DNA of 64,000 nt from Pythium myriotylum (taxonomy: Eukaryota; Oomycota; Peronosporomycetes; Pythiales; Pythiaceae), in NCBI GenBank assembly GCA_023091665.1, contig JALJCQ010000003.1:434001-498000 (forward strand), given 5' to 3'. This document shows, piece by piece, positions 1 through 64,000 of the stretch. Numbering within the stretch: position 1 is the first letter of the stretch; every line of letters starts with the position of its first letter. Below the pieces are notes generated by a model. The model saw nothing but the letters and a program-made list of their open reading frames with translations, had not been told where the DNA came from and ran no database searches. The position numbers and the translations under genes are program-made.

Positions 1-1128
1 GTTGACCACCTGCGTGGTCGTGTAGTCCGTCACGCTGGCAGCCGTGTTGTAAGTCGAGGAGGCAACCGACTTGACCGACGAGGTCGTGTACTCGGTGGCC
101 TTGTGCACCGTGTTGACGGTCGAGCCAACGACGCTCGAGACCGTCGAGGTCGTGTAGTCCTTGGCCTTGCCGACCGTGGAGATCGTGCCGCCAAGCACGT
201 TCGAGGCCTTCGAGACGGCGGCGTCCTTGGTCTTAAGCACGAGGTTCTGGCCCTGGACGAGCTTCACAATCACCGAGGAGATGGTCGCATCGACAGTGTT
301 ATCGAGCGAGTTGAGGTTCGGCGACACAAGCTGCGTGTCAAGGTCGTGGAGGCTCTTGCCCGTGATCTTCTGCAGGATGGCGTTGGCCGTGTTCTCGCTG
401 AAACGAGCGACCGGCGCGATCACGCGGAAGCTCGTGGTGTAGTTGTAGACGGTCTTCGTCGTGTCGTAGTAGTACGACACACGCATGAACCACGGACGGT
501 GGGTCTCGTGGACCGTGAGCGAGTGCTGCGGGTTCACGATCGTCGTGACGGTCTCCTTGGCCTTCTCGACGGCGTTGGCAGCGCCTTCGCCCGCGAGCTT
601 CTGGGTCGTGTTCTTGATCGTCCACTTGGTCTCAATCTCAATCTTGTAGCTATCGGCCTTCGAGAGCGAGACGACCGTCCACTCGGGCGTGAGGAACTTC
701 TCAAGCGGCAGCTTCCAGTGCGCGGCGGCCGGCTTGTCCTGCTGCTTCTCGTGCTTCTTCTTCGGGTCAACGTGGGCCTCAATCAGAATCTGCTCGTCCG
801 TGCTGATATCCGTAAGGTCACTGCTCACACGTCACATAGAGCTCCACCCCATTAGCTCCTGACCACCACACCCATCCACAAAAAAGCATACGCACAAGTT
901 GAGGGTCTGGTCGACCTGCTTGGTCGGGTGGAAGTGCTTCGAGTACTTGATCTCCGAGCCAATCTTGAACTTGAGCCCGACGACCAAGCGGTTGTGCTCC
1001 TCGCTTTCCTGGACAGGGGTGCACGAGTTGACTAATCGAGCCACACATTATTCGTCAGAATACCAGATCCAGCTGGGCGAATCGAAAACGCCCGACGCAC
1101 TCTTGATGGCGAGCGTTCCGGTCGGCAT
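1..1128 (-). CDS. Perilipin-like lipid-droplet protein (partial)
   Basis: The C-terminus runs off the left edge. The reading starts at ATG 1128 ([10 protein letters not shown]), then exon 2 (1003-896) and exon 3 (820-1). The second intron (895-821, 75 nt) is clear and joins DQTLNF to DLTDIS. The first intron is less sure: a 60-nt GT..AG intron (1063-1004) keeps the frame and removes an in-frame TAA. The visible C-terminal part is made of amphipathic units with a 22-residue period, beginning [22 protein letters not shown] and VTDYTTTQV. Such 11/22-mer helices occur in perilipins, apolipoproteins and LEA proteins. The block before them ([16 protein letters not shown]...LDNTVD) resembles a perilipin PAT region. 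Lipid-droplet coating is therefore an inference. An LEA-like stress protein is the main alternative. Confidence 0.5.
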
Positions 1129-1828
1129 GGCTTCGTTGGTGGTGGTGGGAGGAGAGAGAACGCTATGGGGAGGTGACGCGTCCGCTAGAATTCGAAAAGT
1201 GACTGTCCTCGGCACGCATGAAGGCGGCGGCGCAAGCCAGCTGACGGCGGCGAGAGCGAAAGGTGACGCCGCCTCTCAGACCAACAACGGTGGTGACGCT
1301 CGCCGTGAGGTTTTATTCACTTCAACACGCACGCGCCGCAGAACTGTTCCATGAAAAGAGAACACAACGAAAGAAAGAAAGAAAAAAAAAAAAAACAGTG
1401 GGGGGGGAGAGATCCAACAAAAAACGCGACAGGCTCCAAAACGAAAATATGCAACCTGCCGTGCACGAAAAAAGGCCCGGCGGAAAAAAACACGGAATGT
1501 ATGCTGAGCGTGTCAAAAAACCTCAAATGTCGACGTGGTGCGTGCAGAGCCGGGCCAGTTGGCAAGCTGACCCAGAGACGTGACGTAGCGAGTGTCATCC
1601 TCGGTGGTGACGAGGTCCGACGAGGCTGCATGGGCGACATTCGAAAAAACTCCGAACCAGCGAACTGAAGCTCCGACGTGACCAGCGTGGTGTCGGCGGC
1701 GAAAGTGAGGCGGTCCAACTGACTACACTACAATTCGCAGGAATCCAGCGACAAGCTCCTCCCATCCGCCAACGGCGAGTTTTTCCGGTGCCCCGAGGCT
1801 TGCTCACTACTGCACTGGCCCTGGGGGC
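1129..1828. other. Intergenic, low-complexity
   Basis: This stretch lies between two minus-strand genes and should hold the promoter of the perilipin-like gene. It contains a GAAA-rich run leading into a poly-A tract near 1380-1396, then a run of eight G near 1405. I see no convincing gene. Confidence 0.6.
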
Positions 1829-2313
1829 TCACGGCCGGCTGGCGTGCTGTTGTTGTTGCCACTTGGACGTGAGCACGACGTGGGCCGTGCGACCGCCGCC
1901 CGTGACGACGTAGCGCTCGCCCTTGCGGCCTTCGATAAACTCGCCCAGCGTCGCGATCTCGCCGTCGCAGAGCACCGAGGCGTCGTCGCCCATGACCTCG
2001 AGCGTGACACTCTCGCGTCCATCGACGCCTTGGAGCTCGCTTGTAGTTATAGCCATCCAACTGGGTTAACGGTGGATAGGCTTCGTCTCGTCAACAGTCG
2101 ACAAACCTACAACGTGAGGTCCTGCTCCATCCGGCTCTCCTGGCCTTTGCCGTGGGATCTCGTCTCCTGCACGTGGTCACCGACCTTGACGCGCACCGCG
2201 TAGTACATGCCTGTCGCGATTCCTTTTAGTAAACACGCGACACCCACCACGAGAAACGAGACGGCTCTCGCACCGGCGATGTGCTGCATCTCGCCCTGCT
2301 CGATCTGAGGCAT
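1829..2313 (-). CDS. Small single-pass membrane protein
   Basis: Two exons, 2313-2111 and 2060-1829, are joined over a 50-nt GT..AG intron (2110-2061, ending TTAACCCAG). They encode about 144 residues. The start chosen is MPQIEQGEMQ; an in-frame ATG at 2340 (MCVVHSLEG) would add nine residues. One hydrophobic helix is visible near residues 18-40 (SFLVVGVACLLKG). It is followed by a basic stretch and a soluble C-terminal half containing VTLEVMGDDASVLCDGEI and GERYVVTGGGRTAHVVL. I do not recognise the family. The protein is probably small and membrane-anchored with a compact beta-rich tail. Confidence 0.55.
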
Positions 2314-2687
2314 GCCTTCCAAACTGTGGACTACACACATCCATCCCCACGGTACAGTACCGCAAACGTGATTACTTCTTCGGAAACAAAGAGACGAATC
2401 GGTCTCGTACTGCGCAGTGTGAGCGTGCCGTTCACCATCTTCGCAAAAGACTCGTTGGTCGTTCTTCTCGTTTTCCGCAATGCTCTGCTGGGGTGTTCGC
2501 TGACTGATAGACTCACGAGCGGCGAAACTTCAAGCGGCAGTTGGGCGAGACACTCGGTGACAAAAATCTGTGACGTGTGTCAACTTCAACTTGTTAAAAT
2601 GTTGACACAAAATTCTGCATTTCAAAAAGTCAATCTACCGCCCACGAATCTACCATCTTCTTGCGCTCACTTGACAAACCAAACATT
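2314..2687. other. Intergenic
   Basis: This is the promoter side of the small membrane protein gene and the 3' side of the GTPase gene, both on the minus strand. I see no further gene or repeat. Confidence 0.6.
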
Positions 2688-4427
2688 TCACAAAACTACT
2701 GACGCCGCGAATAGCATTCGCCCCATGAGTCCCACGATTCCTTCCTCCGGCCGGACCAACAGAAAAGCCACTGCAGTAGCACTCGCTAGGACACAAGTGC
2801 CAACGAGAACGCCTCGCGCGAGCTGTCGAGAAGAAACAGACAAGTCCGAGGGTAGGTCCCCAAGTTCCAACGTCGAGAAGAACCTCGAGTCGCGACGGCT
2901 CCGGACGACAATCTTGGACACGGACGGAGACCGGTGCTGACGACCAGAGTACGCAACACGACTCCTACTGTCTTCGACTGCCTCTTGCAGCGCCTGCGCA
3001 CTGTTGACTCGGTCTTCACCCTCAACATCGCTCTCCGACTCGGTCGCTGGGTCGATATCGACAGCCTTCGCTTCCGCAAAGAGGGTTTCGACCGCATGAA
3101 CTTGAGTTGACACATCGCTGAGGTCAACATCCCAGGTCTTCGAAGAAGAGAGTTCTTCCACGAGTTGTTGCATACACACACCAGCATCATCCGACGATGA
3201 TGATGAACATTCAACAAAAGATGCACGCAGCAGAGTTGCCAGCGCCTGTCCTTCTACCCTCGACACTTGGTCGTACAGAGGACGTCGACGGTTGGATACC
3301 ACGACGACCCCAAGCGGTTCACCTGCGTCTCGGGAAGCTGCCAGCTGCGTTGCCCATCCGAAAATCTCTCGGAAGCTTTCTCTATCCGATGGATCATATA
3401 CGAGCACAGCTGCTCGGGCTTTACGGAAGTAAAACTTCGGTAGCGTCCGTGCTCCAAACTTTTCTTGGTCGGCTGTGTCCCAGAGCTGGATTTTCGCGAT
3501 TGAGCCATCCACTGATGCCATTCGAACGCGATAGTCCACGCCATGACATGGACTTGAGTGGCATAAAGCTGCGACAAGACTGGATTTGCCAACACCAGCG
3601 CGACCAAGGAATATGACTAAAGTGAAAGACGGCAGATGTTAGACAACGTGCCACGCGATCCATGGATGCAGGGAGCCCGTACCTTTGAGCGTTGGGCACA
3701 TTATCTTCTTACGATTGAGGATCGGCATGATCGAGAACCGCTCGGTGGGCTGATGAGCCGGGGTTTCAACTCGTGAAGCTACCATTACCACGATCGGGAA
3801 CCTGGCAGCGAATTTGTCGGCGTCTGAGAACCGCAGACTTTTTGGTGGCTTGGATGCCTTTGAGGTAGTGCAGGAGGTGGAAGATTTGAAAATGATTGAG
3901 GCAAACGTGCTTACGAACTCGGCCCATGGAGTGAAGTTGGCTACTGTCCACGTAGCGCGTGCCCTTGTGTCCAGTGGGGTAGACGATCCTGGGGGAAAAG
4001 CTGGATGCTCACTTTCAGTTCTTCTCAGTAACGCTTCCTTTGAAGCTGCAACCCAGGCCACAGTGCTTCAGGGTCCACGAATACCAGCTCCAACGACTGG
4101 TGCTAACAGGCCTCAAATGAAAAGATCCCAGAGTCGCATGATTTACCTTCTCTGAGCATTCTATCTGACCCCGCCTCTCCGCTCGCGGCGGTTTCTTTCG
4201 GGATCGCGCCGTCCAAATCAGACACTCTATGCTCTGAAAATCTCGGCACATTTCGGCAGGGACAGTAGTTGGGAGTGCAGCGTTGTCGCAAGCGCCTTCA
4301 AGACTTTACTGGGAGACTTGTTGGGAATCCTAGACTTCTGTTGTGCCGTCGCGTTTCTCGGAAACTTTTGGGGCTGCTCATGCGCTGTGACGTGACTGTC
4401 TCTCGTGGTCAATAAAAGTGAAGCCAT
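2688..4427 (-). CDS. Ras-like small GTPase with long N-terminus and membrane tail
   Basis: Four exons (4427-4310, 4233-4147, 4045-3683, 3616-2688) join in frame over GT..AG introns and give 498 residues. The first ~190 residues look disordered. The GTPase core begins VIFLGRAGVGKSSLV, with a P-loop (GRAGVGKS). The G3 motif reads DTADQEKF, where Ras has DTAGQE. The usual NKxD (G4) is replaced by SNRRR in VVVSNRRRPLYD, and G5 appears as ECSSSS. The protein ends in a hydrophobic segment (GVLVGTCVLASATAVAFLLV) likely to anchor it in a membrane. An upstream in-frame ATG at 4574 is a possible alternative start. The fold is clear; the exact Rab/Ras subfamily is not, and nucleotide specificity may be relaxed. 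Confidence 0.72.
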
Positions 4428-4976
4428 CTTCTCGAAAGGACGGAAGAACGTGAGCAGAAGCCGATGCGGTAGCAGCTGGATTGGCCGATCTGGCCAGAAC
4501 AGGTCATTGTTTCCACGGAAGCCAACTTTAGATTGGCAGCTGATCTGAATCCTCGAGTCGTGAAACAACATCACTGCCTGGGTGCCCGGTTTGAAGTTGC
4601 TCAGCTCTCAGTACAACAATCTGATATTCCTGATCTGAAGACGTCACGATCATGATGCAAGTGGAACCTGTTGAGTCCAACCACAATGAATCCTACTAGC
4701 TCGTGGAGGGGGCTTATCTTGGTATGATCTGACGATGTATTACGATAGTGAAGGCGGCCGTTTCTCGTTCAAGATTGACAAAGTTAAACTGGAGAAACGG
4801 TCATGGTCATCAACTCCTGACTGCAACCTGGTCCCCTCTCCCTGCAGCTGCTCCGGCTTCTCTCACTTGCCTCTTCCGACCCGACCGCACCGTCCCATGG
4901 ATACCCATTGCATTGAAGGTGAGGTATCATACCATACCATACCTTCAATGCAGTGCTCCCATCCGATGGATACCCC
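4428..4976. other. Intergenic with duplicated block
   Basis: This is the promoter side of the GTPase gene and the 3' flank of the glutamine synthetase-family gene. Bases 4843-4904 recur with few changes at 6743-6803, and a stem-loop lies at 4909-4952. No gene seen. Confidence 0.6.
4909..4952. repeat. Perfect 12-bp inverted repeat just past a stop codon
   Basis: Arms TGCATTGAAGGT (4909-4920) and ACCTTCAATGCA (4941-4952) are exact complements around a 20-nt spacer with repeated ATACC. The element lies 25 nt beyond the stop of the glutamine synthetase-family gene on its transcribed side. It could fold in the 3' UTR and affect 3'-end formation or stability; that role is inference. Confidence 0.6.
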
Positions 4977-6326
4977 TCAGTAACGCTTCACGAACTCCCG
5001 AACGGCAACTTCACCTCCCAGCGAACCGTAGTGCTCCAACTCCGCGCGACGCAATCTCACCAACAGATCCGCGTACGATCCACTCAATACTTCATCCCAC
5101 AAACCAGCCTTCCGAGCCTCGAATCGATCGATCGCCTCCTCCAACGACCCGGGCAGTCGAGATGGTCGGTCACATTCAACAACTGTCCACGGATCCTGCA
5201 CACAAGGCGCAGGGAGCTTCAGATCGCGCACCAACCCACTCATCCCGGCCGCCAAAATCGATCCCAGCGCCACGTACGGGTTCGCCGTTCCGTCCACCGT
5301 CTTCACCTCGAAGTGGTTCACCTTGCTCATGTCATCACGTGCTGCAGTAGGTCCCACCAGTCGGATTGGAGCCTCCCGGTTCTCGTACCCGTAGCATTGA
5401 TACGCGCCGGCCCAACACTGCGGCTGCAGTCGTTCATATGAATTGATCGTCGGTGCCAACAGCATGCAGAGACCCGGTAGTTCTTCCAGCACACCAGCCA
5501 GAAACGCACTTGCTCGTGACGTGTCCGCCGAAAACAAGTTGGACTTGGTCGACGCATCCAACAGACCGATGTGGATGTGGGCCGCATTCCCAGCTTGACC
5601 GGCCTTCAACTTCGGAACAAACGTCGCCTGCAAACCCGCCTGTGCCGTCAACGCGTAGATCGTCTGGCGAGTCAACACCAACTTGTCCACCGCTCGCACC
5701 AACGAATCCACCACATCCTCCGCTTCACCTCCTCCTTCTACACCCACGCCGAACGGACCAATGCTGATCTCCAGCTGACCGTGCGCCGACTCGGAATGAT
5801 ACTGGTGCACCGGGATACCCAAATCGTCCTCCAGACACTCCACGATCTCCTTCAACAGCTTCCACGCGCGACCGTCGTGGAATGCCTTCATCGAACAGTA
5901 CAGAGCCGCATCGATCGGCTCCAGCGACTCGCGATCCACGATCTGGAACTCCAGCTCGAACCCGACGGTCGGGGTCACGCCGAACTCGTCTCGAAGCCGT
6001 CGCACTTGTCGACGAAGAAACGTGCGCGGGCAGTGGTTCCACGGAGTCGCGCCATCATTGAGTCTCATGTCACCGAAGTAGGCGAAGGCGCCGTTCATCC
6101 ATCGCCGAACGTCGTAACGACTGCCCGATGGAGCCAAGTAGACTTCGCCAACGGGTGACTCGAATGCTGCATCGTACATGGACGGCATTCCTTGGATCGC
6201 TTGCGTGAGAGTCACACAGAAATCGGCGTCTCGCTCATGTCGCGACGACGGCACCACGCGCGTACGCGTGATGTTGGCATTGTCGACCCAGATCGCAGCT
6301 GCATGGCGAGGCTTCGGAGTGGTCAT
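4977..6326 (-). CDS. Glutamine synthetase-family ligase (GS-I-like)
   Basis: A single exon of 449 residues. The start is the ATG at 6326 (MTTPKPRHAAA); an in-frame ATG at 6341 is possible. Family signatures appear in order: FELEFQIVDR (catalytic Glu region), ESAHGQLEISIG, GNAAHIHIGL (metal/ATP-site His), NSYERLQPQCWAGAY then YGYENREAPIRL, and FEVKTVDGTANPYVAL with the conserved NPY. Enzymes of this fold join ammonia or an amine to the gamma-carboxyl of glutamate using ATP. The length fits GS-I-like or FluG-type eukaryotic members. The motifs vary from housekeeping enzymes, so a gamma-glutamyl-amine ligase is as likely as true glutamine synthesis. Probably cytosolic. A broken copy of its last 72 codons lies upstream at 7030. 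Confidence 0.85.
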   Translation of the reverse strand: MTTPKPRHAAAIWVDNANITRTRVVPSSRHERDADFCVTLTQAIQGMPSMYDAAFESPVGEVYLAPSGSRYDVRRWMNGAFAYFGDMRLNDGATPWNHCPRTFLRRQVRRLRDEFGVTPTVGFELEFQIVDRESLEPIDAALYCSMKAFHDGRAWKLLKEIVECLEDDLGIPVHQYHSESAHGQLEISIGPFGVGVEGGGEAEDVVDSLVRAVDKLVLTRQTIYALTAQAGLQATFVPKLKAGQAGNAAHIHIGLLDASTKSNLFSADTSRASAFLAGVLEELPGLCMLLAPTINSYERLQPQCWAGAYQCYGYENREAPIRLVGPTAARDDMSKVNHFEVKTVDGTANPYVALGSILAAGMSGLVRDLKLPAPCVQDPWTVVECDRPSRLPGSLEEAIDRFEARKAGLWDEVLSGSYADLLVRLRRAELEHYGSLGGEVAVREFVKRY

Positions 6327-7029
6327 TTTCGTCAAGCACATTCTTGGGGAAGAAAGAGAGAGGCTGCTGGAATAAGAGATTGGTAGATGGTAGGTACTTC
6401 GGCCGCTGGGCAAGAGGAGAAGTGAGGTATCGCCGACTCAAAGTCTCCACAGACCCCTCGCTCACCAGGCGATAGCTACCGGGCGTTTCAACTCCCGCCC
6501 GTGCAAGGATTGGGAGAATGAAATAACTGCTGTCGGTCGTGCCATGAGACAGGGCACAACTTTTTCGGGAACAACAGAAGAGTCACACCTGATTCAGAAA
6601 ACCAGCTCACACCGATCTTTTGCAGGCACGCACGCACCCAACGCAGCACCACAGTGACGAACGGCTTGGATTCACTATGATCCACGACAGCAGGCACCTT
6701 TGCTCGCGAGTGTCCAACGTGGAATCCAAATCTTTTTCTGTCTGCAGCTGCGCGCACTTCTCTCACTTGCCTCTCCCGACCAGACCACGCTGTCTCATGG
6801 ATACAGGACGATACAAGTTGTAGCTTTGTCGTATTGTGAGACACCCTATCCAACGATGGGATCAAGTTGAGATCTGGATCGGTCAGCACTAGAGGTTTGG
6901 GCCTGACTTGCAACACACACCCATCCGATGCAGACCTTTCAGGGGTCAGCATGGTAGACCATTGAAGGCCAACATGGACGTAGGTCGCTGTAGAGCAAAT
7001 TCAACAAGTCAGCACAATTGTGCTACCAT
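6327..7029. other. Intergenic with duplicated block
   Basis: This is the promoter side of the glutamine synthetase-family gene. Bases 6743-6803 match 4843-4904, marking the start of the duplicated 3' region. I see no intact gene. Confidence 0.6.
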
Positions 7030-7249
7030 CCCCTCAGTATCGCTTCACGAACTCCCGAACGGCAACTTCACCTCCCAGCGAACCGTAGTGCTCCAACTCC
7101 GCGCGACGCAATCTCACCAACAGATCCGCGTACGATCCACTCAATACTTCATCCCACAAACCAGCCTTCCGAGCCTCGAATCGATCAATCGCCTCCTCCA
7201 ACGACCCGGGCAGTCGCGATGGTCGGTCACACTCAATAACTGTCCACGC
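7030..7249 (-). pseudogene. Truncated copy of the glutamine synthetase-family 3' end
   Basis: About 217 bases are almost identical to the last 72 codons of the gene at 4977-6326, in the same orientation, including the ...EFVKRY end. Similarity stops abruptly at about 7247, next to the CDC14 stop codon at 7250-7252. No upstream part of the gene remains. It looks like the stub of a tandem copy whose body was deleted or replaced. Confidence 0.85.
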
Positions 7250-8784
7250 TCATCGTAGCGGCCTCGTGGCTCGCTTCGCAGAGATTAAACTGCTAGCTGT
7301 CGGGCCAGAGAGGCCTCGATGGAGTGGTCTTCTTGTTGGCATAGGTGTGACTGTCGTCGCTGGTGGCAGCCGGTCTCGCATTGTGGCGAACGACTGCTTC
7401 CGCACCACTGTTGGCCTGCCTTCAGATTTCCGATTTTGCTGCTGCTGCTGCTGCTCGTCGTCAGAAACACCAGCCTGCCAAAGTTGGGGTTGTTTAGCCA
7501 CAAGGAAGTGCTGCTGAGGGCCAACGATGCTGCCTGGCCGGCAAATGCGGCACCACGCGATCGCCTCGACGGCGGAGAACCGGTATTTCTTCATGAGATA
7601 GGCCGCAATATTCGTCCCCGTACGCCCCAATCCAGCCTTGCAGTGAACTGCCACAGCGCCAGATTCTCGCTCACACGTCTGGACAAGTCAAGCAGTAGTG
7701 CATTAAAATCACGACATGCTTCTCCTATTTGGTATCGTACCCGAACGAATTTGAACATGATCTCGTCTGTTGGGTTCCCACCGTCAGGGTAATGCATGTC
7801 AATCTGTACATACCCCTTTAGTCCAGAATCGACAACAGATATCGCTGGATGGCGTAGTACATGACGAATGTTGGCTTGGATAAACGCCCGTCGATCGTAT
7901 GTCGTGGGCTCGTTGAACCGTATCACACAGCTGACGCCTAGACTCTGAAAGACTTTTGCGTAGTCATGAGCTAGCAAGGTCGAACGACCGCTTCCATCCA
8001 GCACGATGCGCTCACGCTGAGGACCACTGAACGCGAGAATCTTGCCCGGCACGATCCAGTTGATATCGCCGTTGTGGAGCTTGTCGTAGTGTTCATACTC
8101 CTCGAGCAGGAAAGACTCGTAATCGAAAATGGACTCGCGTATGGCCTACTCTACGAAGAACCAGCCTCATTAGCACCATGATCCTGTAAACCGGAGTCGT
8201 CCACGACGAACCTTATGAACCGCCCTCGCACAATCATGCACTGTTAGAAAGAACAAGCATAGTCCGCACGCGGCGTCGCGAAAGCCCTGGGCTGGTCGCA
8301 AAGATCGAAACGGCTCAATTGCTTGAAGTGGCGTCTGCTTGAGAACCATAACACAGTAAAGAGCAAGCAGCCCCATCGCGTTTGCGCGTTTATGTGGGTG
8401 GTCGCTGCTGATGAGCATCACTTGCTTCGACCCGGCAAGATACCGAGTCACTTCACGACAGAATCGGACGGTCTGTGCAAGATCCAGAGGACCGAAGTCG
8501 GCGAAGAATCGTGCATACACGAGTTGGTCGTCAACGGAGAAGTACAGCGTATCGGGTTCGTCGTCCTTATCGCTGGATGCTGCAGCCGGCGTAGAGAAAG
8601 CGTCTGGTGCGATCAAACGATTGAAAACGGATGAGGGGACCATAGCATAATCAAGCCGGTCTGGGATGATGGAGACCCGATCGAACAAGTTCGTTTGAAC
8701 AAGGCGCCGAGCGGGAAGGCTCAAGAAACAAATACTTGATGCGAAGATCGAGTTTCGTTCTGCGTTCGCCGGGGCTTCTGTCAT
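7250..8784 (-). CDS. CDC14: CDC14-type dual-specificity phosphatase
   Basis: Three exons (8784-8212, 8145-7741, 7678-7250) join in frame to 468 residues. The N-terminal CDC14 domain shows [21 protein letters not shown] and [19 protein letters not shown]. The central part has [20 protein letters not shown] and FSGP. The catalytic loop is [13 protein letters not shown], with the P-loop Cys and Arg both present, followed by [17 protein letters not shown], a CDC14 hallmark. CDC14 removes CDK phosphates on Ser-Pro sites in mitotic exit and cytokinesis, and in flagellated lineages is linked to basal bodies. The C-terminal ~80 residues are poly-Q and basic. The start is the ATG at 8784; a longer in-frame reading exists but would overlap the divergent neighbour. 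Confidence 0.92.
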
Positions 8785-8930
8785 TGCAGAGACTATGAGG
8801 TCGGTACACCACTCACTGTTCAAAGTCAAGACTTGGTAGCCGGGGTCGTTGTGTTCCAAATATGGAGGAGCAGCAGCCAGATGAGCTCCAGTAGAAACTA
8901 AATCGAATAATCGAGAGGCAGGTGTTCGGG
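8785..8930. promoter_or_regulatory. Divergent promoter region
   Basis: Only 146 bases separate the start codons of CDC14 (minus) and the helical-repeat gene (plus), so the two promoters must lie here or overlap the 5' ends. No specific element was recognised. Confidence 0.45.
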
Positions 8931-10544
8931 ATGGTTCATGACACCACCGCGAAGGCCGTGTCGAGTGCCGTCCTGGAGTTGAAACGTGGGCAAGACGATC
9001 CACAAGCTGTCCTCAGCACTCTCGTCCAACTCCACGCTACACTAGCTTCAGCGTCTTCTTCGGCAACCCTTTCGCTTCCTACAGGCCCTTCATTAGCAGA
9101 GGTTGCCAAACAACTGCAGTCACTGCTTCTTCGGTACATCCGTGACGAAGAAGAGATTGTATGGTTCGTCTGTCGAGTGGTTGCAGTATGGTGCGGTGCT
9201 TGCCATCGCATGAAGCATGAATGCGGCCAAATTCAATTGTGGGTCGCACTTCAAACTACCCGAGGAGCATACCCTGAGTCACCGCGTGTGCTCGAATCTT
9301 CACTCAAAGCAACTATTGCCCTCTTTCATAGAATCGAACTACACCAACTCGTTGGATTCCTCGATCAGAATCATGATAAGATCACAGACGAGCTCCTCGC
9401 ACTGATGGATCGATTGGACAGTGCTCCAACTCGTTTTATGCTCCTCTCGCCCCACTACGACTGCTCAAAGATCGTAGTCTTGGCGCTTCAAGCTCTACAC
9501 GAGCTCTTTTCGTCGTCTCGTGTTGCGATAATTGCAGCCAATGCACACACGGAACTGTTCGCACAGAAGATCTTGCCCCGGATGCTCAAAATGCTTCCAC
9601 GATTTTTTAGATCGGAAGATGCGATGCGTGTATGGCTTGGGATGGCTCGACTTGAATTGCAGTATTCACCGGCGATCGCCTTCAAAATTTTGTTTATGGA
9701 TAGCCAATCGTTGCCGTCCTGGTTTCACCGAGTTGGGAATCAGTGGCGGGAGAGTCATGGTATCGTGTACGATCTTTCGGCGCTCCTTACACAAATATTT
9801 GCAGTACCCCATGGATCGAAAGCGCTTCCTGTGAACGTGTCAGCGAGTGAAATGAGCCATGCACTGTTGATAGAGCACGGATTACTTCAGCTGCTACTCG
9901 AGCTGGTGGATATCTACTCGGGTCGTTTGAAACAGTCCACTTCTGAGGAAGAGTGTGCTCTACCAGTTGTTCTTGAGATTTCCAGGTGCATTCGGCAGTG
10001 GAGTTCCATTCCCGAGTTTCTCCATCTCTTTCCAAGCGTATCTGCAGCAAAAGAATCACTGTTACCCATCGTGACCAGAGAGCTGGAGACCTGTCACAAT
10101 GCGATTCGAACAAACGGGAAACAGTCAACTGAGGCTGCCTACATGCGATTGCAGCTCGAGCTATTACTCACGCTCACCCAACTCACGCTCTCGCCTTCGT
10201 TTGCTCGTATTATACAGCACACCGAAACGCTTCAGCCTTTGATCACTCGAATATCCAAACGGGCCGCTGCCTGTCTTGTCACCGCCAAAATACCATCTCC
10301 TGACAGCGAGCTCCCTGCTGTTCTCGCACGGGAAGCCAACAGCACCATTCGGGCCATCGCTTCGCTGCCGCCTCCGGCACGCACACCTTCGTCCGCGAAA
10401 CGAAACCTCCAGCGCCTGCCGTCTTCGTCCACAGTCTCTCGTTCCCCATCCAACTCTCGTGGAGTAGCGACTTCGTCCACTTTAAGACGAACACCCTCGA
10501 CAACTATGTCCCTCGTGCGTGTCAACAGCCAGACTCGCACGTAA
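8931..10544 (+). CDS. Helical-repeat (ARM/HEAT-like) protein of unknown function
   Basis: A single exon of 537 residues from ATG 8931 (MVHDTTAKAV). Almost the whole length is predicted by eye to be alpha-helical, with leucine-rich amphipathic blocks such as QLQSLLLRYIRDEEEI, KIVVLALQALHELF and LLQLLLELVDIYSG spaced as in ARM or HEAT proteins. The last ~70 residues are basic and Ser/Thr-rich (PSSSTVSRSPSNSRG), a likely disordered, phosphorylated tail. No catalytic motif is seen. It is probably a scaffold or adaptor. It faces CDC14 head to head, so co-expression is possible but unproven. Confidence 0.75.
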   Translation: MVHDTTAKAVSSAVLELKRGQDDPQAVLSTLVQLHATLASASSSATLSLPTGPSLAEVAKQLQSLLLRYIRDEEEIVWFVCRVVAVWCGACHRMKHECGQIQLWVALQTTRGAYPESPRVLESSLKATIALFHRIELHQLVGFLDQNHDKITDELLALMDRLDSAPTRFMLLSPHYDCSKIVVLALQALHELFSSSRVAIIAANAHTELFAQKILPRMLKMLPRFFRSEDAMRVWLGMARLELQYSPAIAFKILFMDSQSLPSWFHRVGNQWRESHGIVYDLSALLTQIFAVPHGSKALPVNVSASEMSHALLIEHGLLQLLLELVDIYSGRLKQSTSEEECALPVVLEISRCIRQWSSIPEFLHLFPSVSAAKESLLPIVTRELETCHNAIRTNGKQSTEAAYMRLQLELLLTLTQLTLSPSFARIIQHTETLQPLITRISKRAAACLVTAKIPSPDSELPAVLAREANSTIRAIASLPPPARTPSSAKRNLQRLPSSSTVSRSPSNSRGVATSSTLRRTPSTTMSLVRVNSQTRT

Positions 10545-10579
10545 AAACTTGAAATAATGAGATTGAATTCAGAGCCGCA

Positions 10580-11725
10580 TTATGGCCGTCGTGGAATGAC
10601 CCGAATCCTTAGATCTGCGTGGAACGCGTCGTTATACTGCTTCGTGTGGACCTGGATCTCTCGCCACGGCTGCTTTCGCAAAAGTGGGACAACCAGCGTG
10701 AGAAAGCCGTCCTTGACCTCGGGCGCGAGTCGTGGCAACTCGATGCCCATGGGAAAGTCTAGCGGTAGCTCGCGCTGATTCTGCAGCGCGACGTGGGTGA
10801 GCCACGTGCGCAAGTATTGGAGCTTCTTGGGGTTCTTGGTCCACGTGAACAAGAGGTACTGCACTTCGGGCGAGTCCAAATCAAAGTGAGGCGTTGGGTG
10901 GCGGATAAGTTCTTCATGCCACGTGAGTGCGCTCGTAGTGTCGGCTCCACTGAGGGTCTTTACAGGGTCATCGTCCTCCTCCTCTTCCTTCTGTTCGTAG
11001 GCGAGCTCGCGCTCTCTCGCCGTCCGTAGCTGCTCGTACTTTGCCTCCATTTCATCTGCGCGGCCTTGGACTTCTGTGAGCTGTTCTTTGAGCTCCATGA
11101 TCTCTCGCTCCTGCTCGCGAATGACAGCCATTTGCTCCTCAAGCTCGACGGCGTGCTGCGTCTGCTGGTCTTTGAGCTGGCCTTCGAGCTCGTACACCTG
11201 GGTGCGCAACCGCATGACCGCGTCCCCTCCTGCTTCTTCATCCTCCGAGACGCTCGTAGACCGCGTGAGCTTCTCGACGCGTCGCCAGGCGTCCATCTTC
11301 TCGGCTTTCAGGTGGTAGATGGTCTCCTCGGCGTCCAGTAGCCGCGCCTCGAGCGTGCGCACGCGCTCCTCCGCGAGCCGCAGCTCCATACGCTGCGCGA
11401 CGCCATCTTCCTCTCCTTCTTCTTCGTCTCCGCTGTCGCCTGCTGCTTGCTTCGGCCGTGGAACGCTCGAAGGCGTCTCCTCGTCGTCCACGTCCATCTC
11501 CAGCAGCAGCGTGCGCAGGCCCTTGCGGCTCCGCCCCTCGGTCGCCCACGCCACGTCTTCCTCCGTGAGCTCGTCGTCGTCGTCTTCTTCTCCTGCTAAC
11601 GACCGCGGACTCGCCTGCTCGAGCGGCAGCGTCGCCGTCGACGCGCTCCACTCGGTCGCCTCGCGCATACTCTCCATCGACCGTCGACTTTGTTCGAATA
11701 TTTGCGAAAGAAAGGCCCCCCCCAT
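10580..11725 (-). CDS. Coiled-coil protein of unknown function
   Basis: A single exon of 381 residues. An acidic N-terminal third (GEEDDDDELTEEDVAW, DSGDEEEGEED) is followed by a long heptad-patterned coiled coil from about residue 110 to 250 (RLAEERVRTLEARLLDAEE, REQEREIMELKEQLTEVQ). A compact C-terminal domain of about 110 residues contains PEVQYLLFTWTKNPKKLQYL and GFLTLVVPLLRKQPWREIQV. I do not recognise that domain. The coiled coil suggests a dimeric structural or trafficking protein. The gene converges tail to tail with its left neighbour, only 35 bases apart. Confidence 0.75.
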   Translation of the reverse strand: MGGAFLSQIFEQSRRSMESMREATEWSASTATLPLEQASPRSLAGEEDDDDELTEEDVAWATEGRSRKGLRTLLLEMDVDDEETPSSVPRPKQAAGDSGDEEEGEEDGVAQRMELRLAEERVRTLEARLLDAEETIYHLKAEKMDAWRRVEKLTRSTSVSEDEEAGGDAVMRLRTQVYELEGQLKDQQTQHAVELEEQMAVIREQEREIMELKEQLTEVQGRADEMEAKYEQLRTARERELAYEQKEEEEDDDPVKTLSGADTTSALTWHEELIRHPTPHFDLDSPEVQYLLFTWTKNPKKLQYLRTWLTHVALQNQRELPLDFPMGIELPRLAPEVKDGFLTLVVPLLRKQPWREIQVHTKQYNDAFHADLRIRVIPRRP

Positions 11726-11830
11726 TTAGTGACATGATCTCCATTGGCATTCAAACGAGGGGAAGCTTATATGTCACTCTAACGAGGTCGTGAGGAGCTC
11801 TTGATGATCATGGCTACATGATCTTCTCTT

Positions 11831-13351
11831 TTAGAGCTTCTCGTTCTTGAGGAACCGCTCGAGCATGGTCCACGCGACCGCGGGCTGGTTCTTGGGCACC
11901 AAGTGGCCGGCTTCAAACACGCGCAGGAACGCGAGGTTCTCGAACTGACGCACCGTGCCGGCCACCGATGGCTCGCTGTTGCGAGAGCTACCAAGCGGGT
12001 CTTTCGGAACTACAAAGTCGACTTCCTCGTCGGCGTTGAAGCCGTTCTTACCCTTCCAATCAAGACTGAGCGACCATGCACGGTTGCTGATCCAGTTGCA
12101 GACAAGGTCGGCGTCGCCAGCGAAGATGAGGACTCGGAGACCGTCGTTCAACAGCTCGACCATCTCGGGATCCATCGCTCGCGCAAAGTCCCCCGACGAG
12201 ACATATGCACGATAGATGTAGCTCGAGTTGCTACCTCGCTCGAACCCGCGGGTAGTGGGATACAAGCCATTCTGGACAGCCTCCGAGCGCAGGTACTTCT
12301 CCACGACGCCGCCGTCCGTGTCTGAGCATTCTTCCTCACCATCGCAAGGCTGCCGAATGTCGTAGAAGTTGCGACCGGCTGGGAGAAACTTGTGGAGCAG
12401 CCTCTCGCTACACCATCCAGCCACGTCAAAGCACCCCTCTGGTCCATCTGTGTACGGTTTGCAAGTATCGAGCCGGCGACCACATTCCTTCGAGTCGATG
12501 CGCATCTGCTCGATCTCCGTTTCAGTCAACAGAGACAGGTTGTAGGCGTTGTTCACCGCCATATCCGCGAAATACTGGTACTGGAGAGCGTGGTTGGGGT
12601 TGCCATTACCAATCGCGACACCCTGCAAGTTAATGCGCTTCTCACTGCCCTCACGTTCCTCAATCGCCTTGCTCTTCTTCCAAATCGCATACGCAGCCGC
12701 TGGAATGTAGTGACCAGCATAGCTCTCACCAGTCAAGTAAAACGGGCGGCCCACAAACTCCGGATGCTTCTCCAAGAAACCTTCCAAGAACGCGTACATG
12801 TTCTCACCGACATCGTCGCCCGTCGCATCACGATCACCATCTTCAGTGAAGTACGAGAAACCAACCCCCGACGGCTGCTCGAGCCAGATGACGTTGGCGT
12901 TGTTGTTCCACGCGTACGGGTTCGACTTGCCCGTGGCATCAGCCTGCAATAGACACGGTCCGTTCTCGGTCAGCAGCCCTTCGAGGCTCGACGCACCAGG
13001 TCCGCCGTTCAACCAGATCACCAGCGGATCTGTCGACGCATTCTCGCTTCTCGACTTGACAAACCAGTAAAAGTAGTAGTCGTCTTTCTTGTTCTGGAGC
13101 TTGATGTAGTCGGTCTCAAAGTCTTTCTCGCCGCAGAACCAGTCGGCGCCTGAGCTGTCACCAGCCGCAACGCCTGCCGCGTCAATCGGCACGACCTTGG
13201 CATGCGAGGAGAATCCCTGGAAGAGCGCGAAGGAAGCGCCGATGACGACAGCGACAGCGACGGCAGCGACGAGCACTCGGCGACGGCGCGTCGTCACACC
13301 CTGTGGATGTGTGTCAGTCGAACGCAATGGCGTGGTCTCCGAGACTGCCAT
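11831..13351 (-). CDS. Serine carboxypeptidase S10, copy A (type II membrane)
   Basis: 506 residues from ATG 13351 ([11 protein letters not shown]). A short basic cytosolic tail ends in RRRR before one hydrophobic helix (residues ~26-46), so the enzyme domain should face the lumen or outside. Family motifs: [13 protein letters not shown] (oxyanion loop), GESYAGH with the nucleophile Ser near residue 210, [10 protein letters not shown] (Asp) and [11 protein letters not shown] (His). The triad is complete. S10 enzymes remove C-terminal residues at acidic pH, usually in vacuoles or outside the cell. Many Cys suggest disulfides. The first ~235 residues are almost identical to copies C and D, while the second half differs strongly. 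Confidence 0.93.
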
Positions 13352-14514
13352 GGTCTCTTTGACGCAGAATGGATTGTGAGCATTCTTCTTTCGGAGGAGT
13401 TCCAAGTGGTGTGGTGTGCGTCTGGCACATTCGAAGAACCCGGTGCCATATAAACTGAAAACGGCATCGCATTTTCGAGATATGGATTTAACAGATGGTG
13501 GACGACGGCTGACTGATTCACGTCAAACCAGTCACTTGACGTTGACCACCATTCCGTCAGCGTGAAGAGGCACGCCAACGTTGTCCGTTGGTCCTCCTTC
13601 CCCTCGTTCCCAAGCACGAGAGGCTGTCTCCTTGGCACCAAGAGTGACTGCAGAGGAGTCCATCTAGAAGTGTGAACATGCGCGTCGTGAGTAGTTGGCT
13701 CTGATCTGGGGGTTTAGCCAAGTAGGAAACACCGACCCTGGCGGCTGCTCGAGTCGAAGGATATGTGTGATGCTGTTCAATCGACTCGCGTCGGTCGTTC
13801 AAGACCAGCGTCTGCAGACTATTCCGAAGAAAGAGTTGGAATGGGAGACATCCACCCCAGAGGTTGTATCTCTGGCTTTTGACGCATTCGCCGCGTAAAA
13901 CCTCGCCAACGTCAGGGTATGACTCATTGAGGGATGCAGACATCCATTAGTGAGACCGTAGCACAGATCCCCTCTATGATAGAGGGAATCTGTGCCACCT
14001 GATAGAGTCAATCAAATAAACCTGGCGGCAAAGGGATCTCTATCTTGCTCGTTGGCTTCTCCACTAATGATGGAAGTGTGTGCTTCCACCTCTTCCTTCT
14101 CAACTGTTCGATGGTGGATCTGACCGCCACTATTGCCTCCTGAGTAGTGCCTTTGTAGCCGTAATATCCGTTGTGGGAAATACCTTCACAACGCACAGTT
14201 TTTTTAGAATTGGCACAGTTTCCAGTAGTTGGGACTGCAATTGAGATTACTCTCCAGACACTACGCAACTACTAGGGATCATCAAGATTAGCCACGATTC
14301 AATAGCCGCCGTTATTAAATGATGCCGGATGCCACACGCACTAAAATACACTGTACTCATTCCGGGCGTTTTGACATCCACAATCGCCGTCGAGCGCAAT
14401 CATCGTCGAGGAACGCAACATTGGTGCTTGCCTGGGACGTCGCCATAGCCAGCAGCTCACATTGTGTTCTCGTACTTCCACACCAGTTGTCGGCACCAAG
14501 GAAGACTCCAGGCC
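13352..14514. other. Intergenic, possible transposon remnant
   Basis: A long gap. On the minus strand about 14268-14008 is open and reads SHNGYYGYKGTTQEAIVAV and RRKRWKHTLPSL, ending PPPGLFD-like, but it has no ATG. It could be a fragment of a repeat-borne gene. A stem-loop lies at 13961-13995 just past it. No intact gene seen. Confidence 0.4.
13961..13995. repeat. 35-nt hairpin
   Basis: Arms GCACAGATCCCCTCTA and TAGAGGGAATCTGTGC pair at 15 of 16 positions around a TGA loop. It lies 13 nt past the end of the open minus-strand segment at 14268-14008. It could be a terminal inverted repeat remnant or an RNA hairpin. Confidence 0.65.
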
Positions 14515-15822
14515 ATGAACCGTTCGCGATTGGGAGACTTGCGGATAGATCAAGTGAGCCACCACGATCACTTGAATATCGAATGCGTGCCGGATGTTCC
14601 TCTCACCCCAATGGAGAAGGTCGTCGCAATCCCACAGCAAAACCCGCCGCCAATGTGCGCGGAGACGCTACAGTCCACCTCATCCTCGCGCGCTAAGATC
14701 CTCTTCCTCGACGGCTTGCGGGGCTTTGCAGCCGTCCTCGTCGTGTGCCAGCACCTGGGGGTCTCGAAGGGGCGCCATATCGGTGCCGTTGGAGTGCACA
14801 CGTTCTTTGTGCTCTCTGCATTTCTACTCACCATGCTACTCGAGCTCAAACTTCGTGCGCTGGTCCGCGAGAAAGCTTCACCTAAGCGCTGGATACTTGC
14901 GCTCACCGACTACGCCATACGCCGCATTTTGCGCATCTACCCGCTCGTTATGGCCGTTGGTGTCATGCTTCAGCTGAGCTCGGACCAGAGTAAACACCAG
15001 TGGTACGACTTTAACAACAATCGCTCGTCGTTCAGCTTTTTCAAGCTACTCATATTTGCGGACAACCACCACTTCTACGTCTTTTGGACGCTACCACGTG
15101 AGCTAGTGTACTACTTGCTCATCCCGTTCTTCGCGGGCGTGACCATCGCACTAGGTCGGCATTGGTGGGCTTTCATCGCACCGCTCACGGCCTGGGTCAC
15201 GTACTCGGGTCTGTACACGTTCCGAACGGCAGGCGACGACTTCCTGGCATTTCTCCCTCAGTTTGTGTCAGGTTCGGTCGGCGCTGTCGTGTTCAATCAA
15301 CTGGACGCTTGGATCAAGCGTCGTTCTTTTGTATTCCGCTGGTGGCATATTGCGCCCATGCGAGTTCTCGAGATATCCCTCATCGTAATCATGTACAGCG
15401 ATGTGTACGACGCCGTGTTGTTCGACTGGTTCGGCCCGTACCCGTTCCGAGTCGGAGATTCTGACCATTTTGTCAGCGTACACGTGGTTCTGATCATTCT
15501 GTGTGAGATGCTGGCTCCTGGACCGGTGTCTTCGGGGCTTGAGTGGTCGGTGCTGCGTTACGCAGGGAAGATCAGTTTTTCGATGTATTTGCTCCATCCT
15601 CGTATCATCTTCTCCACGTTCATCCGTAACCAGCACAACTTCTACACAAAAGCGTTTGCTCAGTGGACGCTGCTAGCCTTTTGGGCCACAGTAAGCTATC
15701 ACCTCGTCGAGTATCCGAGCCAGTGGGTGGCGAACGCCATTGGTCGAAAGATCAAGGCATTCGACGCGAAAGAGAAGGCCAAAGTATGCAGTTATGGGGT
15801 AGTAGGAGAGTTGCAGCGATGA
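14515..15822 (+). CDS. Acyltransferase-3 family membrane protein
   Basis: 435 residues from ATG 14515 (MNRSRLGDLR). The acyltransferase-3 signature is clear: FLDGLRGFAAVLVVCQHLG (usual form lDglRglAallVvxxH) with the His, then VGVHTFFVLSAFLLTMLL. About ten hydrophobic helices follow, with RRILRIYPLVMAV between the first ones and GKISFSMYLLHP near the end, also typical. These enzymes move acyl groups, often acetyl, onto sugars or lipids at membranes. The substrate cannot be told from sequence. It sits on the plus strand between two minus-strand carboxypeptidase genes, with no sign of shared regulation. Confidence 0.85.
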   Translation: MNRSRLGDLRIDQVSHHDHLNIECVPDVPLTPMEKVVAIPQQNPPPMCAETLQSTSSSRAKILFLDGLRGFAAVLVVCQHLGVSKGRHIGAVGVHTFFVLSAFLLTMLLELKLRALVREKASPKRWILALTDYAIRRILRIYPLVMAVGVMLQLSSDQSKHQWYDFNNNRSSFSFFKLLIFADNHHFYVFWTLPRELVYYLLIPFFAGVTIALGRHWWAFIAPLTAWVTYSGLYTFRTAGDDFLAFLPQFVSGSVGAVVFNQLDAWIKRRSFVFRWWHIAPMRVLEISLIVIMYSDVYDAVLFDWFGPYPFRVGDSDHFVSVHVVLIILCEMLAPGPVSSGLEWSVLRYAGKISFSMYLLHPRIIFSTFIRNQHNFYTKAFAQWTLLAFWATVSYHLVEYPSQWVANAIGRKIKAFDAKEKAKVCSYGVVGELQR

Positions 15823-15923
15823 GAAGTAGCTTTTTATTTTTTTGGAAGTCAAAGAATGCAAGCTCATTCCCTTTGCGCCCCTTCCTCGTTGAGCACGACA
15901 TAGTGAATACCCTCTGCCCTGAG

Positions 15924-17369
15924 CTAGAGCATCTCACCCTTGAGAAAGCGATCCAACATTACCCAGGTCGTTGATGGCTGATCCTCTGGGACGAAGTGGC
16001 CTGCATTGAACACACGGGCGAAAGCAAGGTTCTTGTACTGACGTACCGTACCAGCCACCAGAAGCTGCTTGAGCGGCACGAACTCTAAAGGGTCCTTCGG
16101 AACCAAGAGATCGACGTCCTGCGCAGCATTGAATCCGCTCTTGCCCGCCCAGTCGAGGTTATTCGCAAGTTCTCGGATGCCGATCCAGTTGACGAGGAGC
16201 CCAGCGTCTCCAGCAAAAAGGAGAACGCGAATACCTTCGTTCAACAGCTCAGTAAGCTCCGAAGTGTAGGATCTCGCCCAGTCACCGGAAGATACAAACG
16301 AACGGAGGACGTAGCTACTCTGACCGCCCCACTTACGACCTTTCACAATCGTCTCGAGGGCTATCTGGACAGCGTCCGACTGGAGATACGCGCCAACGAC
16401 CGAGTGGTTGAAGCTGCTACATTCGTCTTCTCCAACGCACTTCTGGCGAATGTCGGAGAGCTTGCGACCTGACAGCGTAAACGGGTCGAGCATGGCGTCC
16501 ATGCAGACACCGTAAGTGTTCCAGCAGCCGGTCGGCCCGTCCGAATTGGGTGTACAAGCCGTCAGCAATTGAGAGCACTTGTTGGCATCCTTGCGCATCT
16601 GAACAATCTGTGTCTCGTTCAGTAGCATCACATTGTAAGCATTGTTCACTGCCATGTCCGCCGCATACTTGTACTGGAACGGCATGTTCGTGATCGGGTT
16701 ACTAATGGCCACGCCCTTCAAGTTGATCCTCCTTGCTCCGCCTTCTTCCTTGTTTTTCTTCTGGATTGCGCTGGCCGCCGCTGGGATGAAGTGCCCCGCG
16801 TGAATCTCGCCAGTCAAGTAGAGCGGTCGACCTGCGAACTCCGGGTGCTTATCCAAAAATCCATCGAGAAATGCAACCAGGTTCTCCCCGATGTCCTTTC
16901 CCGTCGAGTCACGATCAGTGTCGTTCGTGAAGTATGAGAAGCCAACTCCGGATGGTTGGTCAAGCCAGATAACATTGGCGCTATTGGTCCACGCGTACTG
17001 GTTCGGCTTGCCTTTTGCATGAGTGTCAAGTAGGCAGGGCCCATTCGCAGTTAGTAGGCCTTGGAGGCTCGATGTCCCCAGCCCACCATTTAGCCAGATC
17101 ACAAGAGGGTCTGTCGAAGACGTCGAACTCCGAGAGCTGATGAACCAGTAGAAGTAATGATCGTCTTTCTTGTTCTTGAGCTTGATGTAGTCGGTTTCAA
17201 AGTCCTTCTCGCCGCAGAACCACTCGGCTCCACCTCCACCACCATTTGGCACGCTCTTAGCGAGCAAAGACTCTGACGCGACTCCCGTGAAACCTTCGTG
17301 CCCAAGTCCGACCATGAGTGCCGCAAGGGCAATCAGAGGCGCGCGGGGGAGGATGACCAGGAGACCCAT
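15924..17369 (-). CDS. Serine carboxypeptidase-like pseudoenzyme (S10, copy B)
   Basis: 481 residues from ATG 17369; upstream codons lack an ATG. The N-terminus (MGLLVILPRAPLIALAALMV) looks like a signal peptide rather than the RRRR-anchor of its paralogs. The S10 fold is intact over its full length, but the nucleophile motif GESYAGH is GEIHAGH here (Ser to Ile), the acid motif AGDADLVCN is AGDAGLLVN (Asp to Gly), and the oxyanion loop NGGPGASS is NGGLGTSS. Only the His motif NAGHFVPEDQP survives. The frame is open, Cys positions and glycosylation-type Asn sites remain, so it is probably a secreted non-catalytic protein, perhaps a binding or regulatory decoy. Peptidase activity is not expected. 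Confidence 0.88.
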   Translation of the reverse strand: MGLLVILPRAPLIALAALMVGLGHEGFTGVASESLLAKSVPNGGGGGAEWFCGEKDFETDYIKLKNKKDDHYFYWFISSRSSTSSTDPLVIWLNGGLGTSSLQGLLTANGPCLLDTHAKGKPNQYAWTNSANVIWLDQPSGVGFSYFTNDTDRDSTGKDIGENLVAFLDGFLDKHPEFAGRPLYLTGEIHAGHFIPAAASAIQKKNKEEGGARRINLKGVAISNPITNMPFQYKYAADMAVNNAYNVMLLNETQIVQMRKDANKCSQLLTACTPNSDGPTGCWNTYGVCMDAMLDPFTLSGRKLSDIRQKCVGEDECSSFNHSVVGAYLQSDAVQIALETIVKGRKWGGQSSYVLRSFVSSGDWARSYTSELTELLNEGIRVLLFAGDAGLLVNWIGIRELANNLDWAGKSGFNAAQDVDLLVPKDPLEFVPLKQLLVAGTVRQYKNLAFARVFNAGHFVPEDQPSTTWVMLDRFLKGEML

Positions 17370-18160
17370 GGAGTACTGCTTTCGCCGAGAATTCGGAAAT
17401 GACAATGCGTTGGAGTCATCAGTGCGCCAGTACGCCTAGACGCCTTTCACTACACGTGAAGTTTACTCTGGTTTCATCGTAATGGGAATGATCGCACGCC
17501 ACGGTTTCCCACAGCAGTCATGTCTTGCAGGGTGAGGGGGATCATCCACATCACTCGAGCTTCGTGGGATGTTATGGCTGCTTGGTTGAGCGGCCGCTTT
17601 TCAAAACCACGATAATAAGTGCTGCGTCACTCCGCATCACTTCAGGTAAACACACGTCACACTTAAGACATGCAACCCATCAACTTTCACAAAATGTCCT
17701 TTGACCGGCAGTGTTGGGACATCAAGGTTCAAGATGAGTCCACTTTGCGCAGAGCTGTCATCATGGATGCGGACTATTATGTACAATACCAACAGACGAG
17801 TCCAGTCAACTTCGTCCATCAGCTGTAGTTGTTTATTTTTCGATAGCAACCAACCGAACCAACCGATGGATGCCAACGAGGAGATGAATCGTCTCCGCGT
17901 TGGGGCTCGTCCGCGAAGCGATCATCTGCTGATCCCTCCACAGACGCGCAGAGATCGAGCGGATTGCTCAGCCAGCGGAACATGCGCAAACATTAACAGT
18001 GGAATGATGGCGACAGGCAAACATTCCAGTTCGTGACATATTCGTTGCCGATGTTGAGCTACCCAGTGCTGCCAAAACGCTAAGGGCCCAAGTTGCATCC
18101 TCTCACGAACGCGATGCGAGCCATTCCCACTCAACCCACCATTTACCAAGTTCATACGAG
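17370..18160. other. Intergenic (divergent S10 promoters)
   Basis: Holds the 5' regions of copy B (minus) and copy C (plus). No gene seen; open stretches here show no family motif or coding-like composition. Confidence 0.6.
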
Positions 18161-19678
18161 ATGGCCACAGAGACCACGCCATTGCGTTCTGAGGGCGCAC
18201 GCCCAGAGGGTGTGACGACGCGCCGTCGCCGAGTGCTCGTCGCTGCCGTCGCTGTCGCTGTCGTCATCGGCGCTTCCTTCGCGCTCTTCCAGGGATTCTC
18301 CACGCATGCCAAGGACGCGCCGATTGACGCGGCAGGCGTTGCGGCTGGTGACAGCTCAGGCGCCGACTGGTTCTGCGGCGAGAAAGACTTTGAGACCGAC
18401 TACATCAAGCTCCAGAACAAGAAAGACGACTACTACTTTTACTGGTTTGTCAAGTCGAGAAGCGAGAATGCGTCGACAGATCCGCTGGTGATCTGGTTGA
18501 ACGGCGGACCTGGTGCGTCGAGCCTCGAAGGGCTGCTGACCGAGAACGGACCGTGTCTATTGCAGGCTGATGCCACGGGCAAGTCGAACCCGTACGCGTG
18601 GAACAACAACGCCAACGTCATCTGGCTCGAGCAGCCGTCGGGGGTTGGTTTCTCGTACTTCACTGAAGATGGTGATCGCGATGCGACGGGCGACGATGTC
18701 GGTGAGAACATGTACGCGTTCTTGGAAGGTTTCTTGGAGAAGCATCCGGAGTTTGTGGGCCGCCCGTTTTACTTGACTGGTGAGAGCTATGCGGGTCACT
18801 ACATTCCAGCGGCTGCGTATGCGATTTGGAAGAAGAACAAGGCGATTGAGGAACGCGAGGATGGAGTGAAACGAATCAACTTACAAGGTGTTGTGATTGG
18901 TAACGGCGATACAAGCCTGACGTTCCAGTACAAATATTCTGTGGATATGGCGGTCAACAATGCGCACAATTTGACTCTGTTGAACCAGACCCAAATTGCT
19001 CAAATGCGCGAGGACGCAGAAAAGTGTTCGCAGATGCTTACGACTTGCGAGCCAGACGCCGACGGGCCAAGGGGCTGCTTTCATGCAGGAGAATTCTGCG
19101 GCAATGCAATGCTGATACCTTTTTTCTCAGCTGGCCGCAATGTATACGACATTCGCCAGTCCTGCTCTACAGTAGAGGAGTGTTTGGACACGGGAGACGA
19201 CGTCATCGACAGGTTTTTCAGCTCCAAAGATGTTCAAAAAAACCTCCCACCTATCATCAGTGGCCGAGGACGCAACGCGAATGGAAGCTACGTCAACACG
19301 GCGTTTATCTCGTCCGGCGACTGGAGCAAATCCTACATTCCAGAGATCATCGAGTTGCTCAACGACGGCCTTCGTGTCCTCATCTATGCAGGAGACGCTG
19401 ATCTCGTGTGTAACTGGATCGGAAATCGCGCGTTGGCGCTCGACTTCGAGTGGAAAGGGAAAAGCGGCTTCAATGCAGCTGATGAAGTCGACTTTGCTTT
19501 TCCAAAAGACCCACTCGGCGTGAAGTCAGAGATTGAGCAAATGGTCGGCGGTACAGTGCGTCAGTTCGAGAACCTCGCGTTCTTGCGCGTATTCGGAGCC
19601 GGCCACTTGGTGCCGAAGGACCAGCCCGTGACGTCATGGGTTATGTTGGATCGGTTCCTCAGGAACGAGAAGCTCTAG
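18161..19678 (+). CDS. Serine carboxypeptidase S10, copy C (type II membrane)
   Basis: 505 residues from ATG 18161 ([12 protein letters not shown]). The architecture matches copy A: basic tail, RRRR, one anchor helix, then the S10 domain. The triad is complete ([28 protein letters not shown]). The first ~230 residues match copies A and D nearly base for base, including silent sites. After the active-site Ser the sequence diverges (for example [19 protein letters not shown] in the Cys-rich insert). That insert shapes the substrate pocket in S10 enzymes, so the copies may differ in specificity. It is transcribed away from copy B. Confidence 0.93.
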
Positions 19679-19965
19679 GGTAATGGGGAAAGACAAAAAC
19701 TCCGAGCAGTGGCGAGATGGAGTACGCCGTACTGCCAGCGAGAACAAGTTTCGAATCAGAAACACCTCTAATGTTCCGAGTTCACGATGAATGGGATTAG
19801 TGAATCACCACCAACACAAGCCATGCGGCTAGTGGGACAACACACATTCCGGATTAGCTGAGTTTACTACGAACCACGTTTCTAATCTGCTCCTGCAAGT
19901 TCAGTAGAAGTTGCAGTTTCTCACGCCCCCCCCCCCCCCCCCCCCCCCCCCCACGGAGTCCAATT
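19679..19965. other. Intergenic between convergent genes
   Basis: Convergent 3' flanks of S10 copy C and membrane-family copy 1. It holds a 27-base poly-C run and no gene. Confidence 0.7.
19926..19952. repeat. Poly-C (27) homopolymer
   Basis: An uninterrupted run of 27 C on the plus strand, 13 bases beyond the stop codon of the minus-strand membrane-family gene. Its transcript would carry a G27 run in the 3' UTR, which could form G-quadruplexes. The length is prone to sequencing error. Confidence 0.85.
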
Positions 19966-22217
19966 CTACTCCACACGAATTTTCTTATCGCGGCCCATCA
20001 AATATTTGATATCGAGAATTGACATGGTGGTGAGAGCATCGATGACCTCGTACTCACGCTGGCCCGTCTCTCGATTCATTACGACTTGTCCTGAGTTTGC
20101 TGCATCGACGAACAGAATCTTACCCAGGTACCCGTCACTCACTATTCGCAGCGGTCGTTCGAAGATGCTCTTCCTGGAGGTAATCGAGTCAGTCAAGTCT
20201 CGTGTTCGTGACGGCAGAAGCGTCGGTGGTCCCTCTGGCTTGTCAGGTGAGTACCTGCGTGAAGCCGCGCTCACGCGTACCGTCGTCATGTTCCCCGCAG
20301 AAGAAACCGGTTGGCTGGTTATATAAGATCCCTTCGCGCCTTCAAAGATTCCCATCTCGTGGGCTTTTGGAATCGAATATTTGAATCGACGTGGCTCTTG
20401 TGAGAATCCGTTGTCGTGAAAGATATAGTCACCTCCGAGATGCACAAACCCACTCGGCCCAGACAAGCACAGCAGTTGCAATAGCGAACCGATCGACATC
20501 TTTGTGAAGGCATGGCCATCCTGCACGACCCCGGCTTCGTACGGACACAGTCCAAGCATCTCCGCCGCCATAAACCCATCCCACCCAGCGATCAAGTATC
20601 TCTTCTGCAAAAACCGCATCAGACTGTTGTTCGCTACGTACTTGTACCTCGTGCGCAACAACGCCACACCGAAGAGCTGGCTCAGAACCATCAGCAACCC
20701 CAGCAACGTGAAAATATCACACGCGACTTCACTACCCCAGAAATCAGCAATATCGATCGGACCGCCATACGCTCCGACTTTGAACGGCACACCGCGTTTC
20801 ATGAACGAGACCTCCCCTCGGGCAACAAGCAACACCACCGTGAGCAACACGAGCATTAAGTAGTAGATCCGATAGCTCAGAAACATCGACATGCTGTCCA
20901 CGTTCCACTCGATCTTCTCGCGAGTCGTCGCCGTGATCACCCGAATCGACCGAAGGCACCGCGCGCCCATCTTCAACACAAAATTCAACACGGTCTGCGC
21001 CAGACACATGATCCACGCGAACTTGGTGATCGCCATCAACTGGTACATGATCCCATCAAACGTGATGCGCACGACCAGCAACGCCGACGACGTCTGGTAC
21101 AACAAATACGTCTCGCGGATGTTGACGACGGCGTCCAGCATGGCCAGCCACATGAACAGCCAGTGGGACATCCACTGGTCCGACAACACCACCAGCGAGC
21201 CTTTAAACGTGATCACCGACCGCGAGTTCGCCGACGTCGCGATCACGAGGTCCATGAACGGCATCAGAAACCGAACGATCGGGTGCTTGCCCTTGTACCG
21301 GGTCTCATATGGCAGATACTCGATCGTGTACGTGTGGAACAGCGCCAACTTGATGCCTTGGATGATCAATGCAATCGCCACCAACCCATACAGATACGAT
21401 ACTAGCACCGGAACCCACCCACCCGGTGGTACCACCAGAAGCATCTCGGCCCTGTCGCTCGTATCCAGACCTCGATACAGAGTAGCTCTCGTCCCTGCAT
21501 CCCGCACCAGTGGCACCGCACGACAGTCGCTCGTCTGCAGTGTCAGGTGGTACGTGCCTCCATTCCAGAAGTTCTGGTGAGCGAGGCGGTCAGCCTTGTA
21601 CTCGAACGGTGCGAGTGGACGACCGAAGCATCGCAAGAACAGGTTCCAGAGACGCCGAGATCCTTGATCGCGAGCATCCGCACTGATTCGTCCGACTGCA
21701 GAGTCGCAAAGTTGTCCAAGATGTATTGGTAACACAACGTCGCGTTCTCTTGGTGGTCGGTGATGCACTGATTGTGCCACTGTGGTTTAGCATTGAGGAT
21801 GTCACACCGTGGTGTCGACATGCTGTAGACATAGATCTGCAAGCGTCTGGCGCCCTTACCCCAGAAATCGTCGTACATGTTGAGCAACACTGGTGCCGAG
21901 TTGGTGTTGACGCGCGAGCAGACGCTGACATCTTCACCAAAGTTCTTGACGCTGCGTGTCGGCGATCGGATGAAGATGTAGCCAGCCATTTCAAGCGGCG
22001 TGGGGATCGACTGGCGTCGATACATGTCGAGCTCGAGGATGTCGGTGTTGATTTGGCCTGTGAGAAGGCGGTGGCGGATCAAATCGAACTTTCCTGTTGC
22101 GGCATCAATGACGCGGTTCTCTCCGAGGCCAGTGAAGATTGTGACGTAGGTTGCCATCAGGTTTAGCGCTAATAGCATGATGCGCACGGGTGACAAGCGC
22201 TTAACACGTCGGGCCAT
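19966..22217 (-). pseudogene. Multi-pass membrane protein family, copy 1 (frameshifted)
   Basis: Starts at ATG 22217 (MARRVKRLSPVR) and ends at 19966. It is homologous along its length to the intact 750-residue gene at 27549-29801. One G is missing near 21645: here TCTGGAACC, in the other two copies TCTGGGAACC. The frame breaks after ...IKDLGVSG and resumes in another frame as NLFLRCFGRPLAP. The rest, about ten hydrophobic helices and a conserved C-terminal block (SDGYLGKILFVDAANSGQVV, EYEVIDALTTMSILDIKYLM), is undamaged and under apparent coding constraint. Either a very recent pseudogene or an assembly error. Function unknown; by design probably a plasma- or endomembrane protein with a large N-terminal outer domain. 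Confidence 0.82.
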
Positions 22218-22800
22218 GGCCAGGAATCACGCTTCTGTTGAAGCGTGGATCAAGAATGGCGCGCCCCTTGATTCCTTGACTATCATTTGTGTGAAGGCCG
22301 TAGAAGAGCCGTTACGTCTCCAGCTCGTCGGTTCGGTGAGCGCAAATGCTCCAACTTTATTGAAACGGACGCCTCTTCTCGTCATGCATGAAGGATTTTG
22401 CAAACTATCGACACAAACTGGGTTCGAACGTCCGTGCGGGCTTTGATCAAATCAAGGGTTGCGCCAAAGGATTGCGTTTCCGTCTTCTTTATCAAACCAA
22501 GTGTTGCGCCAGAAGATTGCGCTCGACCCTCCTCAGCGACGGAGCGATCGGCAAATTTCTCACCCGAGAATTCAATGACGTCCGGTCAGCAAAAATGGCA
22601 AAATCCAAGGGGCATGAGATGATGATCGTTTCTTCTGAGTCGACAACACTCCAAATTTCAATGGAAGCGAAGTACATTTAGCCATCCCTCATGCCTTAAC
22701 TACGCAAAGTGTGGGACGTTGCAACTGGAGATTCTTCTCTCGAACAGTAAAGAAGACAACCGGATACCTTCACTTCGCTAACCGTCCCGGTCTCTGCGCG
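22218..22800. other. Intergenic
   Basis: The promoter side of membrane-family copy 1. A weak internal repeat, GTTGCGCCA..GATTGCG, occurs twice about 45 bases apart near 22460-22525. No supported gene. Confidence 0.5.
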
Positions 22801-24309
22801 TTAAAGCTTCTCTCCCTTCAAGAAACGGTCCAGCATGATCCACGAGGACACAGGCTGGTTCTTTGGCACCAAATGGCCGGCTTCAAAGATCCGCACGAAA
22901 GCCAAGTTCTCAAACTGACGCACTGTCCCACTCACGACCGGCTCGTCGCTAGGAGGCGCACCACGGGGATCCTTCGGTACCACAAAGTTGACTTCTTCGG
23001 CTGCGTTGAACCCACTCTTGCCTTTCCAGTCAATCTCCAGCGTCCAGGCACGATTGCTGATCCAGTTGCAGACAAGATCGGCATCGCCAGCGAAGATGAG
23101 GAAGCGAAGGCCATCGTTGAGCAACTCCGAGATGAGTGGGAACCGAGAGCTTGCCCAGTCGCCTGACGAGATGTACGCTTCATTGACATAACTGCCGTTG
23201 CTCCCCCACTCGAAGCCATTGACCGTCGGGAAGAGACCCTTACGGACTGCCTCGGAAGTGAGAAACTTCTCGACAACGCCGCCATCAGTATCTCGACATT
23301 CAGCATGCGTAGTGCACGGCTGACGAATGTCGTAAAAGTTGCGGCCACCAGAGAGATAAGAGTCCACCATTTTCTTGTTGCACGTTTCCGAGATCTCCAA
23401 GCAGCCCGTAGGTCCCTCTGTGTACGGTTTGCAAGTCTCCAGAAGGTGGCTGCATTCCTCGGCGTCCTGACGCATTTGAGCGATCTGCGTCTCGTTCAAC
23501 AGCGTCAAATCATACGCGTTGTTCACGGCCATTTCCACAAAGTACTTGTACTGGAACGCCAAGCTCGGATCGCCATTGCCGATGACCACGCCTTGCAAAT
23601 TGATGCCTGAGCTATCCCCCACAGCTCCTTTCGTCTTCTTCCAGATCGTGTAAGCCGCTGCTGGAATATAGTGACCAGCGTAGCTCTCGCCCGTGAAATA
23701 CAGAGGGCGGCCCACAAACTCCGGATGCTTCTTCAAGAAACCTTCCAAGAACGCGTACATGTTCTCACCGACATCGTCGCCCGTCGCATCACGATCACCA
23801 TCTTCAGTGAAGTACGAGAAACCAACCCCCGACGGCTGCTCGAGCCAGATGACGTTGGCGTTGTTGTTCCACGCGTACGGGTTCGACTTGCCCGTGGCAT
23901 CAGCCTGCAATAGACACGGTCCGTTCTCGGTCAGCAGCCCTTCGAGACTCGATGCACCGGGTCCGCCGTTCAACCAGATCACCAGCGGATCCGTCGACGC
24001 ATTCTCGCTTCTCGACTTGACAAACCAGTAAAAGTAGTAGTCGTCTTTCTTGTTCTGGAGCTTGATGTAGTCGGTCTCAAAGTCTTTCTCGCCGCAGAAC
24101 CAGTCGGCGCCTGAGCTGTCACCAGCCGCAACGCCTGCCGCGTCAATCGGCGCGTCCTTGGCATGCGTGGAGAATCCCTGGAAGAGCGCGAAGGAAGCGC
24201 CGATGACGACAGCGACTGCGACGGCAGCGACGAGCACTCGGCGACGGCGCGTCGTCACACCCTGTGGATGTGTGTCAGTCGAACGCAATGGCGTGGTCTC
24301 TGTGGCCAT
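22801..24309 (-). CDS. Serine carboxypeptidase S10, copy D (type II membrane)
   Basis: 502 residues from ATG 24309 ([12 protein letters not shown]), matching the start of copies A and C. Basic tail with RRRR, one anchor helix, S10 domain with a complete triad: [28 protein letters not shown]. The N-terminal half is near-identical at DNA level to copies A and C. The second half has its own Cys-rich insert ([20 protein letters not shown]). An initiator-like sequence lies about 32 bases upstream of the start codon. Likely vacuolar or cell-surface exopeptidase. Confidence 0.93.
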
Positions 24310-24340
24310 TTGGGAGAGCGTGAGCGAGCGAGCGAGGAAG

Positions 24341-24353
24341 AGACGAAGTGAGC
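24341..24353 (-). promoter_or_regulatory. Initiator-like element of S10 copy D
   Basis: On the minus strand GCTCACTTCGTCT resembles the oomycete initiator consensus (GCTCATTYBNCAWTTT type) and sits about 32 nt upstream of ATG 24309. Match is partial. Confidence 0.35.
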
Positions 24354-24942
24354 TCGTGGGGAGCTCATTGTGTTTGGTGTGCGCGTTGTCAAAAAAAGTG
24401 AGCTGCATCGTGTTTGAGGAATGTGGCCGTGGCCCACAAAGATGGATGACTCATCCCCACCACGAAGTATCGCTTTTAAGAGGGGATCCTGCGTGCAGCT
24501 CGATGCGTGTTTCGGAAGTGTCCTCTGTCTTCAGGCTTTGGCCGCCCGTGCTTCCAGAGCGCTGCCGACACCATTCGCAATTTTGCGAAGATAGACATCA
24601 CGAGGTTGCTGCGCATGATCCACTGCGAACTTCGTGATAAAGCAACTGGTTTACAATCATGAGGCTGGAGGGAAAAGCGCAACTATTAGCAGCGTATGGG
24701 TCGCGGACAAGGGAGTGAACAGTGCAACGAGCAAGCGTATGGCGTACGAGAGTTCATGGTCGGGCGGTGAGATACGTGCGACGGCAGCAACACGCTCCAC
24801 AGACGCAGCATGCAGTTGTCATCCTCTGCTCTCGTGATAGCCAGCGGAGGGAACTGTCGACACGGTTGATGCACTGCTCGTGCAGGTCATTAGGTTTCAA
24901 TAGAGCGCTGTCTGCATACGTCGACCATCGCCGCGCTTGGTC

Positions 24943-24964
24943 GAGAGAGAGAGAGAGAGAGAGA
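24943..24964. repeat. (GA)11 microsatellite
   Basis: Twenty-two bases of perfect GA repeat, about 265 bases upstream of ATG 25229. Confidence 0.85.
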
Positions 24965-25158
24965 TCCCAACATCTCAAGAATCCAGTCCAAAAACCACCG
25001 AGAAAGTGCACCTCCTCCAAAAACCACCTCTGTCCTTTCTCGGGGGGCATACCAGGTCATGAGCTTCTTGTCACATTTTGCACCAATCAAGTCGGTCGTG
25101 GAATGGTCACATCGCCAGCCCATCTTCCCTTCCGCGACGGTCTCCTCTGGACCGCGAT

Positions 25159-25180
25159 GAGAGAGAGAGAGAGAGAGAGA
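25159..25180. repeat. (GA)11 microsatellite
   Basis: A second perfect GA run of exactly the same length, 49 bases before ATG 25229, probably in the 5' UTR. Confidence 0.85.
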
Positions 25181-25228
25181 GCGAGGGACTGAGGCCACTG
25201 CGCTGGCCCGAACCGACTGCTCGACGCC

Positions 25229-26194
25229 ATGGGCGACTCGTCGCCGCGTCACAGCCTCGGCGCGTCCGCCGCCTTGTCACGCGCGTCGCTCCCTCGCATC
25301 CGCGCGTCGCCGCTGCCACGTGCTGACTCCCAGCCGGCGACACCGCCACTTGTCGACATTGTGAGCCCGCTGCCGTCTCCACCCAGCGTCGATGGTGCAC
25401 CGCCGCCGCCTCGACAGCTCGACGCTAATGGCCGCCTTTCTCGCACGCGCCCAAGCGTTCCAGCAAACCCGTCGACACGCCCATTGGTGCAGATGCTGGC
25501 AGGCGACGACGCAGCCGAGCGCTGCCGCTGGAGCGGGCTGGTCATGGCCGTCTTTTACGTCATCACAGTGCTGCTTTGGCCGTCGCTTTTTGTCTCGTTT
25601 CTCGGTATCGTCTGTGGGTGCACAGGATTTACGGCATGTCTGGAGCCGTACACGGTGCAGCGGCTCGTTGGTGTATTCGTCTACGTCTTCCTGAATGCGG
25701 CCATGGTTGTCGTGCTCGCGTGGACGGTCATCGATCAGATGATCCTCCAGAGGGATGGTGAGAAAGAGGTCAACTACCTGTACGTCAGTGCCTTCGTGCT
25801 TGTCGCTGGCGTTGTCCACGTGCGGTCTCTCGGCTCGGCCGTCGAGGTCATCCGCAAGTGCAAGCTCGTCGACGTCATCGCAGGCACTGCACTGCCCGAG
25901 AACTGGCGGCGGCGGCGACCACAGCTTCAACCTCCACGAGAACTGGCCTCGGACGGTGAAGACGAAGACGATACACGTACTCCACACGAGACGGAGGTTG
26001 TCGTGTCCGACCCAAGACCAAGCGAAACCAGCAGTGTCAACAGTTTTGAACTAGACTTGCAGTGGAATAGGTCGAATGTGTCTGCACCAGCTCATGTGCC
26101 GTCTCCCGTGTCGTCTCCAGTATCGTCTCCCGTCGTGCGGCTAGAATCACCTACAATTTCGTCATATCAGCGGCTCGAGGACGCTCATCACTAA
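25229..26194 (+). CDS. Four-helix membrane protein of unknown function
   Basis: 321 residues in one exon. A Pro/Arg-rich disordered N-terminus (about 100 residues) precedes four hydrophobic helices: VMAVFYVITVLLWPSLFVSF, a Cys-rich second one (GIVCGCTGFTACL), VFVYVFLNAAMVVVLAWTV and YVSAFVLVAGVVHV. The C-terminal tail is acidic then Ser/Pro-rich with repeated SPVSSPVSSPVV and ends YQRLEDAHH. I do not recognise the family. The even helix number places both tails in the cytosol by the simplest model. A degraded duplicate of its tail and 3' flank lies at 29917-30165. Confidence 0.7.
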   Translation: MGDSSPRHSLGASAALSRASLPRIRASPLPRADSQPATPPLVDIVSPLPSPPSVDGAPPPPRQLDANGRLSRTRPSVPANPSTRPLVQMLAGDDAAERCRWSGLVMAVFYVITVLLWPSLFVSFLGIVCGCTGFTACLEPYTVQRLVGVFVYVFLNAAMVVVLAWTVIDQMILQRDGEKEVNYLYVSAFVLVAGVVHVRSLGSAVEVIRKCKLVDVIAGTALPENWRRRRPQLQPPRELASDGEDEDDTRTPHETEVVVSDPRPSETSSVNSFELDLQWNRSNVSAPAHVPSPVSSPVSSPVVRLESPTISSYQRLEDAHH

Positions 26195-27548
26195 CACAAA
26201 CGAGGACTTGCCACAATGTTTTTAATTTTGGAGATCGAGTGGTTCCATGTCTTGGTTTCCGTGATCGTGTAGGAAACTATGGTACGCACAGCGACTTGGA
26301 ACAACACTATTCTCCAAGAAAAAGGGCACTGGGCAACCTCAGAACATTGTCAATCGGTTCGGTAATCACTGCACGAGGTCACGATCCGACTTTACCTATT
26401 CTCCCTCACGATCTCCCCAATGACCTAGCATTGGATGTCCAGCAAACGAGCATGCCAATCGCTGTCTAGTTCGCCCAGAGATGCACGCATTCCACCAATC
26501 GGCAGGCATATTCCCAACACGGTTCGTTACGGTCTGCGCGGCATCGATGTTCTTATCAAAAGCTTTCGTTGGTGTTGTTGAGAAACTCCGTCGGCTTCCT
26601 TGCAGATCGGCGAACAAAAATCAGCAAAGCCACTTCAAACCGCGGCAGCATGAGTGAACAATCCCACATGTCGGGGATCGACAGTATTGGCAGACATTAA
26701 TAGCTGAGCTGCGAAGTTGTGCAAGAAGAAACGAACACAAGATTGATGCAACGTCGGACCGGTCGGATGACACCATTATTTTGTACACCCCAACGGACGC
26801 AAAGGCGAATCTGTTGGGTCTTTTTGCGTGATTCAATCCACATCAACCCGCGATGGAGGGTCGTTGTGTGTGACAATACCGATTTCCTTCAACGATCCGG
26901 CCTCTTTGATCGCGGGCGTGAGTAAGATTTTCCATGCCAAGTACAACTAAAATATTGAGAATGGAGTATGCCTGCTGCTCAGAAAATATCGCCCGAAGTG
27001 TGTCCTGTTCTATTATGCGATGCGTTGAGAAGTGATCTCTCAAGCGAGAAAGAAAATATGGGTACGTCCAAGAATCTGAGGATGTGCGATCATGGGACCG
27101 ACCTTAGCGCGATTTTGCAATGACTAACTTTGAATACCAGTCAAGATATCACACCATGAGGAAACCTCCGCCAAGGGCTCGGGGCCATTACTTAGGCAAG
27201 GATTTCCGCGAGGCATGAGATGATGTGTTTAGGCGGCTGGCCGTATGGAGGGTCCGGTTTCAGCTTCGCAGATTCGTGTCGGCCGAAGGTATTTCTCGGG
27301 AAGTTGGTTCTTCGAAGCCATTGGGTCCGACCACGATCTCAGCGTATTTTTAGGCTCTGGATACGCTCTCCAGCACTACGAGATGAAATCAACCGACGAT
27401 AATCTTTCCTCTTCCCATGTTCAAATAAAAATACGCCCCCCAGGAGATGAAACGGCTCGCATCGAGCTTTCTCGCGAACAGCATTCGTCCTCTAAGCTCA
27501 ACACGCACGTGATAATCATATTCACTCGGACGGTCAACGTTCGCGACT
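26195..27548. other. Intergenic
   Basis: The 3' flank of the four-helix gene and the promoter of membrane-family copy 2. Bases about 26205-26280 have a counterpart at 30078-30152. No gene supported. Confidence 0.6.
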
Positions 27549-29801
27549 ATGGCGCGTGATAACAAGCATCTGTCGTTAGTGCATGCAATGCTACTAGTGC
27601 TCAATCTAATGGCAACCTACGTCACAATCTTCACTGGCCTCCGAGAGAACGCAATTATAACTTCGGCTGCGGGGACGTATGACCCGATACGTCACCGACT
27701 TCTCACGGGTCAAATCAACACCGACATCCTCGAGCTCGACATGTATCGTCGCGAGTCGATCCCCACGCCGCTTGAGATCGCCGACTACATCTTCATCCGA
27801 TCGCCGACACGCGACGTCAAGAACTTCGGCGAAGATGTCAGCGTCTGCTCGCGCGTCAACACCAACTCGGCACCAGTGTTGCTCAACATGTACGACGATT
27901 TCTGGGGTAAGGGCGCCAGACGCTTGCAGATCTATGTCTACAGCATGTCGACACCACGGTGTGACATCCTCAATGTCAAACCACAGTGGCACAATCAGTG
28001 TATCACCGACCACCAAGAGAACGCGACGTTGTGTTACCAATACATCTTGGACAACTTTGCGACTCTGCAGTCGGACGAATCAGTGCGGATGCTCGCGATC
28101 AAGGATCTCGGCGTCTCTGGGAACCTGTTCTTGCGATGCTTCGGTCGTCCACTCGCACCGTTCGAGTACAAGGCTGACCGCCTCGCTCACCAGAACTTCT
28201 GGAATGGAGGCACGTACCACCTGACACTGCAGACGAGCGACTGTCGTGCGGTGCCACTGGTGCGGGATGCAGGGACGAGAGCTACTCTGTATCGAGGTCT
28301 GGATACGAGCGACAGGGCCGAGATGCTTCTGGTGGTACCACCGGGTGGGTGGGTTCCGGTGCTAGTATCGTATCTGTATGGGTTGGTGGCGATTGCATTG
28401 ATCATCCAAGGCATCAAGTTGGCGCTGTTCCACACGTACACGATCGAGTATCTGCCATATGAGACCCGGTACAAGGGCAAGCACCCGATCGTTCGGTTTC
28501 TGATGCCGTTCATGGACCTCGTGATCGCGACGTCGGCGAACTCGCGGTCGGTGATCACGTTTAAAGGCTCGCTGGTGGTGTTGTCGGACCAGTGGATGTC
28601 CCACTGGCTGTTCATGTGGCTGGCCATGCTGGACGCCGTCGTCAACATCCGCGAGACGTATTTGTTGTACCAGACGTCGTCGGCGTTGCTGGTCGTGCGC
28701 ATCACGTTTGATGGGATCATGTACCAGTTGATGGCGATCACCAAGTTCGCGTGGATCATGTGTCTGGCGCAGACCGTGTTGAATTTTGTGTTGAAGATGG
28801 GCGCGCGGTGCCTTCGGTCGATTCGGGTGATCACGGCGACGACTCGCGAGAAGATCGAGTGGAACGTGGACAGCATGTCGATGTTTCTGAGCTATCGGAT
28901 CTACTACTTAATGCTCGTGTTGCTCACGGTGGTGTTGCTTGTTGCCCGAGGGGAGGTCTCGTTCATGAAACGCGGTGTGCCGTTCAAAGTCGGAGCGTAT
29001 GGCGGTCCGATCGATATTGCTGATTTCTGGGGTAGTGAAGTCGCGTGTGATATTTTCACGTTGCTGGGGTTGCTGATGGTTCTGAGCCAGCTCTTCGGTG
29101 TGGCGTTGTTGCGCACGAGGTACAAGTACGTAGCGAACAACAGTCTGATGCGGTTTTTGCAGAAGAGATACTTGATCGCTGGGTGGGATGGGTTTATGGC
29201 GGCGGAGATGCTTGGACTGTGTCCGTACGAAGCCGGGGTCGTGCAGGATGGCCATGCCTTCACGAAGATGTCGATCGGTTCGTTGCTGCAGTTGTTGTAC
29301 TTGTCTGGGCCGAGTGGGTTTGTGCATCTCGGAGGTGACTATATTTTCCATGACAATGGTTTCTCGCAAGAACCACGCCGATTCAAGTATACCATCGCTA
29401 AATCACTAGAGATGGGAATATTTGAAGGCGACAAAGGCTCATCTTACACCAGCCAGCCGACGACCTCTGTTGCAAATATAACGTCTGTACAAGTGACCAG
29501 CGCCTCGAAGAAATACTCTCCAGATAAACCTGAAAATTCGCCTGTAATCCAACCTGCGAGAGGACGTGACTCGATTGACTATATTACCATGAAGAAAAGC
29601 ATCTTCGAGCGCAAACTACGGGTGGTGAGCGACGGATACCTGGGCACGATCCTGTTCATCGACGCGTCAAACTCGGGACAGATCGTTGTCAATCGAGAGA
29701 CTGGCCAGCGCGAGTACGAGGTGATTGATGCTCTCACTACGATGTCGATCCTGGACATCAAGTATTTGATGGGCCGCGATAAGAGAATCCGCGTGCAGTA
29801 A
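27549..29801 (+). CDS. Multi-pass membrane protein family, copy 2 (intact)
   Basis: 750 residues in one exon from ATG 27549 (MARDNKHLSLVHA). The first helix (LLVLNLMATYVTIFTGL) is followed by a ~250-residue probably non-cytosolic domain with conserved Cys (SVCSRVNTNSAPV, TPRCDIL, NATLCYQYIL). About eight to ten helices follow (VLVSYLYGLVAIALIIQGI, FLMPFMDLVIATSAN, SHWLFMWLAMLDAVV, YLMLVLLTVVLLVARG, FTLLGLLMVLSQLFGVALL). A cytosolic C-terminal domain ends with SDGYLGTILFIDASNSG and EVIDALTTMSILDIKYLMG. I know no named family; channel, transporter or receptor are all open. It is the only unbroken copy of three in the window. Their central ~1.9 kb is near-identical. Confidence 0.82.
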   Translation: MARDNKHLSLVHAMLLVLNLMATYVTIFTGLRENAIITSAAGTYDPIRHRLLTGQINTDILELDMYRRESIPTPLEIADYIFIRSPTRDVKNFGEDVSVCSRVNTNSAPVLLNMYDDFWGKGARRLQIYVYSMSTPRCDILNVKPQWHNQCITDHQENATLCYQYILDNFATLQSDESVRMLAIKDLGVSGNLFLRCFGRPLAPFEYKADRLAHQNFWNGGTYHLTLQTSDCRAVPLVRDAGTRATLYRGLDTSDRAEMLLVVPPGGWVPVLVSYLYGLVAIALIIQGIKLALFHTYTIEYLPYETRYKGKHPIVRFLMPFMDLVIATSANSRSVITFKGSLVVLSDQWMSHWLFMWLAMLDAVVNIRETYLLYQTSSALLVVRITFDGIMYQLMAITKFAWIMCLAQTVLNFVLKMGARCLRSIRVITATTREKIEWNVDSMSMFLSYRIYYLMLVLLTVVLLVARGEVSFMKRGVPFKVGAYGGPIDIADFWGSEVACDIFTLLGLLMVLSQLFGVALLRTRYKYVANNSLMRFLQKRYLIAGWDGFMAAEMLGLCPYEAGVVQDGHAFTKMSIGSLLQLLYLSGPSGFVHLGGDYIFHDNGFSQEPRRFKYTIAKSLEMGIFEGDKGSSYTSQPTTSVANITSVQVTSASKKYSPDKPENSPVIQPARGRDSIDYITMKKSIFERKLRVVSDGYLGTILFIDASNSGQIVVNRETGQREYEVIDALTTMSILDIKYLMGRDKRIRVQ

Positions 29802-31156
29802 TTCTTGCATCAGGTACTCAGATATGTTCTATGATAGGCCTTACCGTTTGTCTCTTGCTTCAGCCGTCACACTGACGGTAGGCATAGTCCGCACGGTTGC
29901 ACCCAAAGGAATCGATCAGCGGCAACAGTTTGGAACTAGACTTACGGTGAAGAGGTCAAATGTATGTGCGTGACTCCAGTGCTGCCTTCCATACTGACTC
30001 AAAACCATTTTCCGCGTCACATCTAGAGATGCAATGAACAGTTCGCACCAGCATCGTGAGGACACTCTCCCCTGGCATGGACGAGGACCTGCCACATGTT
30101 TATATTTGGAGAATGAGTGGGCCCATATCCTGGTTTGGCGATCGTGTTGGAATCGATAGATCAATGCAGCGATCGTGGGAAGCAGCAACACAGCAAATTC
30201 CAAGTACAGGCCTACGCGTACTCAAGAGTTCGCGAATATGATCCTGTCGGTGAAGTAGGCAATCGCAACAGCCCGACGGCATCCGTGATTCGGTATGTCA
30301 GCTTTTCTCTTTTTGTTTTCACGGTTTAAATGCTGTCCAGGTCTTTCAGGTCGTCGAAATGCATGTCAAACGGCTCGATCGTGAAATGTTCGTCATATTT
30401 GATGGCGGCTGGTGGAGAGGGCTGAAGGCGGGACGAATGCACTGAAGTGTAGGCATTATCCAGTTGCTTGATCCTCGATTACATTTCGTTGATTGGATTC
30501 TGGAAGAAGAGAAAAGGAGCAATAGCGTGCAACTACATCCAGCGGAAATTGGAAGGCAGTCAGTTATGGTGATCCGAACCTATTGAGTTTGGCGGACGTC
30601 ATCGAGTACTCCAAGGATTCAAAGTCGATTACGAAGGTTCTAGAATGGCGCCCTACGTGGATAAACGCGACGCTTGTGGCCCATGACATGCCGCAACCAT
30701 TCCACTGTGTCGAGGTCCAACTTGGTTAGCAATTCAAGTGACGTCTTAGGCTGCGACACTCCCTGCAAACCGCAAAAATGACGTTGGCGAGTATTGACGA
30801 CCCGTGCCTTTGTTGATCGAACATGTCACTGACTGTGACGGTCTTGGTTGTGCTTCCTCCCGTGTGACCATCCGACGCCCAACGAATTGAAACTTTAATT
30901 TGAGACTGGGGAGACGCTCAAGAAGGCGGAATATGCGATCCTGCTGCCGACCAACATGGTTGGACTCGATTCGAGATTTTAAAAATACTCTTGGTTGGTA
31001 GCCTTTTAATATAGGCTACCATGCAACCGCCCAAGCCCAAGCTCAAATAAGCCGGCATCAAGTCTTTGTCCTTCCTGTGCACCAGTCGGTCCCGACGCGT
31101 CGTACACGTGAAAAACCTATTTGCTCAGATCCGAGAAGTGACTACTGGTGCAAGCT
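29802..31156. other. Intergenic with duplicated remnant
   Basis: Between membrane-family copies 2 and 3. It holds the degraded tail copy of the four-helix gene at 29917-30165 and a short inverted repeat at 30997-31020 (GGTAGCC..GGCTACC). No intact gene seen. Confidence 0.6.
29917..30165 (+). pseudogene. Degraded duplicate of the four-helix gene tail and 3' flank
   Basis: Bases 29917-29970 resemble 26034-26090 (the NSFELDLQWNRSNVSA part of the gene at 25229-26194), with in-frame damage. Bases 30078-30152 resemble its 3' flank near 26205-26280. The middle is too diverged to align by eye. Its position before copy 3 mirrors the parent gene's position before copy 2. Confidence 0.65.
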
Positions 31157-33399
31157 ATGCGTCGCGGGATCCAGCATATTTCGCTCGTGCCCACCATCCT
31201 TATCACGCTGAACCTTATGTCTACTTATGTCACGATCTTTACTGGCCTCGGCGCCAACCGCATCATCGATGCGGCCACAGGAAAGTTCGACTTGATTCGC
31301 CACCGACTTCTCACGGGTCAAATCAACACCGACATCCTCGAGCTCGACATGTATCGTCGCGAGTCGATCCCCACGCCGCTTGAGATCGCCGACTACATCT
31401 TCATCCGATCGCCGACACGCGACGTCAAGAACTTCGGCGAAGATGTCAGCGTCTGCTCGCGCGTCAACACCAACTCGGCACCAGTGTTGCTCAACATGTA
31501 CGACGATTTCTGGGGTAAGGGCGCCAGACGCTTGCAGATCTATGTCTACAGCATGTCGACACCACGGTGTGACATCCTCAATGTCAAACCACAGTGGCAC
31601 AATCAGTGTATCACCGACCACCAAGAGAACGCGACGTTGTGTTACCAATACATCTTGGACAACTTTGCGACTCTGCAGTCGGACGAATCAGTGCGGATGC
31701 TCGCGATCAAGGATCTCGGCGTCTCTGGGAACCTGTTCTTGCGATGCTTCGGTCGTCCACTCGCACCGTTCGAGTACAAGGCTGACCGCCTCGCTCACCA
31801 GAACTTCTGGAATGGAGGCACGTACCACCTGACACTGCAGACGAGCGACTGTCGTGCGGTGCCACTGGTGCGGGATGCAGGGACGAGAGCTACTCTGTAT
31901 CGAGGTCTGGATACGAGCGACAGGGCCGAGATGCTTCTGGTGGTACCACCGGGTGGGTGGGTTCCGGTGCTAGTATCGTATCTGTATGGGTTGGTGGCGA
32001 TTGCATTGATCATCCAAGGCATCAAGTTGGCGCTGTTCCACACGTACACGATCGAGTATCTGCCATATGAGACCCGGTACAAGGGCAAGCACCCGATCGT
32101 TCGGTTTCTGATGCCGTTCATGGACCTCGTGATCGCGACGTCGGCGAACTCGCGGTCGGTGATCACGTTTAAAGGCTCGCTGGTGGTGTTGTCGGACCAG
32201 TGGATGTCCCACTGGCTGTTCATGTGGCTGGCCATGCTGGACGCCGTCGTCAACATCCGCGAGACGTATTTGTTGTACCAGACGTCGTCGGCGTTGCTGG
32301 TCGTGCGCATCACGTTTGATGGGATCATGTACCAGTTGATGGCGATCACCAAGTTCGCGTGGATCATGTGTCTGGCGCAGACCGTGTTGAATTTTGTGTT
32401 GAAGATGGGCGCGCGGTGCCTTCGGTCGATTCGGGTGATCACGGCGACGACTCGCGAGAAGATCGAGTGGAACGTGGACAGCATGTCGATGTTTCTGAGC
32501 TATCGGATCTACTACTTAATGCTCGTGTTGCTCACGGTGGTGTTGCTTGTTGCCCGAGGGGAGGTCTCGTTCATGAAACGCGGTGTGCCGTTCAAAGTCG
32601 GAGCGTATGGCGGTCCGATCGATATTGCTGATTTCTGGGGTAGTGAAGTCGCGTGTGATTGCTGGGGTTGCTGATGGTTCTGAGCCAGCTCTTCGGTGTG
32701 GCGTTGTTGCGCACGAGGTACAAGTACGTAGCGAACAACAGTCTGATGCGGTTTTTGCAGAAGAGATACTTGATCGCTGGGTGGGATGGGTTTATGGCGG
32801 CGGAGATGCTTGGACTGTGTCCGTACGAAGCCGGGGTCGTGCAGGATGGCCATGCCTTCACGAAGATGTCGATCGGTTCGTTGCTGCAGTTGTTGTACTT
32901 GTCTGGGCCGAGTGGGTTTGTGCATCTCGGAGGTGACTATATTTTCCATGACAATGGTTTCTCGCAAGAACCACGCCGATTCAAGTATACCATCGCCAAG
33001 GCCTTCGAGATGAAGATCTTCGGAGGTGGCAAAAGTTCCTCTTTCGGCAGCTTACCCACAGCATCTAACGCGAATATTACTTTGGTGCAAGTAGCCGGTG
33101 CATCGAAGAAATATTCTCCGGATAAACCTGAGAGGCTCCCAGTTGTTCACCCAACAGGAGTAGTAGAATCTGTTGACTCTATAGCTGCCAAGAAAAGCAT
33201 CTTCGAGCGCAAACTACGGGTGGTGAGCGACGGTTACCTGGGCACGATCCTGTTCATCGACGCGTCAAACTCGGGACAGATCGTTGTCAATCGAGAGACT
33301 GGCCAGCGCGAGTACGAGGTGATTGATGCTCTCACTACGATGTCGATCCTGGACATCAAGTATTTGATGGGCCGCGAGAAACGAATTCGCGTCCGATAG
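31157..33399 (+). pseudogene. Multi-pass membrane protein family, copy 3 (10-nt deletion)
   Basis: From ATG 31157 (MRRGIQHISLVPT) to 33399. The sequence follows copy 2 closely, but at about 32660 ten bases are missing: GTGTGATTGCTGG here against GTGTGATATTTTCACGTTGCTGG in copies 1 and 2. The frame then ends after GSEVACDCWGC, inside the last helix pair, and the remaining 246 codons follow in another frame. The deleted helix would start IFTLLGLLMVLSQL. The ends of the gene (first 40 residues and the linker after FKYTIAKAFEM) are distinct from copy 2, so it is not a simple duplicate artefact. A truncated ~508-residue product lacking the C-terminal domain is possible. Confidence 0.82.
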
Positions 33400-33773
33400 T
33401 TTTTCTTTGTACCAAGTCGCCAGAAGTATCTATTAGATAACTCTGACGATACGAGAAATTGTCGACATGATCGTCGAGTTCGATGACTTGAGGTTGCTGT
33501 CAGCGTCCGTAACCATACTTCTCACTACTCAGGTGTAGATCCTGAGGAACTATTTACCTCCTGCATTTGCCTCTGATTCAACTTGTCAGTCCTCGGTTGA
33601 TATTGAGTTCGAGCAAAAATTGATCGGTAGCGGTGACACAAGTGACTCCTTCGCGAGAGATTGCACCTTTATTGCATTCTACCGCTGGCCAGCAAAATCC
33701 AAATTTAGTTCCGGGACTGCTCGACATCTAGAGGTTCATTTTGGAAGATCGAGTGTTTCTAGTCATGTAGAAC
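33400..33773. other. Intergenic
   Basis: Short spacer between copy 3 and the next membrane gene on the same strand; likely promoter of the latter. Nothing else recognised. Confidence 0.55.
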
Positions 33774-35491
33774 ATGATGGTTGAACCCAGCCGCCTTATG
33801 ACCCTACGCGAGGCAGTGGAGTCAACGGTCTATGACATTGTTCCGCGCGGCGAGCTGCCGTCGATTGACCCTACGCTTTCTATCAAGAAACGCTTTGTAT
33901 CTTCATCACATCGAAAGACACTCAACCGGTTTTTTAAGACACGTGCACTCTTAATCGCGACAGCCTACTTCCTCGGCATGGTCTTTCGGGGGGTCAGCAT
34001 ATTTGCAGATATGAATATCGCAGTGTGGGCAGCTCTCGTTTCCATCCCGCTCCAGATCCTCGCGATAATCAATGTTGCAATCCAGTTTCGTGTCGAGTTG
34101 TTCCGATTGCTACTCAGCACCTACGACTTCTGGTTCTACTTAGCGATGAACAGTGCCTGGACAAGTTGCCTAGCGTGGTACTTAAGCGATCCTCAGATCA
34201 TTATTGTTCCCTTCATGTGGATCGATGTCCAGAATGCCACACTGCTCGACTCATTTCTCCAGGACTTCCAGGCTGTCGTGTCAGCCGTCTGGGTCTGGTG
34301 CATCTTCCTCGTTGCTATCCTCGTAGCAGTTCCCTTGGACGCTGTGGATGGCGTCAACTACGGCCAAGTTGTCTTCATTACCAAACGGCGCACGGTCACG
34401 GTCAAAGAAATCCTGCTAAACGCGATCGGTACGATCATTATACTTAGTGTGCGGGTCATCTACCGCAAGCGTGCAGCACTGCGGATCCAGCAAAAGCACA
34501 GAGCCAACGCCGTCCAAATCGTCCAGACCATCACGTTCACTTGGCCCATCAAGCTCAAGGCTCGTTCGAATGATGGCTCTTCTGAATCAACGCCGCAGTG
34601 GAATCTCCAGCGACCAGTTGTGCGCCCGTCCCGGGTGCAGCTCTTCATCAGCGTCCGGAGCAGTCCGATCAAGGCCAGCGATGTAGTTGTGCCATCGCTA
34701 CTATCATCGCCTACGATCGTCCGCTTCATGACGCGAATAATCGGTATGGTTGGATTCGCAACGATCCCGGTCGTGCTGTGGGTGGACCAAAACTCCCGCA
34801 TTCGCCTTCTCTTAGGCATTGTATCGGCTTCATGTTCGTCTGTTTATTGCTGTCTGCTCGTCTCGTGCTACCAATTCTACTGCGATTACTGTTCTCGTTT
34901 GACTTCGCTTTCACCTCACTGCAGCTCACGACCGTCCACGTCTGCGTCGCTGACGCATTTCGATGGGAACCAGGAGCAGCTCTCTGCATGCTCAGCAGTT
35001 GGCTGTGGGTGCATGTTGTGCTCACGCTGGATGCGCTTACTCCCGTGGTGCGTAAAATGTTGGGCTTCCGATCGTGGTTCCAGATCCCCGTGCTGCTTTG
35101 GGTCGAGGGTGCGATCGCGATGCTGTGGTTCGAGCTCTTCGAGTGGGATTCGCAGGGATTTTACAACCGCTGCTTCCTGCGCATTCAAGTGGGATCGCAC
35201 ACCATTCAGCTTCATGTGGTTCCGCTGCTGCTTAACCGCCTCCTGGCAGTGTGCCTGTGGGGTTTGCGTATGCTATATCGCATCTGGAATCGAGAGAGCG
35301 ATCATGACCTACTCTGCACGAAGAGCCACGTAGAGTTCGACGGTACCATCTACATTCGGAAGTCGATGCTAGCCATGACTACGCGAATTGCGCCATCCGT
35401 ACGACTCCTCATGCTGGGACACCGAGCTAAGCTGGCATCGCATTCTCCGAACATCGAACAGGTCGCACACGCCGTCGCCGTTGGACCGTGA
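33774..35491 (+). CDS. Multi-pass membrane protein with one intron
   Basis: Two exons, 33774-34820 and 34925-35491, both whole numbers of codons, flank a 104-nt intron (GTATCG..CACTGCAG) and give 537 residues. The start is the first of two adjacent ATGs (MMVEPSRLMTL). Hydrophobic helices include ALLIATAYFLGMVFRGVSIF, AVWAALVSIPLQILAIINVA, VWVWCIFLVAILVAVPLDAV, IIGMVGFATIPVVLWV and, after the intron, WLWVHVVLTLDAL and FQIPVLLWVEGAIAMLWFEL. The C-terminal cytosolic part carries CTKSHVEFDGTIYIRKSML. I do not recognise the family. If the intron is wrong the gene is frameshifted near 34820. Confidence 0.65.
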
Positions 35492-35582
35492 CGGTCATTG
35501 TGCGTGACAGGTGAGGTTGATTAATCATTCGACACAATGGTTTCATATTTACAAGTGTCATTTGGCATATTAGATAGGGCAT

Positions 35583-37685
35583 TCATAACTGGGCGTAGAA
35601 GTGTGGCTCGTCGATCTCGCTGTAGACGGCGCCTTCGCTCGGGCTCGGGTCCATCATGGCTGGCGGTGATGGTAGGTGAGATGCCACGGGGGTGTTCAGC
35701 ACCGGGAAGCCGGTGCGACTAAGGAAGGATGCGGATGCGCGGAAGTGGCTCGTGCTCTGCGGGGTTTTAGTGCCTAGCACCGTGTCATCAAGCACGCGCC
35801 AAGCTGGCACAGGCGTCATGGTGGAGCACCGCTCACGCTTGTGGACCTCAGCCTCCTCTGTCATGACGGTGCGCATGTAGTGAGGCACGCCAGTCGGGTG
35901 GCTCGCGGATACGTTGTCCTCCATCTCAGCTAGCTCAAGCAGACGCTCGACCTGCGCGTACTCGACGCACGTTCCCTTGAGGCGGAAGAGCAACTTGGCG
36001 ACGTCGTTGAAGCGGAAGTACGAGACCTGGCAACCGAAGTGGTGCAGGATCTGGCGCAGCTCTTCGAGCTCGATGAGCCCAGAGCCGCTCGGGTCGCTCG
36101 CGTGGAAGTGACGCCGCAAGTCGGTGAGCGTCTGTCCGTTTTCGCGCATGCGGCGCCTGAGGTGGCCGACGAACTCGGCACGCAGCTCCACGCTCTCGCT
36201 GAACTGTGTGATCACCTCGCTAAGCGTTGTGACGTCCACCTTGAAAATGCAGGCGACGAGTACATAGTCGCGGAAGATCTTGGGCTGGAAGACGGTGATG
36301 TTGAGCACCAGTGGTAGTGGGATAGCAACAACAGCAATCACTCCAAACTCGTGGTAAACGGCGGGCAAGTCGTAGAGAACGGCTTGACACATCAGCGCGA
36401 AGAAGAAGCCGTTCATCACGAGAAGCAGCTTGACAACAAAGTGGATGACTTTGCGGGAGAAGAAGATCGGCCTGTGTGCCGCCATCTTGGGTGTCGGCGG
36501 CTTCTCAGCGACAACGATAGATGGCGCGTTGCCCTGCTCAAGATCCGACTCCGAGTCGATCGTTCGAAGTCGGCGGTTCTTCGGCGGAGGAAGCGTTTTG
36601 TCAGTCTTGCTCGGCCTGCCACGGAGCCGTCGGTAGAGCAGCACAAGCACCTGCAGCCCTGTATCATTCCGGGCGAGCCCTCGGTACTTGGCGTCTTTAT
36701 CCACCTGCTCGAGCTCCTTCTCATCCTGGACACGCTGCATTTTCTCGACGGCGTTGTCCAACAAGTCGTTTGCGAGGCGATGCTCCTCGTCATCGGCGAT
36801 CTTACGAAGGCACTTGAGTCGGTGACGAGCTGATGTGTATCCGCACGACGCGAGCACACTGCGTAGCAGATCGTGGAGGTAGTAGCAGAAGACTGCGTGG
36901 AGAAGCGTGACAGTCCAGGCAAAGACAACAAACATCGCGACGACCGAAAGCCCAAGCACCGGTGGGTGGTACCGGGTCTCGAAAGTCTCCGTGAGCAAGT
37001 CGAGCAACCAGGAGATGCCCATGAGCAGCACCCACATGGTGACCTCGACTTCGATGAGGTGCGAGATCTGGTTGTCCTGCGCATGTCGCAGGTACTTGGC
37101 GAACGGGAAGAATTCAGAGAGCCCCTGCGACCGGAGGAAGAAGTGGCGTAGTACTCGCAGCTTGGTCATATCGTGGTAATGGGAAGACGAGACGGTCACT
37201 TTGCTGGCGCTCGAGGCCGTCCATGGCCAGTGGCGCTGAATCCACGACTTGGACCGAAAAACCGCCTCGTGGTGGCTCACAAGTTCGGAAAGATCCCGTG
37301 TGCTGACCAGTTTGTACTTGTCGAGGCGTTTGTTGTGTCGTCGCATGACTGTGAAGATGCAGATGGCCTGGAGGATGAGCGCGACGGCCGAGAGGAAAAT
37401 GACGATGTCGGCGGCCTGGAACGCGAGCAGGTTCTTGCTCTCTGGATCGGCGAGCGCGAGCTCCTTGACGGCTTTGATTCCGAGCGAGAGCAGTCCAAGG
37501 ATCATGAGCTCTCGGTAGATCTTGCGTAGCATCTCGAAGTACTTTGGGTACCGCTCGAGCGCATGTTCAACGCGGTGGAGAAGCTGCTCGAGTAACACGA
37601 GGAATGTGAGCAGCAGGCAGAGGTGGCCGACGACACGCCAGAGTTCGACATCCGTGCCGACACGGAAGAACGACTGCGATCCCAT
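35583..37685 (-). CDS. MLO-like membrane protein with EF-hand, paralog 1
   Basis: 700 residues from ATG 37685 (MGSQSFFRVGTDVELW), chosen to match the paralogs; an in-frame ATG at 37808 would add 41. MLO-type landmarks: LLHRVEHALER then IYRELMILGLLSLGI (plant MLO has H..H..KAL and AELMLxGFISLLL), FFPFAKYLRHAQDNQISHLI before a helix (FDFHKYIxRSxEDDFK in plants), and FVVKLLLVMNGFFFALMCQAV (the FQNAFQ region). About seven helices. After the last helix an EF-hand-like loop DPSGSGLIELEE fits D-x-S-x-S-G-x-I-x-x-x-E. Plant MLO proteins are calmodulin-binding and reported Ca2+-permeable. The EF-hand fusion is not found in plant members I know. The loop lacks the His/Gly tract of paralogs 2 and 4. Confidence 0.78.
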   Translation of the reverse strand: MGSQSFFRVGTDVELWRVVGHLCLLLTFLVLLEQLLHRVEHALERYPKYFEMLRKIYRELMILGLLSLGIKAVKELALADPESKNLLAFQAADIVIFLSAVALILQAICIFTVMRRHNKRLDKYKLVSTRDLSELVSHHEAVFRSKSWIQRHWPWTASSASKVTVSSSHYHDMTKLRVLRHFFLRSQGLSEFFPFAKYLRHAQDNQISHLIEVEVTMWVLLMGISWLLDLLTETFETRYHPPVLGLSVVAMFVVFAWTVTLLHAVFCYYLHDLLRSVLASCGYTSARHRLKCLRKIADDEEHRLANDLLDNAVEKMQRVQDEKELEQVDKDAKYRGLARNDTGLQVLVLLYRRLRGRPSKTDKTLPPPKNRRLRTIDSESDLEQGNAPSIVVAEKPPTPKMAAHRPIFFSRKVIHFVVKLLLVMNGFFFALMCQAVLYDLPAVYHEFGVIAVVAIPLPLVLNITVFQPKIFRDYVLVACIFKVDVTTLSEVITQFSESVELRAEFVGHLRRRMRENGQTLTDLRRHFHASDPSGSGLIELEELRQILHHFGCQVSYFRFNDVAKLLFRLKGTCVEYAQVERLLELAEMEDNVSASHPTGVPHYMRTVMTEEAEVHKRERCSTMTPVPAWRVLDDTVLGTKTPQSTSHFRASASFLSRTGFPVLNTPVASHLPSPPAMMDPSPSEGAVYSEIDEPHFYAQL

Positions 37686-38221
37686 GGTCGAAGTTCGCTC
37701 CGGAAAGAAAATTAAATACTTTGCTTCAGCTGACGTGGGCTCTCTCTTGTGCGCCCTGCTCAGGAGAGAGATCGTCAGCTGATCGCGTGGTAGAGGTTGT
37801 GTAGCCATGTCACCATCTGTCCATCCTTTCCGCTTGAGCAGCCCACACGACTGTAGCCATGTGCTACCGCCATCACAAGCGATCGAGAAGACGACTGGCC
37901 AGGCGACACGGTCGCTTCTACAGTGAGTTCTGGATGGGGAGTCGCGCTCTCTGTCAGACGTACTCTATTTTTCTGTTCCCAGTCTCAGAAATCGACCGTG
38001 ATCGAATCTCAGTCAAGATCATCATCGTGGTCTCTCCACAAGAAAGGCAATCGCTCCCCTCCATGTTGGACACGAATGGGACACGCCGAGCTGACTACTG
38101 GGCTCGCGTCCTGACAGCCGCGGCTCCCATCCAGGTTGTAAAGAATTGCCCGACGCATTATCCATTCATTCAAACTTTCAGTTTCCCCATCAATAGTGTC
38201 AGTCTTAATAGATACTTTCGC
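37686..38221. other. Intergenic
   Basis: Promoter of MLO-like paralog 1 and 3' flank of paralog 2, both on the minus strand. No gene recognised. Confidence 0.6.
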
Positions 38222-40408
38222 TTACAAGAATGAGGCGTCATCATCGCCGCCTTTGCGCTGCTGATAGTCACCGCCTTGTACGCTATCAGCCGTGGATCGG
38301 GTCGAGTCGCTTTGGACAGGCTCGAGCGGACGCCGTGGACCCCGGCTCAGGTTCAGACTCACGCGCGGCAGACCAAAGTGGCTGGAGACTTTCTTCGTGG
38401 ACTGGAACGCCGAGCTCTCGAGCACAACAACATCTTCGCTGAAGCGCGTCGCCGTGCGGCGCTGGACCTCGGTCTCTTCAGTCATGATAGTGTGAAGGTA
38501 CTTATACCCGACACCTGTCACGCGCGACTCGCGACCGGCGATGAAGATGCTACTGCTTCCGAGGTCTTCCTGCTCGGCGAGCGTCAGCAGGCGCTCAATC
38601 TGGGTATACTCGGCGTATGTACCCTTCAATCGGAAGAGCAGCTTGGCGATGCCGTTGAAGCGGAAGAAGGAGATCTGGGTGCCAAACGTGCGGAGAACCT
38701 GACGTAGTTCCTCAAGCTCGATATAGCCTGTGCGTGCGGGGTCCTTCGCAAGAAGCGCCTCGTGTAATTCCTCCAGAGTCTGGTTGTTCTCTCGCATGGA
38801 CTGCTTTAGACAGTTGACAAAGTCGGCACGTAGCTCAACGCACTCGCTGAAGTGCGTGATAACCTCGCTCAGCGTCGGGACGTCGACCTTGAAGACGCAC
38901 GAGACGTTCACGAAGTTGCGGCAGATCTGCGGCTGGAAGAGGAACATGTTAAGCAGCAGCGGAAGAGGCACCATCATCACAGCGAGGACACCGAAGTTCT
39001 CGTAGATCTCGGGCATCTCATACAGCACGGCTTGACACATGAACGCAAAGTAGAAACCGTTCAGCATGATGAGGAACTTGACAACAAAGTGCATCGCGAG
39101 GCGATTGAAGAAACGGATCTTGACTTTAGGTACGCGAGCAGGAGCTCCGTCTCTGCGGGAGTAGTCGTCGTCATCATCATCCTCGTGACCGTGATGTTTC
39201 TTTCCACACATCCCGCGCAGGAACATAGCGAGGACCTGGAAGCCCGTGTCATGGCTGAAGCAGTTTCCGTCTCCATGGCCCCCGTGGCCCCCATCGTGGC
39301 CCCCACCATGACCGCCGCCTCCATGACCACCACCTCCATGGCCTCCACCACCTCCGTGACCCCCTCCTCCGTGACCACTTCCATGACCGTGTCCACCGCC
39401 ATGCTTCAGATGCTGCTTGGATTCCTGGTGCTCTTGCACGTGATGCATCATCTCGAGTGCGTGGTCAGGTTTCTGGTTCTCCAAGTTGTACGCCTCCTCC
39501 GCCGCGACCATCTGCAAACACGTGAGCATGTCGTTGTGCGAAGTGTAGCCGGCCGCCTCCAAAATGCGCTTGAGTGCGCTGCGCAGGTACCACGCAACGA
39601 AGATATGTAGCAATGTGAGCGCCCACGCAAAGACCACGAACATTGCCACCAGTGCGTGTCGTTCGACGAGGTGGTCGATGTCTTCGAGGAGAACCGTGGA
39701 CACGTCGAGGAGCCAGGTGAGAAAAATGAGCAGGATCCACATGGACATCTCAATATCAATCATGTGTGTGATCTGATTGTCCTGGGCCTGACGCAGGTAC
39801 TTGGAGAATGGGAAGAGTTCAGGGAGGCCATACTTGCGCAGGAAGAAGTGTCGCAGCGTTCGTGCGGTGACCATCTCTTCGAATCGCGCCGTGGTGAAGC
39901 GGATTTTCGTGCCACCGATGGTCGTGGTTTGGCCCCACGGCCACAAACGACGCATCGCGGATTGGCGACGCATCAATGCCTGGTGGCGGGTCACCAGCTC
40001 AATGAGGTCGTTCGAGTTGACGAGTTCATCACGATCCATCTGCTTGTTCTTGTTACGCATAAGCGAGAACACGGCGATGGCTTGGATAATCAGCGCGAAC
40101 GCAGATATAAACACGATTAGATCGGCGACTTGGAACGCCATGATGTTTTTCCCATAGCCGTCGACCACGCCGAGCTCCTTGACGACCTTGATACCGAGGC
40201 CGAGCAAGCCGAGAATCATCAATTCTCGGTAGATTTTGGTCAGCATTTCGTGGTATTTCGGGTATTTTTGCAGCGCGTGCTCGGTCTTGTGCATCACTTG
40301 CTCGAGCACCATGACGATGACGATGAGGATACTCAGGTAAACGACGACGCGCCATAGCTCGATGTTGTCGCCGATGCGGAAGTAGGAGCTCGAGGTCGAG
40401 CCCGGCAT
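38222..40408 (-). CDS. MLO-like membrane protein with EF-hand and His/Gly loop, paralog 2
   Basis: 728 residues from ATG 40408 (MPGSTSSSYFRIGDNIELW). MLO landmarks: VMHKTEHALQKYPKY, IYRELMILGLLGLGI, FPFSKYLRQAQDNQITHMI and FVVKFLIMLNGFYFAFMCQA. The large central cytosolic loop holds a tract of about 50 residues made almost only of Gly and His (coded near 39270-39405), a likely Zn/Ni/Cu-binding region. It is followed by HDTGFQVLAMFLRGMCGKKHHGHEDDDDDD. The EF-hand-like loop DPARTGYIELEE keeps D1, T5, G6, I8 and E12 but has Ala at position 3. Predicted plasma-membrane or endomembrane protein responding to Ca2+ and perhaps metal. Confidence 0.8.
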   Translation of the reverse strand: MPGSTSSSYFRIGDNIELWRVVVYLSILIVIVMVLEQVMHKTEHALQKYPKYHEMLTKIYRELMILGLLGLGIKVVKELGVVDGYGKNIMAFQVADLIVFISAFALIIQAIAVFSLMRNKNKQMDRDELVNSNDLIELVTRHQALMRRQSAMRRLWPWGQTTTIGGTKIRFTTARFEEMVTARTLRHFFLRKYGLPELFPFSKYLRQAQDNQITHMIDIEMSMWILLIFLTWLLDVSTVLLEDIDHLVERHALVAMFVVFAWALTLLHIFVAWYLRSALKRILEAAGYTSHNDMLTCLQMVAAEEAYNLENQKPDHALEMMHHVQEHQESKQHLKHGGGHGHGSGHGGGGHGGGGGHGGGGHGGGGHGGGHDGGHGGHGDGNCFSHDTGFQVLAMFLRGMCGKKHHGHEDDDDDDYSRRDGAPARVPKVKIRFFNRLAMHFVVKFLIMLNGFYFAFMCQAVLYEMPEIYENFGVLAVMMVPLPLLLNMFLFQPQICRNFVNVSCVFKVDVPTLSEVITHFSECVELRADFVNCLKQSMRENNQTLEELHEALLAKDPARTGYIELEELRQVLRTFGTQISFFRFNGIAKLLFRLKGTYAEYTQIERLLTLAEQEDLGSSSIFIAGRESRVTGVGYKYLHTIMTEETEVQRRTATRFSEDVVVLESSAFQSTKKVSSHFGLPRVSLNLSRGPRRPLEPVQSDSTRSTADSVQGGDYQQRKGGDDDASFL
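39270..39405 (-). repeat. His/Gly-codon tandem tract
   Basis: An in-frame run of GGH/GGGH-type units inside MLO-like paralog 2. Codons vary (CAT, CAC, GGA, GGC, GGG), so the peptide rather than the DNA unit seems conserved. Confidence 0.8.
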
Positions 40409-41722
40409 CCTGGCCTGTGCGCGGTCTGCTTAATCGTCGAGTGTGATGGCCTTGGGCGATAATCAGTCGAACGCGTAACCACGAGCCCACAACCGAACGG
40501 TTCCTCTCGTCCATGCGGCGAGCCGTCATCGCCCTTGCGCATCCCCCTTCGCACTTGTCCGCGGCCGATTCACCGGCTCGTTGGAAGATGGTACTGGAGA
40601 CTCGGGGCATTATTGTCAAGTGGATGAGATTCCTTGAAGTAGTGGGTAACCCGTGCAAAAAAGCGCCCGAGAGACGATAATGTACTGTTTTAACGACAAA
40701 ACTGTCCGAAACCCGTGAGGCAGGGCTTCTGACTCCCTGTCTCGAGATCATGGTGGTCGGACATAAATAGGACAGGCACATGGTTGAAAAATCAACTTAG
40801 GGGTAGGTGTACTATCAGCTTCTCTCGTGTCGATGAATGGTGTTCTCCCAGCTGGCGTCTGCCTCAGGATTGCAGCCGTCGTTCGTGAGTCCGCGTGGAC
40901 TCATCTGCTCGCTGGGTTTTCTGTCAAGTGAGACGCGCGATCAGTACAGTATACAACCATACGCCGGCCGAGGCGAGGGCTCGCGTGGCCCAAAAGACAC
41001 GCTCGTTTGGAGGATAAGATCGAGAGCTCACGCAAAACTCAACTTCGTTAAAATAAATGCAGTACTCCGTCTTGGATATTTTTTTTGGTATGTATCTGAG
41101 ATCCCACCAACGGGGGCTTTCGCCATGGTGCGGTAGAGTCTCGCTTCGAGTCTCCTTTCCAGGTCTCCATGGAGAAGCGAAGACGCGTGTCGATGATGGC
41201 CGGTACTCGGGCTCGCATTTGAACATCATCCGTTGGACTCAGCGATCGCGACATTTGGAGATGTAGAATCACGGCCAACTCCACCACAAGATCAGCCTTG
41301 GGAGACGGCGTCGAAATGGGAAGGGCCGACTTCTACGAGGCACCCGTACAGCAGCGAAAGATTGCAGGATGGTTCTGCGCCAATCCCTCGAGGTAATCGT
41401 TTCCCTTTCCCTCCAGGGTCCAAGGGAAGCCTCGCCTCTGCATTCGTACTGGAGACGCACGACTGGAGCAATTGCCTCCCCCGAGTTGAACGTGGAAGAC
41501 AATGGAGTGGGAGGTTGGAGCAGATGATGCTTTACGTAGAGTTCTGGAAGAACGGTCTCCACTCGCGATGCTTCGGTTTCAAGGTTCTGCCTTTGGGCGA
41601 ATCTTCTCGTAGATTGCGAGAATTCCATCCTTGATCATGAAGTCTAAACATAGGACGAGTGGTCTCCGCCCACGCGATGGAATGGAGGCTGTTTCCCGCC
41701 CCCAAGAAGAACCAAGCGAATC
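40409..41722. other. Intergenic (divergent MLO-like promoters)
   Basis: A 1.3-kb spacer between minus-strand paralog 2 and plus-strand paralog 3; both promoters are expected here. No supported gene or repeat. Confidence 0.6.
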
Positions 41723-44002
41723 ATGGGCGGCTCGAGTGGCAGCAATGTGGGCTCGCTCTTCCGCGTGGGCGAGTCGATCAGCGTGGCCCACGTGCTTGTC
41801 TTTCTCTCGTTTCTCGTCGTCTTCATCGTGCTCCTTGAGCAGATCCTCCACAAGATCGAGCACAGTGCCAAAAGATCACATAAGCACGAGGAGATGCTAC
41901 GAAAAGTCTATCGCGAGCTGATGATTCTGGGATTCATCGGTGTCGCAATCAAGGTCTACAAAGAGGTCACGCACATCAGCGCCTACAGCACCTCGATCAT
42001 CGCGTTCCAAGTGGCCGACCTCACGATTTTCATCCTCGCTGTCGCACTCATCCTCCAGGCGTTGTGTGTGTTTCTCGCGCTGCGACAAGAAAATTACGAG
42101 CTCGAGAAGGCCGAACTAATCAGCTCCGGCGATTTGGCGATCACAATGGCCCAAAGACGACGCGAGCAGACTGCCAGATTGGACTGGCCACGGTGGTGGT
42201 TATCGACAAATCAAAGTTGCAGTGACCACAAAGCGGTCGGAATTAGTGATGGCGAGCTGCACGATCTCATTGAGCTGCGAGTGCTTCGCCATCTCTTTCT
42301 CCGTCGGTACGGCTTGCCGGAGCTCTTTCCGTTCTCCAAGTACGTTCGTCAGGCTCAGGACAACCAAATCACGCACATGATCGATGTCGAGATCTCCATG
42401 TGGCTCTTGCTTCTTGGGGTGGGATGGGCCATCGACGGCGGCATCGTGGCACTCAAGCAGGTGCACGGGTACGCCGCCGAGTCCCACGCAATCGTGGTCG
42501 TCTTTCTCATCTTCTCGTGGACCCTCGTAGTGCTCCACATCCTCGTGGCCACCTACTTTCGTCGATGCCTCGTGCAGCTGCTGATGGCAGGAGGGTACAA
42601 GCATCGTGACGGTGACGCCGTCGCGTGCCTTGCGGTGATCGGCGAAGACGAAGACACGGCTCTGGGCAAAGAAATGGCGAGCGACGCTCTCGAGGCGATG
42701 CAAGAAGTGCAAGAGCGACAGGAGGCCAAACACCGACGGCTCAAGCTTGAGCATCGAAGCAAGCGGCACTACCTCGTGGAGCGAGACACGGGCTTCCAAC
42801 TACTCGCGCTCGCGTTCAGGCACCTCATGAATCGATGTCGAAGATCAGAATCAACGCATAGGGGCGACGAGACGCGCGAAAGCCGAGTCGACAGCAACGT
42901 CACGGTTACAGCGACGGCCTCGACCGCAACACCGACTGCGAGTTTCGACCTCAGCACGTACGACGTGGCCAACCACCCGACAGTGGAGCGTCCGGCGCGC
43001 CGTCGCTCAGCCGAACTCTCTGTACGATTACGCTGGTTCTCACGGAAGGCGTGGCAGTTCGGTGTGACCATGCTCTTGATGCTCAATGGCTTCTACCTCG
43101 CGTTGCTGAGCCAGTGTGTCTTCTACCAGTTTGGGTCACTCAGGAACTACTCAGTCGTGCTGCGAGTAGCCGTCGTCCTCGGACTGCCGCTGCCGGTGCT
43201 GCTCAACATGGTCTACTTCCAGCCGCAGATCCTGCGCAACTTCATGATCATCTCGAGTATCGTGCAAGTGGACGTCACAACGCTCAGCAAAGTTGTCACC
43301 CACTTCAGCGAGATCGTCGAGCTGCGCGCCGAGTTCGTGCGCTCGCTGCTGGCGTCACTGAGCAGTCACGGCGTCACAGTCGCCCAGCTGCAGCAGGCGC
43401 TTGAGGCGAAAGACCGACCCAGACGCTCAGGCGTGATCGAGCTCGAACAGCTTCGGCTCGTACTGCGCTCGGTGGGCTTCCGGCTTTCGCACTTTCGTTT
43501 CAACAGCGTCGCGAGGCTTCTCTTCCAACTGAAAGACACCAAGGTCGAGTACGCCCAGGTGCTGCGTATGATCGCCCTGGCTCAGGAGGACGAGGCCGGA
43601 GTTATCCATGATAGCAATGTCCACGGCAGCCATTTGCTGCTACGACAGAGTGTGTTCCTTGAGGAGGAGGCAGATGCCCACGAGAATCGTCAAGAAGACA
43701 GTGGAGACCGTGAACGCGAGACCATGAGGGTAGGAGATGGGGACGCGATGACCAACGACACACGATTGGCGTTTGGTTCGGTACGGCCAGCCGCTGGCGG
43801 GTTCGTGGATGGCGAATCTGGCGCAATGGCTCGACGCCGCACGATCACTCGCCGCCAGAGCAGTTTCCAGAACACGAGCGTACGGACGCTCCGCTCCTTG
43901 TACCGTCTTGACACGAATGAGCCTGGGGACGCCGGTGATCCCGTGGTCACCGACAGCGAGCTCTCATCTCCGTCGAATGCGACCGCGTACGTTCGCGTGT
44001 GA
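41723..44002 (+). CDS. MLO-like membrane protein, paralog 3 (divergent EF-hand)
   Basis: 759 residues from ATG 41723 (MGGSSGSNVGSLFRVGESI). MLO landmarks: ILHKIEHSAKR, VYRELMILGFIGVAIK, FPFSKYVRQAQDNQITHMI and GVTMLLMLNGFYLALLSQCV. It is the most diverged of the set. The central loop has a Thr/Ser-rich stretch (VTVTATASTATPTASFDL) in place of the His/Gly tract. The EF-hand site reads KDRPRRSGVIELEQ, with an extra residue and Gln for the final Glu, so Ca2+ binding there is doubtful. The C-terminus is long, basic and Ser-rich (RRRTITRRQSSFQNTSVR), a possible phosphorylation or calmodulin site. Confidence 0.78.
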   Translation: MGGSSGSNVGSLFRVGESISVAHVLVFLSFLVVFIVLLEQILHKIEHSAKRSHKHEEMLRKVYRELMILGFIGVAIKVYKEVTHISAYSTSIIAFQVADLTIFILAVALILQALCVFLALRQENYELEKAELISSGDLAITMAQRRREQTARLDWPRWWLSTNQSCSDHKAVGISDGELHDLIELRVLRHLFLRRYGLPELFPFSKYVRQAQDNQITHMIDVEISMWLLLLGVGWAIDGGIVALKQVHGYAAESHAIVVVFLIFSWTLVVLHILVATYFRRCLVQLLMAGGYKHRDGDAVACLAVIGEDEDTALGKEMASDALEAMQEVQERQEAKHRRLKLEHRSKRHYLVERDTGFQLLALAFRHLMNRCRRSESTHRGDETRESRVDSNVTVTATASTATPTASFDLSTYDVANHPTVERPARRRSAELSVRLRWFSRKAWQFGVTMLLMLNGFYLALLSQCVFYQFGSLRNYSVVLRVAVVLGLPLPVLLNMVYFQPQILRNFMIISSIVQVDVTTLSKVVTHFSEIVELRAEFVRSLLASLSSHGVTVAQLQQALEAKDRPRRSGVIELEQLRLVLRSVGFRLSHFRFNSVARLLFQLKDTKVEYAQVLRMIALAQEDEAGVIHDSNVHGSHLLLRQSVFLEEEADAHENRQEDSGDRERETMRVGDGDAMTNDTRLAFGSVRPAAGGFVDGESGAMARRRTITRRQSSFQNTSVRTLRSLYRLDTNEPGDAGDPVVTDSELSSPSNATAYVRV

Positions 44003-44659
44003 GCCGGGCGGCTCCACACCACCAAATAAATTGAGAGGAAGATGCAGGACACCCGAGGATCATCCAGATAACCTTTTACACGGGAATCTTTGAATCAAGA
44101 TTGTGGTTGTTGCAAGTTGGCCAGCACCCAGCAAGTTTTGATGCGTGGACTCGATGGAGTCTCTGTTCTTGCCGAGCCCTTGATGTATTTCCCCACGAAT
44201 ACCTGACTAAATCGCTTGATTTGCGTGACTCTTCCAATCTGTTTCGATACAAAAACCAAGTTGTAAATCTTCTGATCACTTGTGAGTTTTCAAATTAGGG
44301 CTAGGTAACTGATGCGTGGGCTGTCTTCTTGATCGGTCCAGCTGGTCCCACTGAAACTCGAGTTCTTGATGTTTGTATCCCAGTCCATCCAGCTGGTTTG
44401 TCAATGGATCAAGTTGCCTTTTTTTTCGCTCGCGTTTGCAATTGCAAGATTAGGACGCGTAAAGGCGCACAAGAGCACAGTGCTTCGTCTGCTCGAACAA
44501 TCCGTTTCTTGAAAAGGTTCAGCGCCGAGCAGGACAAACCTGGGCAGCAACCATCAAACTGGTGTGCTTTCCACGGGATGAGGCACCGGCTCCCTGAGAA
44601 CAGCCGCCTGCCTTTGGTGAGCGCGGCCAGCGTTGCCGACCATTTCAGAATTTGCCACC
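44003..44659. other. Intergenic
   Basis: Spacer between the two plus-strand MLO-like genes; likely promoter of paralog 4. Nothing else recognised. Confidence 0.6.
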
Positions 44660-46885
44660 ATGCCCGGTGGAACGTCGAGTTCCTACTTTCGCATCGGCGA
44701 CAACATTGAGCTATGGCGCGTCGTCGTCTATCTCTGCATGCTCATCGCCATGGTCATGGTGCTTGAGCAAATGATGCACAAGGCCGAGCACGCGCTGCAA
44801 AAGTACCCCAAGTACCACGAAATGTTGACCAAAATTTATCGAGAATTAATGATTCTCGGCTTGCTCGGTCTCGGTATCAAGTTTGTCAAAGAAACGGGGG
44901 TGGTCGACGGCTACGGGAAGAATATCATGGCGTTCCAAGTTGCCGATTTGATCGTGTTTATATCGGCCTTCGCGCTGATTATACAGGCTATAGCTGTGTT
45001 CTCACTGATGCGCAACAAGAACAAGCAACTGGATCGCGATGAACTCGTGAGCTCGACTGATCTCATAGAGTTGATCAAGCGCCACCAAGCAATGCTACGC
45101 CAGCAGTCTTGGTGCCGTCGCTTGTGGCCCTGGACGAGTGCCCCCGAGCTCGGCACGATGGCTGTCAAGGGCAAGAAGATTTCGTTCTCGACGGGTCGCT
45201 ACGACGAGATGGTCACGCTCCGAACGCTGCGACACTTCTTTTTGCGCAAGTACGGGCTACCAGAACTCTTTCCTTTCTCGAAGTACCTGCGTCAAGCCCA
45301 AGACAACCAGATCACGCACATGATTGAGATCGAAATGTCCATGTGGATCCTCCTCATTTTCCTGACGTGGCTACTGGACGCTTCGACTGCACTGCTCGAG
45401 GGCGTGCACCATGAGATTGAACGCCACGCCCTCGTGACAATGTTCCTTATCTTTGCGTGGGCTCTTTGTCTGCTCCACTTGCTCATGACGTGGTACATGC
45501 GTGGTGCCGTCAAGCGCATCCTACACGCCACTGGCTACCATTCTCACAAGGATATGCTCACGGTTCTCCAGAAGGTGGCTGCCGAGGAGTCCCACAATCT
45601 CGAGAACCAGAAGCCTGACGAAGCGCTTGATATGATGCACCACGTCCAAGAACGACTCGAGTCCAAGGAGCACGGCCGCCATGGTGGCCATGGTGGTGGC
45701 CACGGTGGTGGCCACGGAGGGGATCATGGTGATAGTGGTCATGGTGGTGGACATGGAGGCGGAGGTCATGGTGGCGGTCACGGTGGTGGTCATGAACAAG
45801 GCGGCCACGGTGGCCATGCCGAAGGAAACTGTCTGAGCCATGACACAGGTTTCCAGGTCGTCGCTATGTTCATGCGTGGCATGTGCGGGAAGAAGCACCA
45901 CGGTCACGAAGACGACGACGATGAGGACTTCTCGCGTCCTGGCGAGGCGCCTCTTCCCAAGGTCAAGATCCGCTTCTTCAATCGCCTCGCCATGCACTTT
46001 GTCGTGAAGTTCCTTGTTATGCTGAACGGCTTCTACTTCGCGTTCATGTGCCAGGCCGTGCTGTATGAAATGCCTGAGGTGTACAAAACCTTTGGTATCT
46101 TGCCGACTATCATGGTGCCTCTGCCGCTGCTGCTGAACATGCTCGTGTTCCAGCCCAAGATCTCTCGCAACTTTGTGCTGGTCTCGTGCATTTTCAAGGT
46201 CGACGTGCCCACCTTGAGTGAGGTCATCACACACTTCAGTGAGTGCGTCGAACTGCGCGCTGATTTTGTCGCTTGTCTCAAGCAGTCAATGCGAGAGAAC
46301 CACCAGACCGTCGAGGAACTCCACGCTGAGTTCCAGGCGCGTGACCCCGCGCGCACTGGCTTCATCGAGCTCGAAGAGATGCGCCAGGTGCTGCGCGCAT
46401 TTGGCTGCCAGATCTCCTTCTTCCGCTTCAACGGCATCGCCAAACTGCTCTTCCGACTGAAGGGTACGCAGGCTGAGTACACGCAGGTCGAGCGTTTGTT
46501 GACGCTCGCCGAACAGGAAGACCTGGGAGGCAGCCACATCCAGGGTGAGCGTCAGACCAAGTACTTCCACTCGATTATGACCGAGGAAACCGAGGTCCAG
46601 AAGCAAAACCGGTTCTCCGTTATGTCTGGACGGCAGAGTGAAGAGATTGTGATGCTTGAGAGCTTTGTTGGCAGCGTTAAGCGAACAACGAACAACAACC
46701 AGGCGTCGCAAGAGCACACTGTGCCTGTCACGGGCCGCTTCGGCTTGCCTCGCTTCAGTGCGTCACGCCCAGCGCTTCCCCCAACCATCGAGACGATAGA
46801 TCGTAACTCGCCAGCGCAAACGGGACGCAACGGTGGCGAAACCCTCGGCAGTGTCAAGGGCGGCCACGACTACAACGTGGTGTGA
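44660..46885 (+). CDS. MLO-like membrane protein with EF-hand and His/Gly loop, paralog 4
   Basis: 741 residues from ATG 44660 (MPGGTSSSYFRIGDNIELW); no earlier in-frame ATG is convincing. It is closest to paralog 2: MMHKAEHALQKYPKY, IYRELMILGLLGLGIK, FPFSKYLRQAQDNQITHMI and FVVKFLVMLNGFYFAFMCQA. The central loop again has a His/Gly tract (coded 45669-45828) with a few acidic residues, then CGKKHHGHEDDDDEDF. The EF-hand-like loop is DPARTGFIELEE. Paralogs 2 and 4 are in inverted orientation, consistent with an inverted duplication of the cluster. Confidence 0.8.
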   Translation: MPGGTSSSYFRIGDNIELWRVVVYLCMLIAMVMVLEQMMHKAEHALQKYPKYHEMLTKIYRELMILGLLGLGIKFVKETGVVDGYGKNIMAFQVADLIVFISAFALIIQAIAVFSLMRNKNKQLDRDELVSSTDLIELIKRHQAMLRQQSWCRRLWPWTSAPELGTMAVKGKKISFSTGRYDEMVTLRTLRHFFLRKYGLPELFPFSKYLRQAQDNQITHMIEIEMSMWILLIFLTWLLDASTALLEGVHHEIERHALVTMFLIFAWALCLLHLLMTWYMRGAVKRILHATGYHSHKDMLTVLQKVAAEESHNLENQKPDEALDMMHHVQERLESKEHGRHGGHGGGHGGGHGGDHGDSGHGGGHGGGGHGGGHGGGHEQGGHGGHAEGNCLSHDTGFQVVAMFMRGMCGKKHHGHEDDDDEDFSRPGEAPLPKVKIRFFNRLAMHFVVKFLVMLNGFYFAFMCQAVLYEMPEVYKTFGILPTIMVPLPLLLNMLVFQPKISRNFVLVSCIFKVDVPTLSEVITHFSECVELRADFVACLKQSMRENHQTVEELHAEFQARDPARTGFIELEEMRQVLRAFGCQISFFRFNGIAKLLFRLKGTQAEYTQVERLLTLAEQEDLGGSHIQGERQTKYFHSIMTEETEVQKQNRFSVMSGRQSEEIVMLESFVGSVKRTTNNNQASQEHTVPVTGRFGLPRFSASRPALPPTIETIDRNSPAQTGRNGGETLGSVKGGHDYNVV
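45669..45828 (+). repeat. His/Gly-codon tandem tract
   Basis: In-frame GGH/GGGH units within MLO-like paralog 4, interrupted by GDHGDSGHG and HEQGGHG. Same position in the protein as the tract of paralog 2. Confidence 0.8.
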
Positions 46886-47631
46886 GCATATTTATGATTA
46901 CAGATTCTACAGCGGAAATATTAGCAGAGAGCCCCGCAGTCAGTATGAAAAGCTAAAAGAATATCAAATACTTCAGTTCACTCACCTAAACAATTTCGGC
47001 ATGAATGATTTCAAATACGGTAGGGCTATCATTGAATATGTAGTTCGAGTGCCTCCAGCAGCAACTTGGAAGTGTCAATTGTGCGCTAAAAAGTTTTCGC
47101 TGGAGGATCGCATGCCTCTTCGCGGTAGCCAACTTCGGTCGTTGAACACAAGACCGACTAGACTCATGACAGAAGCATTGCACGATAGAATCCTTCACAA
47201 TGCCCCGGGTACCAAATCCAGGAATCACTGCTCGCACTCGTGACGGGAATTTAGCGATATCCGCAGTTGACATGCATAATGTTCACAGCACTTCTAGATC
47301 CACCACAATCTTCAACTGTGGGGTTTCATCAGATTCAAAAGCATCCACAACCATCCGTGGTCGTAGATACTCCAGCAAACACGAAGTCGGCTTACAGGTT
47401 ATTGTTGGTCGCAGAAAAAGAGCAATCTCCAAGAACTCGGCATTCTCGTCCTCGCCAAAGCCATGACAGCAGGAGAGTATTACGATCACCGATGAATACT
47501 CAGGGTCTCAGCTATTCAAGGGCACGGTGCCGGATGAAACAAAAAAAGACGCCGCTATTGGAGCTCGCTACGCACGGCTCTTGCACCAGAGCGACACGAT
47601 CACGTCGGCTTCGTCGCGTGAGAGCGTCACA

Positions 47632-47668
47632 AGTGGCTTGGTGTCCATGAAGTGGACACCAAGCCACT
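47632..47668. repeat. Perfect 16-bp hairpin
   Basis: Arms AGTGGCTTGGTGTCCA (47632-47647) and TGGACACCAAGCCACT (47653-47668) are exact complements around a 5-nt loop. No flanking gene explains it. Confidence 0.75.
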
Positions 47669-48337
47669 GGTGACCTGCGTACTTAGCGGAATCGTGCATT
47701 GCGCCTGACGTACTTAATCGAGTGATGGGTTGATTCGTCTCAATTAAGTACGAATCGACCATAACTGAATAAGATCGCAATGGTCTCCTCTCGATCCAGT
47801 TTGACAAGAGGGATTGGCGCTGGAATTGAACGACGACAAGACGCAGCAGGCCGCGTATACGCCAGGGTTCAACAGAACCCTATTTCAACAGCGAGATTTC
47901 TGTCGTTGTTCTAGTTTCGCACAGCATTGAGAAAGGACACGTTCCCACAAGGCCAAGTTAGAAAGAAATGCGCACAACGATCTCGCGTTAGCCAGTCCTC
48001 TCCTTGCCAGCCAGACGTCTACAGCAACTAACTATTTGCTGTTCGAGAAGGCTTGGTCTCCTGCGATACCAGTACTCGCACTCGATAGATCGCTCGCTTC
48101 GAAGTTGGATGGCAACCACCATCAATCGAGCCCCTGCACACAGGCAGCGTACCTAATAGCGGCTGTGATTTGGATACCATCTGAGCAAAGCACTTTTGTT
48201 TTTCGCAGACGGCCGGACACTCTTCCCCAGTCAGTTCAACGGGCGCATCCCTCCAATATCAGTGGGCCGTCAGTTGAAGCTCATCTTTTTCGTTTTTCTG
48301 TGACGTGTGACGCGGGATTCCAGAGTGATGGTATTGG

Positions 48338-48350
48338 AGCTCACTTTCCT
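48338..48350 (+). promoter_or_regulatory. Initiator-like element of the ankyrin gene
   Basis: AGCTCACTTTCCT resembles the oomycete initiator and lies about 50 bases before ATG 48401. Match is partial. Confidence 0.35.
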
Positions 48351-48400
48351 GACTGACTGGCAACAATTGGAAAAGATCCCGACTTCCGAACGACACCAGC

Positions 48401-49788
48401 ATGGAGAGCAGCCAGTCGACGGCCATGCGGCGCTCGCTGCGCGACACGAGCTTCTCGAGCGAGCACGCGGCCGCGTTTTCCTCGGTCGTGGCCTGCGTCG
48501 CCTCGCTCTTCTGCGCCATCGCCATCATCGTGCGCTTTGTGCGCTGTCGAAGCAAAGTGGAAAACCGAGCGCCCGCGTGTGCTTTAGACGAGGATGAAGA
48601 GGAAACTGTGACGGACGAAGGCGACGCGCTGGTCGAGAAAACCAAGGAGACTTGTGAGGCGTCCAAGGGGGCGAGCGAAAAGCGAGACGAAGAAGGAGAG
48701 TCGACCTCCGAGGAGGAGGAGTTGACGTCAGAAGAGGAGGAGGAAGTGGTGGTCGTCGTGCCAGAGTCAACGTCACTGTCACCAGAGGAGGAGCAAGCGT
48801 TTTTAAAAGCAAGCGAGCTGGGACAGTTGCAGCCAGTGTACGCATATTTTCAGAAGCGGGGAAACGTCGACGTGAGAAATGAGGTTCGAACGAGACATTT
48901 GTACAGTATCATTGAAGATTTCAGGACTGAAACATTGTGGATAGTTTTCCAGGTCGGCGTTGCACCTGGCTTCAAGAAATGGAAATCTCGAGATTGTGAA
49001 GGTATTGCTGGACGCCCAATGTGACAAGGACGCCCGAGACAAAGTACGTACTATGTCATGCTGGACATGGTCGTGGCTCAGTTCTGACCTGCACGGCATT
49101 TTCCGTTCCGTTAGGATGGAAGAACAGCATTGCATCTCGCATCAGAGTACGGCAACATTGATGTAGTAAAGGTGTTGTTGGACGCACCTTGCGACAAGGA
49201 CGCTAGAGACAAGGTACGTTGAGATGTCGTGTGCAATCAGCGAAGATGGTCTTGTCGACTGGAAGATTTGTTTGTTTGTGGTGTTCTGACTTGCCTTTTC
49301 GTGTTCAACCAGAGTGGATGGACAGCGTTGCATTTAGCTTCTGGAATCGGAAACATAGACGTCGTGAAGCTTTTGTTGGAGGCTCAGTGCGATAAAGACG
49401 CCCGAGATGAGGTATGTTTACGTGGGATTTACCTTTGCAACCTTCGTCCTGACTCGGGTGGTGATGATGCGTTGCTGAATTAGAATGGAAGAACTGCGCT
49501 GTATTTCGCGTCTGGAAGTGACATAGTTAACGTCGTGAAGGTTTTGTTGGATGCGCGGTGCGACAAGAACGCTCGAGACAAAGTACGTTGACATGTCGCT
49601 CATATTTGGTGGGCATGGATGATGATACCCACTGGCAAGTTGTTACTCGACGCTGTGGTCTGACCCTTGTGACTTTGTTGTGGACTCAGTATGGAAGAAC
49701 GGCGCTGAATATCGCATCTGAATACGGCAACATGAACGTCGTGAAGGTGTTGGTTGCCGCAGGATGCGAGTCAAGTTGGGTGGTGTGA
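48401..49788 (+). CDS. Ankyrin-repeat protein, one repeat per exon
   Basis: Six exons: 48401-48900, 48953-49043, 49115-49213, 49313-49411, 49484-49582, 49690-49788, giving 328 residues. Exon 1 encodes one N-terminal hydrophobic helix (SSVVACVASLFCAIAIIVRF) and a very acidic stretch (TSEEEELTSEEEEEVVVVV). Exons 3-5 are each exactly 99 nt, phase 0, encoding one 33-residue ankyrin repeat from [D/S/N]G[R/W]TAL to KDARDK/DE; the last, also 99 nt with its stop, is repeat five. Exon 2 is an incomplete repeat and joins in frame only through the GT at 48901. Ankyrin arrays bind partner proteins. The short array anchored to a membrane suggests an adaptor. The regular exon unit points to growth by exon duplication. 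Confidence 0.75.
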
Positions 49789-50814
49789 CGATGGATATTT
49801 GGGGCGCGAAATATGGTAAACTTCGGTGCCAAGTGGGACGCAGATCGCGATATGACCAAAAACAAACGGAGAAATGATCGCGAAGACAGCGAACTTCCGA
49901 AAAGGAGAGATCGAACTGATAGTCCCTCAAAGTTGTCGAACTTGACAGCGCGAAGTATTCGGACAAACCAAGTTCCAAGCTCAAGTGGACTAGGCTTGGT
50001 ACTCTTAATTATCCAGTGGAGCTATATACGGCACGCTGGAAGTTTTCAAATACTTCCAGTAGATCTTCCTGGTGCATCCTCGAGCAGTAGAGTTTCTATG
50101 AATGCAGTGACTGCCAACAAAATTTGAACGAGAAATATAGTTTGATATGCCATGATCAAAATGAGAAACGGGAAGCCCTGAAGACGGTATCGGGATCATC
50201 AAAATGTGATTGAGCAGATCTTATTTACTGCGTGGCGACAATAACGATGTCGGTGTGTTCAGGAGCCTTCGCAGTAGTAACTGGGAACCGTCGTCGAGCG
50301 AAAGCATAAGATTACAGATAGATCCCGTATGGTGCAACACGGCAGTCGCAGTCAAATGGAAGTGATGCAACATCACGACGCCCTGCTACGCTTGCGCTGA
50401 TGTGTTTGATTCAGGCCCGGTCCGCTCAGCATGATCCATCGTGACAATTGGAAGACCTCTCAAGCTGTCGGGGACGTCAAGTAGCATCTTTACCTCCATC
50501 AAGGTGCGCTGACGGATCTCGAGTAACGTGAAACTTCCATTAAAGACCTAGATCAATCTGTGCAGCAGCATCACATTGTTTTCTGCAAAGATTTGCAAAT
50601 GGTGACTTGACTGTAGTCCAACTCGATTCGAAGTCGTCGTATAGGTGACGGACTATGACCATGTTAAAAACAATCCACTCATTTCGGATCCGCTAAATAC
50701 CAAATCCAGCAATGATGGCTCGAACTTGTGGCGTTAATGCCGTAACATTCGACCAAGTTTCGCACAATGTAATTCACAAGTCAAACATGATCTTTAGATC
50801 ACTGGGTACAACGT

Positions 50815-51600
50815 TCACATGAGAGCCTGCGCAAAGGGTTCGAGAAACGCCGCAATTGGTAGCTGATTCATACCCGACTGCAGGTGTAATCTGAACGTGC
50901 GGGACGGCCGATTCGCACAATTAGCAGTTGGTGTAAACCTGCTGCCCGTGGCCGATGTAGGCCACGGTTTGTCATAGATCAAGTTTTGCCAGCACTCCTC
51001 GTTCTCATTTTGACCGAATCGATCACAGCTCGACAGTACAAACCACACTGAAGTCATCGCCTGTGTCTCGAATATGTCGCCGTCAATTGTCTTTTGATTG
51101 TCATCCCACGTGAAGTCAATCCATTTGACGCATGACCCCGGATTGAAGACATGCTCGTATGCGGAACTGAATCTTGCGTTTCGGGCGCAAACCACGTCAG
51201 TGCCATCGCCTGCAAGTTACGTAAGTCATTGTGGATCTCGTGGAAAGAGAAGCTGAAGTCGATCCACTCGAGACGTGGCGTCTGGATCGCAGACACCGTC
51301 GTCAAAGCTCGCACACGCGGCGGTACGTCTCACATACCGACTGCTCCACTTGCGCGCAATCGCAATCGCCTTGGAAGTCGAGATCTTCGTCGGCTTGTTC
51401 CCCATGACGTCTCCATGCAGATTGTTGAGTGTGCTGCACATCGCGTTGGCGTAAACCAGTTCAACCCATCCACTCGGTGGGTTCAACTCATTTTTAGTTA
51501 CCGGTAGCTTACCTTCAAGACAGTAAGGAACCCGTCTGACCTTGACGTTGGCGGTTTTCCCCCAATTGCTAACTTTGTCATTCGGCACTTGCGCTCGGTT
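50815..51600 (-). pseudogene. Probable decayed gene with WIDF-type repeats
   Basis: Minus-strand translation in changing frames shows three related segments: SGWVELVYANAMCSTLNNL, LEWIDFSFSFHEIHNDL..LQAMALTWF and VKWIDFTWDDNQ..TQAMTSVWF. The frame shifts between them without good introns, so I read it as a decayed gene. The family is not recognised. It lies head to head with the transporter, and its 5' part together with the transporter's start is copied at 59847-60150. Confidence 0.3.
51578..51590 (+). promoter_or_regulatory. Initiator-like element of the transporter
   Basis: TCATTCGGCACTT lies 18 bases before ATG 51608 and resembles the oomycete initiator/flanking element. The duplicate at 59971-59987 keeps the site as TCATTTGGCATTTTTGC, an even closer match. 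Confidence 0.45.
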
Positions 51601-51607
51601 CCACGAC

Positions 51608-52969
51608 ATGCCTCGTTGGTTCACGCTCGAGGATGCCAAGACGTCGTTTAACCTCTTCTGTTGTGTCTACGGCATTGGCACGCTCGGCATGCCGGCTAAC
51701 TTTGCACGTGCTGGACCAGTTTTTGCTACTCTCGCGCTTCTCTTCATGGCATTTACAAATACGTACGCGTCGGTTGCGATCTCGCGTGTGATGCTCGCAG
51801 CTCCATCGAGCGTCCAGACGTTCGGGGATATTGGTGAGTGGGCGTGCGGGTCGCGTGGACGCTGGGCAGTTGTTGTCTCGCAACTCAGTGTTTGTCTGCT
51901 CGTGCCATGCGCGTTCCTCGTGCTCGGCGGCACGTTGCTGCAGGTTTTGTTTCCACATTCCTTCAGTGGGTCCTTTTGGATCGTGTTCATGGCGCTCATG
52001 GTGTTGTCAGTGTGCCTTATCCCGACCCTGAAGGAAGGAGCCGGTGTGGCTCTTGCTGGATGCCTCGCCACGATCCTTTCTGACATGATCGCCATGGGCG
52101 TGATGGTACACGGGATGAAACAAGTTGATGCCCCAGTTCAGTCGCCAGAAGTAAGTGTTGGCCAGGTATTTACAACGTTCGGGAATCTGTCGCTCGCGTA
52201 CGGCGCTGGCATTGTGATCCCAGACCTCCAGCGCCAACACTCACGACCAACGCAGATGCCACGCGTTATTGGAGCTACTCTTGGTTTTATCTCCCTGCTG
52301 TTCCTTTTGTTGGGGACCACGGGCTATGGTGTCGCTGGCTGTCAGATCTCAGGAAATCTACTTTTCTCGATTACATCAGTCTCTCACGGCGAGACGGACA
52401 CATCACCGCTCGGGTTCATTCCCCATCGTGGCGCTGTTGTAATGGCATACTTCTTCATGCAAATGCACATTACGATCGCGTTTGCGGTGCTTCTTCACCC
52501 GGCTTTCTACACGGCTGAGCGTCTATTACTTGGTATGCACCAGCAAAAAGCATATCACGACATGGAGGCATCCGCTGGTGACCTGAAGCCAGAGAGTGAA
52601 GGGGAAGAGGCAACCGATGATGACGTCGGCGAGTACGCAGGCACGAAATCTACGTTGCGGTATACCTCTCTGCGCTTCGGGATCGTCACCATGCTCGTGC
52701 TGTTAGCATTGGCACTGCAAGACCACTTCCTCGACCTGGCCGACTTCATCGGCGCGACTTGCATCTCTCTAAGCTGTCTGATCCTTCCGCTTGCGTTCTA
52801 TGTGCAGGTCTTTAGGCAATCGCTTTCGATTATCGAGCGACGACTGGCACTGGCAATTATTGCGGTTTCATCGCTTGCCGGTCTCTACGTTGTTCTCGCG
52901 ATCGCTATGAGGTATGCCAAAGAGGACCCAGCGGAAGCTTCACAATTTCCATTTTGTCCAGCACAGTAG
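51608..52969 (+). CDS. Amino acid transporter (AAAP family)
   Basis: 453 residues from ATG 51608 (MPRWFTLEDAKTSF). Helix 1 shows the family start NLFCCVYGIGTLGMPANFARAG, comparable to the GxGxLxLP motif of AAAP/SLC38-like permeases. About eleven helices follow, for example VVVSQLSVCLLVPCAFLVLG, FWIVFMALMVLSVCLIP, FISLLFLLLGTTGYGVAG and FFMQMHITIAFAVLLHPAFY. An acidic cytosolic loop (PESEGEEATDDDVGEY) lies before the last three helices. Proton-coupled uptake or vacuolar exchange of amino acids is the family role; the substrate is unknown. The first 37 codons and the promoter are duplicated at 59847. Confidence 0.85.
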   Translation: MPRWFTLEDAKTSFNLFCCVYGIGTLGMPANFARAGPVFATLALLFMAFTNTYASVAISRVMLAAPSSVQTFGDIGEWACGSRGRWAVVVSQLSVCLLVPCAFLVLGGTLLQVLFPHSFSGSFWIVFMALMVLSVCLIPTLKEGAGVALAGCLATILSDMIAMGVMVHGMKQVDAPVQSPEVSVGQVFTTFGNLSLAYGAGIVIPDLQRQHSRPTQMPRVIGATLGFISLLFLLLGTTGYGVAGCQISGNLLFSITSVSHGETDTSPLGFIPHRGAVVMAYFFMQMHITIAFAVLLHPAFYTAERLLLGMHQQKAYHDMEASAGDLKPESEGEEATDDDVGEYAGTKSTLRYTSLRFGIVTMLVLLALALQDHFLDLADFIGATCISLSCLILPLAFYVQVFRQSLSIIERRLALAIIAVSSLAGLYVVLAIAMRYAKEDPAEASQFPFCPAQ

Positions 52970-53351
52970 CAGACCACCAAAACCCTTCTTTCCATCAATA
53001 TCCGGTTGGGTTGCTCAATAGACGAGTGGTAATGTCAGACAGAACCTTCAGGTTGTTCTTGGACTGTAGTCTTGCGTTGCTCATGTATGGCTCAATTTTT
53101 ATTAGCCGAGGAGATTCTGGCTAATCTTCATTAGTTGCATCACGAGAAATCAATAGATTTGGAAGCATTGAGCACGCACGCTACGCTTGTACACATCTCA
53201 ACGGCAATCATCGGAAAATGCTCTAGCGACGTCAAGATTTCGTTGACAGACTGCAACGCGAAGCACTGCAGCCTTGATATCCTTATCGCCGTTGGCAGCG
53301 ATGGTCTGACTGGGGGACATAACTATGCCACATCCATCAGGTCGTCGTCGT
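52970..53351. other. Intergenic between convergent genes
   Basis: Convergent 3' flanks of the transporter and the Ser-rich gene. No gene recognised. Confidence 0.6.
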
Positions 53352-54947
53352 TTATGCTCGAAAGGACGACCCTCTTCGAATTGGACCACTGCTGCTACCA
53401 CTTTGTGGTCGCCTTGCTCTTGGGACAAGTGACTTTATCGTTTCGTCGACTGCTGTCTCGATATTTGCTCGTCTTGCTACAGTGGATGGTTTCGCTGATG
53501 AAACCCGTGGCTTTCTGATCGATGCTCCCGAGCTGTGCTTATTGGCTTTCCTTCGAGACTCGAGTGCACTTACCGGGCGATTACTCTGGCTTGGTTGCCG
53601 GCTTCCAGGCCGTAGCATCTCCATTACACGCACGGAAGGAACCCCCCAAGCGTCGTCACTGCAGCAGTCTGATAGCCACAAAAGACGACTGCGCGGGGAG
53701 AGATCTTTGGACCCGTGGCCTCCAGGTCCGGGCAATATCGTGGCAGACTCAGTAAAAGAGAGCGACGACGTCGAGCGACATGAAGAGAGAGCTGAATTTG
53801 AATCGTGATCGGCAGCCCATGGGCCAACAGGCGACGTTGATCCGTCGTCGTTGTCGCTCTCGCAATCGAGCTCGAACTCGAGGTCTAGAAGCGTTCTCGC
53901 ACGGGGTTTTCGCTGGAAAGGGGTATCTGCACCAAGACTTCGTTGCGGTAGGCTCGTGGTGGTCGGTAGGTTCAATCCCAGCGATGTTGAGCTCGTAAAC
54001 TGCGGATGAGAGACTGTTGATGCCTCGCCGCTTGAATATGAGCGGATGCGAAAGCCCTCGCTCTCGTTGGAGTGGGAGGCTGGTAGATCGTCATCGCTTG
54101 CGTCGTGCTTTGGGTGCTGGGTATACGTGTTGCTTGACACGTGCACATTATTAGAAAGTGCGCCACGCGAAGCTGAGCTCGATAGAACAGCGGGTATCAC
54201 CATGCTTGCTGTGCCTTCGCTAACAAGTCGTGAGGCCATCACTTGATTCGCGGATACTTGTCGACGGAGCTGGACATTCGATGGCGATGGTGTGAGAGAC
54301 ATTTTCTCAACCGGATTCTTCAGGTATTTCCGGGCATGGTGGTTACTGCATGAAGCGGTCTCCTCGTCTACTGGGAGGCTAGATTGGATCGTGCGCTGCC
54401 GGAGCGCGATTTTCTCTCGCAATTCATTAATTATCAACTCCAGCTCCGAGTCGGTTCGCTGGAGACCGCGCTGAGATCGAGGCGTTTCCGTGGCCGCAGA
54501 TGAGTGGAGTGGGAGACCTGGCAGCGGGAGCACGGAAACGACGCTACCAGTGCAATCTTCAGCATTATTGCTTCGGGGGCTCTCACCGGTCAGAGATCGC
54601 CCCGAGCAGATGATAAACTTGTCGTGCGCAGTGTCACCGACGGGATTTTGTTCAGGAGTCTCCTCGGCAACGTCTTCTTTCGTGGAGCTTACGAGCGTTG
54701 TAGTCAGTAGAATGCTTTCGGAAGTAGCAGCAATGGAGGGCCGAGCAGGACCATTCGACGAGACGGGGATCCGTGCTGGTTTGATAGCCAGTGGTCGTCG
54801 ACCGAACGTCATGGGCGCTGCGCGAGTTGCGGTATAGCGAGCATGGAGATGCACAGGGTGGTGGGCATCTTCCTCGCGACTCAGTAGCGTCACCGGCACG
54901 GCCGCAAGTGTGCCGACCAAAGCGGATGGCGATGTATTCCACCGCAT
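53352..54947 (-). CDS. Ser-rich disordered protein of unknown function
   Basis: About 531 residues in one long exon from ATG 54947 (MRWNTSPSALVG). Composition is Ser/Pro/Arg-rich and mostly disordered. One short predicted helix, TDSELELIINELREKIALRQ, may form a coiled coil. Other notable pieces are RARTLLDLEFELDCESDNDD and a basic C-terminus (KSLVPRARRPQSGSSSGPIRR). In-frame sequence continues upstream as FLDPNALAINHTRAVES to a possible splice acceptor near 55000 (CTATTTTAG), so a first exon may be missing; I could not place one with an ATG. Likely a phospho-regulated scaffold. No family recognised. Confidence 0.6.
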   Translation of the reverse strand: MRWNTSPSALVGTLAAVPVTLLSREEDAHHPVHLHARYTATRAAPMTFGRRPLAIKPARIPVSSNGPARPSIAATSESILLTTTLVSSTKEDVAEETPEQNPVGDTAHDKFIICSGRSLTGESPRSNNAEDCTGSVVSVLPLPGLPLHSSAATETPRSQRGLQRTDSELELIINELREKIALRQRTIQSSLPVDEETASCSNHHARKYLKNPVEKMSLTPSPSNVQLRRQVSANQVMASRLVSEGTASMVIPAVLSSSASRGALSNNVHVSSNTYTQHPKHDASDDDLPASHSNESEGFRIRSYSSGEASTVSHPQFTSSTSLGLNLPTTTSLPQRSLGADTPFQRKPRARTLLDLEFELDCESDNDDGSTSPVGPWAADHDSNSALSSCRSTSSLSFTESATILPGPGGHGSKDLSPRSRLLWLSDCCSDDAWGVPSVRVMEMLRPGSRQPSQSNRPVSALESRRKANKHSSGASIRKPRVSSAKPSTVARRANIETAVDETIKSLVPRARRPQSGSSSGPIRRGSSFRA

Positions 54948-55110
54948 TGACTCCACGGCACGCGTGTGGTTAATTGCCAGGGCATTCGGGTCCAGGAAAC
55001 CTAAAATAGAAAATATTCATCACGCACGGTTGAAAATAGCGAGGATCGTTGTTGGTGGTGGTTACCTCGACATCGCTGATTGCATATACACTAAAAGAAC
55101 TTCAATCGCA

Positions 55111-55935
55111 TCAGTACGTCGTGATGACTCGGTCGTTGAGCGGCTGCACGGGACGAGCGGCTTTGCCGTTGTCGGAAGCCTCGATCCGCTTGAGGTCGGT
55201 CTGGATCTGGTCGTAGTCCGACGTTGAGACTGCGAGCGGCTTCTCGACAACCCACCAGTCGACCGTCTCATCACAACTGGGGCTAGTCAGACTACCAGCG
55301 TAGTTGAACAATCTCCCGCCTGCGATCGCCGACTCGATCATCGAGTGGAAGGACGGCAGCGTGACCTCGGCGGTCTTGTTCATGCTAACGTTCTTGATCT
55401 GTTCGAGGTACTTGAGCACGAATGGATCGGTCTTGGCTGTGGGCTGCTTATCAAAGAAAAGACCGACGACCAGAATATCCTTCTCGCTCTTGTGAACGAA
55501 GTGGATCTCGGCGTCGTGAACCTTGCCGTTGAGCGTGTGCTCTGCCGGCTCATGGAAGTGGGCTATCGCATACTTGTAGGCTTTGCCGTGGGCCGAGACC
55601 TGGCACGTGCCGCCCACGGCTTCGGCCTTGAACGCGTCGTAGTACTCCTTGATCTTGTGAGGTCCGCACTCACCCGAGAACGACAGCGGCGACTTGGCTC
55701 GCTTCGTGCCGGCTACGCGGCACATGGTCGTGGGCACAATGTCGATCGGAGACTGGCGTTTGCCACCGCAATTCGGGTACTTCTGGCTCCACTCGGCCGG
55801 CGCGTAGACGCTGGCGTCGTTCGTCTTGTAGCTGAACTGCTTGCCGCCATCCGCCGTGGCGCCGTCGGCGTGGGCCGACCCGACGGCGCAGCAAGCGAGA
55901 GAGACTGTGGCGGCAAAGAGAGAGAAGCACTTCAT
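55111..55935 (-). CDS. Secreted alpha-carbonic anhydrase 1
   Basis: 274 residues, one exon. A signal peptide (MKCFSLFAATVSLACCAVG..AHA) leads to an alpha-CA domain with GGKRQSPIDIVP, AHFHEPAEHTLNG (two zinc His and the Glu), DAEIHFVH (third zinc His) and GSLTSPSCDETVDWWV (the Thr that orients the zinc-bound hydroxide). It hydrates CO2 to bicarbonate outside the cell or in the secretory pathway. The proton-shuttle His of fast alpha-CAs seems replaced (VGGTCQV where NGHxxxV is usual). Paralogs 2 and 3 lie 2-7 kb away. Confidence 0.93.
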   Translation of the reverse strand: MKCFSLFAATVSLACCAVGSAHADGATADGGKQFSYKTNDASVYAPAEWSQKYPNCGGKRQSPIDIVPTTMCRVAGTKRAKSPLSFSGECGPHKIKEYYDAFKAEAVGGTCQVSAHGKAYKYAIAHFHEPAEHTLNGKVHDAEIHFVHKSEKDILVVGLFFDKQPTAKTDPFVLKYLEQIKNVSMNKTAEVTLPSFHSMIESAIAGGRLFNYAGSLTSPSCDETVDWWVVEKPLAVSTSDYDQIQTDLKRIEASDNGKAARPVQPLNDRVITTY

Positions 55936-56739
55936 GGCGAGAACACGCGAATTTCAAGACTGAGGACTCTGGGAATGAGGCGGGGGATGAGTATGCACGA
56001 GCTCGCCAACTGCACTGCCCGATCTCTGTCCGTCTGGCCGAGCTTCAGATCCGCTTGGTCGTCACCTGGTCGCCAGAGACGACGCAACGCGTCTCCAAGA
56101 CCACGACCACCTGTACATATGCTCGCCGGATCTTCCAACCGATTTCCATTCTCCAATACTGGAGACCGTGAGTTAGACAGGGGGGCATCCAGCATTCCTC
56201 TTCCAGATCACGCCAGCCACGTTGAGGCGATCCACTCTTACCCACACGCTCATCCAGTGAACTGGGAACGCCATGGCCATGTTGGGATCAACCGCTTCAG
56301 CCAGCAGGCAAAATGCGAGGGCTTCTGCGCCAGGCCACGCCGCCCATCTCACTGCAAATGATCACCGACGAGACGACACCCAGCTGGCGGCCGACGTGGT
56401 CCGTGTCTCTATTAATTGCTTCCAACCCATGGATCGTTTATGTGCAAAAAGGCGGTGGCCTGTGCCTCTCGAAGATTCACATCGAGCTTTTGTGAGTTGG
56501 TCGAGGCAATGCAGTGCATGTAATCTCGTGCAACGTGACGATTGCAAGAGACTGCAGTGAGCTGATAAAGGCCGTGTCCGTCGAGTAGAAAGGGTCACAA
56601 CATGGACCCATCCCTCCTCTACATAGGGAGCACAATGTTCTTTCTTCCAAACACTATCAATCCAAACTTGTATTCCGAGAGGCACAGATTAGAAAGAAAT
56701 GGACACGATTGCGACTTAGTCGAACGCACGGTGATCAGG
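55936..56739. other. Intergenic
   Basis: Promoter side of carbonic anhydrase 1 and 3' flank of the F-box gene. No supported gene. Confidence 0.55.
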
Positions 56740-57813
56740 CTACCATCCGAACGGAGGTGGTGGTGGTCGTAAAATGTCTGGAGACGGCGGTCGAAAATAG
56801 TACGGATCCAAGTGATAACGCGGACCATCCGGAATGGGCAGTGCCTCCCATACGCGTCGCCGCGCCTCCTTGACTCGTTTATCTTTTTCGTGCAGTTGAA
56901 CATAGCGCCCTTTCACGTCATCTTGGTTGGTAGGCTGTGTTAGACCGAACGGGAAGTCTACATCGAATAGATGTCAAAATTCTTTCTGCTACCACAGAAT
57001 GCATAAACACGCGCACCGCGATCGATATACGCACGCCAGATCTCGGGCTGTCTTGCGAACTGATTGAGAAACTGTGCGAAGCACTGTGAGCAGAGACACC
57101 CACGCAGTTCGATCTCCGTCGACATACTTTGTTTGTTCGCGTGACGCCGCAATAGTCCACACTCGCGAGAAACGGCGCGATACGTAGTAACAGAGGCTCT
57201 GGAAGGCGCCCAAGCTCGGCGCCAGCACTCGTGCTCGCGTGGAGTCGCTGCTCGGCGCCGAGAAACAGCGGGTACACGGCTCGCGCGAGACTTTGAACGC
57301 ATTCCAAATCAATCGTTCCCCACTCCCATCCAAACACTCCAAGCAAGCCACTCACCGCCAGCGCAATATCTCTGTGCTAACGACCCACTGTCCCATGGTC
57401 GAGTGTGTTCGTTCATCCACTGCGATTCGTCCATCCGCCAGCTTGACAAACTCGGGTACGCTGTTCATTAATTAACAAATCAGCAAACCCACGACGACGA
57501 CCACCACCACCGACAAGCAACAAAGACAAGCTTCGTACTCGAGACCCAGTCGCGTTGAGATCTCTCGCCCCACAAAATGCACAAAGAGCTTGTCGCCGAT
57601 CGCGAGGCCTTTGACGTCGATCGGCGTCGCGTCGCGCGCGCGGAACCTCGCGCCAGGAGCTGCGCTCACGCCCACGGCGCGCAGCTGCGTCTCGAGCGCT
57701 TGCAGATCCGACTCGACAGCCCACTCGTCGCGCAGCTGCGCCAGCAGCACGAGCAGCAGCGCCGTCGCGCGCTCCATGGTCTCGTCGCGAGAGAACTGAG
57801 CTGGGAGGTTCAT
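56740..57813 (-). CDS. FBXO7-like F-box protein
   Basis: Five exons (57813-57539, 57460-57356, 57290-57128, 57059-57017, 56957-56740) join in frame over GT..AG introns of 59-78 nt and give 267 residues. The N-terminal ~125 residues include IGDKLFVHFVGREIS and MGQWVVSTEILRW. An F-box follows: LARAVYPLFLG, then LPEPLLLRIAPFLASVDYCG and the closing FARQPEIWRAYIDRDF. The pattern PLxYPL..LPxELxLRI..PLLWRxLYxRDF is that of FBXO7. The C-terminus is basic then Pro-rich (PPSPDILRPPPPPFGW). F-box proteins bring substrates to SCF ubiquitin ligases; FBXO7/PI31 relatives also bind proteasomes. The last intron removes an early TAG and restores the RDF motif. Confidence 0.75.
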
Positions 57814-58220
57814 CGGAGCTCTCAGATGATGTGGTCCACTCTACAAGTGATCCCCTGTTGAAGAAGAAGGAATGTAGCCATATCATTTCAGGAATGTGAG
57901 ATGCGAATCAGACGTCCAGGGCGGAGTGAGTGGCGAAAGAGAAGAAAACGAAAGATCGCGAGCCCTCGATGAGGTCATCAAGGCACGACAGAGCACGAGA
58001 GCGCATCTCCGCTTCACCAGGCTCGCTGCCACCCGCGAATCCGGTGGGTTCACGTCGAGACTCGCACCTGCGCGGGGGAAGAGAGCTGAGTTGAACCCAC
58101 GACCTGATTCCCTCGACAGTGTGGATGGGCTCACGGAGCTCCTCAGTTTGTCTCGCTCTCTGCCCACGGGTGGCTGTCCACTTCTCCGGCTCGCACTCCC
58201 CAATCTCCTCCGTCGCAACC
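57814..58220. other. Intergenic (divergent promoters)
   Basis: Shared upstream region of the F-box gene (minus) and carbonic anhydrase 2 (plus). The sequence is open in several frames through composition only; no gene supported. Confidence 0.55.
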
Positions 58221-59109
58221 ATGAAGCTCTCGATCGCCGCTGCGCTCGCCGTCGCTGCTCTGGCCGTCGCGCCTTCCTCTGTCTCGGCGGTCTCGATGCC
58301 CGCTGGCACACCAGGGACCAACGACTGGACCTACAAGACGTCCGCCAACGGGCTCCCCGGTCCGGCGCACTGGGGGGAGACGTACAAGACCTGCGCTGGC
58401 AAGCGCCAGTCGCCCATCGACATCACCTACGTGGACGAGTCCCAGGGCCAGCTCCCGCTCGAGCTCAGCGGCTCGTGCACTGCCTACAATGTCACGCAGC
58501 ATTACGATTCGTTCAAGGCCGAGGTCCAGGGTGGTTCGTGCGTCGCCAAGTGCGAGGGCAAGTCCTACACATTTGCACAGGTCCACTTCCACGCGCCGTC
58601 CGAGCACACTGTGGATGGCGTGCCGTACGACGCCGAGGCACACTTTGTGCACAAAGCTGATGACGGCAGCATCATCGTGATCGGCATCTTCCTACAGCGC
58701 AGCGACGACGACACGGCGGGGACCGAGCCGTTCTTTGCCAAGTTCTTCGAGACGCTTGACGACGTCGAGGAGAATGATCCGGTTCCCGCGACACTGTGAG
58801 TCCGACCTGATTATGTTTTATCTTGTGGTCGCTGACTGACGTGGACAACTACTCATTAGGGGACTTTTCCACACGGCAGTCAAGAACGCGATCAGCGAGG
58901 GCTACGTCTTCAACTACCCAGGCGGCCTCACCGTGCCACCGTGCAGTGAAGTGGTCACTTGGTATGTCGTGGAGACACCGCTCGTCGTCTCTGAGGAAGA
59001 TTACGAGACGATTACCACGAACCTGAAGCGTATCGTGGCCGCTACGGCTGATGGCAAAAATGCGCGACCGACCCAGCCGCTCCACGGCCGCAAGATTGTG
59101 GCATTCTAA
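58221..59109 (+). CDS. Secreted alpha-carbonic anhydrase 2
   Basis: Two exons (58221-58795, 58860-59109) split by a 64-nt intron (GTGAGT..CATTAG); 274 residues from ATG 58221. Signal peptide MKLSIAAALAVAALAVAPS. Domain motifs: AGKRQSPIDITYV, QVHFHAPSEHTVDG and DAEAHFVH for zinc, and GGLTVPPCSEVVTWYV. The residue after the key Thr is Val, where many CAs have Thr. It carries the GGSCV form at the proton-shuttle site. The intron is absent from paralogs 1 and 3. Extracellular CO2/bicarbonate exchange is the likely role. Confidence 0.93.
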
Positions 59110-59846
59110 GCTGAAAAATATCGTGTTAAAACTGTCACGAGTACACACCGCTGAACTGTCATTCGAGGAGATGTTGATGTGCTTTAGCAGCTCGCAGGCT
59201 TACGGTATGTGGACCCAGCTCGCTCTATATTCAACGTAAGGTCTCTAGATCACCCTTACAGGGTGTGTAATTCGAAACGTTCTCTCGCAGAGTGCTGTGA
59301 GTCGACGGAACCGTCCTCGACAATTTCGCTGTTTCTCACGGGGAGAACGAGTCTGCAGTAACAAAATTGCTCAGTTTGGTTGGCTTTCACGTCGGAAAAC
59401 GCTAACTGTACTCAGAAAGGTCCAACCTGCACACACTGTCGGCTTTGCGGCTCAACCCTGCGAAGTCTTTGAGAGAATTCATGACATTGCATGGATTGCT
59501 CTCCAGCTAAAATTCCGGAGCATAGTCCTCTTTGATGTGTACTATTAGAGCGTATCGAGACACCCAACTGGGATGTTGAGCCCCGACTTGGCTCGCGTGA
59601 TCTGGAGTTCTACGTTCAATATGGTTCCAATATGGAATTTCATTCGCCTTCAGTGCAGGGCCAGTCGAAGCCATCGGATACTCCTGAGATATAGTTCAGA
59701 AAAGATCTTGGGGACGACGTTGTTTTTCACGATGGGGGAATTAGATTATCCAATTACGGGCTATGTCCTGGCAAAAAGTCGCGCGGGCTCTGTCGTGAAT
59801 GTTGTCTCCAGTGATTTTGAAGCTCCCGTTTCACCAGTGATTTGAT

Positions 59847-59990
59847 CGGTCCAGCACGTGCAAAGTTGGCCGGCATGCCCAGCGTGCCAATGCCGTAGAC
59901 GCAACAGAAGAGATTAAACGACGCCCTGGCGTCCTCGAGTGTGAACCAACGAGGCATGTGATGACGCCGAGCAAAAATGCCAAATGACAA
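59847..59990 (-). pseudogene. Duplicated promoter and first 37 codons of the transporter
   Basis: From ATG 59957 the minus strand reads MPRWFTLEDARASFNLFCCV..GMPANFARAGP, almost identical to the gene at 51608, then similarity ends within a few bases. The 5' flank also matches (CGCTAACTTTGTCATT). Similarity continues weakly to about 60100 into the neighbouring decayed gene. No downstream transporter sequence is present. Confidence 0.88.
59971..59987 (-). promoter_or_regulatory. Initiator-like element kept in the transporter fragment
   Basis: Minus-strand TCATTTGGCATTTTTGC fits the oomycete initiator plus flanking-region pattern and sits 13 bases before the fragment's ATG. Confidence 0.5.
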
Positions 59991-60370
59991 AGTTAGCGAT
60001 GGGGGGAAACGGCTAACTTCAAGTTCGAACTGGTTCCATACTGCGTTGATGATGTGCTACCGGTATTTTATGATGAATCGAACCCACCGAGTGGTCGGTG
60101 TAAAGATGGTACTTGAAGCGCTGAAGATCGTCAGACTGCAGCGCACGGGCGGCAAGGCGTCGTGGGTAGTTGGGTGTCGTAGTTTGGCACAGCGGCAGTG
60201 TGGTTCAACCTCGAGGACGAGTGAGCAGTTGTAGAGCTGCTCGAGGTGAATGACATGGATGTCTATGTGGTCGATATCCTCAGGCACTCAAAAGAAGATC
60301 CAGACGCCCATTGGCTACAGTCCAAGCCGCAACCAGTGGAGCATGCATCATTACTCAGCATACGAACCCC

Positions 60371-60457
60371 ACTTACACTTTTGGAGAGCACTCAGAGTGC
60401 TACGTCGATGCCTACTTACACTTTTGGAGAGCACTCAGAGTGCTACGTCGTATGCCT
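60371..60457. repeat. 43-bp tandem duplication with internal palindrome
   Basis: Two copies of a 43-bp unit beginning ACTTACACTTTTGG, identical for 37 bases, the second with one extra T. Each holds AGCACTCAGAGTGCT, an inverted repeat. Confidence 0.85.
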
Positions 60458-61810
60458 AGTTTTACCCTGAGGTCTCAGCACAAGGCATGCCACTCGAATC
60501 TCGATATCACTTTCGGTCTATCTTGCTGTGACTCAGCTAGGCTGAGAACTTGTGACTGATGGCGCGAGGCAAGGTCATTCTGTACGCGTTGGGTGAGATT
60601 GACTCCGCGGTATTTGGCTGCACGCTCGCGACGGCGCGTACTGGTGCTGCGATGAACTCCTTCGCCATTGTAGCGATCAAGATATCGCAAGTGCCAGTAG
60701 TGATCATCATGGAAATGGTGTGTGTTAAAAGTTTGCTCACCACATGCGTTGCTTGGGCCCATATTCGCGAAAGCAAGTATCTGGGCCAGACCGACTTGTT
60801 CTATCTGAAATCGCTGAGCGGTGGTTCGGAGCTTCGATGCTACTAGTACAAATGCTTGGATAGATGCTGGATGAATCGAGAAGATGATGGCTGTGAAATC
60901 TGGTCGTGGAAGTGTCGTGGGTGTATCCAGCTCTTGGAGATGATGCAGCTTCTGGTACCTCTTCCAAAGGATGAATTTGGAGACATTGGCGTAATCCTGC
61001 AGTTAATGGATTCCACTCGCTGGAACAGCACAGAAATGTTCACTGGATTTCTACTCCATGGAAGACAGTTGGGGGGGGGAGTCACCCTGTCTGAGACGAA
61101 GCAGTACCGGCTGTCAAATTGGCTGCTGTCGCAAAGGGAATCGGAGAAGGCCAGGCAGGTCCCATCCTGCCGGCTCAATGAGCTCATCTGCTTTTTTGAG
61201 AAAGTTCCCGAAAATGGTGTGTCAGTGAGAACCATGCACGTGGTTTGGAAGAACTCTGTACACGACTTTCGACGGGTCTCACTTGTCCGAAAACAAACGA
61301 GGTCTCCTTTCCTATCGTGCGTGGGTTGTGAATGACGAAGTCGTCCTTCCGTGTACTCTCTTGACACTTTTTAGTCGCGGATACGAAGCGTCCCGCTGTA
61401 GCTAACTAGTTAGTCTGAAAACCGACGTGAATCGACGCCTCGTTTGGTGATCAGCGGTCGGGGACTCCAAGACTTGATGGATGATTTGGATCATCTCAAA
61501 GGACCACTCTGTGAAGGCTATCCCATGCAGTATCCAAATCCAGGTGTAGTTAAGAGCAGTATATACATTTACTGGCATAGCAGCGAATCGCTCACTACAG
61601 AGAGGCTTGCCGGCAGTGCACCTTATATTGTGAACTCGTTTTGACAGGGACTCAACTGGTGATCATGAAACCGAGTGTCCCATGAAACCTTGCAACCAGA
61701 CAAATCCCGAGTCCCACGATGAACCCGTTGCCTCCTCCATCCTCCCCTGTCGTCGCAATCCCTCATGATCATTCTCGATTTCTCGATCGACATACCAAGC
61801 TTCTCCCACC

Positions 61811-62614
61811 ATGAAGACCTCGTTTGCTCTCGCTACCAGCGTGCTCGCCCTTACTTCCAGTGCGATCTCAGCCGAGACCGAGCCGTGGACCTACAAAGCG
61901 AACGAGTCCGATCTGCTCAGCCCTCCTCAATGGTTCCGTCAATACCCGGACTGTAACGGCGTGAGGCAGTCACCCATCGACATCACACCTGCGCCCAAGA
62001 CCCACCCACTCTCGACGCTTCCTATCGAGTTCACCGGCTCATGTCCGAGCTTTAACATCAAGCAGTACTGGGAATCGTTCAAGGCCGAAGCGGTGAATGG
62101 CTCGTGCGCCCTCGACGTCAATGGCAAGGCCTACAACTTCGCGCAAGTCCACTTCCATGCGCCGTCCGAGCACACGATCGAGGGAAAAGCCATGGATGGC
62201 GAGCTCCACTTCGTCCACAAAGCCGCGGACGGCTCGATCGCCGTCGTCGGTCTCTTCATCGAGAAGCGGCATCCGCTGCAGCTTGAGATCAAGACCGATT
62301 CGTTTCTCTGTAACTTTCTTAAGGAGCTTAAGCACGTCAACGAGACCCACCCAGTCTCGGCTTCCCTCGGCAGCTTCTTCCCGACGCTCAAATCCTCGAT
62401 CCTCCAAGGACGAGTGTTCAACTACCCGGGTAGCCTCACAACTCCCACGTGTTCAGAGAACGTTGAGTGGTGGGTTCTCGAGAAGCCTTTGAGCGTCTCC
62501 GAAGCCGAATTTGCCGACATTCACAACGAGCTCAAGCGCATTGGCGCGGCGGATGATGGCAACAACGCCCGGCCGACGCAGCCGCTAAACGGACGCACGA
62601 TCACGGTGTACTGA
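61811..62614 (+). CDS. Secreted alpha-carbonic anhydrase 3
   Basis: 267 residues, one exon. Signal peptide MKTSFALATSVLALTSSAISA. Domain motifs: NGVRQSPIDITPA, QVHFHAPSEHTIEG and GELHFVH for zinc, and GSLTTPTCSENVEWWV with both Thr. Closest by eye to paralog 2 in the central part (KAYNFAQVHFHAPSEH) but lacking its intron. The proton-shuttle position reads VNGSCAL. Several Asn-X-Ser/Thr sites suggest glycosylation. It lies 1.07 kb upstream of the fifth MLO-like gene. Confidence 0.93.
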   Translation: MKTSFALATSVLALTSSAISAETEPWTYKANESDLLSPPQWFRQYPDCNGVRQSPIDITPAPKTHPLSTLPIEFTGSCPSFNIKQYWESFKAEAVNGSCALDVNGKAYNFAQVHFHAPSEHTIEGKAMDGELHFVHKAADGSIAVVGLFIEKRHPLQLEIKTDSFLCNFLKELKHVNETHPVSASLGSFFPTLKSSILQGRVFNYPGSLTTPTCSENVEWWVLEKPLSVSEAEFADIHNELKRIGAADDGNNARPTQPLNGRTITVY

Positions 62615-63679
62615 GCCAGTTCAAGTAAGAAAAGGATAGCGCTATAGTTGTGTAAGCTGCGAACAATCCTATATCCTTGTAACAACACCCCTGCAATACT
62701 AAGGATGAGAAAATGATCTGTGGCCAGTGAGCGGTTGGAAGTCACAGCCATTCCCGAGCCACGCTTTTGCGGGTCCTGTCCACACGGGCAACAAGCAAAC
62801 CACTGCACCCAAGGTCTGTGGCGTGTCGTAGCCACACAACGAAGCAACCACGGCATATCACGTCAACGGCACAGTTACGCTTCTGACAGGGCTCTGGAGA
62901 GGTCTCGTTCCGAATGACGTGTGAGCAGATCCACCCGAGCACTCAGCCCCGCTGGCTGGTGATTACGCGCTCGAACTTCGTTATTTCTTTGGCGTTCGTG
63001 GCCTCCTTCGCACTCTTTCCGTGGGCGTCTTCGCTTGAGTTTACGGCTCAAATGCAATCAGCGAAACGTCTAGCGGCCTTTACGCCGTTAGACACTCGTA
63101 GAGTTGCGACGCGGTGCACGCCGCTCTTTAGGATCCCAGATCAGTACGAGGTGCTTAGGTCCGAGTGCTCGTAATCGACGAGTCTTTCGCTGGAGACTCA
63201 ACTCGTGACACTCGACGTCGGACTCATGGCTCGCAATGAGTCGCTGAGCATCTGGCTCCGGAGACCCAGTTGGTCGCGAAACGATCAGTCCGCGACTCTT
63301 CATCTCCACAGTCTCCACTGACATCTGGGCCGGGAAATCTACTGAACAAAGACCAGATACAGTGGTTGTATCGGTCCCCGTAAAGTCGTTGCGTTCCCAA
63401 GTCAACCACCTCAACAAAACACCTGACGCACAGAACGAACGTCCATGGATCGCAAAGCAGTACTTTCCGAGAATGGAATGCCTTCCTGAGTGAGGGAAAG
63501 TTGAAGGTATCCACTATTTTTAAAGCTGAGAAGAGCCGGTGTGGAGAATCTTGTACGTCCTTCGTCGACCGGCTCACACGTGACGCCTGTCCACCTATCT
63601 GCCAGCCGCGCTCACGCGTCAGAACGTTGTCGGACGATCGACGCATCTCACACCAACCCTTCTCAGTTCCGATTCCGCT
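62615..63679. other. Intergenic
   Basis: Promoter region of the fifth MLO-like gene. A plus-strand open stretch from ATG 62914 to 63174 encodes 86 residues with one hydrophobic segment (FVISLAFVASFALFPW). It could be a small membrane or secreted protein, but support is weak. Confidence 0.4.
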
Positions 63680-64000
63680 ATGCCGGGCTCAACGTCGAGC
63701 TCCTATTTTCGCGTGGGCGATAACATCGAGCTATGGCGCGTCGTGCTCTACCTGAGCATCCTTATCATCATCGTTATGATCCTCGAGCAGATCATGCACA
63801 AGACCGAGCACGCGCTCCAAAAGTACCCCAAGTATCATGAAATGCTGACGAAAATTTATCGAGAGTTGATGATTCTCGGATTACTCGGTCTCGGCATCAA
63901 GGTCGTCAAGGAGCTGGGCGTGGTTGACGGCTATGGGAAGAACATCATGGCCTTTCAAGTGGCCGATCTGATCGTGTTCATCTCGGCGTTCGTTTTGATC
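63680..64000 (+). CDS. MLO-like membrane protein, paralog 5 (partial, runs off the end)
   Basis: The first 107 codons from ATG 63680 (MPGSTSSSYFRVGDNIELW). The sequence is almost identical to paralog 2 at protein level: IMHKTEHALQKYPKY, IYRELMILGLLGLGIKVV and GKNIMAFQVADLIVFISAF. Two helices are visible before the edge. Whether it carries the His/Gly tract and EF-hand cannot be seen here. Confidence 0.85.
   Translation, partial: MPGSTSSSYFRVGDNIELWRVVLYLSILIIIVMILEQIMHKTEHALQKYPKYHEMLTKIYRELMILGLLGLGIKVVKELGVVDGYGKNIMAFQVADLIVFISAFVLI

Follow-up and report, generated by a model that had tools for sequence, protein, structure and literature searches.

MLO proteins are known chiefly as mildew susceptibility factors of plants. 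The MLO family has been described as confined to plants and algae (PMC13360292; PMC9229925). A calmodulin-binding helix with Leu and Trp residues is placed in the C-terminal tail of plant MLOs (PMC8198571), in keeping with calmodulin binding by these tails (PMC13360292, PMC8198571). Plant MLO1, MLO5, MLO9 and MLO15 are Ca2+-permeable channels in HEK293T cells together with their activator (PMC9810639).

The stretch of DNA analyzed here, 64,000 nucleotides from Pythium myriotylum (the window), contains four complete genes, each an intact single open reading frame, whose products join an MLO-type membrane part to an EF-hand-like tail, the EF-hand being a fold that serves in calcium sensing. Our best explanation, to which we assign a probability of about one half, is that they represent an oomycete-wide family of MLO-type seven-helix proteins with a cytosolic EF-hand lobe as tail, through which Ca2+ would exert feedback.

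Gene cluster, relatives and membrane part

The sequence-only reading of the window had called four complete genes and a fifth at position 63680, and all of these are in place as single open reading frames, the fifth finishing outside the window. As an observation that reading is confirmed; its interpretation is borne out in part. Gene 1 (35583..37685, minus strand, 700 aa) has its family-conserved start at 37685 in a frame that opens at 37808, and its seven-helix membrane part spans 36246..37643 (minus strand, residues 15–480). Gene 2 (38222..40408, minus strand, 728 aa), gene 3 (41723..44002, plus strand, 759 aa), which belongs to a different old subfamily, and gene 4 (44660..46885, plus strand, 741 aa; ATG at 44660 in a frame opening at TTG 44633) complete the group. 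Gene 5, the sister of gene 2, starts in the window (63680..64000, plus strand) and is complete just past it (713 aa; L007:1181-3322). The host genome (58.7 Mb, 55 contigs) was searched with one cluster gene, copy counts being lower bounds; it contains at least 11 family copies, all single open frames, with six on contig C3, one of them ~44 kb outside the window, and five on C16, where they form a second MLO/EF-hand group (G000:C16:1540361-1567259).

Other genes near the cluster include three of eukaryotic carbonic anhydrase type (55111-55935, minus strand; 58119-58799, plus strand; 61811-62614, plus strand), the middle frame of which covers profile positions 2-162 of 254 only and may be interrupted or spliced, and an amino-acid transporter (51542-52969, plus strand; Aa_trans, E 4.9e-36).

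Database searching yielded 67 relatives. All 53 that carry an organism name are oomycetes, a distribution that holds within the set scored by the search, i.e., candidates sharing most words. The genera and groups represented include Phytophthora, downy mildews, Pythium, Globisporangium, P. insidiosum, P. oligandrum, Lagenidium, Albugo and Aphanomyces. Their lifestyles vary, from plant pathogens to the animal pathogen P. insidiosum and the mycoparasite P. oligandrum. The presence of MLO in oomycetes should not be taken as a pathogenicity trait. One hit is labelled ‘Mlo-related protein’ and many are labelled ‘EF-hand domain-containing protein’; since the hits carry these names, both halves of the architecture are already present in database labels. 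Kusch et al. (2016) reportedly described MLO-like proteins in Chromalveolata, as well as MLO fusions. In a literature search, the combined MLO and EF-hand architecture was not described in titles or abstract openings among the matches listed, which is weak evidence of absence.

Alignment A3 comprises 56 of the 67 hits and 7 of the 11 host copies (63 rows); P0007, P0028, P0033, P0039, P0046, P0047, P0054, P0058, P0066, P0069 and P0071 were omitted, being judged fused, duplicate or fragmentary. Alignment A2 holds 34 of the 67 hits and 7 host copies. P0007 and P0069 are Phytophthora gene models that join at least two MLO units (1240 aa) or an MLO unit and a sugar transporter, and are probably annotation fusions.

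The Pfam MLO profile PF03094 matches all four complete window genes, with E-values of 3.2e-6, 4.9e-6 and 2.4e-9 for genes 2, 3 and 4, all over the cut-off, and 6.6e-4 for gene 1 (18.6 bits, under the 24-bit cut-off). In gene 4, two blocks are matched in order and in one frame, profile positions 9-70, which cover TM1, inner loop 1 and TM2, and 150-288, which run from an inner loop into TM4, separated by ~20 residues as against 79 profile positions; the values for the other genes refer to the best block only. At E≤0.01 the profile is matched by 32 of 41 family members, the best being gene 4. That the match is spurious, and the family some other kind of helical membrane protein, would be in line with the score of gene 1 and with the nine members that miss E 0.01, among them the Aphanomyces protein, for which the Pfam search gave no MLO match at E≤1. 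We consider this very improbable given the 32 matching members and the fact that the first block is shared with distant protist proteins, which align with the oomycete profile from TM1 to TM5 (hhalign E 4.4e-22). Four such MLO-like proteins, all environmental, were found, and P0074, P0076 and P0077 are independently over the PF03094 cut-off; the fourth, P0078 (870 aa), scores 22.3 bits, just under the cut-off that its 61%-identical relative P0077 passes.

The family topology comprises seven main hydrophobic cores, the second of which is weak and split, and the helices are present in the AlphaFold2 model. With loop limits set by hand, the inner loops are long (medians 20, 101 and 124 residues) and the outer loops short (12–13 residues). 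Lys and Arg are enriched in alternate loops, which puts the positive charge on the inner side as in the MLO topology, and from this enrichment we infer that the N-terminus lies outside and the C-terminus inside.

The EF-hand tail and its putative calcium ligands

A C-terminal EF-hand-like loop had been claimed for these genes and is found in all four. In three it is canonical-like: DPSGSGLIELEE in gene 1 (36060..36095, minus strand), DPARTGYIELEE in gene 2 (38708..38743, minus strand) and DPARTGFIELEE in gene 4 (46343..46378, plus strand). In gene 3, the first loop (DRPRRSGVIELEQ; 43412..43450, plus strand) has one inserted residue and Gln in place of Glu12, and this protein lacks an EF-hand Pfam hit at E≤1. 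Single-protein EF-hand Pfam hits are all under the cut-off; a profile built from 15 of the 63 tail segments (A4) matches calmodulin with a best E of 1.2e-7 over both hands and EFCAB6 with 3.3e-24 in the PDB, these E-values being whole-chain and summing repeated hands.

The AlphaFold2 model of gene 1 contains paired EF-hands at residues 520-593 (35907..36128, minus strand), with the order H520-530 E537-539 H540-549 / H556-566 E573-575 H576-593, that is, paired helix-loop-helix units and two short bridging strands as an EF-hand requires. Mean pLDDT values for the block are 86–98, and 72 for residues 591–600. The modelled pair was aligned to the EFCAB6 and calmodulin structures; Foldseek with the model returned no match at E≤0.001. 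Profile comparison and structure prediction together establish the MLO homology, the seven helices with long inner loops and the predicted EF-hand fold.

In hand 1, Asp1 is present in 61 of the 63 aligned rows, Thr/Ser5 in 58, Gly6 in 62, Ile/Leu/Val8 in 63 and Glu/Asp9 in 61; with these positions kept and the profile matching calmodulin and EFCAB6, the tail loop is more than a chance resemblance. Hand 2 is degenerate, nearly every row lacking acidic residues at positions 1, 3 and 5. On this comparison a calcium-type loop is confined to hand 1. Glu12 occurs in 18 of the 63 rows (Glu or Asp in 34), position 3 is mixed, and the full ligand set of Asp1, oxygen-bearing side chains at positions 3, 5 and 9, and Glu12 is found in four; loop forms among the tails include DPSGSGLIELEE and DVDKSGFLELEE. 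With lineages assigned from the genus names of the database relatives, Glu12 is present in 1/19 Phytophthora and downy-mildew rows, where Lys12 is found in 12/19, and in 8/22 rows from Pythium-type species and Lagenidium. The host copies, whose loops were located with a search pattern in which Asp1 was obligatory, have Glu12 in 10 of 11 cases, the exception being gene 3 with its inserted residue. By eye, an oxygen side chain occupies position 3 in five of the 11, namely gene 1 and all but one of the five C16 copies; the four C16 loops concerned combine Asp1 and Glu12 with oxygen side chains at both 3 and 5. From the Glu12 and position-3 pattern by lineage and the degenerate hand 2, a single low-affinity Ca2+ site is plausible in the proteins of this genome; for the majority of Phytophthora proteins found, such a site is unlikely.

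The strongest rival to a Ca2+-feedback reading is that the tail is, family-wide, an EF-hand-like structural or docking domain without Ca2+ sensing, and that the acidic loop residues seen here are leftovers. It would account for the degeneration of hand 2 throughout, for the absence of Glu12 from 45/63 rows and the rarity of the full ligand set, and for Lys12 in Phytophthora and downy mildews, where the fold positions Gly6 and hydrophobic 8 are nevertheless fixed. A purely structural helix-loop-helix would, however, hardly need the near-invariant Asp1 and Glu/Asp9, and 10 of the 11 host copies have both Asp1 and Glu12, five of them also with the oxygen side chain at position 3. We regard this alternative as a real possibility, with the balance tilting somewhat against it. 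As judged from the residues present, the built-in Ca2+ sensor suggested earlier is plausible in this genome.

In P0078, a His/Gly-rich TM5-TM6 loop contains the canonical EF-hand loop DVDGSGMIDGAE, which EF-hand_7 matches at E 1.9e-5; the score of 25.4 bits falls short of the cut-off of 30. P0078 resembles the oomycete proteins in its MLO block and His/Gly-rich inner loop, but carries the EF-hand in the TM5-TM6 loop, whereas the oomycete proteins have theirs after TM7. If this assignment is correct, the EF-hand of P0078 would be a separate placement, and EF-hands would have been put into MLO chains more than once.

A His/Gly-rich TM5-TM6 stretch is also present in window genes 2, 4 and 5, in P0005, P0006, P0070 and the Aphanomyces protein, and in three of the four environmental proteins (P0074, P0077 and P0078). 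It lies in the cytosolic loop at 39260..39395 in gene 2 (minus strand) and 45690..45830 in gene 4 (plus strand; both limits approximate), and the oomycete stretches contain 7–10 His per 30 residues. This low-complexity loop looks as if it were metal-binding, and its recurrence in distant MLO-like proteins could be convergent.

History of the cluster

A maximum-likelihood tree of 50 rows (11 host copies and 39 of the 67 database hits) joins gene 2 to gene 5 (100/100), with gene 4 next and gene 1 deeper in the same clade, and places gene 3 with a Pythium oligandrum gene (95/69, weaker) inside the clade containing the Phytophthora set. P0070 and P0065 form long branches in this tree, and P0067 and P0070 are of odd make-up. 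A single clade of the five window-region C3 genes is rejected (p-AU 9.6e-6), and dS among the five is 1.3–1.9, near saturation. For genes 2, 4 and 5, dN/dS is 0.09–0.13 at dS 1.3–1.8, a rough guide only since dS is near saturation, and indicates purifying selection among close copies.

The strand order, two minus followed by two plus, had been taken to suggest inverted duplication, and a two-gene block recently duplicated in inverted orientation would also fit the long inverted matches between genes 2 and 4 (75–83% over arms of at least 195 nt). The order is real, but these matches lie within coding sequence, with a 6 nt overhang at one arm end, and the tree pairs gene 2 with gene 5 and not with gene 3 or gene 4, while gene 3 falls in another clade; together with the p-AU and dS values this leaves a recent duplication scarcely credible. 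As the tree separates gene 3, one clade is rejected and the inverted matches run gene against gene, the cluster is, on phylogenetic grounds, a mix of two old subfamilies. Locus tags, taken by themselves, are adjacent among the hits from Globisporangium, Pythium insidiosum and P. oligandrum, which suggests that the clustering is old.

Proposed mechanism and comparison with known systems

The most likely arrangement is a tethered EF-hand lobe where plant MLOs have their calmodulin site, in proteins that are perhaps channels. The lobe, shortly after helix 7, would have hand 1, with its Ca2+-type loop, packed against the degenerate hand. By analogy with plant MLOs, the membrane part would pass or control Ca2+. 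Hand 1 would bind local Ca2+ close to the inner mouth, and the lobe would then grasp the helix that links it to TM7, or an adjacent inner loop, in a different way, providing feedback within one chain and independently of a separate calmodulin. Glu12 has been lost from the loop in most of the proteins found in Phytophthora and downy mildews and in gene 3; in these the lobe would serve as a static module for structure or docking. For the oomycete proteins, activity as channels, binding of Ca2+ and feedback are all inferences. On another reading, MLO homology carries no information on ion passage here and the membrane part is a scaffold or trafficking receptor, which we view as possible but rather doubtful. 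A bolder version of the feedback reading is unlikely in its entirety: oomycete MLOs would be Ca2+ channels in which an EF-hand feedback sensor replaced the calmodulin site, kept in the Pythium-like lineage and switched off through Glu12 loss in Phytophthora and downy mildews, other protist MLOs having placed an EF-hand elsewhere.

Such a family, MLO-type, old and expanded, found outside plants, equipped with its own EF-hand lobe and naturally deprived of the calcium ligands in whole lineages, offers a comparative handle both on basic MLO function and on whether calcium feedback belongs to that function.

The oomycete proteins labelled ‘Mlo-related’ or ‘EF-hand domain-containing’ are of the same family, the window genes being their orthologues or paralogues, and differ in loop ligands, which vary by lineage. 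With plant MLO (PF03094; barley MLO, Arabidopsis MLO1-15) the oomycete proteins share the inner loop and TM4 block, the seven helices, the long inner loops, and the TM1/loop 1/TM2 block with E-L-M-x-L-G, a motif of plant MLOs. The match to the MLO profile and the seven helices stand, but the plant hallmarks are lacking. Plant MLO has a long TM2-TM3 outer loop, in contrast to an outer stretch of ~13 residues in the oomycete proteins. Conserved outer cysteines mark plant MLO; in the oomycete family no Cys column is shared by more than 2/63 rows in any outer stretch, and after TM7 no Trp column corresponding to the calmodulin site occurs in more than 3/63. Unlike plant MLO, the oomycete proteins carry an EF-hand pair in the tail. 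Ion channels whose tail is an EF-hand domain, such as voltage-gated sodium channels with their C-terminal domains, are among the closest known systems.
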